Shown here piece after piece: positions 1 to 64,000 of a stretch of DNA of 64,000 nt. The DNA comes from Candidatus Woesearchaeota archaeon (GTDB lineage Archaea > Nanobdellota > Nanobdellia > Woesearchaeales > GW2011-AR4), in the NCBI GenBank assembly GCA_016187465.1, contig JACPJQ010000003.1, positions 62,001 through 126,000 on the forward strand, read 5' to 3'. A program made the position numbers and the translations under genes. The notes beneath the pieces are model-generated. The model was not told where the DNA came from. It did no database searches and saw nothing but the letters and a program-made list of their open reading frames with translations. The stretch's first letter is position 1, and each line of letters starts with the position of its first letter.

Positions 1-304
1 TTACCTCATGAATTGTGCAGCCTTTTTCGTCGTCAAAAAACATGCATCTGCCATATGGCTTGTTGCTCTTTTTTATTAATTTCGGCCTCAATAATTTTTT
101 ATTGAAAAGTTCAGCTTCCTCCAAAAAACCCTTTTTCAGCTCTTCTTCCGAAATGCCCAGAAATTTTGCAATATGCTTTGCATCATCTCCTGCAAGAGAG
201 CCGGAGCCGTATTTGCAGCCATGGTTGCACGAATCGCATCTGCACGGCGCAGCTAATTTCAAGACCTCTTTTAATGGAGTGTTTTTGTGGATCAATTTAA
301 TCAC
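1..304 (-). CDS. YkgJ-type cysteine-cluster (Zn/Fe-chelating) protein, truncated by window edge
   Basis: Reverse strand reads VIKLIHKNTPLKEVLKLAAPCRCDSCNHGCKYGSGSLAGDDAKHIAKFLGISEEEL... from a GTG at 304; CxCxxCxxxC cluster. The plus-strand 15..317 ORF is its antisense. Confidence 0.6.
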   Translation of the reverse strand, partial: MIKLIHKNTPLKEVLKLAAPCRCDSCNHGCKYGSGSLAGDDAKHIAKFLGISEEELKKGFLEEAELFNKKLLRPKLIKKSNKPYGRCMFFDDEKGCTIHEV

Positions 305-398
305 AGATTTTTATTAAATCTTAAAACCACTCACTTCGTTCGCAGTATTTTGATTTTATTTTTTATTGAGTTGTTTATTGATTTTATTAAAAATTAAA

Positions 399-893
399 TT
401 ATAACTTTTCATTTCCCAATAACCCTTTCTCTATTTTTTTTGTGAATATTAATTCTTTGCTTAGGTTAACTTTATAATGTTTTTCTAGTGCTTTAAACCT
501 TTTCTCCAAACTTACAATTTTATTGCCTTTTGCCCTTTTGTCGGCATAAAAAACAATTTTTTCCTCGAATGTGTTTGGCCGCCTATTTTTTTGCCCTAGT
601 TTATATAAGCTGTGTTTTTTAATTACGTCGGCAACTTCAGGATAGCCCAGCTTTTTTAACAGCATTGTGCCTTTTACAACATGTCTCGGTTTGGCCTTTT
701 CTATGTCATGAAGCAAAGCTGCCGCTACAACCAATCTTTTGTTTAACTTAACCCCTTTCCGTATAAGTTTGTCTGCAATATCCTCTGCAATTTTGCACAC
801 TGTTTTAGTATGCTTGATTATCTTAAAGGGGGTTTTATTTTTATTTAAGAGCTTTAAGCATTCCTGTTTTGTGGGAATTGTCATTTCATTCAT
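399..893 (-). CDS. HD-domain phosphohydrolase
   Basis: AAALLHDIEKAKPRHVVKG HD motif in 164-aa ORF. Confidence 0.75.
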   Translation of the reverse strand: MNEMTIPTKQECLKLLNKNKTPFKIIKHTKTVCKIAEDIADKLIRKGVKLNKRLVVAAALLHDIEKAKPRHVVKGTMLLKKLGYPEVADVIKKHSLYKLGQKNRRPNTFEEKIVFYADKRAKGNKIVSLEKRFKALEKHYKVNLSKELIFTKKIEKGLLGNEKL

Positions 894-898
894 AAATT

Positions 899-1795
899 TT
901 AAGTTTTTTCTTGCGAATATCGGTAATTTGCCTTTAGGTATCTTTTCAAAAAATATCTGACAAAATATTTTGGCTTTTCGTTAAGTTGGCTGGTTTCAAG
1001 GCTTTTATAATATGCCATTCTGTCGCCAAACTTTGTATTAATCAGTGGGTAATCGTTCTTATTTAAGATATAATTTGCCAGAAGCCTGCTTATCCTGCCA
1101 TTCCCATCAGAAAATGGGTGTATTGAAACAAATTTCAGGTGTGCTAATGCGGCCAACTCCACAGGATTTAGCTTTTTCTCCTCTTTCTTATACCAGCCAA
1201 AGAACTCCTTTAGCAGTTTTGAAACATCTTCAGAATATGGAAAAACCGTCCTGCTTCCCGTGGCAATTATCTTATGCATTCTTATTTTGCCTGCAATGTA
1301 ATCCATTGTGCCTTTGAACATCATTAAATGCCATCTTTTAACAATTTCAAGGCTAAGCCGGCCTTTGAAGTTCAGCATTGAGTAAAATGCCTCTCTGTAG
1401 CCTTCTGCTTCCCTTACTTCCTTTATTGGCTTGTTTTTTGGAGTTATATTGTGCAGGAAAAGCCCCTTTGTGTCATTAAGCGACAGGCTGCTGCCTTCAA
1501 TTTTGCTTGAATCGTAAATAAAATACACAAGAAAATCCTCAATTAATTTTTCTTTTTCAGCCTTTGGAATCTTGCTCCGCTCTCTTTGATAACTGGATTT
1601 GATGCTTTTCAGCTTGCTTAATATTTTTAATTTCATGCATTCATATTCCAAATCATCTTTTATCTCATCTATGTTATAAGGAATTTTTTTGCCGATATAC
1701 CTGCTCAGCACTTTCACTTTTTTGCCTGCCTTAAAGCTGTGCTCAACATAGAAATACACTTGCTTTCCTATCTTCCGCCTCTTTATGGTTGCCAT
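899..1795 (-). CDS. Fic/DOC family protein (AMPylase-like)
   Basis: HPFSDGNGRISRLLANYIL Fic core motif. Confidence 0.9.
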   Translation of the reverse strand: MATIKRRKIGKQVYFYVEHSFKAGKKVKVLSRYIGKKIPYNIDEIKDDLEYECMKLKILSKLKSIKSSYQRERSKIPKAEKEKLIEDFLVYFIYDSSKIEGSSLSLNDTKGLFLHNITPKNKPIKEVREAEGYREAFYSMLNFKGRLSLEIVKRWHLMMFKGTMDYIAGKIRMHKIIATGSRTVFPYSEDVSKLLKEFFGWYKKEEKKLNPVELAALAHLKFVSIHPFSDGNGRISRLLANYILNKNDYPLINTKFGDRMAYYKSLETSQLNEKPKYFVRYFLKRYLKANYRYSQEKT

Positions 1796-1809
1796 AGTGT
1801 GTGATTATA

Positions 1810-1851
1810 CCTACTTTTTTATAAATCTTTCTATTTTTCACAAAAAGTAGG
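1810..1851. promoter_or_regulatory. Perfect 10-bp inverted repeat CCTACTTTTT...AAAAAGTAGG upstream of fic
   Basis: Arms 1810-1819 and 1842-1851, 15 nt from the fic start codon. Confidence 0.4.
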
Positions 1852-1885
1852 GGTAAGATTTTATATTGAATTTTTTATGGCGTTA

Positions 1886-1957
1886 TTATGTCTGTTTTTT
1901 TAACTCCATATTCCTTTTCAATATTTTTAGGCACTCCTCTTTTGTGGGGGTTTTCAT
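1886..1957 (-). pseudogene. N-terminal remnant of an HD-domain gene
   Basis: MKTPTKEECLKILKRNMELKKQT* resembles MTIPTKQECLKLLNKNKTPF of the HD protein at 399..893. Confidence 0.4.
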
Positions 1958-1958
1958 A

Positions 1959-2126
1959 TTACTTTATTGAATTGAGAAGATTAAAGAAATCTTCCGGATC
2001 CGACCATTCTTTTAAAACCAAATCTGGCTGCATTTTCCTCCTTACTTGCTCTATCTCTAAATGTGTTTTCCCATCAGCAAACCATGCTATATGGGTGCTG
2101 TTATCTCTTCTTTTTCTTACCTTCAT
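1959..2126 (-). CDS. Small uncharacterised ORF (55 aa) overlapping the dnaK 3' end
   Basis: [55 protein letters not shown], open frame below the ORF-track cutoff. Confidence 0.35.
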
Positions 2127-3996
2127 CTTTCACTTCATAGTCAGCATCAACAACATTGTCATCATCAGGCTTGTGGGAATGCGGATGTTCAGTTTCCTCG
2201 CTTTCCTGGCCCTTGTGGGTTTCTCTGTACTGCTGCCCTGCTTTCTGGTAAAGCTCGGTTGAAAGCTTTTGAATAAGCGATTCAATTTCGTCCAATTTTC
2301 TTTTGATTGCTTCAACATCTTTCTGCTGCGGCTTCATCAGTTCCTTCAGTTCCAGCACTTTGCCCTTGACCTCTTCCAGTTCTTTGCTAGAGACTTTGCC
2401 TTCAAAGTCCTTGAATAAGCTTTCAGACCTGTAAACCAGCTCGTCCGCCTTGTTGATAGTTTCAATCTCTTCCTTCTTCTTCCTGTCAACATCGGCAAAC
2501 TGCTCTGCCTGCTTCTTCATCCTTTCGATATCTTCCTCGCTTAATTTCTGTGCAGCAGTTATCCTGATGCTTTGCTCCTTTCCTGTACCCAAGTCTTTCG
2601 CATTCACATGCAGTATTCCATTTGCGTCAATGTCAAATGTAACTTCGATCTGCGGTATGCCTCTCGGCGCAGGCGGGATTCCGACCAAGTCAAATTGCCC
2701 AAGCACTTTGTTGTCCGCAAACATCGGGCGCTCGCCCTGCCCGACTCTTATCGTGACAGCAGTTTGGTTGTCAGCGGCTGTGCTGAAAACCTGCGCTTTT
2801 TTTGTCGGTATTGTTGTGTTCCTTTCAATCAATTTTGTAAAAACACTTCCTAAAGTCTCAATGCCGAGGCTTAATGGAGTTACATCAAGCAGCAGAATGT
2901 CCTTTACTTCTCCTGCAAGCACTCCTGCCTGGACAGCAGCCCCCATTGCAACACATTCCATTGGGTCAACGCCTCTTTCAGCCTGCTTGCCAATGTAGTC
3001 TTCTACAAATTTCCTTACTATAGGCATTCTTGTGGGCCCTCCAACAAGTATGATTTTATGAATCACACTGGGAGACAGCTTTGCATCTTTCATTGCCTGC
3101 TCCATTGGGTGCCTGCATCTTTTTATTATAGGCTCAATCAGCTGCTCAAGCTTCGCCCTTGTAAACTTCATCGTCAGGTGCTTCGGCCCCTCGTTTGTTG
3201 CCGTTATGAACGGCAGATTGATGTCAGTCTCAAACACCGTTGACAATTCAATCTTGGCTTTTTCAGCAGCTTCCCTTAAACGCTGCATTGCCGTCTTGTC
3301 GCTTGTTAAATCAATCCCTTCTTTCTTCCTGAACTCAGCAACCAGGTAGTCAATCAAAGCCTGGTCCATATCTGTTCCGCCTAATTGAGTGTCGCCGGAA
3401 GTAGATAAAACCTGGAAAACACCATCGCCAAATTCCATGATTGTAACATCTAAAGTTCCGCCGCCTAAGTCAAAGACAAGTATCTTAAGCTGCTTGTCTT
3501 GTTTGTCAAGCCCATAGGCCATTGAAGCGGCAGTCGGCTCATTTACAATCCTTACAACCTCCAATCCGGCAATTTCTCCGGCGTCTTTTGTAGCCTGCCT
3601 TTGGTTGTCATCAAAATAAGCGGGAACGGTAATGACTGCCTTGCTTATTTTCTCTCCAAGAAATTCTTCTGCATCCTTTTTTATTTTCTGCAGTATAAAA
3701 GCTGAGATTTGCTGCGGCGTGTATTCTTTGCCGTCGATATTATACCTATGACTAGTGCCCATCTTTCGCTTTGCAGCCATGATTGTCCTTTCGGGGTTGC
3801 TTACAGCCTGCCTTCTTGCAGGCTCTCCAACTAAAATCTGGCTGTCTTTTGTAAAAGCTACTACACTGGGAAATGCCTTGCCGTAAGCTGTTGTTCCCTC
3901 AGCGCTTGGAATAATTATAGGCTTTCCTGCCTGCAATGCAGAAGCTGCCGAATTACTTGTGCCCAAATCAATTCCAATTATTTTTTCTTTTGTCAT
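2101..3996 (-). CDS. dnaK: Chaperone DnaK (Hsp70)
   Basis: [32 protein letters not shown], full-length 631 aa. Confidence 0.98.
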
Positions 3997-4040
3997 TTTT
4001 GATTTCCTCCATTAATTGGATTTTGTGTTGATTTTATTAT

Positions 4041-4120
4041 TTTAATCCGTCCCTTCGGGACATTATCTTGTGCTCGGCGTCACTTTTTGACCATATCGTG
4101 ACGCCTCGCCTATTTATTCA
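4041..4120 (+). repeat. Intergenic structured repeat, copy 1
   Basis: GTCCCTTCGGGAC hairpin + linker + CTCG[GCGTCAC...GTGACGC]CTCG; see findings. Confidence 0.55.
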
Positions 4121-4195
4121 GTGCCATTAATGGCGCATTTTTGATGAAACTTTTTCGCAAAAAGTTTCCTGTCGTCAACTCACAGAAGGGTTGTT

Positions 4196-4819
4196 TTACT
4201 TTCCGCTAATCTTGACTTTTGAATGCCTCAAAACCTTGTCATTGAGCATGTACCCTTTCTGGAATTCCTCCAAAATAGTGTCTTCAGGCTTGTCTGATTC
4301 CTCTTTCATCAAAACCTCGTGTTTGTAAGGATCAAATTTTTCACCTGCAGTTTTTATATGCCTTAATCCCTCTGCTTCAAGTATTGAATGAAACTGCGCG
4401 TAAATCATTTTCATGCCCTCAATGAATTTTTCCTTGTCATTGGTGTTCTTTATTGCAATTTCAAAACTGTCAAGCACTGGAAGCATCTGCGCAATCAAGT
4501 CAGCATGGGCAAATTTTGTGAATTCAGTTTTTTCTTTATCCGCTCTTTTCTTGTAATTTTCAAACTCTGCCTGCAAACGTTTTGATGTATCTACTAATTC
4601 TTCTTTTTCTTTGATGAGTTTCTCTTTTTCATCATCAAATTCGTGCCATAAAATATTAGAGCCCAATTGCCTATAAATGTCTTCAAAACTTACCTTAAGT
4701 TCATTAGTGTCATATATTTTTTCGCCATATAGGTGGGTTTTTTCTTCTTTGCTAGATTCTTTTTTTATTTTAAAAGCAAATGCGTTTTGTTTAGTACCTT
4801 TTAATCTGAATTTTACCAT
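4196..4819 (-). CDS. grpE: Nucleotide exchange factor GrpE
   Basis: LQAEFENYKKRADKE...LPVLDSFEIAIKN...GEKFDPYKHEVLM; next to dnaK. Confidence 0.92.
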   Translation of the reverse strand: MVKFRLKGTKQNAFAFKIKKESSKEEKTHLYGEKIYDTNELKVSFEDIYRQLGSNILWHEFDDEKEKLIKEKEELVDTSKRLQAEFENYKKRADKEKTEFTKFAHADLIAQMLPVLDSFEIAIKNTNDKEKFIEGMKMIYAQFHSILEAEGLRHIKTAGEKFDPYKHEVLMKEESDKPEDTILEEFQKGYMLNDKVLRHSKVKISGK

Positions 4820-4846
4820 TGTGACACCTTTTCTCCCTTCTCTTTT

Positions 4847-5344
4847 TTAGTTTATGTAGTTCGTATTCTTTCTGTCGATGCCCTTCACAAACTCTATGTT
4901 CATATCCGTAGGCGGTTGAAAATCTGCTGTTGGATAAGCCAGATTTGACATGAACTTCTCTATGTTTGCTGACAGATTGGTTATGGTATGGTTATCGCCA
5001 AAATAATGGCTGCTTATCTCATGAACCAATTGCCTTGTTTGAGGCTCGTCAAAAGAGCCAATTGCATGTATATACTCATGAAGCATCACATGAAACAAAT
5101 AATAATTATACAAGCTTGGATTTGTCTGCAAAATCCTTGCCAAGGGCTTTTTGTTGATTATTATAGTATTGGCCTCAAGAGAGTAAAACGCTCCCACAAA
5201 TCCTTTCGGAAACGTGCCTAAATCTGAAACTCCAACCATCAGGCCTGCCTGCTCAGCTCCAACATATTCCCTGACCATCTCTTTTACTATCTCAAATATG
5301 TCAGCAATGGTTTTTGCCTTTTTTATGCCTTCTTCATGATTCAT
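4847..5344 (-). CDS. Putative HExxH metalloprotease-like protein
   Basis: FHVMLHEYIHAIGSFDE; likely start MNHEEG at 5344 rather than ORF start 5428. Confidence 0.5.
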   Translation of the reverse strand: MNHEEGIKKAKTIADIFEIVKEMVREYVGAEQAGLMVGVSDLGTFPKGFVGAFYSLEANTIIINKKPLARILQTNPSLYNYYLFHVMLHEYIHAIGSFDEPQTRQLVHEISSHYFGDNHTITNLSANIEKFMSNLAYPTADFQPPTDMNIEFVKGIDRKNTNYIN

Positions 5345-5461
5345 ATTACCAGCCCGTCTCTTTATATTGGTTGACTTTAAATCAACGAAAGATGGGTAAT
5401 ATAAACTAATATATAAACCTTTCGGCAAAAGTTTAAATACAAGGACATTTTAAAGTAATTT

Positions 5462-5869
5462 ATGGTATACATAAGGCAGAGAATCACTATCGTGAACATC
5501 AGGAAGCCGGCAGAGCACAATGTAAACCAAGAGCTGCAATGGTTTGGCTCTTCTTTAGGCTTGTTTAACCTTAGAGACAAGGATAAAAGCACTTTCAGGG
5601 TATTCATAGAGCTGTTGAAATCTGCCAAGGCAAAGCATACGTTGACAAGCGATGAATTAGCATTGAGATTGGCATTGTCAAGAGGCACAATAATCCACCA
5701 CATTAACAAGCTTATGGAATCCGGGATAGTAATTCACGAAGGCAACAGGTACACTTTAAGGGTTGAAAACCTCAAATCCCTTATCGAGGAAGTTGAGAAA
5801 GACATTAAGAGAGCATGCGATGACCTGAAAGAAGTCGCAAAAGAGATTGATGAAAGATTGGGGCTGTAA
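5462..5869 (+). CDS. Winged-helix (ArsR-like) transcriptional regulator
   Basis: LTSDELALRLALSRGTIIHHINKLMESGIVIHEGNRYTL. Confidence 0.75.
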   Translation: MVYIRQRITIVNIRKPAEHNVNQELQWFGSSLGLFNLRDKDKSTFRVFIELLKSAKAKHTLTSDELALRLALSRGTIIHHINKLMESGIVIHEGNRYTLRVENLKSLIEEVEKDIKRACDDLKEVAKEIDERLGL

Positions 5870-5953
5870 AGAAAAAACAAGCATACAACGGGACTGTTAC
5901 CTTAACTTTTTCGATTAAACAGAAACATTTTTATATGAGTACTCATTACATAT

Positions 5954-5969
5954 ACATATGATCGTATGT
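5954..5969. promoter_or_regulatory. Near-palindrome acatatgatcgtatgt, possible vapBC operator
   Basis: Imperfect dyad about 90 nt upstream of the antitoxin start. Confidence 0.25.
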
Positions 5970-6060
5970 TTAACCCCTTGTTTATAATAAGCCTTTTTAG
6001 GGCAAAAAATGAAATTGGAGGTAAACATGCAGTTAATAGATTATGCGAGGTTAAACATAG

Positions 6061-6276
6061 ATGGCAAGTACAAACATATCAATAAAAAAGGAAGCCTATG
6101 AATTTTTAAAAAATTTAAAGACAGGCGAGAGGAGCTTTTCAGATGTAATCCTAAGCTTTAAGAATGAGCATAAGGACGTAATGAGATTTTTCGGCGTATT
6201 GAAAAATATTGACTGGGGCGAAAAAGAGAAAAATATGCAGCATCTTAGAGGCTCTTTTAACAAGAGATTAGAATGA
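6061..6276 (+). CDS. vapB: VapB-type antitoxin
   Basis: MASTNISIKKEAYEFLKNLKTGERSFSDVI; overlaps PIN toxin start. Confidence 0.8.
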   Translation: MASTNISIKKEAYEFLKNLKTGERSFSDVILSFKNEHKDVMRFFGVLKNIDWGEKEKNMQHLRGSFNKRLE

Positions 6277-6665
6277 TAGGATTGGATACAAGCGCGATAA
6301 TTGATATATTCAGAGGAGATGAAAAAATAAGGCAATTTCTTGAAAATAATAAAGAGCCATTGGCCGCGACCATAATGAGTTATTTGGAGCTGTTTTTTGG
6401 CTTGGACCCTCAAAATCCCAAGCATAAGGAAGAAGGCAGCTATTATGGTGAATTATTTAAAAGCGCTTATAACCTAGGCTTGACTAAAGACGCATGCGAA
6501 GAAGCCTCAAAAATATTTTGGAGCCTGAAAAGAGAGGGTAAATCTATCGAGCAATTCGATTGTGTTATAGCGGCAATACTTATTACAAACGGGATTAACA
6601 AAATCTTAACAAGAAATTCAAAGCACTTTGATAAGATTTCTGGGCTGGAGGTGTTAAGCTATTGA
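6273..6665 (+). CDS. vapC: VapC PIN-domain toxin
   Basis: MIGLDTSAIIDIFRG...FDCVIAAILITNGINKILTRNSKHFDKI. Confidence 0.9.
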   Translation: MIGLDTSAIIDIFRGDEKIRQFLENNKEPLAATIMSYLELFFGLDPQNPKHKEEGSYYGELFKSAYNLGLTKDACEEASKIFWSLKREGKSIEQFDCVIAAILITNGINKILTRNSKHFDKISGLEVLSY

Positions 6666-6736
6666 AATAGTCTGAAATCCCTTTCCCCATTTTCAAATAG
6701 TAAATTATATAAACAAGTAACCAGAGTTTTTAGGCT

Positions 6737-8215
6737 ATGAAAAAGATGCTGCCATTCTTGATTGTTTTTTTTGTCATACCAATAGTTTTCGCTGACATCA
6801 CAATAACCACCAACCAGCAGGTTTACAACCTTGGCAACAAGATAAAAGCTTATACATCAGTGCTTCGTGCTGACAATTTTGAAGGGTTGTTCAAGCTGAC
6901 ACTTACATGCGAGAATTATAAACTAAATTACTTCTTGACGCCTATAAGCTTAGAATCAAATTTCAGGACAGCCGTTGAAGTTCCGGACATTGCCGCCACT
7001 TCCTCAATGCTTGGCAAATGCACAATAACCGGAGATTTGCTTACAAATGACAATCAGGCTGTTGAGGAAAAAACATCCGAGGGATTTACAATAACAGAGC
7101 AGCTTAGCGTGCTTCCCGTTAACGCAAAGATTACGGCATTGCCGGGAGCTTCAATACTGATTGCAGGCATTGTAAACGAGGCTTTTGGAAATAATGCTCT
7201 GAAGGCATCAACAGAAATCATTTTGGACAACAACTCTTATCCTGTAAACGCTGTCGACGGAAAATTCAATTTAACATTGCATCTGTCGACTCATATAAGA
7301 TCAGGAAAGCACACTGTAAAGATTAAAGCTTCTGACTCAAAAAGCAATCTAGGCGCTTCCTCGATAGAGCTAGATGTGACCACAATCCCTACTTACATCA
7401 AAATGTACCTGAGCAGCGCGCAAGTTTCGCCTGGCTCTGTAATCGGCATTACCTCTTCCCTTTATGACCAGGCTGATGATTTAGTCAATATTTCATTAGA
7501 TTTGGAATTCACATCTCCTCGCGGAAGCAAAGTTTTCAGAAAAGTTGTTCAAAGCAACGAGAAGATAGACTATGAAACAAGCCAGTATTCAGATCCAGGA
7601 GTTTATACTCTGACAAGCACTTATAACAATTTGTTCGCGCAATCTTACATAAACATTACAACCGTGAGGGAAGTCAAAGTAAGATACGAGAATGAAACAG
7701 TTTTTGTTGAGAACATAGGCAATGTGCTTTTCGAGGATGAATTGTCATTCATTCTGCAAAACGATGCGAACAGATACCCTGTAGCAAGAAAGGTCAAGAT
7801 TGAGCCCGGGAAAACATTGAGCATAGACTTATCAAAGGAAGTTCCGTTCGGAATTTATGATATTCTGGCTCCTATAAAAGAAGGCCTCAATCCTATTACA
7901 AGCAGAATAGATGAACCCTTCCAAGGAGCGTTTGAATCTGCCAAGAATGCCTTAAGCAGACTTATCCCTGAAGAAAATGTTTTGGCATCTGGCGTGACAA
8001 TCCATGACAACAGGCCAATTTACAAGAAGGTTAGAACAGGGCTTTCTTCGATAACCGCCGCTTTAATAGGCTCAGACGGATTTCTTGCAAAACGTCCATT
8101 AATAGCGCCGATGATTTTAGTTACTATACTCCTTGTTTTAGTGTTCAGATACGGCAGAAAACCGATAATGAGACTGATCAGGGGCAAGAAAGATGACGGC
8201 AACAGTGAGAATTAA
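6737..8215 (+). CDS. Secreted/membrane-anchored surface protein with Ig-like repeats
   Basis: N-terminal signal peptide, beta-rich repeats, C-terminal TM plus basic tail. Confidence 0.6.
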   Translation: MKKMLPFLIVFFVIPIVFADITITTNQQVYNLGNKIKAYTSVLRADNFEGLFKLTLTCENYKLNYFLTPISLESNFRTAVEVPDIAATSSMLGKCTITGDLLTNDNQAVEEKTSEGFTITEQLSVLPVNAKITALPGASILIAGIVNEAFGNNALKASTEIILDNNSYPVNAVDGKFNLTLHLSTHIRSGKHTVKIKASDSKSNLGASSIELDVTTIPTYIKMYLSSAQVSPGSVIGITSSLYDQADDLVNISLDLEFTSPRGSKVFRKVVQSNEKIDYETSQYSDPGVYTLTSTYNNLFAQSYINITTVREVKVRYENETVFVENIGNVLFEDELSFILQNDANRYPVARKVKIEPGKTLSIDLSKEVPFGIYDILAPIKEGLNPITSRIDEPFQGAFESAKNALSRLIPEENVLASGVTIHDNRPIYKKVRTGLSSITAALIGSDGFLAKRPLIAPMILVTILLVLVFRYGRKPIMRLIRGKKDDGNSEN

Positions 8216-8356
8216 TTAAATTGTGCTTTCATCTATCCAGTCCTGCGCTGACTTGACTAATCCGACATCGCCTTCTTTTGAGCAGTAAGGGCATCTGGCA
8301 GGGATCTTGTCTTTCTTGAACTTGAAACCGCAGCCGCGGCATTGTAAGTCGAGCAT
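8216..8356 (-). CDS. Small zinc-ribbon protein (46 aa)
   Basis: MLDLQCRGCGFKFKKDKIPARCPYCSKEGDVGLVKSAQDWIDESTI*; two CxxC knuckles; below ORF-track cutoff. Confidence 0.7.
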   Translation of the reverse strand: MLDLQCRGCGFKFKKDKIPARCPYCSKEGDVGLVKSAQDWIDESTI

Positions 8357-8441
8357 AACACTACCTTATAGTAAGAAGTATATAAATATTTTGGATTGCA
8401 AAATGAAAAACTTTAAATAATAGGCATTTTTTCCTTACTAT

Positions 8442-8510
8442 ATGATAGCACAAAACATAAGGAACATCATAATCGGTTCTATCATAGCTATCATCATAAT
8501 TATTATTTAA
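8442..8510 (+). CDS. Ile-rich leader peptide MIAQNIRNIIIGSIIAIIIIII (22 aa)
   Basis: 13 of 22 codons are Ile; TTTAAATAA box about 25 nt upstream fits leaderless initiation; precedes an isoleucine-pathway gene. Confidence 0.55.
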   Translation: MIAQNIRNIIIGSIIAIIIIII

Positions 8511-8511
8511 A

Positions 8512-8580
8512 AGGCCCAAAACAAATATTCTGGAAGGGCCTGGGCATCTCTGCTTGATTCTGGAATATTTAACGTAAAAA
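8512..8580 (+). promoter_or_regulatory. Candidate attenuator: two mutually exclusive stem-loops
   Basis: Stem 1 AGGCCC(8512-8517)/GGGCCT(8536-8541); stem 2 AAATATTC(8523-8530)/GAATATTT(8573-8580), whose 5' arm lies in the loop of stem 1. Confidence 0.5.
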
Positions 8581-8597
8581 ATACAATGAGGTAATTG

Positions 8598-10166
8598 ATG
8601 GATAGACAACCAGTAATAATATATGATACAACTTTAAGGGACGGAACGCAAGGAAGCGGAGTTTCATTTACTGTAGAAGACAAATTAAAAATTGCAAGAA
8701 GGCTTGATGAGTTAAGATTTGATTATGTTGAAGGAGGGTGGCCAGGGTCAAACCCTAGAGATGCCGAATTTTTTTCAAGGGCAAAAGATACAAAATTTAA
8801 CTATGCAAAGATTGCAGCTTTTGGTAGCACAAGAAAAGCTAACATACAGCCACAATCTGATCGTAATCTTCAATACTTAATAGAAGCTGATACGCCAGCT
8901 ATAACTATTTTTGGAAAAAGCTCTTTGTTTCAGGTCAGGGATGCATTGCGCACTTCTCCCAAAGAAAATTTAGATATGATATCTGACTCTGTGGCTTATC
9001 TTAAATCGAGAGGGAAGGAAGTTATTTATGATGCTGAGCATTTTTTTGATGGCTTCAAAGAAGATAAAGATTACTCATTAAAAACACTTCAAGCGGCAAA
9101 ATCTGCAGGGGCTGATTTTTTAGTTTTGTGCGATACAAATGGGGGAACTCCTTTTCATAGGGTGCCAGATATAATTAAAGAAGTAAAAAAAGCTTTAACT
9201 GGCTCAAGGCTTGGGATTCATGCGCATAACGACGCAGGGTACGGAGTTGCTAATAGTGAAGCAGCACTAATTGAAGGTGTTGAAATGGTGCAAGGTACTA
9301 TTAACGGCATTGGTGAAAGAGTTGGAAATGCAAATTTAATTACCATCCTTGGAAATATATTCCAAGAAGGTATCCCGGCTACAGGTAACATTGATGTATC
9401 ACAACTAAGGCCACTCTCTAGACTTGTATATGAATTAGCAAATCTACCTCCAGACTTAAGACAACCTTACGTTGGAGATTTCGCTTTTGCTCATAAAGGG
9501 GGTGTTCATGTAGATGCTGTAAACCGGAACCCTGCTTTGTACGAGCACGCAGACCCCGCTGCATTTGGGAATGCAAGAAGATTCCTTGTATCTGATTTAG
9601 CTGGCGCCGCCAACTTTGAAGCGCTAAGCAGATATGATTTATCTAAATCAGATCCAATTACAAGAAAGATTTTGGAAGAAGTTAAAGAAAGAGAGCATAT
9701 GGGATATTCCTATGAAGTTGCCGATGGTTCCCTAGAACTGCTTATCAAAAAAATCAAGGGCGAACAAATACATTTCTTTGATGTGCTTTCTTATATCACT
9801 TTAGATAAGCAGAATTTGAAATCAACATCAAATCCTGTTCTTGCTAATGTCCATGTAAGTGTTCGTGGGCACACCATTTACAGAAAAGGTTCTGGTGATG
9901 GTCCGGTCAATGCATTGGATGTTGCTCTGCGAGCAGTTCTAGAAAGTGAATATCCGGAATTAAAGCAATTGGAATTGGCAGATTATAGGGTGCGTGAGAT
10001 ACCCGAGCGAAGAGGTACAGCCTCTCGAGTCAGGGTATTAATAGAATCGCGAGTTAATGGTTTTACATTTGGAACAGTCGGTGTAGGGGAAAATAGCACT
10101 CAAGCAGCATTAGAGGCCCTTGTGGATAGTTTTAATTATGCACATTTAAAAATACAAGAAAAATAA
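8598..10166 (+). CDS. cimA: Citramalate synthase (CimA/LeuA family)
   Basis: IIYDTTLRDGTQGSGVSFTVEDKLKIARRLDEL..YVEGGWPGSNP, LGIHAHNDAGYGVANS, HKGGVHVDAV; GAGGT SD at 8588. Confidence 0.85.
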   Translation: MDRQPVIIYDTTLRDGTQGSGVSFTVEDKLKIARRLDELRFDYVEGGWPGSNPRDAEFFSRAKDTKFNYAKIAAFGSTRKANIQPQSDRNLQYLIEADTPAITIFGKSSLFQVRDALRTSPKENLDMISDSVAYLKSRGKEVIYDAEHFFDGFKEDKDYSLKTLQAAKSAGADFLVLCDTNGGTPFHRVPDIIKEVKKALTGSRLGIHAHNDAGYGVANSEAALIEGVEMVQGTINGIGERVGNANLITILGNIFQEGIPATGNIDVSQLRPLSRLVYELANLPPDLRQPYVGDFAFAHKGGVHVDAVNRNPALYEHADPAAFGNARRFLVSDLAGAANFEALSRYDLSKSDPITRKILEEVKEREHMGYSYEVADGSLELLIKKIKGEQIHFFDVLSYITLDKQNLKSTSNPVLANVHVSVRGHTIYRKGSGDGPVNALDVALRAVLESEYPELKQLELADYRVREIPERRGTASRVRVLIESRVNGFTFGTVGVGENSTQAALEALVDSFNYAHLKIQEK

Positions 10167-10170
10167 AATC

Positions 10171-10743
10171 CTAATTCCCTTGTCTGTCATGTGCCCTTAA
10201 GCTTGGCCTTACTTTTTCATATCCTTTTCCTTTTCCGCGCAGCCCTCTGCCTTTTCTTCCTGCGCTTGTAAGCCCTCTTGAAGCCCTGCCTTTGTGCTCA
10301 ATAATCCAGTTTATCTGGGGATCAGAAACTATTGATGGATTGGCTCTGTCTACAATAATAACCTCATACCAGTAATGCAGGCCGTCTTCCCCGGCATAAT
10401 AGCTGTTCAGAACTTCGCAATTCGGATATTTCCTGGCAGCCCTGTTCTCAGCAACAGCCTGGTAGTTCATTGTCAGGTCTTTTCTTCTGGACATTGCTTT
10501 CGGCCTTCTTGGATGCCTTATCTGGGGCCTCTGCCTTCCGCCTCTGTTCACTCTCTGCCTTAAAACAATGAATCCCTGCTTTGCCTTATAGCCCAAAGAA
10601 CGAGCTCTGTCAATTCTGGTCGGCCTTTCCAGCCTTATAGTTGCCGGCTCCTGGCGCCATTTTATAATGCGCTGCTGCCACAACCCACCAAGGCCTTCTC
10701 TTGGCTTCTTCCAAGCCTCTCTTATATACTGGTACATTCCCAT
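10171..10743 (-). CDS. rpl15e: Ribosomal protein L15e
   Basis: [14 protein letters not shown]...[48 protein letters not shown]; start moved to 10743. Confidence 0.93.
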
Positions 10744-11053
10744 TTTAAGCTTCCATTCAACTGCAAAGTCAGTTGACACCTTGCGAGACATAAAGTCTCG
10801 AGTGCTCACTTCGTTCGCAAAATAATTTATACTAAGATTCTGGTAAGCAACTACCAACATCTCTTAGCTAAAATTTGGAATTTTATTTAATTTATAAAGG
10901 TATTGGAAAACTATTGCAAAAATTATGAAAAAAATCTTTTCTTGTAGTTGTAAAAATTTTAAAAAAAGCCGATATCAGGCAGATACTTATTTTTAATAGG
11001 GATTTTCAAGCTTGCAGATAAATCAAGTTAAGGTAGCAGTCTCACGAAGGATT

Positions 11054-12562
11054 TCATTTCTTAAATGGTCTGAGGCTTTCCGGAATTCTCGGGGCGATCT
11101 CAGAAATATTTCTAGGATATCCCAAAGGGAGCCCTGTTGACAAATCCAATCCCCAAAAAGCATTGTAGGACGTGTTTAACATCACAACCCCTGGAAGTAT
11201 ATTTCCAGCGTGATATTCAGCAGCCGCTCCCCCAGCCAGAGTGAAATGAGTAAAGTCTGTTTCAGCAGAGAATCCAAATTTAGAAATTAGGTTATTTGTA
11301 TCGCCGCCGCTTAATATAGTTGTTGCTCCATTTTGCTTTAGCCTAACAATCTCTTCTATAAGCCTTTTTGATTCCGGTAAGAATTCCTCTTCGTCATCTT
11401 TAGTTGGCGAACCTTTTAGGTAAACTGTTTGAGAGTTTTTTAATCTATCTAAGAATAAATCCAAGGTTTGCGGACCAATACCATAAATCCCTATTTTATC
11501 TTTGTTTGGATTGGAGTGTATTTCTTCAGGTGTCATGTATCTAACTTCCTCTCCCAGCTTCACTTTAAAATCCAAAGGAATCACAAATCTTTCGTCCTTA
11601 GAAATGTTTGCGACTTTTCTTTTCAAGTGGTATAGTTCATTTTCTGCCAAAAATTTGTACGTTTTTGCGCCCAATTCCCTTCTTTTTCCATCGTATCGTG
11701 ACCCATGGATTGCTAATATACCTAGTGCGCCTGCCGCCAAAACATTATCCACTAGATCATGTTCAAGTAAATCTTCGACGAAATCGAGATATCCCGAAAT
11801 CTTCACCCCGCCAAGTAGGAGTGTGTACGGATTCCTTATATCACTGATTAATTTTCTGTTCTCTTGTATCTCTCTCTGGGTAAGCCTACCTGCCAAATTG
11901 AGCAAATGCGGAAACCCTATGATCGAGCCATGCCACCTATGGGATGCAGAAAAAGCATCGTTAACAACAAAATCGGCAAGGGGTCCAAGAGTGCTCATAT
12001 AGGAGTGGGGCAAAGCTGCAAACCTCCCGGGATCCCTCAGATCACTAACCTCATCAGACAACTTCCTGATGTTATCAAGTAAAAATACCTCACCACGTTT
12101 CATACCTTTGATTATGTCTTGAGTTACAATACCATACCAATGCGCACTTTTGAAGATTACCTCCTTTGATAAAACTTCCTCAAGGGCGTTTTTATGCGGC
12201 TCCAGGCTTATACAGTCTGCCTTACCTGCAGTACCTTGATGCGTGATTACCACTACCTTAGCACCATAATCTGATAATTCTCTTATAGTGGGAGCTGCTG
12301 CTTTGATCCTATCTTTTCCTTTTAGATAAAATTGGCCTTCTTTTTGCTCTATAGGGCTATTCAAATCAGTTCTTACAAGTACTACTTTATCTCCGAAAAC
12401 ATAGCTTCCGTACTCTTTCCTTAATTCTGGTTCTCTATATTCCCTTGGATTATCTATAAACCCTGGCCTGCTTAAGGCAATGGCTCTTTTTAGAATATCA
12501 TCAATAGTCACATAATTTAAATCCAAGTTTATATTTCTGCGGGAAGATTCTGTTTGTATCAT
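11054..12562 (-). CDS. pgk: Phosphoglycerate kinase
   Basis: VVLVRTDLNSPIE, DRIKAAAPTIREL, FVVNDAFSASHRWHGSIIGFP. Confidence 0.88.
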   Translation of the reverse strand: MIQTESSRRNINLDLNYVTIDDILKRAIALSRPGFIDNPREYREPELRKEYGSYVFGDKVVLVRTDLNSPIEQKEGQFYLKGKDRIKAAAPTIRELSDYGAKVVVITHQGTAGKADCISLEPHKNALEEVLSKEVIFKSAHWYGIVTQDIIKGMKRGEVFLLDNIRKLSDEVSDLRDPGRFAALPHSYMSTLGPLADFVVNDAFSASHRWHGSIIGFPHLLNLAGRLTQREIQENRKLISDIRNPYTLLLGGVKISGYLDFVEDLLEHDLVDNVLAAGALGILAIHGSRYDGKRRELGAKTYKFLAENELYHLKRKVANISKDERFVIPLDFKVKLGEEVRYMTPEEIHSNPNKDKIGIYGIGPQTLDLFLDRLKNSQTVYLKGSPTKDDEEEFLPESKRLIEEIVRLKQNGATTILSGGDTNNLISKFGFSAETDFTHFTLAGGAAAEYHAGNILPGVVMLNTSYNAFWGLDLSTGLPLGYPRNISEIAPRIPESLRPFKK

Positions 12563-12673
12563 ATTGTTAACTAACGATGCGTAGTATATAAATTTTTTTA
12601 TGAATATGAATACATCACTACTTTAAAGGTAGTACTAATTATGGAAAAAAATTCGATAGGGATCTACCAATCA

Positions 12674-13264
12674 TTAATTAGAAGATGAATCCAATAAGAT
12701 GGCAGTGTTATGGTAAACTGTGCCCGCATATAAATTTGGCTTGACTACTCTTACCTTCCTTCCAAAACTTTCTGCTTCGCGTTGAATTGTCCTCACTAAT
12801 TGATTATCTTCATTTTGGAGACCTCCGAAATAGGATACAAAAAATTTAGCATTTGGTAGTCCAAGCGAGATTATTGTATCTGCCAGTTCCTTATCATCAT
12901 ATCTCCGCTGAAAGTTTACACACTCAATAACATCAAATCCTCTAGGAATAACGCTAAGGGGTGTTGAATCTATGTCTAATTCAATAATGTCAAAGCTTCC
13001 TCTAACCTGTTTTAATTGATGATCATACCTTTTTCCTAAATCAAACTGAAAATTTGTATGCTCTTTATTTAGATCAAAGCCGATAACAGCCACACCTCGG
13101 AGTGCAATCATGAGGGGGAGTAGGTTACTGCCAATTCCCACAGACAGATACCTTTGACCAACCTCTAGATTTAGAGAGTTTATTGTTTCTTCGAGCTTAG
13201 ATTTATAATGGGATAGCCCTTCAAAATCCGATAAGATTTGAATTCCGCTGTGTTCTTGTGCCAT
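12674..13264 (-). CDS. Putative SAM-dependent methyltransferase-like protein
   Basis: GQRYLSVGIGSNLLPLMIALRGVAVIGFDLN resembles Rossmann motif I; weak. Confidence 0.4.
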   Translation of the reverse strand: MAQEHSGIQILSDFEGLSHYKSKLEETINSLNLEVGQRYLSVGIGSNLLPLMIALRGVAVIGFDLNKEHTNFQFDLGKRYDHQLKQVRGSFDIIELDIDSTPLSVIPRGFDVIECVNFQRRYDDKELADTIISLGLPNAKFFVSYFGGLQNEDNQLVRTIQREAESFGRKVRVVKPNLYAGTVYHNTAILLDSSSN

Positions 13265-13386
13265 AAGATAGTAAAAAACTACACCAGTTTATTAAGCTTT
13301 TTAGGATTTCTGGCATGGAGACTGAGCAAAAAGCCTTTGAAATAACCCAAATATTTTTATACAATCAATAATTATTGAGTTCTAAA

Positions 13387-14355
13387 ATGCCACTCAACTC
13401 TTCAAATATGCTAAAAGTTATTGAAGATTTTCCTCACCAGTGCAGGACTGCAATGCAGCTGCCTGAAGGAATGTCTGTCTCAGGAAAAGTTGACAAGATT
13501 GTGGTTTGCGGCATGGGCGGCTCTGCTGTCGGGGGAGATTTGCTGAAAATATTCATGCACGATTACAAAATTCCGGTTTTTGTTGTGAGAGACTACAGGG
13601 TGCCAGGCTTTGTTGATGAGAGCACATTGGTTTTTGCCGTTTCTTACTCGGGCAACACAGAAGAAACAATTTCAGCCTTTGAAGACGCTTCAGGAAAAAA
13701 AGCAAAGATTGTCGCTGTCACAAGCGGCGGCCAGCTTTCAGCAATGGCAAAAAAAATAATCAAAATTCCTTCTGGAATGCAGCCGAGAGCGGCTTTGGGT
13801 TATTTATTTTTTCCGGTTTTAGGAGTTTTGGCCAATTCCGGTATCATTGATGTAAAAGGCCTTGAAATTGAGGAAATGCTTGACGTTCTGTCAAAAACCG
13901 AAGACTTTAGGAAAGAAGGAGATAGGCTTGCAAAAAAGATTTTCGGCAGAACGCCTGTTATTTACGCCTCTGATATGCTCAGAGCAGTTGCTTACAGGTG
14001 GAAAACCCAGTTCAACGAGAACAGCAAATCGCCAGCTTTCACACATGTATTTTCGGAAATGAACCATAATGAGATTGTCGGCTACCAAAACATGGACAGA
14101 AACAAGTTTATTTCAATCTTCATAAGAGACATGGAAGACAATGAAAGGATAAAGAAAAGAATGGACATAACAAAGGAAATAATCTCAAGCAGGGTTGATG
14201 TTCAGGAAGTTTTCACTAAAGGCAGCGGGCTGCTTGCAAGGATGTTCTCGGGGATTTACTATGCTGATTTCGCTTCTTATTACCTTGCATTGGCAAACAA
14301 GGTTGATCCGACTCCTGTTACTGTAATAGAAAATCTGAAGAAGAAGCTGAAGTGA
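13387..14355 (+). CDS. Bifunctional phosphoglucose/phosphomannose isomerase
   Basis: VVCGMGGSAVGGDLLK, VFAVSYSGNTEETISAFEDA; archaeal PGI/PMI family. Confidence 0.9.
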   Translation: MPLNSSNMLKVIEDFPHQCRTAMQLPEGMSVSGKVDKIVVCGMGGSAVGGDLLKIFMHDYKIPVFVVRDYRVPGFVDESTLVFAVSYSGNTEETISAFEDASGKKAKIVAVTSGGQLSAMAKKIIKIPSGMQPRAALGYLFFPVLGVLANSGIIDVKGLEIEEMLDVLSKTEDFRKEGDRLAKKIFGRTPVIYASDMLRAVAYRWKTQFNENSKSPAFTHVFSEMNHNEIVGYQNMDRNKFISIFIRDMEDNERIKKRMDITKEIISSRVDVQEVFTKGSGLLARMFSGIYYADFASYYLALANKVDPTPVTVIENLKKKLK

Positions 14356-14955
14356 TTATATCTTTTTCGTTTTTTTTAATTCTTGGCTTATGGTGCCTAT
14401 ATAATCTCCGCCTTTTTGGTTATAAGCCATGCGAGAACTTCTCCTTATATCCTGCATAATATTTAAGTAATTTTTTTTCCCTAAAAGGAATTTCCTCATG
14501 GAGTCGTCAACTATTTTTTCTATCTGCATTCCGTACAATTCAGAATAATGTTTTAATGTTTTGTACAACCCATCAGAAACATATAATACAAGTTGATGGG
14601 TTGACAGGCTTGATACTGATTCGTACGGGACTAGCCTTATGCCCCTATCTTTTATTTTTTCTATAGCGAAATAATATCTGGGGTCAGTTCCTTCCATTGC
14701 GGCATACTTCTGGAGTTTACGCTCAAGCTCACTTACAGCTTTCACAACCTGCTGGCGCGCTAACTCTATGTTCATCTCATTTGGAAAAGTGTCTCCATCC
14801 CTAAGCTTCTCTGCAATACCACTTTTAGTCAGATAAACATCGGTATTTGCTAAAAGCAATTTCAACAAGCCTAATTGATTTTTTGGACGAATATTTTTGG
14901 GAGTCGTTTTTCCCAGTATCTCTTCTGCTGTACCTTTTGCTTCTTCTGGTTTCAT
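14356..14955 (-). CDS. Hypothetical protein, possible winged-helix N-terminus
   Basis: 199-aa ORF, LLKLLLANTDVYLTKSGIAEKL. Confidence 0.5.
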   Translation of the reverse strand: MKPEEAKGTAEEILGKTTPKNIRPKNQLGLLKLLLANTDVYLTKSGIAEKLRDGDTFPNEMNIELARQQVVKAVSELERKLQKYAAMEGTDPRYYFAIEKIKDRGIRLVPYESVSSLSTHQLVLYVSDGLYKTLKHYSELYGMQIEKIVDDSMRKFLLGKKNYLNIMQDIRRSSRMAYNQKGGDYIGTISQELKKTKKI

Positions 14956-15107
14956 TTTGCTGCAGGATTCAATTTGTTTATTTAAATATATCTTAAAAGC
15001 AGTAACAAGATATATTTTAAAATAATTTCAGTTTTTCCCACAAAACATATGCGATCGCTGTTAAATGCCTTCAAGTTACACACTTCTCAAAAGTTTCGTC
15101 CGAAAAG

Positions 15108-15140
15108 TTCGAAAACCAGCCGTAAATCCCAGTTGTCGCC
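15108..15140. repeat. Left copy of inverted repeat flanking redox operon
   Basis: ttcgaaaaccagccgtaaatcccagttgtcgcc matches reverse complement of 17649-17684 with few changes. Confidence 0.55.
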
Positions 15141-15256
15141 GTAGTTTTTTCTTGCAATATAAGTTACTGCCGAAAGCGGGCAAAATTTGGAGTCGCCATC
15201 CGAAAAATTTAAATATTTGGTTGTTTAGGAATTCTCTGCTTAAAAGAGGCAGAATT

Positions 15257-16084
15257 ATGAAAAAAGACAGAAATTATGTTTATATATTGTGTATTTTAAC
15301 AATTTTTCTTGTAAGTTGTAGTGTTGAGAAGCCTACCCAAAAAGTAGAGCTTTCTTTCAAGGAGCAAGGCAATGTAGGAAAAGTTGTTCCTTCTGAAATA
15401 GCATATCAAATGAAGCAGCAAGGAGAAGATATAGTATTAGTTGATGTGCGCGAAAAGGAAGAATGGGATGCTGAGCATATTCCGGGTGCAATCTGGATTC
15501 CTCACAGCAAATTAAAAGAAAATGACAAAGAATCCTGGAATTTGCTTGAGACATTATCCAAGACCCATAAAAACGTTTTTACTTACTGCGGAGCAGGGCA
15601 CAGAAGCGGATTTATTGCGACAAAAGCGCAGGAAAAAGGCTTCAGCAACGTGTTTAATTTAGATGGCTTTTCGTTCTGGAAGCTGGAATTTCCGATTATA
15701 AAGGGCGAGTCAGATCCAGATAAAGAAGCAAAGCCTATTCATCTTGACGAAGCAAATTATTATTATACAAGTTTTGAGGATGTTGATTTTGTTGACGTAA
15801 GAGAAATAGAATCAATTGAAATTACAGGCGGCAATATTATTAAAGGCGCTAAATGGATTCCTCTTTCTGAACTTTCTAAAAGGCTGGACGAGATAAACTG
15901 CGAGCACGACACAGTGTTTATATGCGAAGGCACTTGGGATGGTGGAGAATGCTCTGCAAGCCCTGCAGCTGCAAAAATAGCTATAGAAAGAAAAGGATGC
16001 AAAGCTGGTAGGATGAAGTATCTTTTGGAAGGGCATGGAGCTTGGGAGGCAGCTGGCTATCCAGTTCAGAAAGTTAAAGGTTGA
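15257..16084 (+). CDS. Lipoprotein with two rhodanese-like domains
   Basis: LVSCSVEK lipobox; VDVREKEEWDAEHIPGAIWIP, TYCGAGHRSG, second VDVREIESIEITGG. Confidence 0.8.
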   Translation: MKKDRNYVYILCILTIFLVSCSVEKPTQKVELSFKEQGNVGKVVPSEIAYQMKQQGEDIVLVDVREKEEWDAEHIPGAIWIPHSKLKENDKESWNLLETLSKTHKNVFTYCGAGHRSGFIATKAQEKGFSNVFNLDGFSFWKLEFPIIKGESDPDKEAKPIHLDEANYYYTSFEDVDFVDVREIESIEITGGNIIKGAKWIPLSELSKRLDEINCEHDTVFICEGTWDGGECSASPAAAKIAIERKGCKAGRMKYLLEGHGAWEAAGYPVQKVKG

Positions 16085-16089
16085 TTTTC

Positions 16090-16488
16090 ATGAAAAAGGA
16101 ATTTTTGATTGCTCTATCAGTTTTTATAATTGTTTTAAGCGGTTGTACTTCCCAAACAACAGAGCAAAGCCCGCAAACTTCTTCTGCTAATCTTGACTCA
16201 TTTGCGCAGTGCCTTAAAGAGAAAGGCGTAAAAATGTACGGCTCATACATCTGTTCTGCATGTTTGGCGACAAAAAAGATGTTTGGCTCTTCATTTGAAT
16301 ATGTTGAAGAGATAGAATGCCATCCCAAAGGTCCAAACCCGCAAACTGATTTGTGCTTAAAAAGAGATATTAAAAAAACACCAACTTGGATTCTTGAAAA
16401 AGAAGGAACTGAGATTAACAGGCTTGAAGGCTATCAGACTTTTGAGCTATTGGGAGAATTCTCAGGCTGCCCATTTGATGGTGAATAA
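16090..16488 (+). CDS. Lipoprotein, thioredoxin-like domain (CSAC motif)
   Basis: LSGCTSQ lipobox; MYGSYICSACLATKKMFG...KKTPTWIL resembles VKOR-associated thioredoxin domains. Confidence 0.7.
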   Translation: MKKEFLIALSVFIIVLSGCTSQTTEQSPQTSSANLDSFAQCLKEKGVKMYGSYICSACLATKKMFGSSFEYVEEIECHPKGPNPQTDLCLKRDIKKTPTWILEKEGTEINRLEGYQTFELLGEFSGCPFDGE

Positions 16489-17201
16489 TGGTTGAGCAGC
16501 TTACTTTAGGCATAATAATTGCAGCTGCATTAGCTGACAGCATTAATCCATGCGTCTTTGGGGTTTTGATTTTTCTTTTGGCTTATATGGTTACTGTTTT
16601 CAAGAATAAATTAAAAATGCTAGTTGCGGGTCTAATATATACAGCTGTAGTTTATGTTACGTATTTGGTGATTGGCCTTGGCATATTTGCATTTACACAA
16701 TCAACTGGAATTGTCAAGCCATTTTACTGGTTTGCAGCCCTGGTTGCTGTTTTAGCCGGCTTTGTCGAGATAAAAGACTATTTTTGGTATGGAAAATGGT
16801 TTTCATTGCAGATGGTTCCTGGCGGAGCTGAAAAAATAAAGAAAATTTCAAATGCTATGAAAAGCATGGAAGTAAAACATCCTTTGCTTAGCTTAGGCAT
16901 AGCGGCTTTATTAGGATTTGTTGTTGTGCTTTTTGAATTTCCATGCACTGGCGCGCCATACCTGGCAATATTAGCACTGTTGTCAGCAGGAGATTATTCA
17001 TCTGGAGTGCCTTTATTATTGCTTTATAATCTAATATTCATACTGCCCCTGTTTGTCATTATAGGGCTTGTATATTTTGGCTGTACATCTAAGGCGCTTG
17101 AAAAATGGAGAAAAGAGCACCGCGGCTTAATGAGATTGGGCATTGGCTTGTTTTTATTGGCTTTGGGGGCTTATTTGATATATACAGCTTTGCATTTGTA
17201 G
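16488..17201 (+). CDS. CcdA/DsbD-family transmembrane electron transporter
   Basis: ADSINPCVFGVLIFLLAYM and FEFPCTGAPYLAILALL paired-Cys TM motifs. Confidence 0.85.
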   Translation: MVEQLTLGIIIAAALADSINPCVFGVLIFLLAYMVTVFKNKLKMLVAGLIYTAVVYVTYLVIGLGIFAFTQSTGIVKPFYWFAALVAVLAGFVEIKDYFWYGKWFSLQMVPGGAEKIKKISNAMKSMEVKHPLLSLGIAALLGFVVVLFEFPCTGAPYLAILALLSAGDYSSGVPLLLLYNLIFILPLFVIIGLVYFGCTSKALEKWRKEHRGLMRLGIGLFLLALGAYLIYTALHL

Positions 17202-17211
17202 GTGGAAACCA

Positions 17212-17523
17212 ATGAAAAAAGGAAAAAAAGAAAGACAATCTTGCAGGCAATGTGTAGTAAAAAGAAAGGGCCATACAGAAGAGTTTGATGAAAAAAAGGT
17301 GTATGGCTCAGTGTATGCGGCTTGTGCCAGCGCGCATTATGGCGAAATGCAGTGCGAGAAAATTGCCGGAGAGGCAACAAAGAAGGTCAAGAAACTTTTG
17401 AAAAATAAAAAAGAAATCTCGTCAACAGAGATTCGCAGGAAAATAGAAAGCGAGTTAAAAAAGAAGGATGAGGAATTGGCATTCTTTTACGAGCAGCATT
17501 TGCCAAATCTCAAAAGACTTTGA
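17212..17523 (+). CDS. ATP-cone domain protein
   Basis: VVKRKGHTEEFDEKKVYGSVYAACASAHYGE...ISSTEIRRKIESEL. Confidence 0.75.
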   Translation: MKKGKKERQSCRQCVVKRKGHTEEFDEKKVYGSVYAACASAHYGEMQCEKIAGEATKKVKKLLKNKKEISSTEIRRKIESELKKKDEELAFFYEQHLPNLKRL

Positions 17524-17648
17524 GAGAGCAGCCATAATAAAAAATATTGAAAACAACAGTTCAATTAAGAAAAAATTTTGTTAAACTTTTGTTGTAAGGT
17601 AGTGCAAAGCATTTCCTAATCTCTTGTTTTCTTATGAATTTTGACGAA

Positions 17649-17684
17649 GGCGACAACTAAAGGGATTTACGGCGGGTTTTCGAA
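17649..17684. repeat. Right copy of inverted repeat flanking redox operon
   Basis: ggcgacaactaaagggatttacggcgggttttcgaa. Confidence 0.55.
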
Positions 17685-17763
17685 TTGCATTTGTCAATCG
17701 TTAGTGACGAATTTCTTCGTTTATCACAACAACTTTTAAATAACTTTAAGCATTACCCAGCAT

Positions 17764-19827
17764 ATGTTCCTCAAATCAGTAAAGCTTCATAATATCAGGA
17801 GCTATGAAAGCGCCGAGATAAATTTCCCTCCCGGCTCGGTTCTTCTGGCAGGCGATATAGGCTCTGGAAAGTCAACAATACTTCTTGCTGTGGAATTCGC
17901 CATCTTTGGCGCGAAGAAAGGAGAGCTGCCTGCATACACTTTGCTGAGGCACGGCAAAAAAGAAGGCTCTGTTGAACTGAGGATGCAAATTGACAATAAA
18001 GATATCATAATAAAGAGAGTTTTGAAAAGAAGCAATGATGACATAAGGCAGGAAGCCGGCTATATAGTCATGAACGGAATAAAAAAAGAAGGCACTTCGG
18101 AAGAGCTAAGAGCCATTGTTCTGGATTTGCTGGGCTATCCGAAAGACCTGATTAAGAAGGGCAAGGACCTGATCTACAGGTACACTGTTTATACCCCTCA
18201 GGAAGCCATGAAGCAGATTCTTTATGACGACAAGGAGACAAGGCTTGAGACCTTAAGAAAAGTCTTCAACATTGACAAATACAAGAGAATAAAGGACAAC
18301 TCAAAAATCATCACCGCTTCATTAAGGGAAAAAAAGAAGGGCATAGAAGGCTTTATCCTGGACTTGGAATACAAGAAGAAGGATTTGGAAGAAAGAAAAA
18401 ATGAAATTCTGGAGATTGACAGAAGGATTAGCGAAATACAGCCGAAAATTGAGGAAATGAAAAAGATTATCAGCGATAAAAAAATTTCTATAGGGTCTAT
18501 TGAGAATGAAATCAGGGAATTGAATGCGCTAAAAAAGGAGTTTAGCGTTGCTGAAGCAAGCCTGAGCCATAAAGTGGAGCAGAACAACAGGCTGAATGAT
18601 GAAATAAAAAAACTTGAGAGGCAGGCTGAAGAGCTTAAAAAGGATGTTGAAGGCAAAAGCCTGCAGCAGATTGACGCAATAACAAAAAAAATAAACGAAA
18701 AAGAAAAAGAAATAAACTTGGCAGAGCTAAACTACAGGAATTCAATAAAAAAAATAAGAGAGCTTGAAGTCAGGATAGAGCACTGCAGCGACACCATAAA
18801 GAAAGTAGAGTCATTGGAGATATGCCCGGTATGCGAGCAAAAAGTGGATGAGAAGCACAAGCATGACGTTCATCTCAGGGAAACCAAGAAATATCAGGAG
18901 CTTGTTGGGCAGATAAAAAATTGCAATGAAGAGGAGTCAAAGCTGGAAAGAATAAGGATTCAGCTGAAAAAGGAGCTTGATTCCCTGATGAAGGGGCAGA
19001 GCCATTTCAATGTCCTTAAAATAAAGCTTGAGAATTTAAATGAAAAAACCAGTTTGATGGAGGAGAAGCTCAGATTGAAAGAAAGCGTGAAGAAGGAAAT
19101 TGGCTCGCTCAACGCGAAAAAATCCGAATTGAATTCCAGCATAGCAAAGTATTCCAAGACAGAAGAAAAGTACAGGCTTGTCAAAAAGGAGCTGGATGAA
19201 CTGCTGCCGCAGGAAAGATTTTTGGAGCTGGAGAAGAAGAAATACGAGGCCGAGAAAGATTCAATCGCGAGATTCATTAAAAGCCTTGAAAAGGAGATAA
19301 GCGGGAAGCAGAAGGCAAAGGAAAACCTTGCTTACCTGTCCCAATTAAGCAACTGGATTGACGAGCTTTTTGTGAATCTGATGTCTGCCATGGAGAAGCA
19401 TGTAATGGCCAGCATCCACTCCCAGTTCAACGAACTGTTTAAGAACTGGTTTGATGTGCTGCTTGAGGACGAAGCGATAAGCATCAGAGTGGACGAGGAG
19501 TTCACCCCAATAATCGAGCAGGATGGGTACGAGACATATATTGAGAATCTGAGCGGCGGCGAGAAGACTTCCGTGGCACTGTCATACAGGCTTGCCCTTA
19601 ACAAGGTCATAAATGATGCTGTGGCAGGAATAAAGACAAAGGACATCATAATGCTCGACGAGCCTACAGACGGATTCAGCTCAGAGCAGCTTGACAAGGT
19701 AAGGGATGTCCTGAACCAGCTGAGCATCAATCAGATTATCATTGTTTCCCATGAAGGCAAGATAGAAAGCTTTGTGGACAATGTGATAAGGGTCCAGAAG
19801 CAGGAGCACGTAAGCGTGGTGGTTTGA
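17764..19827 (+). CDS. rad50: Rad50-like ATPase with zinc hook
   Basis: GDIGSGKSTILL Walker A, CPVCEQ hook, LSGGEKTSVALSYRLAL, IIMLDEPTDGF. Confidence 0.88.
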   Translation: MFLKSVKLHNIRSYESAEINFPPGSVLLAGDIGSGKSTILLAVEFAIFGAKKGELPAYTLLRHGKKEGSVELRMQIDNKDIIIKRVLKRSNDDIRQEAGYIVMNGIKKEGTSEELRAIVLDLLGYPKDLIKKGKDLIYRYTVYTPQEAMKQILYDDKETRLETLRKVFNIDKYKRIKDNSKIITASLREKKKGIEGFILDLEYKKKDLEERKNEILEIDRRISEIQPKIEEMKKIISDKKISIGSIENEIRELNALKKEFSVAEASLSHKVEQNNRLNDEIKKLERQAEELKKDVEGKSLQQIDAITKKINEKEKEINLAELNYRNSIKKIRELEVRIEHCSDTIKKVESLEICPVCEQKVDEKHKHDVHLRETKKYQELVGQIKNCNEEESKLERIRIQLKKELDSLMKGQSHFNVLKIKLENLNEKTSLMEEKLRLKESVKKEIGSLNAKKSELNSSIAKYSKTEEKYRLVKKELDELLPQERFLELEKKKYEAEKDSIARFIKSLEKEISGKQKAKENLAYLSQLSNWIDELFVNLMSAMEKHVMASIHSQFNELFKNWFDVLLEDEAISIRVDEEFTPIIEQDGYETYIENLSGGEKTSVALSYRLALNKVINDAVAGIKTKDIIMLDEPTDGFSSEQLDKVRDVLNQLSINQIIIVSHEGKIESFVDNVIRVQKQEHVSVVV

Positions 19828-19895
19828 ATCAAAAGCAGAAGTTTGGCGGCAATTATCTTATTATCAAATTTCGGATGTACGTACATGCCCGTCAG

Positions 19896-19992
19896 TATAG
19901 AGAACTTTGAATAACCCTCAATTTTGCCACTTTACATTCAAAGTTCTCTTAGAGAATTTTGACAATTATATGGATATTCAAAATTCTCTATA
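19896..19992 (+). mobile_element. 97-nt MITE-like double palindrome, copy 1
   Basis: Identical to 38877-38973; 14-bp and 12-bp hairpins; TATAGAGAA...TTCTCTATA ends. Confidence 0.7.
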
Positions 19993-20106
19993 TCTAATAA
20001 TCATTTCTATAACTCTGGCAGCAAAACTGCTTCTTCTTCACAGATTAGGTGTCCGGCCCCTGAACAGGCAAAATCATTTCTTCCGCAATATGGAATAGAA
20101 AATCTT

Positions 20107-20574
20107 GTGGCAGAGCTTGAGAACCCTATAGATGTAAATATGGATATTCAAGCTGGAAAACGCAAACAGGATTATGTGGTATGCGCATATAACTCTAAAT
20201 TAAGCCACCACAAACCTGTAAAAATTGACCCTTCCGAAGAAAAAATCAGATTTCTAACTGGAAGCAATTATGACGCACTTGCATTTTATGTCAATGACAG
20301 CAGCAGCCTGGAATCAGCAGCAACCATCTATAGGCAGATTGAGGGTGGAAGGGAAGTTACTTATGTTTATTTTGATTCAAAGTATATGGGGAATCTATCA
20401 AGCAGCGGCACTCATTTTATGCTTCGCTTTAACTATTGGAATTTTAGTTTGATAAGAAAAACTGCGTTTACTATACTATTTAGGGGAGCAGAGAAAAACG
20501 GGTTGCTCAATCCGCCCTCTTCTAAAGAAAATTCTCAAACACCGGAAAGAACAGAAATTCAGCATGTTCAATAA
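20107..20574 (+). CDS. Hypothetical protein, possibly 5'-truncated
   Basis: Frame stays open upstream of 20107 back to a TGA in the 97-nt repeat, with no ATG. Confidence 0.35.
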   Translation: MAELENPIDVNMDIQAGKRKQDYVVCAYNSKLSHHKPVKIDPSEEKIRFLTGSNYDALAFYVNDSSSLESAATIYRQIEGGREVTYVYFDSKYMGNLSSSGTHFMLRFNYWNFSLIRKTAFTILFRGAEKNGLLNPPSSKENSQTPERTEIQHVQ

Positions 20575-20655
20575 ATTCTTGAGGCGGCGTCTGCCAAAAC
20601 CGAAAGCTTTAAAAAGTGGATAGTATAGTATTAAAATATATAAATTGGGGGTAAA

Positions 20656-20799
20656 ATGGTTTATGCAGGAAATGTCAGGAGTCTAGAAACTGTCAAGAGG
20701 GAAGACCTTATTAGGCAGTGCCCTGACTGCGGAAACAAGGATATAGAGTACTCAAACGAGGAATTCTACTGCAGGAAATGCGGATTAGTGCTGGATTAA
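20656..20799 (+). CDS. Stand-alone TFIIB-type zinc-ribbon protein (47 aa)
   Basis: MVYAGNVRSLETVKREDLIRQCPDCGNKDIEYSNEEFYCRKCGLVLD*; SD ggggg and TATA upstream. Confidence 0.75.
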   Translation: MVYAGNVRSLETVKREDLIRQCPDCGNKDIEYSNEEFYCRKCGLVLD

Positions 20800-20850
20800 G
20801 CAAATCTTAAATACTGATTCTTAACAACACTCAGCAAAAAGGGGTGGAAG

Positions 20851-23800
20851 ATGAGATTTTGTTTATTTGTTGCAGTTTTTATATTGCTGAGCTTAAATGC
20901 CGGCGCTTCCTGGCGGACTTTTCAGAATGATTCAAGAAACACCGGCGCCGCAGACGGCATCGGGCATTTTCCTTTGCAAACAGCGAATTTCAGCGACAAT
21001 TCACTGGGCATGGATTTTCAGCCGTTAGTTGACGATTTGAATGCCGATGGCGGCAATGAAATTGCAGTATTCTCCAACAATTCTTTAATAATTTTTAATC
21101 CTCAATTGAATATTTTAACGCAGACAAAAGTTGGCCAGATACTTGGCCAGCCGACATTATTTGATTTTGACAATGACGATTTTATTGAAATAATCTTCAA
21201 CTCAAGGCAAAACTCAACTGATTATTTTTTTGCCTACCAATACAATAATCTGGATTTGCAGCAGGAATCCAACATAACCCTGGGCAATGCCAGCTTCGGC
21301 GGAATAAAATGCATTAATATCAATGGCACAGGTTTTTGTGTATTCAAGGATAAAGGCAACTATGTCCATATCGTAAACATGGATTCAGAAACAGACAGCT
21401 CTTACAGCACATCTGCCTATAACGAAACCCGCCAGACTGTTCCTGCAATCGGGGACATAGACAATGACGGCGCTTACGAGGCAGTGTTCTGGCTTAACAA
21501 TGACAGCGGCGGCGGCTACGGGTTTTTGGTTTTTGATTTGGATCAACGAAAAGTTGACTGGATTGTCGATAACATCTTCTCCCCGTTTATAACAAACTTT
21601 GCTTTGAAGGGGCAGCCTGTTTTGGTTGATTTGAATAATGACCGTAAACTGGAGATTGCAGCCAGCGTTTTTTATGATGATGCGCTTAATATTGATTTTG
21701 CCACTGACTGGTATACAGAGCTGTTTGTTTACAGCTTTAACGGAACAAAATTATTCTCAAAATGCGAAACCGGAGTTCTTGGCTGCAATGACGGCTTTGC
21801 AACAGGAGGCGCTGATAAAAGATGGGAAGGCACAAACCCTTTTGTTTTGGACTACAATAACGGCGGCAGGGATGAAATATGCTTCATAAAAGACGAGAAA
21901 ATTGGCCTTTATTTTGACCATATGGGATTCAACTGCTACAACTACAGCGGGAATGAAATTGCTAGGGTTAATCTGACACTTAGTGACACAGTAAAGGGGA
22001 TCGCAACAACAGCAGACATGAATAATGACGGCAGCAGGGAAATCATAACCTATACCGATATTTACCTTCTCAACGGCACGTCAATCATGAGCTTTGATTT
22101 TGGTACTAATGCTCCGGTGCCTGCGGATATTGACGGCAACGAAGGCATGGATTTGCTTTGGACAGAGGGCAATAAGATAAAGGTGTTTTTAGACAGCAAT
22201 AATTATACAATTGATTTAAGCGTTGACAGCTCCGATATAAGCTTTCAGAAATTCAATTCCACGCATGTTGTTGTAAACGCAATAATAAAAAATACCGGCG
22301 AGATTGAGGCAAAAAATGCAGATGCTTTTGTTTACAATGAAGATACGTCAGAAGAGAATACCGCAGTGCTGAGCATTGGAGGGAGGGGCAACGCAACATT
22401 CAGCTCAATTCTGGCGCTGAAAGAGGGCGAAAAAGTTTGGGTTAGCATCGACCCCTACAACGGAATAGACGAGTCAGATGAAAAGAACAACGTTGCATTC
22501 AGGGAATTCGGCGGTTTGCCCTATGTTTTTGTAAGTGTGAGTTTGGAGCCGTCCAATATTAATTCCGAGTTTCAGGAATACATCAAGAATAAACTGACTT
22601 CCGGGTATTACACTTCAAATGCAAACGAGGCAGATGTCAAGGTTTACATCGGCAAAAATAATCCAAGAAACCAGGATAACAATATAAAAACATTAAATGA
22701 TTTCGAGTTCGGATATGATTACGGGAACATTTTTTACAATGACGGGACAGGAACATTGCCTTACAATGGTTTAATTGGTGGTTTTAAGGATTCGGATGGC
22801 AAAGTAAAAATAATGATAGTAGGAAATGAAATTGAGGGAGACATTTCCGCAGCCAAGGAGTTCATTAAAAATCAGGCGCTGCTTTTGAATGCCCAAGATT
22901 CGATATTTGTTGATGATGAAAACATTGATGCTGTCAGAGTTTTTGACTTTTTGCATTTGGGCGGCAATAACGAGCATTACAAAGTTGGAAATGATGAATT
23001 CAGGAGAATAGTCCGCAATGCGCTTAATGACGAGATGTTTAATGTTGAAGACAAAACCGTAGTGACTGGCAACGATATAACCTTAAGATTAAGGAATTTA
23101 AAGCCAAATATAAGTTCTGACTATCTTGAATATTTGAATTCTACAGGAGTTCCAACTGATTTGCCTGTTGTCTTAGCACGAGGGATACATAGCAATTTGA
23201 CTACATGGGAGACGCTAGCTGGGGAACTTGCTAATGAAGGAAGGGATGCGTGGCTTATCGAAATAACCGGTGGCCCAAACACAGAATGTGACGAATGCCC
23301 AAATTACAATTTTTCAGATTTGACAGATAACTATTGGTCAACTTTAGTCAATGGTATATTAAGCTTTACAGGAAGAGATAAAATACAATATGTTGGTCAC
23401 AGCAACGGTGGAAGAGTAGCCATTGAGTCATTAGCTAACGGTGTAGTCAATCCAAATAAAATCGATACTTTAATCGGCGTTGCTGTTCCCAGCGCATTTG
23501 AAGGCTACTCGACATTTGGCTTTTATTTCGGCAAGTATGGGGAGCAAATAATGGAAGAGTTAGAAGGAAAAAGTCACGTGAGTATGACGGAGATTGGGGA
23601 TAAATTAAGAGAAATTTGCCTGTCGAAATCTGAAATATCATGTACTATTCTTACTCGAGGTTTAAAATCCGATAACAAAATGTCATTTAATGTTGATAAA
23701 CAATTATACTTATTGATAATTAACGATAGCGATGAGCATATAGGTAAGGATTTAGAGTTGGATAATTTTTACATTTTAGAGGGGTGGATTACAGATGATA

Positions 23801-24030
23801 AAGAAAATAACATAACTCATGATTTTATTGTTACAGAACAAGATGAAAAAGGCATTTATAAAAACATAATATCTTCCAATAAAAAACATTACAAGATATG
23901 GGGCGCCCATACAGCTGGATGGAGTTCAGCATCATTGCCTGATAGAACAATAACCAAAAGTATTATAAAGGACGCATTGAATAAAAAAACATTAACTAAA
24001 TACAAATCAAATGAAATCAATTCAACTTAA
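20851..24030 (+). CDS. Large secreted protein: FG-GAP/VCBS-like repeats, CARDB-like domain, C-terminal alpha/beta-hydrolase (lipase-like)
   Basis: Signal peptide; repeated DxDNDG-type motifs; ESDEKNNVAFREF; VGHSNGGRVAIESL nucleophile elbow. Confidence 0.8.
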   Translation: MRFCLFVAVFILLSLNAGASWRTFQNDSRNTGAADGIGHFPLQTANFSDNSLGMDFQPLVDDLNADGGNEIAVFSNNSLIIFNPQLNILTQTKVGQILGQPTLFDFDNDDFIEIIFNSRQNSTDYFFAYQYNNLDLQQESNITLGNASFGGIKCININGTGFCVFKDKGNYVHIVNMDSETDSSYSTSAYNETRQTVPAIGDIDNDGAYEAVFWLNNDSGGGYGFLVFDLDQRKVDWIVDNIFSPFITNFALKGQPVLVDLNNDRKLEIAASVFYDDALNIDFATDWYTELFVYSFNGTKLFSKCETGVLGCNDGFATGGADKRWEGTNPFVLDYNNGGRDEICFIKDEKIGLYFDHMGFNCYNYSGNEIARVNLTLSDTVKGIATTADMNNDGSREIITYTDIYLLNGTSIMSFDFGTNAPVPADIDGNEGMDLLWTEGNKIKVFLDSNNYTIDLSVDSSDISFQKFNSTHVVVNAIIKNTGEIEAKNADAFVYNEDTSEENTAVLSIGGRGNATFSSILALKEGEKVWVSIDPYNGIDESDEKNNVAFREFGGLPYVFVSVSLEPSNINSEFQEYIKNKLTSGYYTSNANEADVKVYIGKNNPRNQDNNIKTLNDFEFGYDYGNIFYNDGTGTLPYNGLIGGFKDSDGKVKIMIVGNEIEGDISAAKEFIKNQALLLNAQDSIFVDDENIDAVRVFDFLHLGGNNEHYKVGNDEFRRIVRNALNDEMFNVEDKTVVTGNDITLRLRNLKPNISSDYLEYLNSTGVPTDLPVVLARGIHSNLTTWETLAGELANEGRDAWLIEITGGPNTECDECPNYNFSDLTDNYWSTLVNGILSFTGRDKIQYVGHSNGGRVAIESLANGVVNPNKIDTLIGVAVPSAFEGYSTFGFYFGKYGEQIMEELEGKSHVSMTEIGDKLREICLSKSEISCTILTRGLKSDNKMSFNVDKQLYLLIINDSDEHIGKDLELDNFYILEGWITDDKENNITHDFIVTEQDEKGIYKNIISSNKKHYKIWGAHTAGWSSASLPDRTITKSIIKDALNKKTLTKYKSNEINST

Positions 24031-24388
24031 AAAAATAGTGAAAATTGATAAAATCAAAAACAATTTATTAAAAAATAGTATAATTGCTGGAGTTATTGGA
24101 TTTTTATCTTGGGCATCTCTTTTTTTGATATTTATTCCACTGGCTGATTATTATAAATTTGGAAAGGTATATACAAATGCGTTACTTTTATTATTGCAAA
24201 ATCCTAATTTTTACTTGAAATCCCTTTTCGTTGGTCTTATATTCTTCCTTTTCTTCTACCTAAACCTAAAATACAAAGAAAAATCACAATTTGCTAAATT
24301 TATAATGTGGGCAGGGGTAATAGGTTATACATTATTTTATTTAGGTTATTTGTTTTTGTTGTTCTTCTTTAGGTTTACGGATTTATAA
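24011..24388 (+). CDS. Multi-TM membrane protein overlapping the lipase gene
   Basis: 125 aa, several hydrophobic segments; overlaps upstream CDS by 20 nt. A shifted frame after 24388 reads NALIGFLIYKIKRAK*, like the 29300 gene C-terminus. Confidence 0.6.
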   Translation: MKSIQLKKIVKIDKIKNNLLKNSIIAGVIGFLSWASLFLIFIPLADYYKFGKVYTNALLLLLQNPNFYLKSLFVGLIFFLFFYLNLKYKEKSQFAKFIMWAGVIGYTLFYLGYLFLLFFFRFTDL

Positions 24389-24469
24389 TGCTTTAATCGG
24401 ATTTTTGATTTACAAGATAAAAAGAGCAAAATAAGAAACCTTTATATACAAAATAGATACTATAAAATT

Positions 24470-25639
24470 ATGCAGAAAACAATTCTAGATATTATAGAAA
24501 GAGGTGGAAAATCAGAATACGAGTTAATAGGAGATAAAAAAGTATTGGTTGAAAGAGGTCAGTTTTGGATACAAAAACAGAGACAAGGACACAGTATGCA
24601 CTATATTGTCCCTTACCAAGCATGTTTTGCTCCACAGATACCTAAATTTTTCATTGAAAAATATTCTAAAGAAGAGGATGTTGTTTTAGACCCTTTTTGT
24701 GGTAGATGCACAACGGTTTTTGAAGCTAATCAGCTAGGTAGAATTGGGTTTGGTGTAGATGTATCTCCATTAGGTTTGGAAATTGCTAAAGCGAAAAAGA
24801 AAAATGTTAAACTAACTGAAGTTATTAATAGATTAAAAGAAATTGATTTTTCTAAAGAAAGAAAAGAAGGGTATGAAGAATTTAAAGATATATACCACCC
24901 AAAAACATATTCCCAATTACTTAATATCAGAGACCAATTAAGAAATACCAAAGTTGATAACTTAATAAAGGTGATAATTCTCGGAAGATTACATGGGCAT
25001 TCAGACGCTTTCTTCTCTGTATGGACATTTAACGTTATTTCTCTTTCTAAAGATAGAATAAAAAATCAAGCAGAAAAGAGAGGAATGAAACCAGAATTTA
25101 GAGATATTGTACCTAGGATAATAAAGAAAGCAAAAGAAGTAATGAGTGACCCGATAATAGAACAACCAAAATCAAGATTATGGAGAGCAGATTCAAGAAA
25201 TATGCCTTTTATAGACGCTAACTCAATTGATTTAATAATTACATCACCTCCATTTTTGAATGTAGTAAATTATATAGATGACAATTGGTTGAGATTTTGG
25301 TTTTTGGGTTTTGATAGAAATAAGTTAAGGAAGAAGATAGTACAAACTGACGATTTAAATGAGTATACTAATTTTATTAAAAATTCTATGGAAGAAATGA
25401 ATAGAGTTCTAAAGAAAGATAAGTATTGTATTATTGAAGTCGGGGATATTAGGCATCAATCCAAAAAATTATACATGGATCATATAATAGTTCCTTTAGC
25501 AGGACAAACCGGTTTTGAAGTTGGAAAAGTAATGATTAACTATATGACTGCTCCAAAAATTTCTAAAGCATTTAAACCAAGAACAAAAAATGCCGGAACA
25601 AAAACTAATAGATGTGTGATAATGAGAAAAGTAAGTTAA
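24470..25639 (+). CDS. DNA methyltransferase (TSPPF type)
   Basis: DPFCGRCTTVFEANQLGRIGFGVDVSPLGLE, IITSPPFLNVVNYIDDNWLRFWFLGF. Confidence 0.85.
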   Translation: MQKTILDIIERGGKSEYELIGDKKVLVERGQFWIQKQRQGHSMHYIVPYQACFAPQIPKFFIEKYSKEEDVVLDPFCGRCTTVFEANQLGRIGFGVDVSPLGLEIAKAKKKNVKLTEVINRLKEIDFSKERKEGYEEFKDIYHPKTYSQLLNIRDQLRNTKVDNLIKVIILGRLHGHSDAFFSVWTFNVISLSKDRIKNQAEKRGMKPEFRDIVPRIIKKAKEVMSDPIIEQPKSRLWRADSRNMPFIDANSIDLIITSPPFLNVVNYIDDNWLRFWFLGFDRNKLRKKIVQTDDLNEYTNFIKNSMEEMNRVLKKDKYCIIEVGDIRHQSKKLYMDHIIVPLAGQTGFEVGKVMINYMTAPKISKAFKPRTKNAGTKTNRCVIMRKVS

Positions 25640-27364
25640 CTATAATTTTCGTATTTTTATGTATTTAAAATTTGGATTTTTTAAATCTAGTTCGTGTTTC
25701 ATTTCATCTTGCATATCTTTTACAAATACATTAAACTGGCTTGAGATATACTCAGGCTTTCTTATGAATAATATCTTGGACAACATCTCATCAAAATCAC
25801 TTTCTAAAATTGAGTTAGTATAAAAACTATTCATAAGTCTTAAAAAAGCTACTATTGCAAAAGTATCAAAAATATCAGATGTTCTAATATCCTGATTATT
25901 ATTTTTCAACATATAGTATTTATTTAATGTACCAAAGAAATTACATATTTTATTACAAGAATATACAACAAAGTTTGGCGTGGTCTGATTTTTAGAGTTT
26001 TCTAAATATGTTTTATAAAAATTACCATTTGGTTTAATTAATTGAACTAAACCAGAGCCTATTATTGTATTTGTATTAATTTCAGATTTATACTTGTTGA
26101 CATCTATTAAATTTTCATATTTTTTCAATAACTTATTTTCTAATTTAAATAATTTAAATTTATTTCTAAAGAACCCATTACTATTTAAATGGATTAATAT
26201 CGATTTACTCGTTGCTCTTTTATGTTGTGGATTTACATGTGTTAGAATTGTGTCTAATAAATCCTGGTTTACTTTTAACTGCGTTGTATTTATATCACTA
26301 AACAGTTTTGCTTCTTCCTTTGTAAAATCAGAACCAGGAAGAAATTTAACTCCTGTAACTATTAATTGATATTCTTCTTTAATTTTTTCAAATTCAGAAG
26401 CATCAATATTTTTATTTAATAATTTTACAAAAGCAAATAATCTATGTTGACCATCTATTAAACATAATGAATTAAAATTTTGGTCAAAAGTTAAATTACC
26501 AAAGCCTTCTTCATTGGATGCAATGAATTTTGAATTATTTGGTAAAGTCACGATAATGTTATTTGGAAAACGATTTTTATTTGATACTACATACTCTTGA
26601 ATACTCTTCAACTTCTTTTGATCGAGACTCCTTTGATAAGCTTTTTCCTCCCATTGTTTATTTCTTATCACCTTTACATATTTTAATAAATTTGCAGGAG
26701 ATATTTTAAAAACATACATCTCCATATTAGCTAAAGGACCAACAGCTACTTTTAGTGCTGGATTTGGGTATGGAAGAGAACTTCTTTCAAAATCATCTAT
26801 GTTTAATGCCATACCTTTTGGTGATATATCTAGATAACTATACAACTCGTATTTGGTAAATTCACCAAGTAAATTTATAATTTCATTGAAGTAAATAAAC
26901 CTTTTTCCATCGATTAAGTAAACATTATCTTCTTGATTTTCAATAAAATCATCATTTAGATTTAAAAATATCTTTTTCACAGTTGTTCTAATGTTAGAAT
27001 TGGAGTGTTTTAGATATTTAATCAAATTATCATAATCTTCTGTCGATACTAATTTGTTATCCTTGAGGAACTCTACAACATTTGATAAATTATTTTCAAT
27101 TTCTTTTAATTTCATTATTGCTAACTTTCTTTCTTGTTTTTTATCTGATTGCGCCTGAGTTGATTCTACTAAAAGCATCAGCTTCCCAGTTTTATCAAAT
27201 GCAAGAATATCGAGGTCTTGTTTAGTTCCTTTTAATAAAAATTGTTTTTTTAAATTCATATATTTTATGCAATAATCATGGTCAAGAATTAATGTTTTAA
27301 AACCTACATCCAAAAAAAATTTCTTTATACAATCTAATAGAATTTTATTTTTATTTTCTGTCAT
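25640..27364 (-). CDS. DGQHR-domain protein (DndB-like) with possible N-terminal PD-(D/E)xK fold
   Basis: CLIDGQHRLFAFVKLLNK; N-term QDLDILAFDKTGKLMLLVESTQ. Confidence 0.7.
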   Translation of the reverse strand: MTENKNKILLDCIKKFFLDVGFKTLILDHDYCIKYMNLKKQFLLKGTKQDLDILAFDKTGKLMLLVESTQAQSDKKQERKLAIMKLKEIENNLSNVVEFLKDNKLVSTEDYDNLIKYLKHSNSNIRTTVKKIFLNLNDDFIENQEDNVYLIDGKRFIYFNEIINLLGEFTKYELYSYLDISPKGMALNIDDFERSSLPYPNPALKVAVGPLANMEMYVFKISPANLLKYVKVIRNKQWEEKAYQRSLDQKKLKSIQEYVVSNKNRFPNNIIVTLPNNSKFIASNEEGFGNLTFDQNFNSLCLIDGQHRLFAFVKLLNKNIDASEFEKIKEEYQLIVTGVKFLPGSDFTKEEAKLFSDINTTQLKVNQDLLDTILTHVNPQHKRATSKSILIHLNSNGFFRNKFKLFKLENKLLKKYENLIDVNKYKSEINTNTIIGSGLVQLIKPNGNFYKTYLENSKNQTTPNFVVYSCNKICNFFGTLNKYYMLKNNNQDIRTSDIFDTFAIVAFLRLMNSFYTNSILESDFDEMLSKILFIRKPEYISSQFNVFVKDMQDEMKHELDLKNPNFKYIKIRKL

Positions 27365-27903
27365 TATATCTTTTCCCTTTTAAGTTTAATGGCATTTCTT
27401 TTAGTAACCTCAAAATTACCATAAAAGATAACCTTATCTTTTTTATTGTATACAGTCTTAGCCTTTAAAGTTGGCCCATAAAATCTTTTCGAAATATTTG
27501 ATTCCCAATCAGATTTATCTAATTTTACTAAACAACAAAAGAATTCATCAAAATTTCCACCCCATGATACCAATAAGTAATCTGGGGCTCTTTGACTAAA
27601 TTCCCCACCTGTCCAAGCATTCTCAGTTGAAGTCATCTTAATTTCCATAGGTTTGTTTATTTGGGTAAATACTAAATCTTTATCCCTATCTGCTAATGCC
27701 CTTTTAACTTCATACCCTAATCTTTTAGTAAAAACATCGGATGCTACTTTCTCCATAATTTTACCTATAATTTCTGACAAATTTTTATTGTTAAAACTAA
27801 TATCATATTCTTCCATAACCTCTTCCTTTATTTTTTTCATCCTAAAAGAAACTCCTTTAAGAATTTCTATTACCATATCTTTTGTAATATTAAATTCATT
27901 CAT
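27364..27903 (-). CDS. Putative type II restriction endonuclease
   Basis: DKDLVFTQINKPMEIKMTSTENAWTGGEFSQRAPDYLLVSW fits a PD-(D/E)xK pattern; cassette context. Confidence 0.55.
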   Translation of the reverse strand: MNEFNITKDMVIEILKGVSFRMKKIKEEVMEEYDISFNNKNLSEIIGKIMEKVASDVFTKRLGYEVKRALADRDKDLVFTQINKPMEIKMTSTENAWTGGEFSQRAPDYLLVSWGGNFDEFFCCLVKLDKSDWESNISKRFYGPTLKAKTVYNKKDKVIFYGNFEVTKRNAIKLKREKI

Positions 27904-28151
27904 TTTGTTAAAAGTTCCTTACCTTTCTTTGTTATAAAATACAATTTCCCAATTTTATCTTTGGGGTTAACAGACTCTATTAACTTCTTATCAAAAAGTT
28001 CTTTCAAGGTAAAAGAAGCCTGAGAAATAGCTATTTTCAGTGATTTTTTGGTATCATTAGTAGATAAAGGCTTATCCGATTTTGCAAGTAACTCTAACAC
28101 ACTCTTTCTTCTAGAGCCTCTATTAACCCAAGCATACAGCCCCCAATCCAT
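27900..28151 (-). CDS. Winged-helix regulator of R-M cassette
   Basis: KSVLELLAKSDKPLSTNDTKKSLKIAISQASFTLKELFDKKLIESV. Confidence 0.65.
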   Translation of the reverse strand: MDWGLYAWVNRGSRRKSVLELLAKSDKPLSTNDTKKSLKIAISQASFTLKELFDKKLIESVNPKDKIGKLYFITKKGKELLTK

Positions 28152-28252
28152 AAACTATAGAAAAACTTAAATATATATTTAAATTAACTTAAGAATAAGT
28201 TAAGAAATTAGCAATAATATGCGACACGCACGAAAATGAGGACGCAATAAAG

Positions 28253-29299
28253 GTTTTTGACTTTTTGCATTTGGGCGGCAATAACGAGCATTACAAAGTT
28301 GGAAATGATGAATTCAGAAGAATAGTCCGCAATGCGCTTAATGACGAGATGTTTAATGTTGAAGACAAAACCGTAGTGACTGGCAACGATATAACCTTAA
28401 GATTAAGGAATTTAAAGCCAAATATAAGCTCTGATTATCTTGAATATTTAAGCTCCAATGGCATGCCCGTTGAAATGCCTGTTGTTTTAGCCCATGGGCT
28501 GTTCAGCAACCTGACAACATGGGAAGTTTTAGGCGCAGAGCTTTCCAACATTGGAAGAGATACTTGGCTAATTGAAATAACTGGCGGTCCTGGACAAGAT
28601 TGCGATGACTGCATTGACTATACGTTTTATAATCTGACAGATATTTTTGTTCCAGAATTATTAAACGGGGTTTTGGGTTTTACTGGGAAAGATAATTTAC
28701 AATACGTTGGGTTTAGCAATGGCTGTCGTGCAGCTTTGGACAGCCTGGAAAGAAACCAGTTTGACTCAAATAAAGTTGAGACGTTTGTGGCGGTTGGATG
28801 TCCGGGAAGTTTTGAGGGGAATAGTACGACTGGGAATATCATAGCAGCAAATGATGGGAAAGTATCACAAAGATTAGATGCCAAAAATTTAAAACATCTA
28901 TCAAGATTTGATTTGGCGTTGGCTGGACTTTTTAATATAGATTATATAACCAAAATTCAAGAACCAAAGGTATCTCTAAATTTGTTTAAATTTTATGAAA
29001 ATATAATTATTAACAAAAGCGATAGGCAACCAGGGGATATCAATATCTCCAATTTTATGATAATCCAAGGTAATGCATTTACTTCAGATGATGGAATTGT
29101 AACAGTCATTGACGAAAAGAATATCTATACTAATGCTAATAAAAATTTAAATCCCAAAAAACATTTTAATATATTCGCCATTCATAGTAGTTTAGATACT
29201 AAGGATAGGACAAAAAGCATTATTAGAAAATCAATTAATAAAGAGAAGCTAAGTTTCTACGAAAAAACAATAAATTTATTAAATGAATCTAACGTTTAG
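28253..29299 (+). pseudogene. Orphan lipase-like C-terminal cassette, no proper start codon
   Basis: First ~197 nt match 22939-23135 with 3 mismatches; then diverged lipase-like domain (YVGFSNGCRAAL). Confidence 0.6.
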
Positions 29300-29554
29300 A
29301 TGAAAATGAATAAAATCCATTTAATTTGGATATCTGGTGTATCGTTAGCTTTATTGATGGGCATTATTGCTTTCTTTGGTTTTAAAAATTGTGAGCAAGA
29401 TTTGGGTTGTATTATTTTTGTAATAATTCCAGGATACCCAGGATTGATACTTGGTTTAGAGGGATTTACTTCAATTTTAGTCAGCCTTACCTTCTGGTTT
29501 CTCCTCGGCTCTTTAATCGGTTTTTCGGTTTATAAGATAAAGGGAAATAAGTAA
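29300..29554 (+). CDS. Small membrane protein downstream of orphan lipase cassette
   Basis: 84 aa, at least two TM segments, starts directly after the lipase stop. Confidence 0.65.
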   Translation: MKMNKIHLIWISGVSLALLMGIIAFFGFKNCEQDLGCIIFVIIPGYPGLILGLEGFTSILVSLTFWFLLGSLIGFSVYKIKGNK

Positions 29555-29556
29555 AT

Positions 29557-29883
29557 AGGAAAAGTTCACATAACGTACAATATTTCACGAGGTTTTTTCC
29601 CTCCAAAATTTGCCCTCGTGTGAGGCAACCCACACACAGAGCTGGCAAATTTTGAGAGCTGGAAAAAACTTAGGAAAAATCGAAAAATGCTTGGCATTTT
29701 AGCGTAAGCGTTCGATTTTTCCGTGAAATATGTGTTATATTCTTTTTCCATACGTAGTGTGGGAAAACTGCGTCCGCAGACTTTTTTAGACACCGTAAAT
29801 CTGAGAGGCACTGTAGTTTTTACTTACTATAAATCCTGCGAAGCAGAGTAAATGTCCGTAGGACTAAAGGGGGAGTCCGAATT
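29557..29883 (+). repeat. Left terminal inverted repeat of R-M element, with nested cruciform 29580-29731
   Basis: Shares ordered blocks with reverse complement of 33971-34130. Confidence 0.6.
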
Positions 29884-29933
29884 AGAAAAATATATAAAGT
29901 ATTACTTTACTACTTTACTTAAGGGGTTTATAA

Positions 29934-30088
29934 TGATACAAAAAAAAGAGTTAAAAGATGATGACAGAATTTCTTTTATAGGTAATAGAGATATTTGGCA
30001 AGATTTTGTTTACAAAGTCAAGAAAAATAAAAAGAAAGTGTGGCAAGAATTAGAACCAATCCTAAAAGACTATATCAAATTAAATTGA
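29934..30088 (+). CDS. Small hypothetical protein
   Basis: MIQKKELKDDDRISFIGNRDIWQDFVYKVKKNKKKVWQELEPILKDYIKLN. Confidence 0.45.
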
Positions 30089-30097
30089 GGTTTTATA

Positions 30098-31324
30098 ATG
30101 CAAACAAATCTTACAGAATTCAAACAAACCGAGCAAACACATCAAAATGTCAAATTAGAAGAACCCATTGTAATTAATAATGAACCAAAATCAATTATTT
30201 CAAACAAATTTATGTACGGTCAATATTTTACAAAAAAAGCTATAGTTAAAAGAGTAATTGAGTTGTTACAGAAATATAAAAATTACCCTATAAATATTAA
30301 CATTTTAGAGCCATCTTTTGGAACTGGAAATTTTATTTCTGTATTAAAAGAAAAGGGATTTAATAGAATTACTGGTTGTGAGATTGATTCCTCTTTAACT
30401 AACAATCCTACCGATTTTTTTGATTTTCCTTTAGATAAGAAATATGATTTAATTATAGGTAATCCCCCTTTTACAAAATACAATGTAGTGGAAAGTTATT
30501 TTTATCCAAACAATTATATAACTTCTTTAATCAGCAGGGAAAGTTACCTTACAAAAAAGCTACTAAAAAAGGAAAAAGAAAAAATTGAAAATATATTTAT
30601 CTTAAAATCTCTTCAACATCTTAAAGATAATAATTCATCTTTAGCATTTGTGCTTCCCATCTCATTCTTCATTAAAAATAGGAATAAAGAGATAAAAGAA
30701 AAGATATTCGAGAAATTTTCTACAATAATAATCTACCAAAATGATAAAGTTTGGTTTGATTATCCTATTCCTTGTTGTTTTGCTATTTTTACAAACACTG
30801 AGGAGTATAAGAATAAAATTATTGTAACCTATGAAAATTCTGAAGTGCACGAATCTATTTTTGATATTAGTAAAATAAATGAAGAGTTGATTCCAGAAGT
30901 CGTTTTTAATAAGAAAAATGGAAAAACTGTTCAATTAAAAGGAAATGAATTAGAGAATTATATTTCAAAAAAAAGAGTCAAATGCGAGAAGTCATTTAAA
31001 GAAAATAATGTGTCTGCCAAAAATATCCTAGAAAGAATAAAAATTCCTGAAAATTCAGAAATAGCTGATTATAAACTGGCTGTTGTAAGAGTTGGAAACT
31101 CAAGTGTAGGCAAATGTGGTTTGATAAACCTAAATAAAGATATTTTGAATGATATGTTTTATGTATTTGATTTTAAAGAATCGTTTGTAAATAACAAAGA
31201 AATTAAGGAAAAAATTTGTGAAGAGATAAACAAAAATCAAGATTATTTTAAACAAATTACTTGTAGAGTCGGAAGCAAATCAATAAAAAAAGAAGATGTT
31301 TTTAATTTTAAGGTTGAAATATAA
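30098..31324 (+). CDS. N6-adenine DNA methyltransferase (NPPF)
   Basis: FMYGQYFTKKAIVKRVIELL, ILEPSFGTGNFISVL, LIIGNPPFTKYN. Confidence 0.85.
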   Translation: MQTNLTEFKQTEQTHQNVKLEEPIVINNEPKSIISNKFMYGQYFTKKAIVKRVIELLQKYKNYPININILEPSFGTGNFISVLKEKGFNRITGCEIDSSLTNNPTDFFDFPLDKKYDLIIGNPPFTKYNVVESYFYPNNYITSLISRESYLTKKLLKKEKEKIENIFILKSLQHLKDNNSSLAFVLPISFFIKNRNKEIKEKIFEKFSTIIIYQNDKVWFDYPIPCCFAIFTNTEEYKNKIIVTYENSEVHESIFDISKINEELIPEVVFNKKNGKTVQLKGNELENYISKKRVKCEKSFKENNVSAKNILERIKIPENSEIADYKLAVVRVGNSSVGKCGLINLNKDILNDMFYVFDFKESFVNNKEIKEKICEEINKNQDYFKQITCRVGSKSIKKEDVFNFKVEI

Positions 31325-31506
31325 TGGCTAATTATAAAAGAGACAAAATAGGAAGACAAGAAAAGGCTTATAGAGAAAAATTAAAAAGAGATGCTCTTAA
31401 AAATGTTGAACCTATTGAAAAGAAGCCAATCTCTGAAGAAGATAGAAGGAGATTGATTGAACTATGGGAAAATATGAAAAAGAAAGATTCTCAAGATAAA
31501 ATTTGA
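31324..31506 (+). CDS. Small charged protein of R-M cassette
   Basis: 60-aa ORF overlapping methyltransferase stop. Confidence 0.45.
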   Translation: MANYKRDKIGRQEKAYREKLKRDALKNVEPIEKKPISEEDRRRLIELWENMKKKDSQDKI

Positions 31507-32120
31507 ATTAGTGAATTTCTATGATTTTTAGATGCATGTGCAAGAGTTAAAATTATACCTTTCAAATCCTCTTTATTTAAAATTAATTCTCCAAAACATC
31601 CACTTCCTAATTGTTCTTCTTTATTAATTACGCCTTTCTTGTTTTTTAATTCTAACAAATTATTATCAAATGGGATTAATACATACATATGGGGATGAGA
31701 TACAACACCGTAATCCCCCAATTTAAAAGTTAATCTGACTTTTAAACCAGAATCAAGAACTTTTTCAAATGAATTAAAAATATCTGTATATTGATATATC
31801 TTAAATTCTTCAAATTCTGCTATTTCTTTCTCATTAGTCGAAGTTGATCTTTTAGAATATTCAGAATCTTCTGCAAATTTTTCGATTTTTTTTATATCTC
31901 CAATTAACTCATTACTATCATCATGATTAAAAAGCTGAGATAATAATTTAATTTCTTTATTTGTTATCATCCATTCTACATAATAATCGTCTTTACAAAT
32001 TGTTTTAGTAGGGCTTGGGAAATGGTTTCCATTTTTGTCAGCTATCCTTATTCCACCCTGAGAAAAATGTAATGGTAGGATTATTTTATTCCCATTTAGT
32101 TTTGCTTTGGCATTGCTCAT
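31491..32120 (-). CDS. Hypothetical protein of R-M cassette
   Basis: 209-aa ORF, no recognised motif. Confidence 0.6.
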   Translation of the reverse strand: MSNAKAKLNGNKIILPLHFSQGGIRIADKNGNHFPSPTKTICKDDYYVEWMITNKEIKLLSQLFNHDDSNELIGDIKKIEKFAEDSEYSKRSTSTNEKEIAEFEEFKIYQYTDIFNSFEKVLDSGLKVRLTFKLGDYGVVSHPHMYVLIPFDNNLLELKNKKGVINKEEQLGSGCFGELILNKEDLKGIILTLAHASKNHRNSLIQILS

Positions 32121-32129
32121 TTTCCTTTA

Positions 32130-32756
32130 TTAAATAAATTCTTTCAATGAGTCTAATTTTTTATTAAATGTTCTTGGACCATGATTTATTATTTGAGAAA
32201 AGGTTTTACCCCTAAATTCTGTTTTCATGGAAGGTTCCCCAAATAATCTAACATAACTATTATAATTAAGGTTACATTGTATTCGTCTTTGATTTTTACT
32301 ATCAATCTTATGTGTTATTGTCAATAAACCCATTTTATTTTTTCTCTCACTTTTCCATTTTTTTGCAAAATCTATCCCCTTTTTTTGTCCCTCTTTGCCA
32401 GCAGGAAAACGTTTTATTTTTTCATCAAATTCTTTTAATTCTTCTAAAGAAATCATACCCCTCATTTTCTTTAAGATTCTAGGGGTGATTAAAATTTCAT
32501 CAATGCTTCGAATTATCTTTTTTGTCCCTACCTGCTCCCACCTACCAACTACGAGAGTAAATGGTTCATTAATTTCCCAAATCCTTACCGTACTACTAAA
32601 TTCAAGTGCATTCTTTAAACCCATACATTTAACACTTATTGGTGTTTCTCCAGGGATATCCCATTTTTCAGTATAATTTTCAGCTAAATGATCTACGCCG
32701 AGTATTTTTTTAACCCATTTCTGAAAAATAAAACCATGCTCTTGAACTTCAGTCAT
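32130..32756 (-). CDS. Putative restriction endonuclease
   Basis: AENYTEKWDIPGETPISVKCMGLKNALEF suggests a PD-(D/E)xK site; between methyltransferases. Confidence 0.5.
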   Translation of the reverse strand: MTEVQEHGFIFQKWVKKILGVDHLAENYTEKWDIPGETPISVKCMGLKNALEFSSTVRIWEINEPFTLVVGRWEQVGTKKIIRSIDEILITPRILKKMRGMISLEELKEFDEKIKRFPAGKEGQKKGIDFAKKWKSERKNKMGLLTITHKIDSKNQRRIQCNLNYNSYVRLFGEPSMKTEFRGKTFSQIINHGPRTFNKKLDSLKEFI

Positions 32757-32789
32757 GAACTTTGTTTACACTGGAGTTGTTATATAGAT

Positions 32790-32809
32790 ATTTAACAGAT
32801 TTGTTAAAT
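32790..32809. promoter_or_regulatory. Perfect 8-bp dyad ATTTAACA-gatt-TGTTAAAT in divergent promoter region
   Basis: Between divergent REase and AbrB/wHTH genes. Confidence 0.5.
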
Positions 32810-32842
32810 AAGTATAAAAGAAGAGTTAATTAAGTGGATTAA

Positions 32843-33001
32843 ATGTTTGAAAAAAGGAAAACCACCTTACAGCAACCAGAAATAACAAGGTCATTTGTAA
32901 CAATACCTAAAGATTTTGTTAAAAGGCTCAAGTGGATTAAAGGACAAGAACTTTATATAGAACTAAAAGAAAATAACATTATAATTACAAAAAGAGAATA
33001 A
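32843..33001 (+). CDS. SpoVT/AbrB-like DNA-binding protein (52 aa)
   Basis: MFEKRKTTLQQPEITRSFVTIPKDFVKRLKWIKGQELYIELKENNIIITKRE*. Confidence 0.65.
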   Translation: MFEKRKTTLQQPEITRSFVTIPKDFVKRLKWIKGQELYIELKENNIIITKRE

Positions 33002-33003
33002 AA

Positions 33004-33279
33004 ATGGATTGGAATTTAATCAGCTTGATAACAAGTAGTAAAATAAGATTTAAAGTATTGACAAGATTAAACAAGTCAAAATTTACACCGACAGAATTAA
33101 GTAAAGAGCTTGAGATTCATATAAGTGCAATAAGCAGAACTTTGTCAGAATTAACTGAAAAAGAATTAATCAATTGTCTTACAGATAAAAGAACTAAATT
33201 TAAGTATTATGGAATTTCAGAGAAAGGAAAGGAGATACTAAAAAAGATTAATGAAGAAACAAAGGTTAATTCTGATTAA
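33004..33279 (+). CDS. Winged-helix transcriptional regulator
   Basis: LTRLNKSKFTPTELSKELEIHISAISRTLSELTEKELINCL. Confidence 0.75.
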   Translation: MDWNLISLITSSKIRFKVLTRLNKSKFTPTELSKELEIHISAISRTLSELTEKELINCLTDKRTKFKYYGISEKGKEILKKINEETKVNSD

Positions 33280-33928
33280 AAGAGGACAAATTTCTCTCTT
33301 TTTGTTTGAGTCGTTTAATAGCCAAATCGGCATATTTTTTCTCTATCTCAAATCCAATAAAATTTCTGTTTGAGTCTTTGCAAGCTAATGCAGTGCTACC
33401 ACTTCCTATAAATGGGTCGAGAACTAAATCCTTTTCATTAGAAAACATTTCCAGAATTTCTTTAATAAACTTTGTGGGTTTTGGTGTCGGATGATCAATA
33501 AATCCTTCTAGAGGTTCAACCTTTCTACCTGGGGAATCAATAAAAATATCTTTATTTTGTTTTTTTATTTTTGGATTTCCTTTTTTGAAGATAAAAACAG
33601 ACATAAATTTGGTATAACCAATAGATGATCTTACACTTCCATTTGGGCAATATAAAACTATTTGCCAATGATACTTAAATGGGTTATTCTTGAAAACTTC
33701 TGGAATAAATTTTGTGCTAAAGAACGTGATAAAAAATGTGTCTTTTTTAAGAACACGATAACATTCAGGAAGAATTTCAAAATATAATCTTAAATCTTCA
33801 TCATTACTAATCCCTTTCTTGCTTAAACCATACGGTGGATCTGTTAAGATTAAATCCACTGATTCATCTTCTAATTGTTTTATTCCTTTAATAGCATCCA
33901 TGCAGTAAATTTTATTAATATCGAGCAT
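33266..33928 (-). CDS. DNA methyltransferase (DPPYG, beta-class)
   Basis: LILTDPPYGLSKKG; DPFIGSGSTALACKDSNRNFIGFEIE. Confidence 0.9.
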   Translation of the reverse strand: MLDINKIYCMDAIKGIKQLEDESVDLILTDPPYGLSKKGISNDEDLRLYFEILPECYRVLKKDTFFITFFSTKFIPEVFKNNPFKYHWQIVLYCPNGSVRSSIGYTKFMSVFIFKKGNPKIKKQNKDIFIDSPGRKVEPLEGFIDHPTPKPTKFIKEILEMFSNEKDLVLDPFIGSGSTALACKDSNRNFIGFEIEKKYADLAIKRLKQKERNLSSFNQN

Positions 33929-33970
33929 AGAATAATATTAACTTAACGTATATATAAATCTTTTTTATAA

Positions 33971-34130
33971 AAATTCGGAACTCCCCCTAAAGTAAAAACT
34001 TAGGAGAATGTAGTGAACCGTATAATACCGCATATTATGCGAAAGTGCCTCTCAATTAAGATTTACGGCGTAAGCCTTTTCATAGGTGTCTAAAAAAGTG
34101 AATATAACACCGTTATGGCGAACTTTTCCT
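33971..34130 (-). repeat. Right terminal inverted repeat of R-M element
   Basis: Reverse complement AGGAAAAGTTCgCCATAACGgtgttatattc...ttagggggagttccgaatt. Confidence 0.6.
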
Positions 34131-34208
34131 TAAAGATTTAGCATTTCTATACTCACGGATAAAATCTATTGAGCAATAGTTGTCCGTTCGTAATAAGCAA
34201 AAGGCATA

Positions 34209-34277
34209 ATTGACAGGGTTTTGAAGAAAGAGGAAGAGATTGGGAAAGAATTGAATGAATTGAAGAAGATGATTTAA
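34209..34277 (+). pseudogene. 3' remnant of an upstream gene (HsdS/HsdM-like coiled coil?)
   Basis: IDRVLKKEEEIGKELNELKKMI*, stop overlaps the next ATG (TAATG). Confidence 0.3.
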
Positions 34278-35344
34278 TGGCTAAAAAAAACTTCGAAATA
34301 ATCCCTAAAGAGTACAGATCCCTTATATCAAATATAGGGCAACTTCTTGAGGAAGGGAGGAAAAAAGCATTTTCTTTTGTAAACTCAATTCTTGTAAAAA
34401 CTTATTGGGAAATTGGAAAAAAGATTGTCGAATATGAGCAAGGTGGAAGCGGAAAGGCTGAATATGGCACTTCATTGCTAGATAATCTTTCTAAAGATTT
34501 AAGACAAAGGTACGGAAAGGGCTTTGGCAGGAGAAACGTTCTTGATATGAGGCGTTTTTATCTTGCATATCGGAAATGGCAGACAGTGTCCGCCGAATTA
34601 AGTTGGAGCCACTATATTGAGCTTCTTGAAATAGAAAATAACTTGGAACGCTCATTCTATGAGAAACAGGCAATTAATGAAAAATGGTCTGTGCGTGAAT
34701 TGTCAAGGCAGATAAATTCAGCTCTTTTTCAAAGAATCGCATTAAGCAAAGACAAGAAAGGCGTTTTGGAGTTATCAAAAAAAGGCATTGTGATAAAAAG
34801 AGGCTCTGATATCATAAAGGACCCTTACATTCTAGAGTTTTTAAAAATTCCAGAGAATTATAAGCTGAACGAGAAAGAATTAGAGCAACGAATAATAGAC
34901 AACCTTCAAATGTTCCTGCTTGAATTGGGGAAAGGGTTCAGCTTTGTCGCAAGACAGCATCGGATTTCGCTGGGAAATAGCCACTTCTATGTGGATTTGG
35001 TGTTCTATCATATGATACTCAAATGCTTTGTATTAATAGACATCAAGGTAGGAAAAGCAACTCACCAAGATGTTGGGCAAATGAATCTATACTTAAATTA
35101 CTTCAAAAAAGAGGAGAATTCTCAAGGCGATAACGAGCCAATTGGCATTATACTTTCAGCGACAAAAAATGATATTGATGTTGAGTTTGAGATTGAAAGT
35201 TCAGCCGCTTTTCAAAATTTACTTAGGGAAATCAAGACGAGATTTTCTGACATCATCAAGGAGTGCGAGTGGGTCATTATCTCAAAAGAGCACAAGTTCG
35301 ACCACTTTCCGGGACGCTACCCTACAAATCCGGAATTCTTTTAG
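34277..35344 (+). CDS. DUF1016 / PDDEXK nuclease (YhcG-like)
   Basis: VKTYWEIGKKIVEYEQ...LDNLSKDLRQRYGKGFGRRNVLDMRRFY...LGNSHFYVDLVFYHMILKCFVLIDIKVGK. Confidence 0.88.
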   Translation: MAKKNFEIIPKEYRSLISNIGQLLEEGRKKAFSFVNSILVKTYWEIGKKIVEYEQGGSGKAEYGTSLLDNLSKDLRQRYGKGFGRRNVLDMRRFYLAYRKWQTVSAELSWSHYIELLEIENNLERSFYEKQAINEKWSVRELSRQINSALFQRIALSKDKKGVLELSKKGIVIKRGSDIIKDPYILEFLKIPENYKLNEKELEQRIIDNLQMFLLELGKGFSFVARQHRISLGNSHFYVDLVFYHMILKCFVLIDIKVGKATHQDVGQMNLYLNYFKKEENSQGDNEPIGIILSATKNDIDVEFEIESSAAFQNLLREIKTRFSDIIKECEWVIISKEHKFDHFPGRYPTNPEFF

Positions 35345-35346
35345 GC

Positions 35347-35538
35347 TTATTTCCTGCCAGCACCATACATCTCCCAGCTCAGATACCCAGCAACAACAAC
35401 AGCAACATAGCTGTACCATACAGGCACGTTAAAGCCGCCTATGTCCGCTTCCCAGCTGAAAATGCTCCTCAGCAAATGCAGCACTGCAACAATCCCGAAA
35501 ATCACAGAAGCAAGCATCAATAATTGGTTTTTTTCCAT
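35347..35538 (-). CDS. Small two-TM membrane protein
   Basis: MEKNQLLMLASVIFGIVAVLHLLRSIFSW...YVAVVVAGYLSWEMY. Confidence 0.55.
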   Translation of the reverse strand: MEKNQLLMLASVIFGIVAVLHLLRSIFSWEADIGGFNVPVWYSYVAVVVAGYLSWEMYGAGRK

Positions 35539-35682
35539 TATCTTGTTCCTAATTTTGGAGTATTTAAAATTAGCGGTTTGTTTGAATTTTTATTTTGAAA
35601 ATATCAGTTAATGTTTAATCGTTGATGGATTTTTATTATAGTGCAAAGGATGATTCAAAACAAAAACCTTTAAATATCCCCT

Positions 35683-36828
35683 ATGAGATTAAATCACTTA
35701 CAAATGGTAATACACCACATAAAGAAATTCTTTGAATCCCAGAAAAAGAGGATGAGTGAGAAAAAAAAGGAAGAAGACAAGCTAGAGTCCTTCAGGGAAA
35801 CAGAGGAGATGAGGAAGGCAGAGGAAATAAAGAGGGAGGCAGACAGATTGGCTCAATTGAAGCAGTACACAACAGCAATTGAAGAATACAACAAAGCCCT
35901 GGAATTATATCCTTACAAGGGTAATGAGCAGGATATGTTCAAGAATGCAGCTGAGTTTTTGTTCAAGTGCAATTATAATATAGCGGCATGCTTTTCCTAC
36001 CTTGACAGCTTTGACAATGCCATAGGGCATTTTGACAGGGCTTTGCAGGTTGAAATGGCCGATGACGAAAATAAGGTAAGGGCGCTGATGGGCAAGGGAA
36101 ACACTTTCTACAGGAAAAAGCTTTTTGTTGAGGGAAGGTACAAAGCAGGCGCTTACCGCATTTCAATGGACACAGAGTACGAAATAAGCGACAAAAAGGT
36201 TGAGGAATACAAAGAGGAGGACAGGAAAAAGAATTTCATCAAGATGGCGCATGAATGCTTTACACAGGCTGCAGAGCTCGACAAAAGCCATATAGACGCA
36301 TGGTACAACAAAGGGCACATGGAGATGCTCATGAGCAAGATAAAAGATGCCGTTCAGTCATTTGACAGCGTCATAAGCATCAACAAAAACTATGAAAACA
36401 AGGAAGCAATCTCTTTGTTTGACGAGATAAAGAAAGAAAAGGGCATTTCGATAAAAACATCTGAGATTATGGACAGGAGCGAAGGCGCAGAGCCAAGCTT
36501 CAAGACCAAGACAGGCCATCTTGTCAAGACAAGGGCAGAGATGGAAATAGCGAATTTCCTGTTCAACAACAATCTATTGTTCCAGTACAATACAGTCGCT
36601 ACATGGGCTGACAAGGATGATTTCAGGGCTTCTTTTTACATCCCAAAGCTTGACCTTTACATTGACAACCATCCTTATGATTACCTGAAAGAGTACCAAA
36701 AAATCATGAAAACCAAGATAAAGCAGTATGAGAAGCACAAGAAGAAGCACATTTACATCACTTCTGAAGATGAGAAGAACATTGAGGATTCGATAAAGCT
36801 GAAGATGAAGCCTTATATTATGTTGTGA
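35683..36828 (+). CDS. TPR-repeat protein
   Basis: LKQYTTAIEEYNKALELYP, FDNAIGHFDRALQVEM, HIDAWYNKGHMEMLMSKIKDAVQSFDSVI. Confidence 0.75.
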   Translation: MRLNHLQMVIHHIKKFFESQKKRMSEKKKEEDKLESFRETEEMRKAEEIKREADRLAQLKQYTTAIEEYNKALELYPYKGNEQDMFKNAAEFLFKCNYNIAACFSYLDSFDNAIGHFDRALQVEMADDENKVRALMGKGNTFYRKKLFVEGRYKAGAYRISMDTEYEISDKKVEEYKEEDRKKNFIKMAHECFTQAAELDKSHIDAWYNKGHMEMLMSKIKDAVQSFDSVISINKNYENKEAISLFDEIKKEKGISIKTSEIMDRSEGAEPSFKTKTGHLVKTRAEMEIANFLFNNNLLFQYNTVATWADKDDFRASFYIPKLDLYIDNHPYDYLKEYQKIMKTKIKQYEKHKKKHIYITSEDEKNIEDSIKLKMKPYIML

Positions 36829-37060
36829 ATTAATTCTTATGAAAAACTCTCAACAAATTTTTTGTTTTGAAGTCTTAAAGGAGTATGCTGTCGGAAACGA
36901 ATGGTAAAAACTTACTTTTAAGATAATAAAACACCATTTTTTTGTTATATGAGTATTGATTTCCCAAATTTTGCCGTCAATAATGTAGTTTTTTACCATT
37001 CATCTTAGTAGGCACTCTCTATAAAGTGAACCGATTTTGCCAACCTGTAGGTGAATATAA

Positions 37061-37333
37061 ATGAATTTAGTAAAACTCGAATATGATAATGGCGTATTTA
37101 CTAGAGATGGAAAAGCAGTGCAAGTTGTAGCTATAGGCGAACCTGTTGCAATGTTTAGGACACCCAATGGTTTCTTGCTAGAACATTTAGTTGAGAAGAA
37201 TATACCAACTGACGCCAACGCTTTTACAGTCAGGGAAACTACAAGCCAGACATTTGAAGGGGAGTGGGAAACTGACAGGTTAAAACACATTGAAACACTT
37301 TATGCTGTTGCAATTCAATATTTTAGGATTTAA
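37061..37333 (+). CDS. Hypothetical protein
   Basis: 90-aa ORF. Confidence 0.45.
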   Translation: MNLVKLEYDNGVFTRDGKAVQVVAIGEPVAMFRTPNGFLLEHLVEKNIPTDANAFTVRETTSQTFEGEWETDRLKHIETLYAVAIQYFRI

Positions 37334-37376
37334 TTTTAGTTACATCATTCTCAAAAATTTATGCAACCCCCATTAA

Positions 37377-37640
37377 TCACTTCATATACTTCAACCACAA
37401 TTTCTTGAACACAGGCAAAATCAATGTTGATAGCATAAACGCTATCGCAGGCACTATTGCATTGAGCCATGGATTTGAAATCCCTATTGCTTTAAGGTAA
37501 AAACCGACTGAAAGATAAGTGAACAATAAAAGCAAAAATCTTCTGGAATAGCTTATTTCCCATGCTTTGTCCTGCTCAACCTTTTTGTTTCTTGATTCTA
37601 TATCGTCAATCCTAAGTTCCAGCTCTTTTAAACTAGACAT
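37377..37640 (-). CDS. Small membrane protein with N-terminal coiled coil
   Basis: LKELELRIDDIESRNKKVEQD then two TM segments. Confidence 0.55.
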   Translation of the reverse strand: MSSLKELELRIDDIESRNKKVEQDKAWEISYSRRFLLLLFTYLSVGFYLKAIGISNPWLNAIVPAIAFMLSTLILPVFKKLWLKYMK

Positions 37641-37761
37641 TCAGCAAGCTTAAGGTGGGTGGTTTATTAAATTTTCCACTATCCACTGGACAAAAAGCAC
37701 TGGACATTTGCCCGCGTGAAGTTTATAAAGGAGCTCTTAGTGAGTATAGAGAAAGTGTAAA

Positions 37762-37847
37762 GCCGGAGTACCATAACAGGTAGTGTGGCAGCCTGTCTAG
37801 CTGTCTCGTCTGAGTTCGAGTTTCAAACGAGAATCTCAGCTCCGGCG
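37762..37847 (+). tRNA. tRNA-Asp(GTC) with 13-nt T-loop intron (37821-37833)
   Basis: GCCGGAG/CTCCGGC acceptor, D-loop AACAGGTA, GCAGC-CTGTCTA-GCTGT anticodon arm, CTGAG/CTCAG T-stem; removing 13 nt gives TTCGAGT. Caveats: T at 37 and 10:25 mismatch. Confidence 0.6.
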
Positions 37848-37930
37848 CACAAATAAGTACCATTTAAGGTACGGAACAGCCTGTCATTATAAACTTAGAT
37901 TAACTAATATTTAAATTTTTCCTGCCGTTT

Positions 37931-38692
37931 ATGATAACCAACACCTTCATTTTTTTGGAAAGAGTGGGAAAAAGACTGGAACAAAATATCTGGAGGAATG
38001 GAATCCCTAACTGGGACAGCTTTCTTAAGAGCAAAAACGTCAATGGGCTGGCAAGGCACCGCAAGCTTTATTGCGACAGGAAAATACTGAATGCCAGAAA
38101 AGCGCTTTACAGTTTTGACTCAGGATATTTTCTTAACTTGTTGCCTCAGTCGGAAATGTGGCGGCTGTACGATTTCTTCAAAGAAGATGCGGTTTTCCTT
38201 GATATTGAGACAACAGGCCTGAGCAAAAATGAAGATGATATAACTGTGTTCGGGCTTTACGACGGCATAAGCACAAAAACAATGATAAAGGGCATAAATC
38301 TTGATTTTAATATATTAAAAAAAGAATTGCAGAAATACAAGTTGATTGTCACTTTCAACGGCGCTTCATTTGATTTGCCCTTTATTGAAAAAAGATACCC
38401 GAATCTGCTGCCAAAAATACCTAACTTTGACGTTAAATCCGTAACAAGCAGGCTGGGGCTGAAGGGGGGCCTCAAAAATATTGAAAAAATTCTTAGCATC
38501 AGGAGAAGCAGTATTGTTGACAGATTCTACGGAGGGGATGCATTGACTTTGTGGAGGATGTACAGGGCAACAGGCGATGATTATTACCTGAATTTATTGG
38601 TGGAGTATAATGAGTATGATATCATCAACTTAAAAACAGTTGCAGAGCATTGCGTTAAGAAGATGAAAGAAAAGATTTTGAATTGGCAATAA
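37931..38692 (+). CDS. RNase H-like 3'-5' exonuclease domain protein (YprB-like)
   Basis: VFLDIETTGLSKNEDDITVFGLYDG; VTFNGASFDLPFIEKRYP. Confidence 0.8.
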   Translation: MITNTFIFLERVGKRLEQNIWRNGIPNWDSFLKSKNVNGLARHRKLYCDRKILNARKALYSFDSGYFLNLLPQSEMWRLYDFFKEDAVFLDIETTGLSKNEDDITVFGLYDGISTKTMIKGINLDFNILKKELQKYKLIVTFNGASFDLPFIEKRYPNLLPKIPNFDVKSVTSRLGLKGGLKNIEKILSIRRSSIVDRFYGGDALTLWRMYRATGDDYYLNLLVEYNEYDIINLKTVAEHCVKKMKEKILNWQ

Positions 38693-38695
38693 ATA

Positions 38696-38775
38696 TTTTT
38701 AATGCGTCGCTTCGCGACATAAATTACACTCGGCGAAATTTGTCTTGCCACTAAATTTCGCCTCGAAAATATTGC
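38696..38775 (+). repeat. Intergenic structured repeat, copy 2
   Basis: GTCGCTTCGCGAC + CTCG[GCGAAATTT...AAATTTCGC]CTCG. Confidence 0.55.
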
Positions 38776-38876
38776 AATAAAAATTAAAAAATAATGAATG
38801 TGTAGGCGAGGTTTCGCGCAATGGCAGAAAAGCAAAACCTAGCACAAAACCTGCAAAGCAGAATGAAAATCGATAA

Positions 38877-38973
38877 TATAGAGAACTTTGAATAACCCTC
38901 AATTTTGCCACTTTACATTCAAAGTTCTCTTAGAGAATTTTGACAATTATATGGATATTCAAAATTCTCTATA
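38877..38973 (+). mobile_element. 97-nt MITE-like double palindrome, copy 2
   Basis: Identical to 19896-19992. Confidence 0.7.
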
Positions 38974-38993
38974 AATATCAAAAATTAAAGAAT

Positions 38994-39251
38994 TCACTCA
39001 ATAACAACTTTGCTTCCTATGCTCTGCCCCGGCATTCCAGTGTCAAACCTGACCCTTAAGGCACCGGTATTGCCGTGAATGTTTGTAATCTGCCCGGTTA
39101 ATTGCTTGCCTGCAGAAGTCTTCCAGAGCACTTTCCTGCCCACAAGCTGGGACGCCTTGTCTTTGCTGTCAACGCCACTGACTTGGACAACCATCTGGTT
39201 GCTTCTCTTCACCCTTTTGCTTCCCCTGAAATGAACTATCGTGCCTTCCAT
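38994..39251 (-). CDS. rpl35ae: Ribosomal protein L35Ae
   Basis: MEGTIVHFRGSKRVKRSNQMVVQVSGVDSKDKASQLVGRKVLWKTSAGKQLTGQITNIHGNTGALRVRFDTGMPGQSIGSKVVIE. Confidence 0.88.
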   Translation of the reverse strand: MEGTIVHFRGSKRVKRSNQMVVQVSGVDSKDKASQLVGRKVLWKTSAGKQLTGQITNIHGNTGALRVRFDTGMPGQSIGSKVVIE

Positions 39252-39315
39252 AGTTTTTAGGAAAATTAATGGTTTTAAAAAGGTTGTTGTTTTTGATGCG
39301 GCAATCCAATAAAAA

Positions 39316-40527
39316 TCACAATACATTCAACAGAATAATCTGGATCAACAAGCACGCCATTGAGTTGCTTCTGCTAACTTCAACTATATTTGGCACTAAT
39401 CCAATCGATGTCGCCACAACCAAAATCAGCAGTCCGACAAAGCCCGAGAAATACAAGACCATAAAAACAACAAAAGCAATAATCAAAATGCTTAAGATAG
39501 AATAATTAAATCTGTTCATTATTGACGAGAATACCTTGCTTATGTAAAGCGCTAAAAATGTCGCAATACCACCTGCAATCAATGCAACTGCCAGAAACAG
39601 CATTAAAATATTTACATCTATGCTTTGAAGCAGCTGCTGCACAACAATGATCGAGCCGTTTCTCGCCTTTTCAATCGTGAAAAGGGTTATTAAGGACATT
39701 ATCATTGACACTGTATTAATGCCGCCCACCAAAATCAGGTAGCTGAAGACATCTATTTTTCCAACAATCTGGCCTGCAAGAACAGCAGCCTGCGCGGGCC
39801 CTAAGCCTGGAAATATTGAAACTAAGGAACCTGAAAAAATGCCACTGCCTAGAGCTTTAACAACATTTTTAGTCTTGACTTTGATCATCTCTGTTGTTCT
39901 TTGGATTGGCAAAGTCACTTTTTGAGTAAGGCTTAAAATGAGGACGCTTATTCCAAACAATCCGGATAGCATAGGCAGAAGAGGATCTTTCAGGTTTGGA
40001 ATATTGAAAACTATTAAACCTAAAATTCCTGATAAAGCAACTACAATAAAAGCCCAAAATTTTTTGTTCATGTTTTCTTCCCTTAAAATCATGAATATTA
40101 TCACAGCGAGCAAAAGCCAGGCTACATAATCTTTTAAGTATGCAAAAATTAATGGAACAATGATAATCAGCAATGGCGATAAAATAATCGTTAAAATCAA
40201 GCACAATAAGCTCCCAATAACTGTTAATTTTACAGCTTCATGTCCCATTCCTTCCAGCAACATTCTATGTGCCGGCAAAACTGCCAATGCAGTGTCATCA
40301 GCAGGCGCTCCGAGATAGGTTGCACTAATAAAGTCAGTAAATGTATGTGTTATGGACATTGCAATTATGAAAGAAGCGACTGCAATGACATTTGTGTAGC
40401 CGAGCAAAATTGGAGAAATGCTGAACAAAATCAATGCGACAAGATTGATATGCAGGCCCGGAGTCAAGCCCGTTATTATACCCATAACACAGCCAAGTGC
40501 AATTGCGATTATAATTTCTAAAAACAT
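39316..40527 (-). CDS. Tripartite tricarboxylate transporter permease-like protein (DUF112/TctA)
   Basis: GIITGLTPGLHINLVALILF; YLGAPADDTALAVLPAHRMLLEGMG; multi-TM. Confidence 0.75.
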   Translation of the reverse strand: MFLEIIIAIALGCVMGIITGLTPGLHINLVALILFSISPILLGYTNVIAVASFIIAMSITHTFTDFISATYLGAPADDTALAVLPAHRMLLEGMGHEAVKLTVIGSLLCLILTIILSPLLIIIVPLIFAYLKDYVAWLLLAVIIFMILREENMNKKFWAFIVVALSGILGLIVFNIPNLKDPLLPMLSGLFGISVLILSLTQKVTLPIQRTTEMIKVKTKNVVKALGSGIFSGSLVSIFPGLGPAQAAVLAGQIVGKIDVFSYLILVGGINTVSMIMSLITLFTIEKARNGSIIVVQQLLQSIDVNILMLFLAVALIAGGIATFLALYISKVFSSIMNRFNYSILSILIIAFVVFMVLYFSGFVGLLILVVATSIGLVPNIVEVSRSNSMACLLIQIILLNVL

Positions 40528-41000
40528 TATTTCACCAGCCTTATCTTCTCGGCAATTATCTCATTCTTTCCGTTATACTCCTGCACCTTGCCAATAACCT
40601 CTACATTATCGCCATTGCTTAATTTTAAATTGTCGTTGTCCGTAAACAGAACAACATTTATTGGGCTTTGCTGGTCTACTTCAATAAAAACAACATCCCC
40701 TCTGTCGGTTATTTTTGACACTTTGCCCGTAAGTTTCACATCATCTCCAACATTCTTGTTCAGGATGTTTGGCTTGTAGTCCTTCACCTCAATTTTTGTT
40801 GAGATAAAATACAGAAGAACTAACCCAACCAGAGAGCAGATTAATGCTATTTTTAAAAGAGTGGTTTCTTTCATAGTCTTATTTTTTATGGATAATCTAT
40901 TTTTAGTTAATGTATCATTATTATTTTTTATTGATGTATACCCTATTATTTTCCTTAGTATTGTTTTTAAAATTTTCCATATTGTTTCGAGGAATATCAA
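40527..41000 (-). CDS. Membrane-anchored OB-fold protein
   Basis: TM then VKLTGKVSKITDRGDVVFIEVDQQSPINVVLF..VEVIGKVQEYNGKNEIIA; start possibly 40875. Confidence 0.6.
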   Translation of the reverse strand: MIFLETIWKILKTILRKIIGYTSIKNNNDTLTKNRLSIKNKTMKETTLLKIALICSLVGLVLLYFISTKIEVKDYKPNILNKNVGDDVKLTGKVSKITDRGDVVFIEVDQQSPINVVLFTDNDNLKLSNGDNVEVIGKVQEYNGKNEIIAEKIRLVK

Positions 41001-41041
41001 ATAGCAACCTTTAAAAATGCAGAAACACCTACAATATCGGG

Positions 41042-42904
41042 ATGGTAAACTTGAAGTTTAATTCAACGGCAGACATAAAAGTGCCCAAGCGCATCATAGA
41101 CCAGGTTATAGGCCAGGATGAGGCTGTTGAAGTAATAAAAAAGGCTGCACAGCAGAGAAGGCACGTTTTATTAATTGGCGAGCCCGGCACCGGAAAATCA
41201 ATGCTCGGCTTGGCTTTGGCAGAACTATTGCCGATGGAGAAGCTTGTGGACATTATTTCATTCCCGAATCCTAATGACGAGAACATGCCCTTGATTAGGA
41301 CAGTGCCTGCAGGCCAGGGAAGGGACTTGGTTGCAAAGGCAAAATTACAGAGCATGACAATGTTCAAGAACCAGAACATAATTATCTTCATTCTGGTGCT
41401 GCTTTCAATGTTTGCGCCGTGGTGGGTCAGGTCTTACTACAAATCAGACATAATGTTCGCGGCTTTCTTTTTGGGAGGCATGCTTTTCTTGGCTTCATTT
41501 ATAATCTTCCTGAATCTGGGCAAGAGGGTTGAAAACAGGGTAAAGATTCCCAAGGTCATTGTTGACAATTACAAGAAGAAGCAGGCTACTTTTAATGATG
41601 CAACAGGGGCGCATGCAGGCGCTTTGCTCGGCGATGTACTCCATGACCCGTTCCAGAGCGGAGGCTTGGGCACTCCTGCGCATGAAAGGGTTGTTGCAGG
41701 CATGATTCACAAAAGCCATATGGGGGTGTTGTTCATTGACGAGATTGCAACTTTGCAGCCGGCAACACAGCAGGAATTATTGTCTTCATTGCAGGAAAGG
41801 AAATTTGCCATCACGGGCCAAAGCGAGAGAAGCGCAGGCGCAATGGTAAGGACAGAGCCCGTTCCGTGCGATTTTGTCCTTATTGCAGCAGGAAATTTTG
41901 AGACAATAAAGCACATGCATCCTGCATTGAGGAGCAGGATAAGCGGCTATGGCTATGAAATCTACATGAAGGAGACAATTCCCGATACTCCTGAAAACAG
42001 AGAGAAAATAGCTGTTTTTGTTGCCCAAGAGGTTACAAAAGACAAAAAGATACCGCATTTCAGCGTGGAAGCTGTCGAGGCAATCGTAGAGGAAGCTAAG
42101 AGAAGGGCTAATCGAAAGGGCCACTTAACATTAAGGCTCAGGGAGCTTGGCGGACTTATCAGGGCAGCCGGCGATATGGCCGTGGAAGACAAGTCAAAGT
42201 TCGTTATGAAAAAGCATATTGTCGGTGCTAAAAAAATCGCAAGGACATTGGAGCAGCAGATTGCTGACAAGTTCATCGAGCAGAAAAAAGAGTATGAAGT
42301 AATTGTCACATCAGGCAAGAGAGTTGGAAGAGTGAATGGACTGGCTGTCATCGGAGTTACCCCTCCTTATTCCGGAATAATTTTGCCGATTGAGGCAGAA
42401 GTCACCCCCGGAGGAAAAGAAGGAGAGATAATCGCAACAGGAAAATTAGGCGAGATTGCAAAGGAAGCAATCAAAAATGTTTCAGCGATTGTGAAAAAGT
42501 ATTTTGGAGAGGATCTTAAGGAAAAGTATGACATTTACGTCCAGTTCCTGCAGACTTACGAAGGTGTTGAAGGAGACTCTGCAAGCATTGCAGTAGCAAC
42601 CTCTGTTATTTCAGCATTCAAGAATGTGCCAGTCAAGCAGGACACTGCAATGACTGGCTCGTTGTCCGTAAGAGGAGAAGTCTTGCCAATCGGGGGAGTT
42701 ACTGCAAAAGTTGAAGCAGCAATCGAAGCAGGCATTAAAAATGTGGTTGTTCCAAAGACTAACCTGAAAGACATCATCATTGACAAGGACAAAATGAATA
42801 AAATAAAAATAATCCCGGTTGAGACCATACAGGATGTTCTGAAGGTTGTGCTTGACTGGAACGGCAAGCAGAAGATTTTAAGGCAGATTGTCGCTGCTGA
42901 CTAG
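41042..42904 (+). CDS. lonB: Archaeal membrane Lon protease LonB
   Basis: [22 protein letters not shown], two central TMs, [16 protein letters not shown] and Lys dyad region. Confidence 0.95.
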
Positions 42905-42939
42905 AAAGATTAATAAATATCAATTCATTCCAATTTAAA

Positions 42940-43281
42940 ATGGCAATTTATAATGTAACAACACGAGAACACGCAGCACAAGGTGGTGAATTCTCAAATA
43001 ATTACTTGTATGATGATACTAGATTGATAGCGATAATCAATTACGGGAATGGTAAACCATATGTTAGTTCAAAAGGGCATGAACTTAAAGATGTCATTGG
43101 ATTGATAATATCTCCTGATAAAAAACAAAGAAATGAGGCAGGATGGAAAATCTTAAGTTCTAGCGTTAAAGAACTCAATATGACAGCGGAAGAGTTTGAT
43201 GGATTAGTCAGGGCAACTCACCCACATCAGCCTGTTACTTTTTTCATTCCTTCATCTAGTTTAGAAAAAAGGGTATCTTAA
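42940..43281 (+). CDS. Hypothetical protein
   Basis: 113-aa ORF. Confidence 0.5.
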   Translation: MAIYNVTTREHAAQGGEFSNNYLYDDTRLIAIINYGNGKPYVSSKGHELKDVIGLIISPDKKQRNEAGWKILSSSVKELNMTAEEFDGLVRATHPHQPVTFFIPSSSLEKRVS

Positions 43282-43374
43282 GATTGTTTTCTTCTTAAAT
43301 CCCCATTATGTAACACCTTCACAGTAACAACAAAATAGAAAGATTTATAAATAGGGGATGTTTTTAAGAGCATC

Positions 43375-44106
43375 ATGAAACAAACAAAAGTTATACCACC
43401 ATTGGAACAAATTGCTAAAACTGCTGGAAGAGTAGCATCCTCACACAGAGAAAAAGAATATTTGGGCGCACTTGCAGATGGTGTGAAATCGGGCAGAGAG
43501 GGATATAATTTGGCACTAAAAAAATATGCGGCAGATCTAGAAAAATATAGAGCAGGTGTACCGAACCATAAGGGAGGTATACCGGGCCAAGAACCTACAG
43601 ATTTACCAATTTCCGAAATCCCATCTATGGATGCAACACGTTATAAAACAGGCACGCCAAACCACGATACACTGCCTAAGGATTTAGCAGGGCATATGAC
43701 AATACCTCCAATACCAAGACCTCAGTCTGTCGCAGTTCTAAATGACCAAAACGTACGTTCTTACGCAAATAGTGTAGGTTATCTTCTGCAACTGGTGAAA
43801 CAAGATCCCGAATCGCTAGTTCCAAATGATAGTGTTACGACTACAAACATAGGTGTTATAAATGACCTTTTAAAATTCGAGAGAAATACAAAAATAAAAT
43901 ATGATCCTGCTGTGTATGACCTAGTAACCAGATGGGCAGGTAAAATGGCTTATAGAATAAGAAAAAATGGTGATGGCGCAATTGATCAACAAATGGTAGA
44001 TAACTATCATCGCCTTATAAGAGGGGTAGTGCCAAATGGCAATAAACTTGTTGCACCCACTGAGTTTTTGGGTGATAAGTCATATGGAGAGAAATCAAAA
44101 AACTAA
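43375..44106 (+). CDS. Hypothetical protein
   Basis: 243-aa ORF. Confidence 0.55.
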   Translation: MKQTKVIPPLEQIAKTAGRVASSHREKEYLGALADGVKSGREGYNLALKKYAADLEKYRAGVPNHKGGIPGQEPTDLPISEIPSMDATRYKTGTPNHDTLPKDLAGHMTIPPIPRPQSVAVLNDQNVRSYANSVGYLLQLVKQDPESLVPNDSVTTTNIGVINDLLKFERNTKIKYDPAVYDLVTRWAGKMAYRIRKNGDGAIDQQMVDNYHRLIRGVVPNGNKLVAPTEFLGDKSYGEKSKN

Positions 44107-44124
44107 GGCGATACTCTTAAATTT

Positions 44125-45105
44125 TCATCTCCACTTCACTTCAACATCATCAGTCCTTTCGTAAGGATGAATGTCAATTTTTTCATAGGCTTTTGTCGCC
44201 TGCTTTCTTTGAAGTATTCCAAGCCACGCTATCATCAATCCATTATCCACTAAAACTTCATTCGGAGGGGCAAAGAATTTTGCATTTCTTTCCTGACACA
44301 TTATAGTGCACATTTCCCTAAGTCTTTTGTTGCACCCAACACCGCCGCCAATAACCAATTCATCCTTATTTGTGTGCGCCATTGCCCTTTCAGAGACTTC
44401 GACAAGCATTGCAAACACTGTTTCCTGAAGTGAAAAAGCCGAATCCTCAACAGAATATTTTTTTGAGTCGTATTTCTGCTTTAAATTAGTTAAAATTCCT
44501 GAAAATGAGACATCCATTCCCTTTACAACATAAGGAAGTTCAATATAATTTTTGCCCTGCAGTGCCAGCTTTTCAATTTTAGGACCGCCCGGAAATCCTA
44601 ATCCGATGTATCTTGCAAAAGAATCAATGAAATTTCCTATGCCTTGGTCAAGTGTTTCTCCAAAAACACGATACTTTCCGCCGTCATAAGCAATGACTTG
44701 TGTGTTTGCCCCGCTCGGGTACAGTAAAACAGGGTCTTTTGCCTTGGTCAGCAATTTTCCGATTTCAAGGTGCGCAATGCAATGATTGACTCCAACAATG
44801 GGAGCATTGATTTTTTTCGCCAACTCTGTTGATTTTTTTAATCCCACTAATAAGCAAGGCGCCAATCCAGGCCCTTGGGAAAAAGAAACCAAATCAATAT
44901 CTTCCAATTTCAGGTTTGCAGCTTTCAAAGCATCTTCAACAACATTATCTTTTGCATTCTCGTGGTGCAGTTTTGCTTCGCTTGGATGAATGCCGCCTTT
45001 TTCTGTCTTATACGCATCCGTAACATTGGCGTAAACCCTGCCTTTGTCATCAATTATTCCGCAGCCGAAAGAGTGGGCTGTTGATTCTATTCCTAGGCAT
45101 ATCAT
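44125..45105 (-). CDS. kae1: tRNA t6A modification protein Kae1/TsaD
   Basis: CLGIESTAHSFGCGIID, GGIHPSEAKLHHENA, GVNHCIAHLEIG, VIGGGVGCNKRLREM. Confidence 0.96.
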   Translation of the reverse strand: MICLGIESTAHSFGCGIIDDKGRVYANVTDAYKTEKGGIHPSEAKLHHENAKDNVVEDALKAANLKLEDIDLVSFSQGPGLAPCLLVGLKKSTELAKKINAPIVGVNHCIAHLEIGKLLTKAKDPVLLYPSGANTQVIAYDGGKYRVFGETLDQGIGNFIDSFARYIGLGFPGGPKIEKLALQGKNYIELPYVVKGMDVSFSGILTNLKQKYDSKKYSVEDSAFSLQETVFAMLVEVSERAMAHTNKDELVIGGGVGCNKRLREMCTIMCQERNAKFFAPPNEVLVDNGLMIAWLGILQRKQATKAYEKIDIHPYERTDDVEVKWR

Positions 45106-45248
45106 AGATAAAAAGAATTGATATTGGTTTAAAAATTATTCCTTGCCAGAATCAATAACTTATTAAATGCGGAAAACACCCCAAAAATATGAAATTTATA
45201 AATAAATTTTGCTAGAAAGATATTAAATGAAGTCTTATAGGTGGTACT

Positions 45249-45380
45249 ATGGATAAAGAAAAATTTGTTCAAAGAGTAAATATTATGCTTTATGAAACAT
45301 GTGGCTGTAATAAAGAAGAGGCTATCAAAGTGCTTAAAGAATGTTTGAAAAGGGCTAATGCAGAATGCAAGGAATTCTAA
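45249..45380 (+). CDS. Small ORF (43 aa), Cys-containing
   Basis: MDKEKFVQRVNIMLYETCGCNKEEAIKVLKECLKRANAECKEF*. Confidence 0.35.
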   Translation: MDKEKFVQRVNIMLYETCGCNKEEAIKVLKECLKRANAECKEF

Positions 45381-45475
45381 ATTGACCCCAAAAGAATATT
45401 TGAGGATTAAAGGGGAGAAATAATTCTTAATGAAAAGGTTTCTGAAAATTGGCGAAGAGTAAATTCAGAACCCCG

Positions 45476-46135
45476 TTATTGTCCGTCTATAAATCCGCAC
45501 ATATCAATCAATTTTGCCTTTGTATATATAATATCTGTTTCTTTCGCAGTTAAAAAATCAAAGGTATATATTTTGAAAGAATCAAAAACATTTTTGTTTT
45601 CTTCATAAAAATCTCTTATTTTTAATAGCGATTTTTTATTAACAGAATGAACTTTCAAACTTTTTCTAAAATATTGATCAAAAGCAGGAATATTAGCAAA
45701 AACACCTAACATAATTTTTGTTATTAAAGTGTCACTTGGTTTATATTCTTTTCCTAGTGCAGAGATTATCTGTTGTTTACAATTTAACAAAAATGAAATA
45801 TTTTCTTCGTTATAATTTTTAACATCAATTTCCCATAATTTTGGGTTCATCTTTGAAATTGCAAGAATCAGGTTTTTATAATTCCTAACACTTTTTTCAA
45901 GAAGAAAAGATGAACCTCTCATCATACCCCAACTTGCTAAATAGAATCCTAATTGCAAACAACTTGTTTGGAGATTTTTTTCATTTGCTAATTCTAGAAG
46001 TCTATTTTCTTTGTAAAATGAGTAAAAGTGATTATAACAAAAATCAAAAGAAGCGTATCTCTCGTCAGGCTTTCTTCCTTTATTGTTGCTTTTTCCTTCT
46101 AAAAATTGATTGAGTGATTTTTTAATATCCATCAT
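45476..46135 (-). CDS. Hypothetical protein
   Basis: 219-aa ORF. Confidence 0.6.
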   Translation of the reverse strand: MMDIKKSLNQFLEGKSNNKGRKPDERYASFDFCYNHFYSFYKENRLLELANEKNLQTSCLQLGFYLASWGMMRGSSFLLEKSVRNYKNLILAISKMNPKLWEIDVKNYNEENISFLLNCKQQIISALGKEYKPSDTLITKIMLGVFANIPAFDQYFRKSLKVHSVNKKSLLKIRDFYEENKNVFDSFKIYTFDFLTAKETDIIYTKAKLIDMCGFIDGQ

Positions 46136-47009
46136 TTAGTAAATTGATTTTATGAATATAAATGTATCGTAAGTTGTCTTGTTGAATATAGCAACTATTA
46201 GACCTAATAATTTAATCCTTATAAATTATATTTCAAATAAGTTAAAAAGAAAAAATAGTTGAAATAAAATGAAAACTAATCTCACTGCGCTTCGCTGCGT
46301 TCGTGAGTTTTATTTTCTTAGAAATATGATTAGCAATGTAGATTTTAAATGTTAGAATTAAAGGTAGAAAATAAAACCATGCATAGGCTTAATCCTGCAG
46401 TTAAACTAGGTATGGACTGTTAGTGAGCGCATGCTGAACACGTCGCCGAAGCTTCGTGCTTACACACCGCTTCTATCAAACTTGTGTTTTACAAGTGTCC
46501 TATGATGTCTCTTTTCAAGGCGGGTTTCGTGCTTAGATGCTTTCAGCACTTATCCCTTAGCGCGTAGCTGCCCTGCCTGCCCTGCCGGACAACAGGTGGA
46601 CCAGAGGCGCCGAACTTCCGTTCCTCTCGTACTAGAAAGTCCTTCCTTTCTGACATCTGCATTTCCAGTAGATATTAAACAAACTGCCTCACAGCGTTCT
46701 GAACCCAGCTCATGATCCCTTTTAATCGGTGAACACCCGCACCCTTGGCTGCTTCTGCACAGCCAGGATAGGAAAAGCCGACATCGATGTAGCAAGCCTC
46801 GCCGGCGAGTATATGCTGTGATTTGCGAAGCAAATCACGGATTGAATTTTTGATTGCAATTTTTCGCCTTCCTAACCAATGAACTCTCGGGCGAGACGAC
46901 TCTGTTATCCCCGGAGTAACTTTTCTGTCATCTCTAGCCCCCATCAAGGAGGACATAGAGGTTCGCTAGGCCAGTATTTCTACTCAGGATGCCATATTGT
47001 TAGTCATCC

Positions 47010-47040
<31 letters not shown>

Positions 47041-47457
47041 AGCGGATTGCTGACCCGCTTGAGCCAACCATTGGGCCCTGTTGATATAAAGTCGAGCAAT
47101 GCGTGAATTTATCCTCGATATCTCGCATTCGCCGTATCTTTTCAACAGGGTGCCACCCCAGCCAAACTGTCTACCAACTGCTGTCCTCATTGCTGAGTTA
47201 GCAGCGTAAGCTCCGAAGAGTGGTGTTTCATTTTCGTTTAGCCTTTCTTGCGATTGGCTAAACTACCACCTACACTACACAACAGAGCTCACGCCGCAAC
47301 AATAAGCTACAGTAAAGTTTCACGGGGTCTTCACTTCCCACTGGAAATCCCTGGCTTCTGCACCAGGAAGGAGTGTTCGGAGGGATCCAACTGGGGACAG
47401 GGGGAACCTCGTTACACCACTCGTGCAAGTCGACATTCAATCGACAAGGTATTACGC

Positions 47458-48155
47458 TCACTTCTGTTACTTGAAGACTTTCTTTTGAAAGCGGGCATGC
47501 ATTTCTGCATGTCTCCACTAATCGCTTAGTGGGTCGGACCATATCTTACTTGTTTCCAAGTTCCGGCGTATGGTCTCTGAGGATATTAGATATTTTGGAA
47601 TAACCTTCTTGTTAATGGTAGATATCAGATTTGCAATCTTTTTCCTTCCATCATCACTTAGATGTTCCTTCCCGTTCATCATCTTAATAATTTCTGAAAA
47701 GACTTCAAAACTTTTTTGTTTTGAAAGTGTCTGAAATTTATAGAACTTAAAGAATTCAACAATTTTGTTGAGGTTCTCTAAACCCCTGACACGAAACTCT
47801 TTTCTGTCGCCGTGATTTATCGTCACCGCACCAAATCCAAAAAATTTCTGGATTCTGTGAAGCACTTGTTCGTCACGTTTATGTTGAACAATTTGGAATT
47901 CTGGAAGCAATTGCCATTGTTTGGTTTTATTATGCTGGTTTATACCGACATAAAAACAACCCTCTCCATCAACAAAGCCAGTTATCCAATTTGGGTCTAA
48001 TCTTTCCTGCTGATTATCTGCACTCATCACATTTTCACCTCTAAGCGCTTGTGAGTCTTAGTTTAAATATTTGACCCACAAATGTCCAGTGGTAGCGTGA
48101 GATTCTCAGATTTTCCAGCATATAGCCAGATTTTGATAAGGCAACCGTAATGTTT
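47458..48155 (-). other. 23S rRNA intron encoding a LAGLIDADG homing endonuclease
   Basis: Exons rejoin as ...CTTAAGGTA|GCGTAATACCTTGTCG, matching conserved domain IV; about 698 nt. Confidence 0.75.
47518..48030 (-). CDS. LAGLIDADG homing endonuclease within 23S intron
   Basis: WITGFVDGEGCFYVGINQH...EFQIVQHKRDEQVLHRIQKFFGFG. Confidence 0.88.
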   Translation of the reverse strand: MMSADNQQERLDPNWITGFVDGEGCFYVGINQHNKTKQWQLLPEFQIVQHKRDEQVLHRIQKFFGFGAVTINHGDRKEFRVRGLENLNKIVEFFKFYKFQTLSKQKSFEVFSEIIKMMNGKEHLSDDGRKKIANLISTINKKVIPKYLISSETIRRNLETSKIWSDPLSD

Positions 48156-48982
48156 TACCTTAAGAGAGTTATAGTTACTCCCGCCGTTTACCAGATCTTA
48201 GCTCAGTTGGAACCGAGTTTGAATTACTGGCACTGGGCAGGTGTCACTGACTATACACACCTTTACAGGCTTGCAGTCAGTTAGGTTTTTGTTAAACAGT
48301 CGGGCTCCCTTTGTCATTGCACCCTGCTGTCGCCTCTTGCGAGACAATAGCAGGGACCCCTTATACCGAAGGTACGGGGCTAATTTGCCGAGTTCCCTCA
48401 ATTGGATTAACCCTTCACACTTTAGGCTTCTCACCTAGGGACACCTGTGCTGGTTCTGGGTATGGTTATCCAAGATTTTCTTCTGTTCCTTTTTCAGGGG
48501 CACCAGAGATCAACTAAATACTCCAAAGGAGTACTCATCCCATCTTTAATCAGGTTCTCATCGTTAAGATACTCCCCTGATTTATAATGGTTGACACAAA
48601 AAGCAATCTGTGTTAGTCTACTCCAATGCGTCAGAAACAGAAATTGCGTTGCCGCACATACCTGAATAGTAGAGGAATATTAACCTCTTGCCCTTTCCTC
48701 AGCTCAATTTATGAGCGATGTTAGGACCAACTAACCCTTGGCTGATCTGCATTGCCAAGGAACCCTTGCCCTTTCAGTGGAAGAGATTCTCACTCTTCTA
48801 TGATCCTACTATCGCCAGGATTCTTATTTCTGCGAGGTCGATACCAACTCTCGAAGGCACTTCTGCCCTCACAGAACACCTACCTACCACAATGCTTTTG
48901 GCATGTCTATAGTATCGGTAATCAACTTAGCCCCGTCCATTTTCAAGGCCTATTATCTTGAAGAGTAAGCTGTTACGCACTT

Positions 48983-49015
<33 letters not shown>

Positions 49016-50300
49016 CTCTGTCTTAGACAATAGACGCTCTTACCCCGTTAACACTTAGCTGACATTTAGGGACCTTAACTATAGTCTGGGTTGTTCCCCT
49101 CTCGGAAATGAAGTTTACCCCAACATTCCCCGTCTCTTGAGATCTTTGACATTAGATTATTCGGAGTTGGACAAGGAGCCGAACCCTTTCGGGTCCTAAG
49201 CTCCTGATCCGTAGCTCTACCATTCTAATTGTCTTACTCAAGGCTTGACTGCGGCCAACTTCGATAGGAACCAGCTATCGCCAAACTCGATGGGCTTTTC
49301 ACCCCTAGCCCAAGGTTAGAGGAACACTTGCTCGTAGAACCCCTACAGGCCTCCACCCGGTTTTACCCGGGCTTCACCTTACCAAGGGCTAGATCGTCTG
49401 GCTTCGGGTCGTATCCGAGTGACTTCTCGCATTTTCATACGACGCGCCTCATAAATTGCGCGCATGTTGCTTTCGCTTCGGGTGCTTCCTTTAAAGAATT
49501 ACCCTTGCCACTCGAATAAACTCCCTGGCACGTTATTCGAAACGTATGACACAACTCATCGCTGTGTCCGACTATTGCTATTAGGTTTCAGGTTCTTTTT
49601 ACTTCCTGCTAAGGGTTCTTTTCAACTTTCCATCACTGTACCCTAGTTTGCTATCGGACTCAAGACGTATTTAAGGTTGGAAGTTGATGCCTCCCGCATT
49701 CCCGTTAAGTATCCGGTTAACGGTACTCTGATTACCATGCTAGCTCCTCCCCAGTTACGTCTACGTGGCTATCACACTCTACGGCGCGGCTTTCCAGCCA
49801 ACTTTAACTTTCCAGGTTAGGAATTTAACACATGGACCAAACACCACATCTCCTCCGCATTTCTGCAGCGGATTCAGTTTGCCTTGCGCTGTTTTCACTC
49901 GCTGTTACTCACAGCATCTCAATTGATTTCTTCTCCTGCAGGTACTTAAACGTTTTAATTCCCTGCGTTCCCAATCCTTTCGGATTTAATGCTGAAGTCG
50001 CATTAGGGTATCTCTGGTTCAAAGCCTACGTGCGGCTACCCAGAGCTTATCGCAGCTTGTCACGCCCTTCTTCAGCGCTTGAGCCAAGTCATCCACCTAA
50101 TAGCTTATTTTCTAGCTCAATTGCTAGGACAAAAGCCTATGCATGGTCTCATGAATTTCAACCTTTACCGTCCTGAGAAATTTTTTGGATCCTTTGTGCC
50201 TCAGGAAGGCATACGAACATCGTTCGCATTCATCGAATTGATGAAAATGAAAATTGATGATGCCTGTTTGATTTTATTGAAACTGAAAATCTTTAAAATT

Positions 50301-50380
50301 TTCAATCCGTTCCTACGGAACAATATCTTGTCTCGCCGCTCGCTGTCTGCCACACGCTCGCGGCTCGGATTTATTCATTA
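50301..50380 (+). repeat. Intergenic structured repeat, copy 3 (in rRNA spacer)
   Basis: GTTCCTACGGAAC + CTCG[CCGC...GCGG]CTCG. Confidence 0.5.
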
Positions 50381-50613
50381 ATTTTGAATATTGTTTACTG
50401 AAATAATTTCAGCAGTTGTAACATCTGCTGTCGATCGAATTTGTGTATTGTCTTCTGGGGTTTTTATCTCCGTAATTTTCAGTAATGGGATTGTAGCTTT
50501 TGCTCAAATACCCCTGACTATATGAGCTTGGAAGAGGTGACTCTCTCGGTTTGTTAAACCCTCCATTCGCTCTCCTCAAATATGTTTGTGCCATATACAT
50601 TTTATTTAAAATA

Positions 50614-50750
50614 TGGACCCGTCGGGACTTTCATCTAAAGCCCTTGGGCCTTAATTTTGAACCCGAAGCCTCCGCCTGCATTGGAGCCACGCGATAATGC
50701 TCGCATGCAACTCTTGCAAAGGCGGCGCTCTGCGGTTGAGCTACGGGCCC
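50614..50750 (-). tRNA. tRNA-Ala(TGC) with two introns (37/38, 37 nt; 59/60, 28 nt)
   Basis: GGGCCCG/CGGGTCC acceptor with G3:U70, A73; anticodon loop TTTGCA^...^A; introns 50678-50714 and 50628-50655; spliced T-loop TTCAAAT. Confidence 0.88.
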
Positions 50751-50803
50751 AACTTAATTATGTGTGAACTATCAATTTTTAGGTTGATAAACTTAAAATT
50801 AAT

Positions 50804-51023
50804 TTATCTGTACTTCTTCATAGTCTCATGAACTTCATTCAAAAATTTTGATGCAGCATCAATCAATTCAAAAAATTTTATTTTATCATTATCATACAAT
50901 CCATGAGTGGCCCAATGTGAAGTAAAGCGTTCGTGAGCCAGTTTTATACATTGCATAGCATTACGCAACTTAAATTCGGCATCTGATTGATCTGATTTAC
51001 TTATTTGGGTTATATTTTCAGTC
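50804..51023 (-). CDS. Small protein encoded in the 16S - tRNA-Ala spacer
   Basis: MTENITQISKSDQSDAEFKLRNAMQCIKLAHERFTSHWATHGLYDNDKIKFFELIDAASKFLNEVHETMKKYR; purine-rich gagaggga upstream; ORF track extends to 51076. Confidence 0.55.
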
Positions 51024-51088
51024 ATATTTATCCCTCTCTCACAATTTAAAATAAAAAAATGGAAAAAATATTCCAAAATAAAAAAATA

Positions 51089-52630
<1,542 letters not shown>

Positions 52631-53139
52631 TTGAACATCTCAGATTTTTACATCCTTGACTTAGCCGACATTTAATTTAATTATCCTTCCTTTATATTGG
52701 TCGCTGTCACATGTCGATAAATGCTTTCGCATTTTCGATCATCATCGAAAATCTATGATTTTCGAGACTATATTGAGCTGAAACTTAATTTCCTACATGT
52801 ACTTAATGCACACATTAAGCACAGATGGGTCTAAAAAGTTACTTTCAGACCCCTCAATGCCAAACACACGTTTGGCCATCAGCCTTCAATATTTTTCACG
52901 TAGAATTTGAATATCTAACACAATATTGAACTGGAGGCGATGAACTTAGAAGTGATGATGAGGTGGTATTTAAAGGTTTCTTTGATTTTTTTAAAAAGGG
53001 AAAGATTATTTTTGTATCGTGGTTGTAATTATTATGAATAGATTATCACTTGCGTGGGTAATCATTTAAATTTTTATTACTTTCGGTGCAATATGCAGAA
53101 TTAGAACTTCAATAACGCCCCGCGCCTAGTATTTTTATA

Positions 53140-53526
53140 TTAAACCTCCCTTGCAGAAACCGCCAACCCTTTCATTGACGAAGACTTAAAATCATCCTTG
53201 ACTGGAACTTTCTCTCTTCCTTGTATCTCGTTTTCAATGACTTCCCAGTAGAACTCTATGAATTTCTTGACCTCTGGATTATTTACGTTTAGTTTGTATA
53301 ATATAATCTTTGAAATCTTCCTTGTAGGAGCTACCCATCTGTCTTTTACCAGCTTTTTGATTAATATTTTTATTGTTGAATAACCGGCCCCAGAAAGCTT
53401 TGCTATTTCTTTAAGAGAATAATCCAGCTCCTGATAAGTAATCAGAAAGTCTAAAACCTTATTTCTAGGTGTTGTTCCTTGTTTTTTTAAAAATAGTGAT
53501 TTCATTTTTGTAGAAGAGAGTATCAT
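53140..53526 (-). CDS. HTH-domain protein
   Basis: LKEIAKLSGAGYSTIKILIKKLVKDRWVAPTRK. Confidence 0.65.
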   Translation of the reverse strand: MILSSTKMKSLFLKKQGTTPRNKVLDFLITYQELDYSLKEIAKLSGAGYSTIKILIKKLVKDRWVAPTRKISKIILYKLNVNNPEVKKFIEFYWEVIENEIQGREKVPVKDDFKSSSMKGLAVSAREV

Positions 53527-53761
53527 CTAGCCCTATTTTTTACTTAGAACTAGATTTACCCCCATTATTGTTATAATCCTCTTTTTCCATTATTACTCCT
53601 CTTTATCGAATGCAGCTAAATCAAACATTATCGGTTTAGCAACAGGTATTTAAATGTTTCCATTATAGCTTTCAAAGTCTATAAAAATAGCCTTATAAGG
53701 CTTAAAAAATACCACAGGGTTTAAAAATTGTTGTGTCATACACAAGCAAAATTTCATTAAC

Positions 53762-54088
53762 ATGGTTGAGGTAAAAAGAAGTGAATACATAATTGTCAGC
53801 AGGGCGGTATGCAGAGAGCTGTTCAAGGCAGGCTGTTTCGGCAAAGGCTCAATCTACTTTGATAATCTTGCTAAGGGTGTAAAGGACAGGGAATTCTCAA
53901 AACTAAACATTACAAAAGACAAAATAGAAATTGTCTTGGAAGCGTTAGTTAAACAGAGCATCTGCGGGAAAAAGAAAAAGGAGCACGGTTGGAAGTATTA
54001 CCTAAACATGAACAAGATTGATAAAATAAAAGGGATAATAAAAGAATCTGGAAGTGGTTCTATAATTCCTGTCTTGCTCATGTTATAA
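53762..54088 (+). CDS. Hypothetical protein
   Basis: 108-aa ORF. Confidence 0.5.
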   Translation: MVEVKRSEYIIVSRAVCRELFKAGCFGKGSIYFDNLAKGVKDREFSKLNITKDKIEIVLEALVKQSICGKKKKEHGWKYYLNMNKIDKIKGIIKESGSGSIIPVLLML

Positions 54089-54161
54089 TTTTATAGGCAA
54101 TGTCCAGCAGTGCCCATTCTTAATAAACAAGCTTAAATAATAGTAGGATATCCTGAATGCA

Positions 54162-54368
54162 ATGGGACAGCAAGAGGTTTATACTTTCCTAAAAAAGAAC
54201 AGGAACAAATGGTTCACATCGAAAGAGATAGCCAGCAGGTTAAAGGCTTCTGTCGGCTCGATAACAACATGCCTTAAGAAATTAAGGGACAGCTCTTCGG
54301 TGAGCTTCAGGTATCCCAACAAGCAGGGCCAGGGAAGGAATTCTTACGTCTATAAGTTCAGGGAATAG
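54162..54368 (+). CDS. Small winged-helix protein
   Basis: WFTSKEIASRLKASVGSITTCLKKLRDSSSVSFRYPNKQGQG. Confidence 0.7.
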   Translation: MGQQEVYTFLKKNRNKWFTSKEIASRLKASVGSITTCLKKLRDSSSVSFRYPNKQGQGRNSYVYKFRE

Positions 54369-54505
54369 ATTTTAGAATTTTTTAAAGATAAATATTTTTT
54401 ATTGGAATTGCCCTATTGTAATCGGCAAGAAGAACTAAAACAACAGCAAAAGAAAACATTAACGAAAACTCAGTAATCATTTAAAAATAGAAATAAAAAA
54501 TTAAT

Positions 54506-54880
54506 TTAAACTCTTCTGAAAGCTTCATCAATATCTTCGTGGTGTAGCTCCATGATAGACAAACAGCCATACAAGCAGGCCAAATTCCTCCAGAACTCCT
54601 TAGAGTTAACCTCACCCAAAGCTCTCATAGTATTCATATAATCAATTCTATGAAATGTTTCTACAAAATTTGCGTAATACACATTTTTAGGGAGAACTCC
54701 AGGATATTCTTTGGGTATCATTTGTGTCAGTTTGCCAAAGTTTCTTCTGTATTCCACAAACTCTTCAGAATGAATCTTGTCGTCTAAATGTGCTAATGCT
54801 CGATGAACACTGCTAGTATCATTTTGTAATGAATCTATAACACTTGCAACTGCTTGCTTAACTTGAATTGGCGTTATCAT
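54506..54880 (-). CDS. Hypothetical protein
   Basis: 124-aa ORF. Confidence 0.5.
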   Translation of the reverse strand: MITPIQVKQAVASVIDSLQNDTSSVHRALAHLDDKIHSEEFVEYRRNFGKLTQMIPKEYPGVLPKNVYYANFVETFHRIDYMNTMRALGEVNSKEFWRNLACLYGCLSIMELHHEDIDEAFRRV

Positions 54881-54903
54881 ATTAATAAAAAATTAAAGGG
54901 CTT

Positions 54904-56538
54904 TTAGTAGCCCATGTCTTCTCCGCCCATGCCCCCCATTCCAGGCGGCATTGCGGGTGCTTTGCCTTTTGAGCCAGAGCTTGCAATCACATCATCAATC
55001 CTTAAAATCATTATTGCAACTTCTGAAGCTGAGCTAACTGCCTGTGTCTTTATCTTCAAAGGCTCTATGACTCCTTTTTTCCATGAATCAGTCACTTTGC
55101 CTGTGAACACATCAACTCCAGCCCAAACCTGTTTTTTTGAATGCGCAGCTTTCAAGTCCGTCATTATATCAATCGGATCAAGGCCCGCATTCTCAATTAA
55201 AGTCCTTGGGATTATCTCCATTGAATCTGCAAAAGCCTGAACTGCAAGCTGCTCTCTTCCGCTCAATGTTTCAGCATACTTTCTTAGTTCCAATGCTAAC
55301 TGCACTTCAGGAGCGCCTGCGCCTCCAACAACTTTTCCGTCCCTTAATGCGGCTGATACATCCCCAACAGCGTCTGTCAGTGCCCTTTCAATCTCGTTTG
55401 TGACGTGCTCTGTGCCGCCTCTAACTAAAATTGTGACTGCCTTTGGGTTCTTGCATTCCATTATGTAAGTAAACTGGTCATCTCCAATCTTTCTTTCCTC
55501 TACAGCGCCTGCAAATCCCAAATCGTCCTTGCTTAAGTCATGCAGGTTGTTGACAACAACTCCTCCAGTTGCTTTTGAGATCTTCTTCATATCTGAATCC
55601 GAGACTCTGCGGACAGCATAAATTCCTTTCTTTGCAAGGAAATGCTGCGCAACATCGTCAATACCCTTCTGGCAGATTAAAACATTTGCGCCGGAGTTCG
55701 CAATCTTCTCAACCATGTCCCTCAGCATTTTTTCTTCCTGGTCTAAAAATGCCTGCAATTGGTCCGGAGAAGTTATCTCTATGTTTGCGTCAATCTCTGT
55801 TTTCTTTATTTCAATTTCCTTGTCCAGCAATGCTATTTTTGCGTTCTTCACAAGCCTTGGCATGCTTGAGTGCACTTTTTCCTTGTCGAGAACAATCCCC
55901 TTGATTAATTCAGAATCGTCGACAGAGCCGCCTGATCTCTTTTCTATTTTTATATTGTCCAAGTCAACCGAGTTGTCCAGTTCAGCTACTAATTTCACGG
56001 ATTTGACTGCAAGGTCGCTTAATTTTTCCTTCGCATACTCTGCCCCCTTCCCAGTCATTGCAGTCATTGCAATCTGATGGAGTACCTGCTCGTCTTTTGG
56101 CGTTATCTTTTCAGCCATTTCGTTTAATAATTCCAAAGCCTTATCCGCTGCCTGCCTGTATCCTCGTGCTATCACTGCAGGATGTACGTCTTGGTCAAGT
56201 AATCTTTCAGAATTTTTTAATAACTCTCCTGCCAAAACAACAGCTGTTGTTGTTCCGTCGCCGACTTCATTCTCCTGTGTCTTTGCGACTTCAACAATCA
56301 TCTTGGCGCTTGGATGCTCAATCTGCATCTCTTCAAGGATTGTGACTCCGTCATTAGTGACTGTGACGTCCCCCAAAGAATCAACAATCATCTTGTCCAT
56401 TCCTTTCGGGCCTAAAGTTGTCCTTACAGTTTCTGCAACTATCTTTGCAGCCATTATGTTGGTTCTCTGAGCGTCCCTTCCTACGCTTCTCTGCGTGCCT
56501 TCCGGCAGAATAAATATCGGCTGTACTTGCTGTGCCAT
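54904..56538 (-). CDS. thsA: Thermosome subunit (group II chaperonin)
   Basis: [57 protein letters not shown]. Confidence 0.97.
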
Positions 56539-56692
56539 TCTTAACCCACCTCCAATGAGTTTTAATTAAAAATTCGTAGAATTGGTATACAAGCAGTTAT
56601 ATATAAAGGTTTGGGTTTTTGCGTGGGGAAAACCATAAAAGAATAAAGCCAGTAAAACTTTAAATTCAACAATCACTCAAAATAATGAATAA

Positions 56693-57595
56693 TTATCTCT
56701 TCCTCACAACTTCGTGCCCGCCGAACTCGTTTCTAAGGGCAGCAACAACCTTTCCTGCAAAAGCCGGATGTTTTCTTGATTTTTTTCTCGCTGCCAATGC
56801 TAATTTTATAGAGTCAGCATTTATATTGAATTCTTTTGCGGTGGTGAGAGTCCACTGCCCAGTTTCCCCTCCGCCGACAACTCCCTCAATCTTACTGAGT
56901 TTTGGGTCTTTGCTGAAAGCGTCTTCAGCCCATTCCATCATTCTGGACTGGATTACGGAGCCGTTTTTCCAGACTTTGGCTATCTTCCTAAAATCAAGAT
57001 TCTTGTAAGGGCCTCTGGCAAGGATCTCAAATCCCTCGCCAAGTGACTGCAGCCATGCATACTCGACACCATTATGCACCATTTTCACAAAATGGCCTGA
57101 GCCGGTTGGACCGATATAAGCATAGCCGTTCTTTGCCGAGACAGCCTTACATGTTGATTCAATTCTCTTGAAAATTTTTTTATCTCCCCCGATTGTAAGG
57201 CATGCCCCGTGCCTTGCTCCGGATAATCCCCCGCTTGTCCCGATGTCAAGAAAATGAATTTTTTTATTTTTTAATTTATTATATCTTCTTATGGAGTCCT
57301 TGTAGAATGAGTTTCCTCCGTCGATCACAATATCGTTTGCGTTCAGATACGGCATAACCTCGTCAATTACAGCATCGACAGGCTTTCCTGCTGTGACCAT
57401 TATCCAGACTATCTTTTGTTTTGGCAGCTTCCCCATTAGTTCCTCGATAGAATAAGCAACCTCAACGCCATGCTTCTTGATTTCCTTGACAGGCTCAGGG
57501 CTTCTGTTGTAGGCAACAACTTGGATTTTGTGGTCTTTCAGGTTCAATACCATGTTGAAGCCCATCCTTCCCAAGCCGATAAAGCCGAGTTTCAT
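56693..57595 (-). CDS. gnd: 6-phosphogluconate dehydrogenase (decarboxylating)
   Basis: KLGFIGLGRMGFNMVLNL; VIDGGNSFYKDS; DIGTSGGLSGARHGACLTIGG; FVKMVHNGVEYA. Confidence 0.9.
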   Translation of the reverse strand: MKLGFIGLGRMGFNMVLNLKDHKIQVVAYNRSPEPVKEIKKHGVEVAYSIEELMGKLPKQKIVWIMVTAGKPVDAVIDEVMPYLNANDIVIDGGNSFYKDSIRRYNKLKNKKIHFLDIGTSGGLSGARHGACLTIGGDKKIFKRIESTCKAVSAKNGYAYIGPTGSGHFVKMVHNGVEYAWLQSLGEGFEILARGPYKNLDFRKIAKVWKNGSVIQSRMMEWAEDAFSKDPKLSKIEGVVGGGETGQWTLTTAKEFNINADSIKLALAARKKSRKHPAFAGKVVAALRNEFGGHEVVRKR

Positions 57596-57706
57596 AGCTA
57601 AATCAACTTTGATTCTATTTAAATATTTATTGGAGTTGCATGAATAATCACTTTTTAGTGGTTACTAATAGAAAGGTTTAAAAAGTTATAATTTTTACGA
57701 TTTAGC

Positions 57707-58924
57707 ATGAGTTATTCAAACATAAATGTAGTAGCTTATGTAATGGCTGGCGGCGAAGGCAGCAGACTTAGGCCGTTAACTAACGAGAGAGCGAAACCCG
57801 CAGTACCATTCGCTGGAATGTACAGGATCATCGATTTTGTAATGACAAATCTATCCAACTCAGGCGTGCATAAGATTGTATTGCTTACCCAGTATAAGCC
57901 AGGTTCTCTTTCCAGGCACATTCAGCAGGGTTATCTTCCAGTGTTTAGCTCACTAGGCAGGTTCTTAGAACCAAGGCAATCTTCTAAACAACAGTACATG
58001 GCCACAGCAGACTCGGTTTTTCAGAACCTAGACGTTTTATCACGGGAACATTTTGATATTGTGGATGTATTTGGAGCTGATCATATTTACAGAATGAATG
58101 TGACTCAAATGCACGATTCCCATCTTAATAAAAAAGCTGACGTCACAATCTCCGTCATGCCCGTCAGTATTGACGATGCGGCAAGGTTTGGGGTTGTCAC
58201 AGTTAACAAGGAAGGAAGAATAACAAAATTTGAAGAAAAACCTATCAAACCAACACCAATGCCCTTAGACCACACTAAATGCTTGGCGTCAATGGGTAAC
58301 TATAGTTTTAATCCTAAATCACTTGAGGGCGTACTGCAGGAGCAGCCTAAAGACAAGAAGCAATTTGATTTTGGTCATTACGTCATTCCAAAGATGATTA
58401 AGGATAAAAGAAGGGTATTTGCATATGACTTTTCCAAGAATTCTATAGAGGGGTTTACGCCCGAAGAGGTAACTTATTGGCGCGATGTTGGGACCATTCC
58501 TGATTATTATCGAGCGCATATGGATCTCCTCGGAGAAAATCCTGTATTGAAGTTACAACTTAGAAACTGGAGAATGCTTACCAATGTGGAGAGCACATAT
58601 CCTAGTAGAGGAGCTGGCAGGGTGTATAATGTTGATTATGTACTGGCAAATGGTGCTTGGCTGCATGATGAAGCGGTTGTTAAATCTTCTGTAATATCCT
58701 ATGATGTTGAAGTAAAAAATGGAGCAGAAGTTCTCGAATCTATAATGCTTGGGCATACGGAAGTTGGGGAGGGTGCCCTAATCAGGAAGTCGATCATTGA
58801 TAGGTGGAACAATATTCCAGCTAAAACAATTATTGGGGTTGATAAAGGATTGGATAGGGAAAGGGGGTTCAGTGTTGAGGGCGACATCACGACCGTTCCA
58901 AGAGGTCATTTCCCATTCAAATGA
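57707..58924 (+). CDS. glgC: Glucose-1-phosphate adenylyltransferase
   Basis: AYVMAGGEGSRLRPLTNERAKPAVPFAGMYRIIDFVMTNLSNSG. Confidence 0.92.
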   Translation: MSYSNINVVAYVMAGGEGSRLRPLTNERAKPAVPFAGMYRIIDFVMTNLSNSGVHKIVLLTQYKPGSLSRHIQQGYLPVFSSLGRFLEPRQSSKQQYMATADSVFQNLDVLSREHFDIVDVFGADHIYRMNVTQMHDSHLNKKADVTISVMPVSIDDAARFGVVTVNKEGRITKFEEKPIKPTPMPLDHTKCLASMGNYSFNPKSLEGVLQEQPKDKKQFDFGHYVIPKMIKDKRRVFAYDFSKNSIEGFTPEEVTYWRDVGTIPDYYRAHMDLLGENPVLKLQLRNWRMLTNVESTYPSRGAGRVYNVDYVLANGAWLHDEAVVKSSVISYDVEVKNGAEVLESIMLGHTEVGEGALIRKSIIDRWNNIPAKTIIGVDKGLDRERGFSVEGDITTVPRGHFPFK

Positions 58925-58985
58925 TAATCATCGGTTGTTCATCGTTGAACAAATATTTTTAAATAAGTATAACTTAATAGGTTAA

Positions 58986-59474
58986 ATGTTGAAGTGGTAC
59001 ACGCTGCATTACAAGCATTTTAGTTATGGTATTCTAAAAAGTGAATTGATTAGAAAAGACATTGAGTGTTACGATCCTTATATCAAGATTGACCAAAGAG
59101 GCAAAAAAATTCTTAAGCCTTTATTCCCGACTTACATGTTTCTGCGTTTTGATGCTGACCGTGGAGACTGGTATCGTCTTAGATATGTACGGGGTGTTAA
59201 ATATTTGCTTCCAAAGGACAGCACTCCAGTTAGCATAAGAGATGACTATATTGAATGGCTTAGGCAAAGAGTTGAAAAACATAACAGCGGTGCTATAGAT
59301 CTTGCCAAGCAGCTTCAACAAGGCGACAAAGTGATAGTGAGCAACGGCCCCTTACAAAGTCTTGAAGGAGTTTTCCAAGAGCATAGTTCAAAAGGAAGAT
59401 GTACGATACTACTCCAATTTTTTAATGAGTACCGACCTGTTGAAATCGAAGCAGTTAGTATAGATAAAGTGTGA
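58986..59474 (+). CDS. Bacterial-type NusG/RfaH-like antitermination factor
   Basis: KWYTLHYKHFSYGILKSELIRKDIECYDPYIK...PLFPTYMFLRFD...YVRGVKYLL...LQQGDKVIVSNGPLQSLEGVFQE. Confidence 0.8.
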   Translation: MLKWYTLHYKHFSYGILKSELIRKDIECYDPYIKIDQRGKKILKPLFPTYMFLRFDADRGDWYRLRYVRGVKYLLPKDSTPVSIRDDYIEWLRQRVEKHNSGAIDLAKQLQQGDKVIVSNGPLQSLEGVFQEHSSKGRCTILLQFFNEYRPVEIEAVSIDKV

Positions 59475-59485
59475 TAAATGAAACT

Positions 59486-60109
59486 TTATTCCATAATCAG
59501 CACAGCCCTCACCGGACTGGCATCCCCTTTCCTGATCTTCAAAGGCAGCCCGTGAAAGAAATACCTTCCTTGATTCACTTTGCTTAGGTCCAACCCCTCA
59601 AATATCGGAATGTTGTTTCTTAAAAGTATTTTGTGGGTTTCATGCTCTGGCTGGTTTCTCTCGATTCCAAGCGAGTCAATGCCAACAGCCTTTATTTTTT
59701 TGGAAACCAAATATTCTGCGCCGCTCTTGTCAAGGTAAGTGAAGTTTTGGTTGAACGACCTTTCCGATTTATTTTTTGTTTTTAACAATACAATGCCGTT
59801 TTTTTTAATTTTTATTTCTGAATTCTTAATGTTGTTTTTCGTTATTGAGTTTTTTATCTTAGTAAAATCCAAAACAATGCATTTTCCCATGAACTTTTCC
59901 AATGGAATTTTTTCTATTGTCTTACCGTTTTCAAGCATGTGGTAGGGTGCATCAACATGAGAGCCTGTGTGGCTGTCAAGTTCAATCCTCGACTCATTAG
60001 AGCCTTCCTTAAGGGTTCTTGCAGCCTTGATTTTTGGTTTTTTCTCTGCTTTGTCTTTATACACAATCATTTCCTCAGAAATTTCCGGGCTTAAGTCATA
60101 GATTTTCAT
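59486..60109 (-). CDS. Cyclase-family (kynurenine formamidase-like) metal hydrolase
   Basis: IYDLSPEISEEMIVYKDK; ELDSHTGSHVDAPYHMLENGKTIEKIPLEKFMGKCIVLDF. Confidence 0.88.
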   Translation of the reverse strand: MKIYDLSPEISEEMIVYKDKAEKKPKIKAARTLKEGSNESRIELDSHTGSHVDAPYHMLENGKTIEKIPLEKFMGKCIVLDFTKIKNSITKNNIKNSEIKIKKNGIVLLKTKNKSERSFNQNFTYLDKSGAEYLVSKKIKAVGIDSLGIERNQPEHETHKILLRNNIPIFEGLDLSKVNQGRYFFHGLPLKIRKGDASPVRAVLIME

Positions 60110-61635
60110 TCCACACCCATAATATTCTGCTTATCCACTAACTCAGCATAGCTTGGCCTTTTGGGCTCAACCCATTTTCTGCCGTCCTTCTCAATCAGTT
60201 TGTCGGCTTTGGCAGGCCCCCATGTTCCAGCTTCATATTGGATAGGCTTTGAATTTTTAAAAGCGTCATTAAGGACATCAAAAATTTGCCAGGAATTAGC
60301 CACTTCCTCCCATCCCGTAAACAAGGTTTGGTCGCCGAGTATGACATCATACAGCAGCCTTTCGTAAGCTTCAGGCGAATTTGGCCCAAACTTGCACTCA
60401 TGGCAGAAGTCCATGTCAACATTGTCTATAATAACCTTGTTGCCGGGAACCTTGGCATTGAACTGCAGTGTTACCCCTTCATAAGGCTGGACTCTCACCA
60501 CAAGCATGTTCTTTTCAGGACCGGAAGCTTTGAACAGTTCAGATGGCGGATTCTTGTACACAATCACGATTTCTGTCGCCCTTTCTTTAAGCCTTTTGCC
60601 TGTCCTGAGGTAGAAAGGCACGCCTTTCCACAGAGCATTTCCGAGTTCAAGCTTTAGCGCAACATAAGTTTCTGTTCCTGAATCTTTTCTTACTTCATTC
60701 TCTTTTTTATAGGCGGCAACTTTTCTGCCGTCTATCTCGCCTTCTGAATATTGTCCTATAATTGCAATTTTTTTTGCCTTGCCCTTGGTGAACTTCGAGA
60801 TTGCTTTCAAAACCTTGACTTTTTCACTCCTTAGGTCTTCCGCATTAAGGCTTTTTGGAGCCTCCATCCCAACCAAAGTTAGCAGCTGCATCATGTGGTT
60901 CTGCATCACATCCCTTATAGCTCCCGCATTGTCATAATATTCTCCCCGTCCCTCAACGCCGAGTGATTCCGCAACTGTAATCTGCACGTGGTCTATATAT
61001 TCCTTGTTCCACAACGGCTCAAATATGCTGTTCGCAAACCTCAGCACAACAAGATTCTGCACGAGCTCCTTTGCCATGTAGTGGTCTATCCTGTAAATCT
61101 GGCTTTCTGCAAATACTTTTGTTATTGCGTTGTTAAGCTTTTCAGCAGATTCGAAGTCATTCCCGAAAGGCTTTTCAAACATAACTCGGTTATATGGCTT
61201 GCCTGCGCGCGCTTTTTCCGCAAGATTCGTTCTTTTCAGATTGTTGACAACTATTGCAAAGAGATAAGAAGGAATTGCCAGATAAAAAATCCTTTCGCAT
61301 TTACCGCAGCTCTGCCCTGAAACATTTTCTATCAATCTCTTTAGGTTTGCGTAATCTGCCGTATTTGCAATGTCTAACGCCAGATAACGAATCCGAGAAA
61401 CAAGCTTTTTAATAATATCTTCGTTAACTTTTCTCCTTGAAAATTTCCTTATAGAATTTGATGCCTCGTTCCTGTACTCTTCGTCCGACTTGTCTTTTCT
61501 GGCAATCGCAACTATCCTGAAGCTTTCCTTGAGATACCCTTCCCTTTCAAGATGGTAGAATGCAGGAAGCAGCTTCCTGTTTGTAAGGTCGCCTGTCGCT
61601 CCAAATATCGAAAATACACAATGATGCTCGCTCAT
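60106..61635 (-). CDS. zwf: Glucose-6-phosphate 1-dehydrogenase
   Basis: IFGATGDLTNRKLLPAFYHLEREG; RIDHYMAKELVQNLVVLRF. Confidence 0.96.
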   Translation of the reverse strand: MSEHHCVFSIFGATGDLTNRKLLPAFYHLEREGYLKESFRIVAIARKDKSDEEYRNEASNSIRKFSRRKVNEDIIKKLVSRIRYLALDIANTADYANLKRLIENVSGQSCGKCERIFYLAIPSYLFAIVVNNLKRTNLAEKARAGKPYNRVMFEKPFGNDFESAEKLNNAITKVFAESQIYRIDHYMAKELVQNLVVLRFANSIFEPLWNKEYIDHVQITVAESLGVEGRGEYYDNAGAIRDVMQNHMMQLLTLVGMEAPKSLNAEDLRSEKVKVLKAISKFTKGKAKKIAIIGQYSEGEIDGRKVAAYKKENEVRKDSGTETYVALKLELGNALWKGVPFYLRTGKRLKERATEIVIVYKNPPSELFKASGPEKNMLVVRVQPYEGVTLQFNAKVPGNKVIIDNVDMDFCHECKFGPNSPEAYERLLYDVILGDQTLFTGWEEVANSWQIFDVLNDAFKNSKPIQYEAGTWGPAKADKLIEKDGRKWVEPKRPSYAELVDKQNIMGVE

Positions 61636-62684
61636 TTTTGCCTTGCCCCAAAAAAGCCTGCCCCCAGCAGCCCTACATCATAATTAAGTATCAGATAAAT
61701 TGGCATTTTTTTCAAAACATATCCCATTTTAGGGCTGCATTCAAAAATATTTACAAACTCATTGTCGAATATTTCCATGTTTTTCGGCGCTATTCCCCCG
61801 GTAATGTACACTCCTCCAAATGCAAGCGCGTCAAGAGCCATATTTTTTGCAAAGTTCGCATAGGCTGTTTTGAATATTTCAAAAGCTGTTTTGCATGTTT
61901 TATCAATCTTTTTGTATTTTGATATCAGCTCGGGCTTGTTTTTTGATTTGTCAATCACTTTTGTGTATTTTGTCTGTTTAAATCCTTTGTTTTTTCTTAA
62001 AAATGAATAAATATTAACAAGACCCCTTCCAGATAGAATCTCTTCATAATTTACTTTGTTTATTTTTTTATATTTTTTTATGAAATTAATTAATTCTAAT
62101 TCTTGCAGAGTTTGTACCGCAAAATCGCTATGCCCCGCTTCTGAATTTATTGGGATATAAGCTTTGTAATGCTCGTCATATATTAATGTGGTTTTGCCAA
62201 GGCCTGTCCCAGCTCCTACGATAACGATAGGGGCTTTGGGCATTTTTTTGGCTCTTTTTATTGTCCTGACGTCATTTTTTGAGAGCAAATTGATTCCGTA
62301 GCCGACCGCCTCGAAGTCATTAACCAGTGCAGCCTTCCTTAATTTAGTCTTTGCCAACAATTTTTTTGTCGATAAATCCAATTCAGCATTTGTCAGGCGC
62401 ACAAAATCCCTTTTAGGAGAGACTGCTCCGGCAACTCCAAAGCAGGCTTTTGTAATATTTACGCCGTAATCTGTTTTTGCGTCACCCAGAACTTTATTTA
62501 TTGCAGAGTAAATCCCTTTTAATTTTTTGCTTTCAAAATGATAAGAAACGAGCAGTTTTGGAAAATTATTCTTAACGCCGAAAATCCCAAAATTCGCGTT
62601 TGTGCCGCCAATATCAGCGCCAAGAATAAATGATTTGTAATCCTTTTTACTGAATCTCTTATGCTCTTTTTTGATGAAATCCAT
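61632..62684 (-). CDS. glk: Glucokinase (bacterial Glk type)
   Basis: ILGADIGGTNANFGIFG; VIVGAGTGLGKTTLIYD; NSEAGHSDFAVQTLQELELINF. Confidence 0.88.
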   Translation of the reverse strand: MDFIKKEHKRFSKKDYKSFILGADIGGTNANFGIFGVKNNFPKLLVSYHFESKKLKGIYSAINKVLGDAKTDYGVNITKACFGVAGAVSPKRDFVRLTNAELDLSTKKLLAKTKLRKAALVNDFEAVGYGINLLSKNDVRTIKRAKKMPKAPIVIVGAGTGLGKTTLIYDEHYKAYIPINSEAGHSDFAVQTLQELELINFIKKYKKINKVNYEEILSGRGLVNIYSFLRKNKGFKQTKYTKVIDKSKNKPELISKYKKIDKTCKTAFEIFKTAYANFAKNMALDALAFGGVYITGGIAPKNMEIFDNEFVNIFECSPKMGYVLKKMPIYLILNYDVGLLGAGFFGARQK

Positions 62685-62737
62685 TTTAGCATATTGCTTT
62701 TGACAAACTTTATTAATTTATTGAAATTTTTGAGGTT

Positions 62738-63934
62738 ATGCACCATAAAAGAATACTGCAATACCTCTACAGCCTAGAGAGCCCAAAGATTAAGTTAGGG
62801 ATCGGAAGAGTCCAGAACCTTCTCGATAAAATCGGCAACCCGGAGAAAAGCTTGAAGTGCATACTTGTTGCAGGCACGAATGGAAAAGGCAGCGTTTGCG
62901 CTATGATTTTCTACGTTTTAAGAGAATCAGGTTATAAAGTCGGGCTGTACACAAGCCCTCATCTGAAAAAATTCAACGAAAGAATAAGAATAAGCAACGA
63001 TTTTATAACAGACAAGGGGATTGTTGAGTATTTTTTGAAAATCAAGCCGTGCATAACAGACCAGAGTTTTTTTGAGATTACAACAGCGATGGCTTTTCTT
63101 TACTTTAAGGAGAAGAACGTTGATTTTGTTGTCTTGGAAGCCGGGCTTGGCGGCAGGCTCGATGCAACGAACGTAGTAAGCCCTCTAATTTCAATTATCA
63201 CAAATGTAGGGCTTGAGCATACGGAATTGCTTGGCAATACGATTGAAAAGATTGCATTCGAGAAAGCCGGAATAATAAAGAATAATGTTCCAGTTGTCAC
63301 AGGGGCAAAAGGCAAGGCATTGGAAGTCATTAAAAAAATTGCGAAAGGAAAAAGTGCGCCAGTGTTTCAAGTTAAACACTTTGATGATGTTGATTTTAGA
63401 TATTTGAATGGACGCTTTCAGCAGGAAAATAAAGACACTGCATTAACGGCAATTAAAGCATTAAAAAAATATACTTCAATAAAAATTGATGACGGCCAAA
63501 TAAAAAGCGGAATTGAAAAAACAAAATGGGCTGCAAGGCTTCAGTTCATCTCAAAAAATGCTCTGGTTGACTGCGCCCACAATGCAGACGGATTTAATAT
63601 TTTGAAAAAAGAATTGTTATTGATTAAAAAACAAAAAAACATCAAAAACTTTATTTTTGTCGTCGGAATTTTAAATGACAAAGACATCAAAACAATGTTA
63701 AATACGATAAATCCATTAATCTCATCAATAATATTCACCAAATCCAAAAATGAGAGATCCTCAAATCCTGAACAATTACTGAAAACTTTCAATTCAATAA
63801 ATAAAAATAAATTAATAAAAACAAAAATTATAGAAAGTCCAAAAAAAGCATTAGACTACGCCAAAAAAATTTTCAAAAAAGAAGATTTGATTGTCGTTGC
63901 AGGCTCTATTTATATGGTTGGCGAGGTTATTTGA
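62738..63934 (+). CDS. folC: Folylpolyglutamate/dihydrofolate synthase
   Basis: GRVQNLLDKIGNPEKSLKCILVAGTNGKGSVCAMI; VVLEAGLGGRLDATNVV; DCAHNADGFNIL. Confidence 0.9.
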   Translation: MHHKRILQYLYSLESPKIKLGIGRVQNLLDKIGNPEKSLKCILVAGTNGKGSVCAMIFYVLRESGYKVGLYTSPHLKKFNERIRISNDFITDKGIVEYFLKIKPCITDQSFFEITTAMAFLYFKEKNVDFVVLEAGLGGRLDATNVVSPLISIITNVGLEHTELLGNTIEKIAFEKAGIIKNNVPVVTGAKGKALEVIKKIAKGKSAPVFQVKHFDDVDFRYLNGRFQQENKDTALTAIKALKKYTSIKIDDGQIKSGIEKTKWAARLQFISKNALVDCAHNADGFNILKKELLLIKKQKNIKNFIFVVGILNDKDIKTMLNTINPLISSIIFTKSKNERSSNPEQLLKTFNSINKNKLIKTKIIESPKKALDYAKKIFKKEDLIVVAGSIYMVGEVI

Positions 63935-64000
63935 GACCAAAACCTGTCGGAAATGTCTGGGATTGGGATTTCTGTTGCACACCAAATGTATGGACACGAT

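Follow-up and report, generated by a model that had tools for sequence, protein, structure and literature searches.

The gene for citramalate synthase (cimA) in an archaeon of the order Woesearchaeales is very probably under amino-acid-specific control by a leader peptide, encoded by a 22-codon open reading frame (ORF) in which a run of isoleucine codons reaches the stop codon. Positions given below refer to the window, i.e., the whole stretch of 64,000 nucleotides of Candidatus Woesearchaeota DNA that was analyzed. From comparison of sequences we favor, with a probability of about 0.6, a complete model in which a ribosome-mediated attenuator senses Ile-tRNA and an RNA fold serves as the off-switch, probably at translation. 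According to this model, transcription would begin at the ATG of the leader, whose 22-codon peptide would be translated by a ribosome from the 5' end of the transcript. When Ile-tRNA is short, ribosomes would dwell in the terminal Ile run and, at the last two or three codons of the run, would cover with their leading edge the 5' arm of a helix, denoted S1, that follows the stop codon. The fold of S1 and a second helix, S2 (a hairpin, probably a pseudoknot), would be held open and cimA would be expressed. When Ile is plentiful, the ribosome would finish and leave, the RNA would fold just past the stop codon, and the folded RNA would turn cimA down, most likely at translation initiation.

The leader ORF (MIAQNIRNIIIGSIIAIIIIII*, positions 8442..8510 on the forward strand) starts at the ATG at 8442 and ends at the TAA at 8508-8510. 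Thirteen of its 22 codons specify Ile (ATA 5, ATC 5, ATT 3) and the last six before the stop are consecutive; all these features had been listed in the preliminary description of this DNA and were confirmed in the sequence. Ile is found also at early codons, not just in the terminal run. On the two strands of the window, one of 543 ATG ORFs of 15-40 codons consists of at least 50% Ile, compared to none of 15,848 such ORFs in 20 dinucleotide shuffles, which excludes that the 8442 ORF arose by chance; one of the same 543 ends in IIII. A pattern of four Ile codons and a subsequent TRR was matched four times across the 1.62 Mb of the genome, and the stop is real in three of these matches, including the 8442 leader. 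Leader codons that differ between congeners are frequently synonymous: pairwise comparison gave 48 synonymous and 57 non-synonymous differences, where 24% synonymous would be expected and the pairs are not independent.

The downstream gene (8598..10166, forward strand) encodes a protein of 522 residues, assigned as the citramalate synthase CimA by model TIGR00977 (588.9 bits, cut-off 450), and is preceded on the same strand by a Shine-Dalgarno (SD)-like GAGGT at 8588..8592, identified by inspection. CimA contains the HMGL-like catalytic (PF00682), post-HMGL (PF22617) and LeuA allosteric (PF08502) domains. LeuC, LeuB, IlvC and IlvD were not detected in the genome of the window (G000, 93% complete). 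LeuC (PF00330), LeuB (PF00180) and IlvD (PF00920) are all absent from 13 of 20 genomes tested, including G000, a convincing IlvC is also absent from most of those 13, and all four enzymes are present in G095, G181 and G066. The cimA gene of G000 looks, by its gene content, like an orphan first step. Of the earlier claim that the enzyme acts in isoleucine synthesis, the assignment as a citramalate synthase stood, but the subsequent enzymes were not found in the genome. Because the enzyme keeps its domains and is of the isoleucine type according to the model, the link to isoleucine is provided by the leader and the enzyme family. The next gene, for ribosomal protein L15e (10171-10860, reverse strand), adjoins cimA, which identifies the contig as archaeal; the two genes are found side by side in four genomes of the genus (the window, L003, L019 and L022). 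Elsewhere in the window, a PIN-domain gene (6273-6665) directly follows a small ORF (6061-6276), a likely toxin-antitoxin pair of the VapBC type.

The established geometry of archaeal promoters sets the expected transcription start relative to the TATA box. In the window, the center of the TATA box (TTTAAATA, 8412..8419, forward strand) lies 26 nt upstream of the leader ATG, so that a start is expected at or next to this ATG, i.e., the transcript would be leaderless. The same distance is 25-29 nt, with one at 31 nt, in the 43 leaders of the main set, and a perfect TATA box at such a distance before the downstream gene's own ATG was found in only 1 of 44 cases. The promoter positions suggest that the leaders of this class are probably leaderless. 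The preliminary description had made its proposal dependent on a transcription start near 8440, and the promoter lies at a fitting distance for a start at the leader ATG.

A search for the enzyme family across the order and the phylum, followed by inspection of the upstream regions, revealed leaders of this kind in 21 archaeal families, 48 in all (a single order and one genome from another). Their common plan is a TATA box about 26 nt before the ATG, an ORF of 15-53 codons that closes with a run of Ile or Leu/Val reaching or adjoining the stop codon, and, in almost all of them, a hairpin thereafter; the peptides are mostly 20-26 residues long with a hydrophobic C-terminal half. Leaders of congeners include MIAQNIRNIAIASIIAVIIII, MIAQSIRQIVIASIIAIIIIII, MIATNIKYAGIISVIAITIIII and MIANNQIKIIAIASIIAIIIIII, those of distant families MTDSSKRILTIILGIIIIIS, MKASDSVQDIISQIIIIGAIIIIL, MKTAIAIKRGIFLAIAIIIIII and MPKINTICGISITSIIGIIISITIII, and those with a Leu/Val run before leuA MKRTNSFKSFTFLLVLLLLVLVL, MKYKTSVTLEVLLVLVLVVLL and MDIRSALRISSVLSVLVLLLLLL. 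Alignment of cimA upstream regions from relatives, proposed earlier as a check, yielded both Ile-run leaders and post-stop stems, and the stems covary. The leaders of G064, G086 and G144 are weak, the hairpins of G245 and G513 are poor, no leader was seen upstream of three cimA genes (G137, G295 and G296), and none belonging to ilvC itself, which sits within operons.

The leaders were chosen by eye in the survey, a bias that is reduced, though not eliminated, by a test with a fixed detector. The detector, based on the TATA position, an ORF of 15-55 codons and at least six I, L or V among the last eight residues, recovered 32 of the first 43 leaders. It gave no match on either strand of his/trp loci totaling 290 kb, and in the window (128 kb, both strands) it identified the 8442 leader only. 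In a control set of 80 bacterial cimA loci, no short ORF ending in I, L or V was found upstream of the gene. A scan of 35 genomes for the Ile-run pattern alone was discarded, since it returned too many AT-rich matches to be specific.

The identity of the amino acid follows the enzyme. Within the last ten residues, Ile outnumbers Leu in all 27 leaders before citramalate synthases and Leu outnumbers Ile in all 21 leaders before genes of the leuA family, and 10 genomes with one leader of each kind conform to both rules. The Ile leaders precede two separate, unrelated clades of citramalate synthase, i.e., the TIGR00977 type and, in four cases, another clade. These four were grouped as Ile type after the leaders were known, and the family model serves as the independent check: in the two members scanned, the best model was the Leptospira-type CimA NF042433, with scores of 624 and 627 bits that do not reach the model's cut-off of 950, while the isopropylmalate synthase models gave at most 357 bits. 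A leuA gene that was checked scored above the cut-off of the isopropylmalate synthase model; the leuA label of the most divergent entries is based on homology alone. In the enzyme tree, the leuA entries of G105, G024 and G158 were read in wrong frames and carry no weight, and the other clades stand. The codon choice thus goes with the product even where the enzymes belong to unrelated branches.

The RNA fold begins immediately after the leader. The 5' arm of S1 (AGGCCC, 8512..8517, forward strand), 1 nt past the stop codon, pairs with its 3' arm (GGGCCT, 8536..8541), i.e., the 6-bp stem described previously is present. The 5' arm of S2 (AAATATTCTGGAA, 8523..8535) lies within the S1 loop and pairs with TTCTGGAATATTT (8558..8570) in 13 base pairs including two G.U, an interaction longer than the 8-nt match noted at first. 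Of that match, AAATATTC is at 8523-8530 as reported, but the complement GAATATTT, placed at 8573-8580, is found at 8563-8570, i.e., 10 nt away. The second arm was said to end 7 nt before the SD sequence; it ends 17 nt before the GAGGT at 8588-8592, which leaves 27 nt to the ATG of cimA at 8598.

The folding energy of S1 in the window is unexceptional (z -0.7), so that support for this helix comes from relatives and from covariation. Over 43 leaders, the first 45 nt after the leader stop have a mean fold z of -2.2, with 32 of the 43 below -1.5. The stem starts at the stop codon or at most about 8 nt past it in almost all leaders, and this proximity, despite a distance from leader stop to gene start that varies from 32 to 144 nt (two in-frame upstream ATGs ignored), indicates that the position of the stem is tied to the leader. 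In five congeners, all cells of the S1 and S2 alignment are paired and four pairs are changed on both sides. With three leuA leaders added (eight family members), 99.2% of the cells are paired, four pairs (eight cells) are changed on both sides, and the covariation score exceeds all 500 shuffles and, by far, all slid versions; the segments used as input had been trimmed manually to the helices, a choice that favors pairing but not compensatory change. Loop-to-downstream pairings that resemble S2 are found in G160 (shuffle p 0.007) and G159 (p 0.000) and, weaker, in G128, G191 and G074. In many leaders S2 is absent or weak, which implies that at most S1 is general. A search of Rfam with positions 8300-8700 gave no match near the gathering score, to T-box or any other family. 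Past the hairpin, a string around CATTGTTTCT is common to the distant families of G084, G181, G066, G095 (cimA) and G105 (leuA), and strings similar to GCATCGTTAAAAA are common to other post-stop regions.

The two helices had been described as competing hairpins, a view that was not supported: their strands are disjoint in all 13 leaders in which both were placed, S2 using only the S1 loop and a downstream strand, and S2 is lacking in many leaders. The spacer before S2 is 1-3 nt where S2 has 7 pairs and 5-9 nt where it has 9-13 pairs (13 leaders), and such an increase with the length of S2 is as expected for an H-type pseudoknot. From this arrangement we infer that S1 and S2 as one pseudoknot fit at least as well as alternative hairpins. 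The relation between the helices bears also on a scheme of classical attenuation, the logic of which is the reverse of that favored here: an early stall would allow S1 to form as an anti-structure, while a ribosome at the stop codon would block S1, such that S2 forms and cimA is turned off. Such a device would still be an Ile sensor, and a ribosome at the stop codon would indeed cover the 5' arm of S1; the early Ile codons of the window leader would fit, and S2 alone is the more stable fold in the window, so that the role of S1 could be limited to that of a kinetic trap. However, with disjoint strands S1 need not exclude S2, many leaders have S1 without S2, and the most conserved Ile codons adjoin the stop codon rather than lying farther upstream. 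We consider this scheme unlikely.

The model in which a slow ribosome keeps the fold open is preferred on the grounds of ribosome reach. In bacteria, the ribosome extends about 12 nt past the codon being translated (PMC4833913). With the same footprint assumed here, the 5' arm of S1 would be reached solely by ribosomes positioned at the stop codon or at one of the final two or three codons, and conservation of Ile is highest at codons -2 (96%) and -3 (93%) from the stop; it is the combination of these two that leads us to this preference. Concerning the step at which the fold may act, neither helix is followed, on inspection, by a U-tract in the genus of the window, and a read-out through a terminator was rejected, as no U-tract is conserved. 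The earlier suggestion of translational rather than terminative control is plausible on the same grounds. The corrected coordinates rule out direct masking of the SD sequence by S2 in the window, and with S2 ending so far from the ATG it is not evident how the ribosome-binding site could be masked directly there. S2 lies close to the ribosome-binding site in G010, G004 and G160 and overlaps the SD sequence in G159, which is not so in most of the family.

That the runs end at or next to the stop codon would fit also arrest by the nascent peptide, where the C-terminus of the leader senses the free amino acid rather than tRNA charging. Micro-ORFs at the his and trp loci of the same archaea, with a fixed Cys-x-His or Cys-x-Trp and few sensed codons, could be seen as a precedent. 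The Ile and Leu leaders have a composition in common, not a motif, and they contain many sensed codons, as do attenuators that sense tRNA, which makes peptide arrest quite improbable. The length and the hydrophobic C-terminal half of the peptides would be suitable for a small membrane peptide (toxin-like or accessory) found before cimA by accident, but the choice between Ile and Leu follows the downstream enzyme without exception, even inside one genome, the sequence is otherwise poorly conserved and S1 is anchored at the stop codon, all of which renders this explanation very improbable. A low-complexity ORF arising by chance in an AT-rich genome, next to unrelated repeats (cf. the z-score of S1 alone), is hardly conceivable given the shuffled ORFs, the conservation in 21 families and the covariation; the survey itself speaks against it.

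In bacteria, attenuation by leader peptides that respond to amino acids is a textbook mechanism. In the open-access literature searched, which leaves most subscription papers outside, no archaeal leader-peptide attenuator was found described, and no paper on a DPANN citramalate synthase was found in the open-access literature searched. The nearest known design is the LEU element of actinobacterial leuA, described as an upstream ORF with Leu codons, a candidate pseudoknot and no terminator (Seliverstov et al. 2005, PMC1262725). A base stem of the LEU element pairs its Leu codons with the SD sequence, and evidence cited in the same paper indicates that these codons are dispensable (PMC1262725). 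The archaeal leaders resemble the LEU element in the run of relevant codons in an upstream ORF, the candidate pseudoknot, the lack of a terminator and the branched-chain amino acid (BCAA) gene downstream; the two covarying helices are found in a pseudoknot arrangement also here and may coexist. The archaeal leaders differ from the LEU element in that the fold follows the stop codon (stop bases being part of the fold in some leaders), that the Ile run contains, by inspection, neither a CCUC-type stretch nor a complement to GAGGT and no base stem of the LEU kind is formed, and that the hosts are archaeal and citramalate synthase is served as well.

In Corynebacterium, the upstream ORF of ilvBNC, or ilvB-II motif, encodes a BCAA-rich leader peptide before a BCAA gene and is described as acting by transcription attenuation (PMC10272879). 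Such a peptide upstream of a BCAA gene is the likeness to bacterial ilv/leu attenuators, and, as in bacterial attenuators, the codon run matches the downstream pathway (Ile 27/27, Leu 21/21). Two mutually exclusive folds that share strands were not found and, unlike in these transcription attenuators, the Ile run abuts the stop codon, U-tracts after the helices are lacking in the genus of the window and the promoters are archaeal TATA promoters. The C. glutamicum leader reportedly forms without a ribosome binding site (Morbach et al. 2000). In translational attenuation of the erm/cat type, the hairpin that controls the next gene is opened when a ribosome stalls within the leader ORF. A stall on the archaeal leader ORF would likewise open a hairpin ahead of the next gene, but here the signal would be shortage of an amino acid and not a drug, and masking of the start site is direct or near only in G159, G160, G010 and G004, and not in the window.

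If confirmed, these leaders would show that archaea control genes through the translation of a mini-ORF, probably a leaderless one, and the sensed residue would switch between Ile and Leu according to the enzyme, with natural variants ready for testing how. The findings also raise the question of why citramalate synthase would be under isoleucine control in genomes without the rest of the pathway. One conceivable but rather improbable answer is that throughout the order ribosome-read leader peptides (for Ile and Leu and, by another peptide design, for His and Trp) control orphan first-step enzymes, and that a cell short of Ile makes citramalate, which it could not itself convert, and hands it over to a host or partner that can turn it into isoleucine.

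At hisG loci, leaderless micro-ORFs end in C/Y-[IL]-H, e.g., MKRVDCIHCR, MKTASGCIHRR, MKLVITEAKAVVSAGCIHYR and, in the window's own genome, MKRVGCLHCE (sense strand; L258:901, L262:337, L264:1293, L265:1112, L266:1233, L267:789, L268:632, L269:441, L271:1001, L273:1022 and L277:721). They look like a separate family of His leader peptides with a fixed motif. Chorismate-binding (trpE-like) genes are preceded by leaderless micro-ORFs with D-C-x-W close to the stop codon, e.g., MTRVDCRWHWL, MTYKSDCRWS and MTSDCPWHR, or by others with W-rich ends, such as YFWCFWE and LWFIWD (sense strand; L243:381, L251:599, L242:524, L246:482, L249:583 and L244:583), both of which are candidate Trp leaders. A tRNA-His gene is located at the hisG locus in five genomes (L263, L265, L266, L274 and L276), and in G144 (L251) the micro-ORF is separated from the trpE-like gene by a tRNA-Trp gene.
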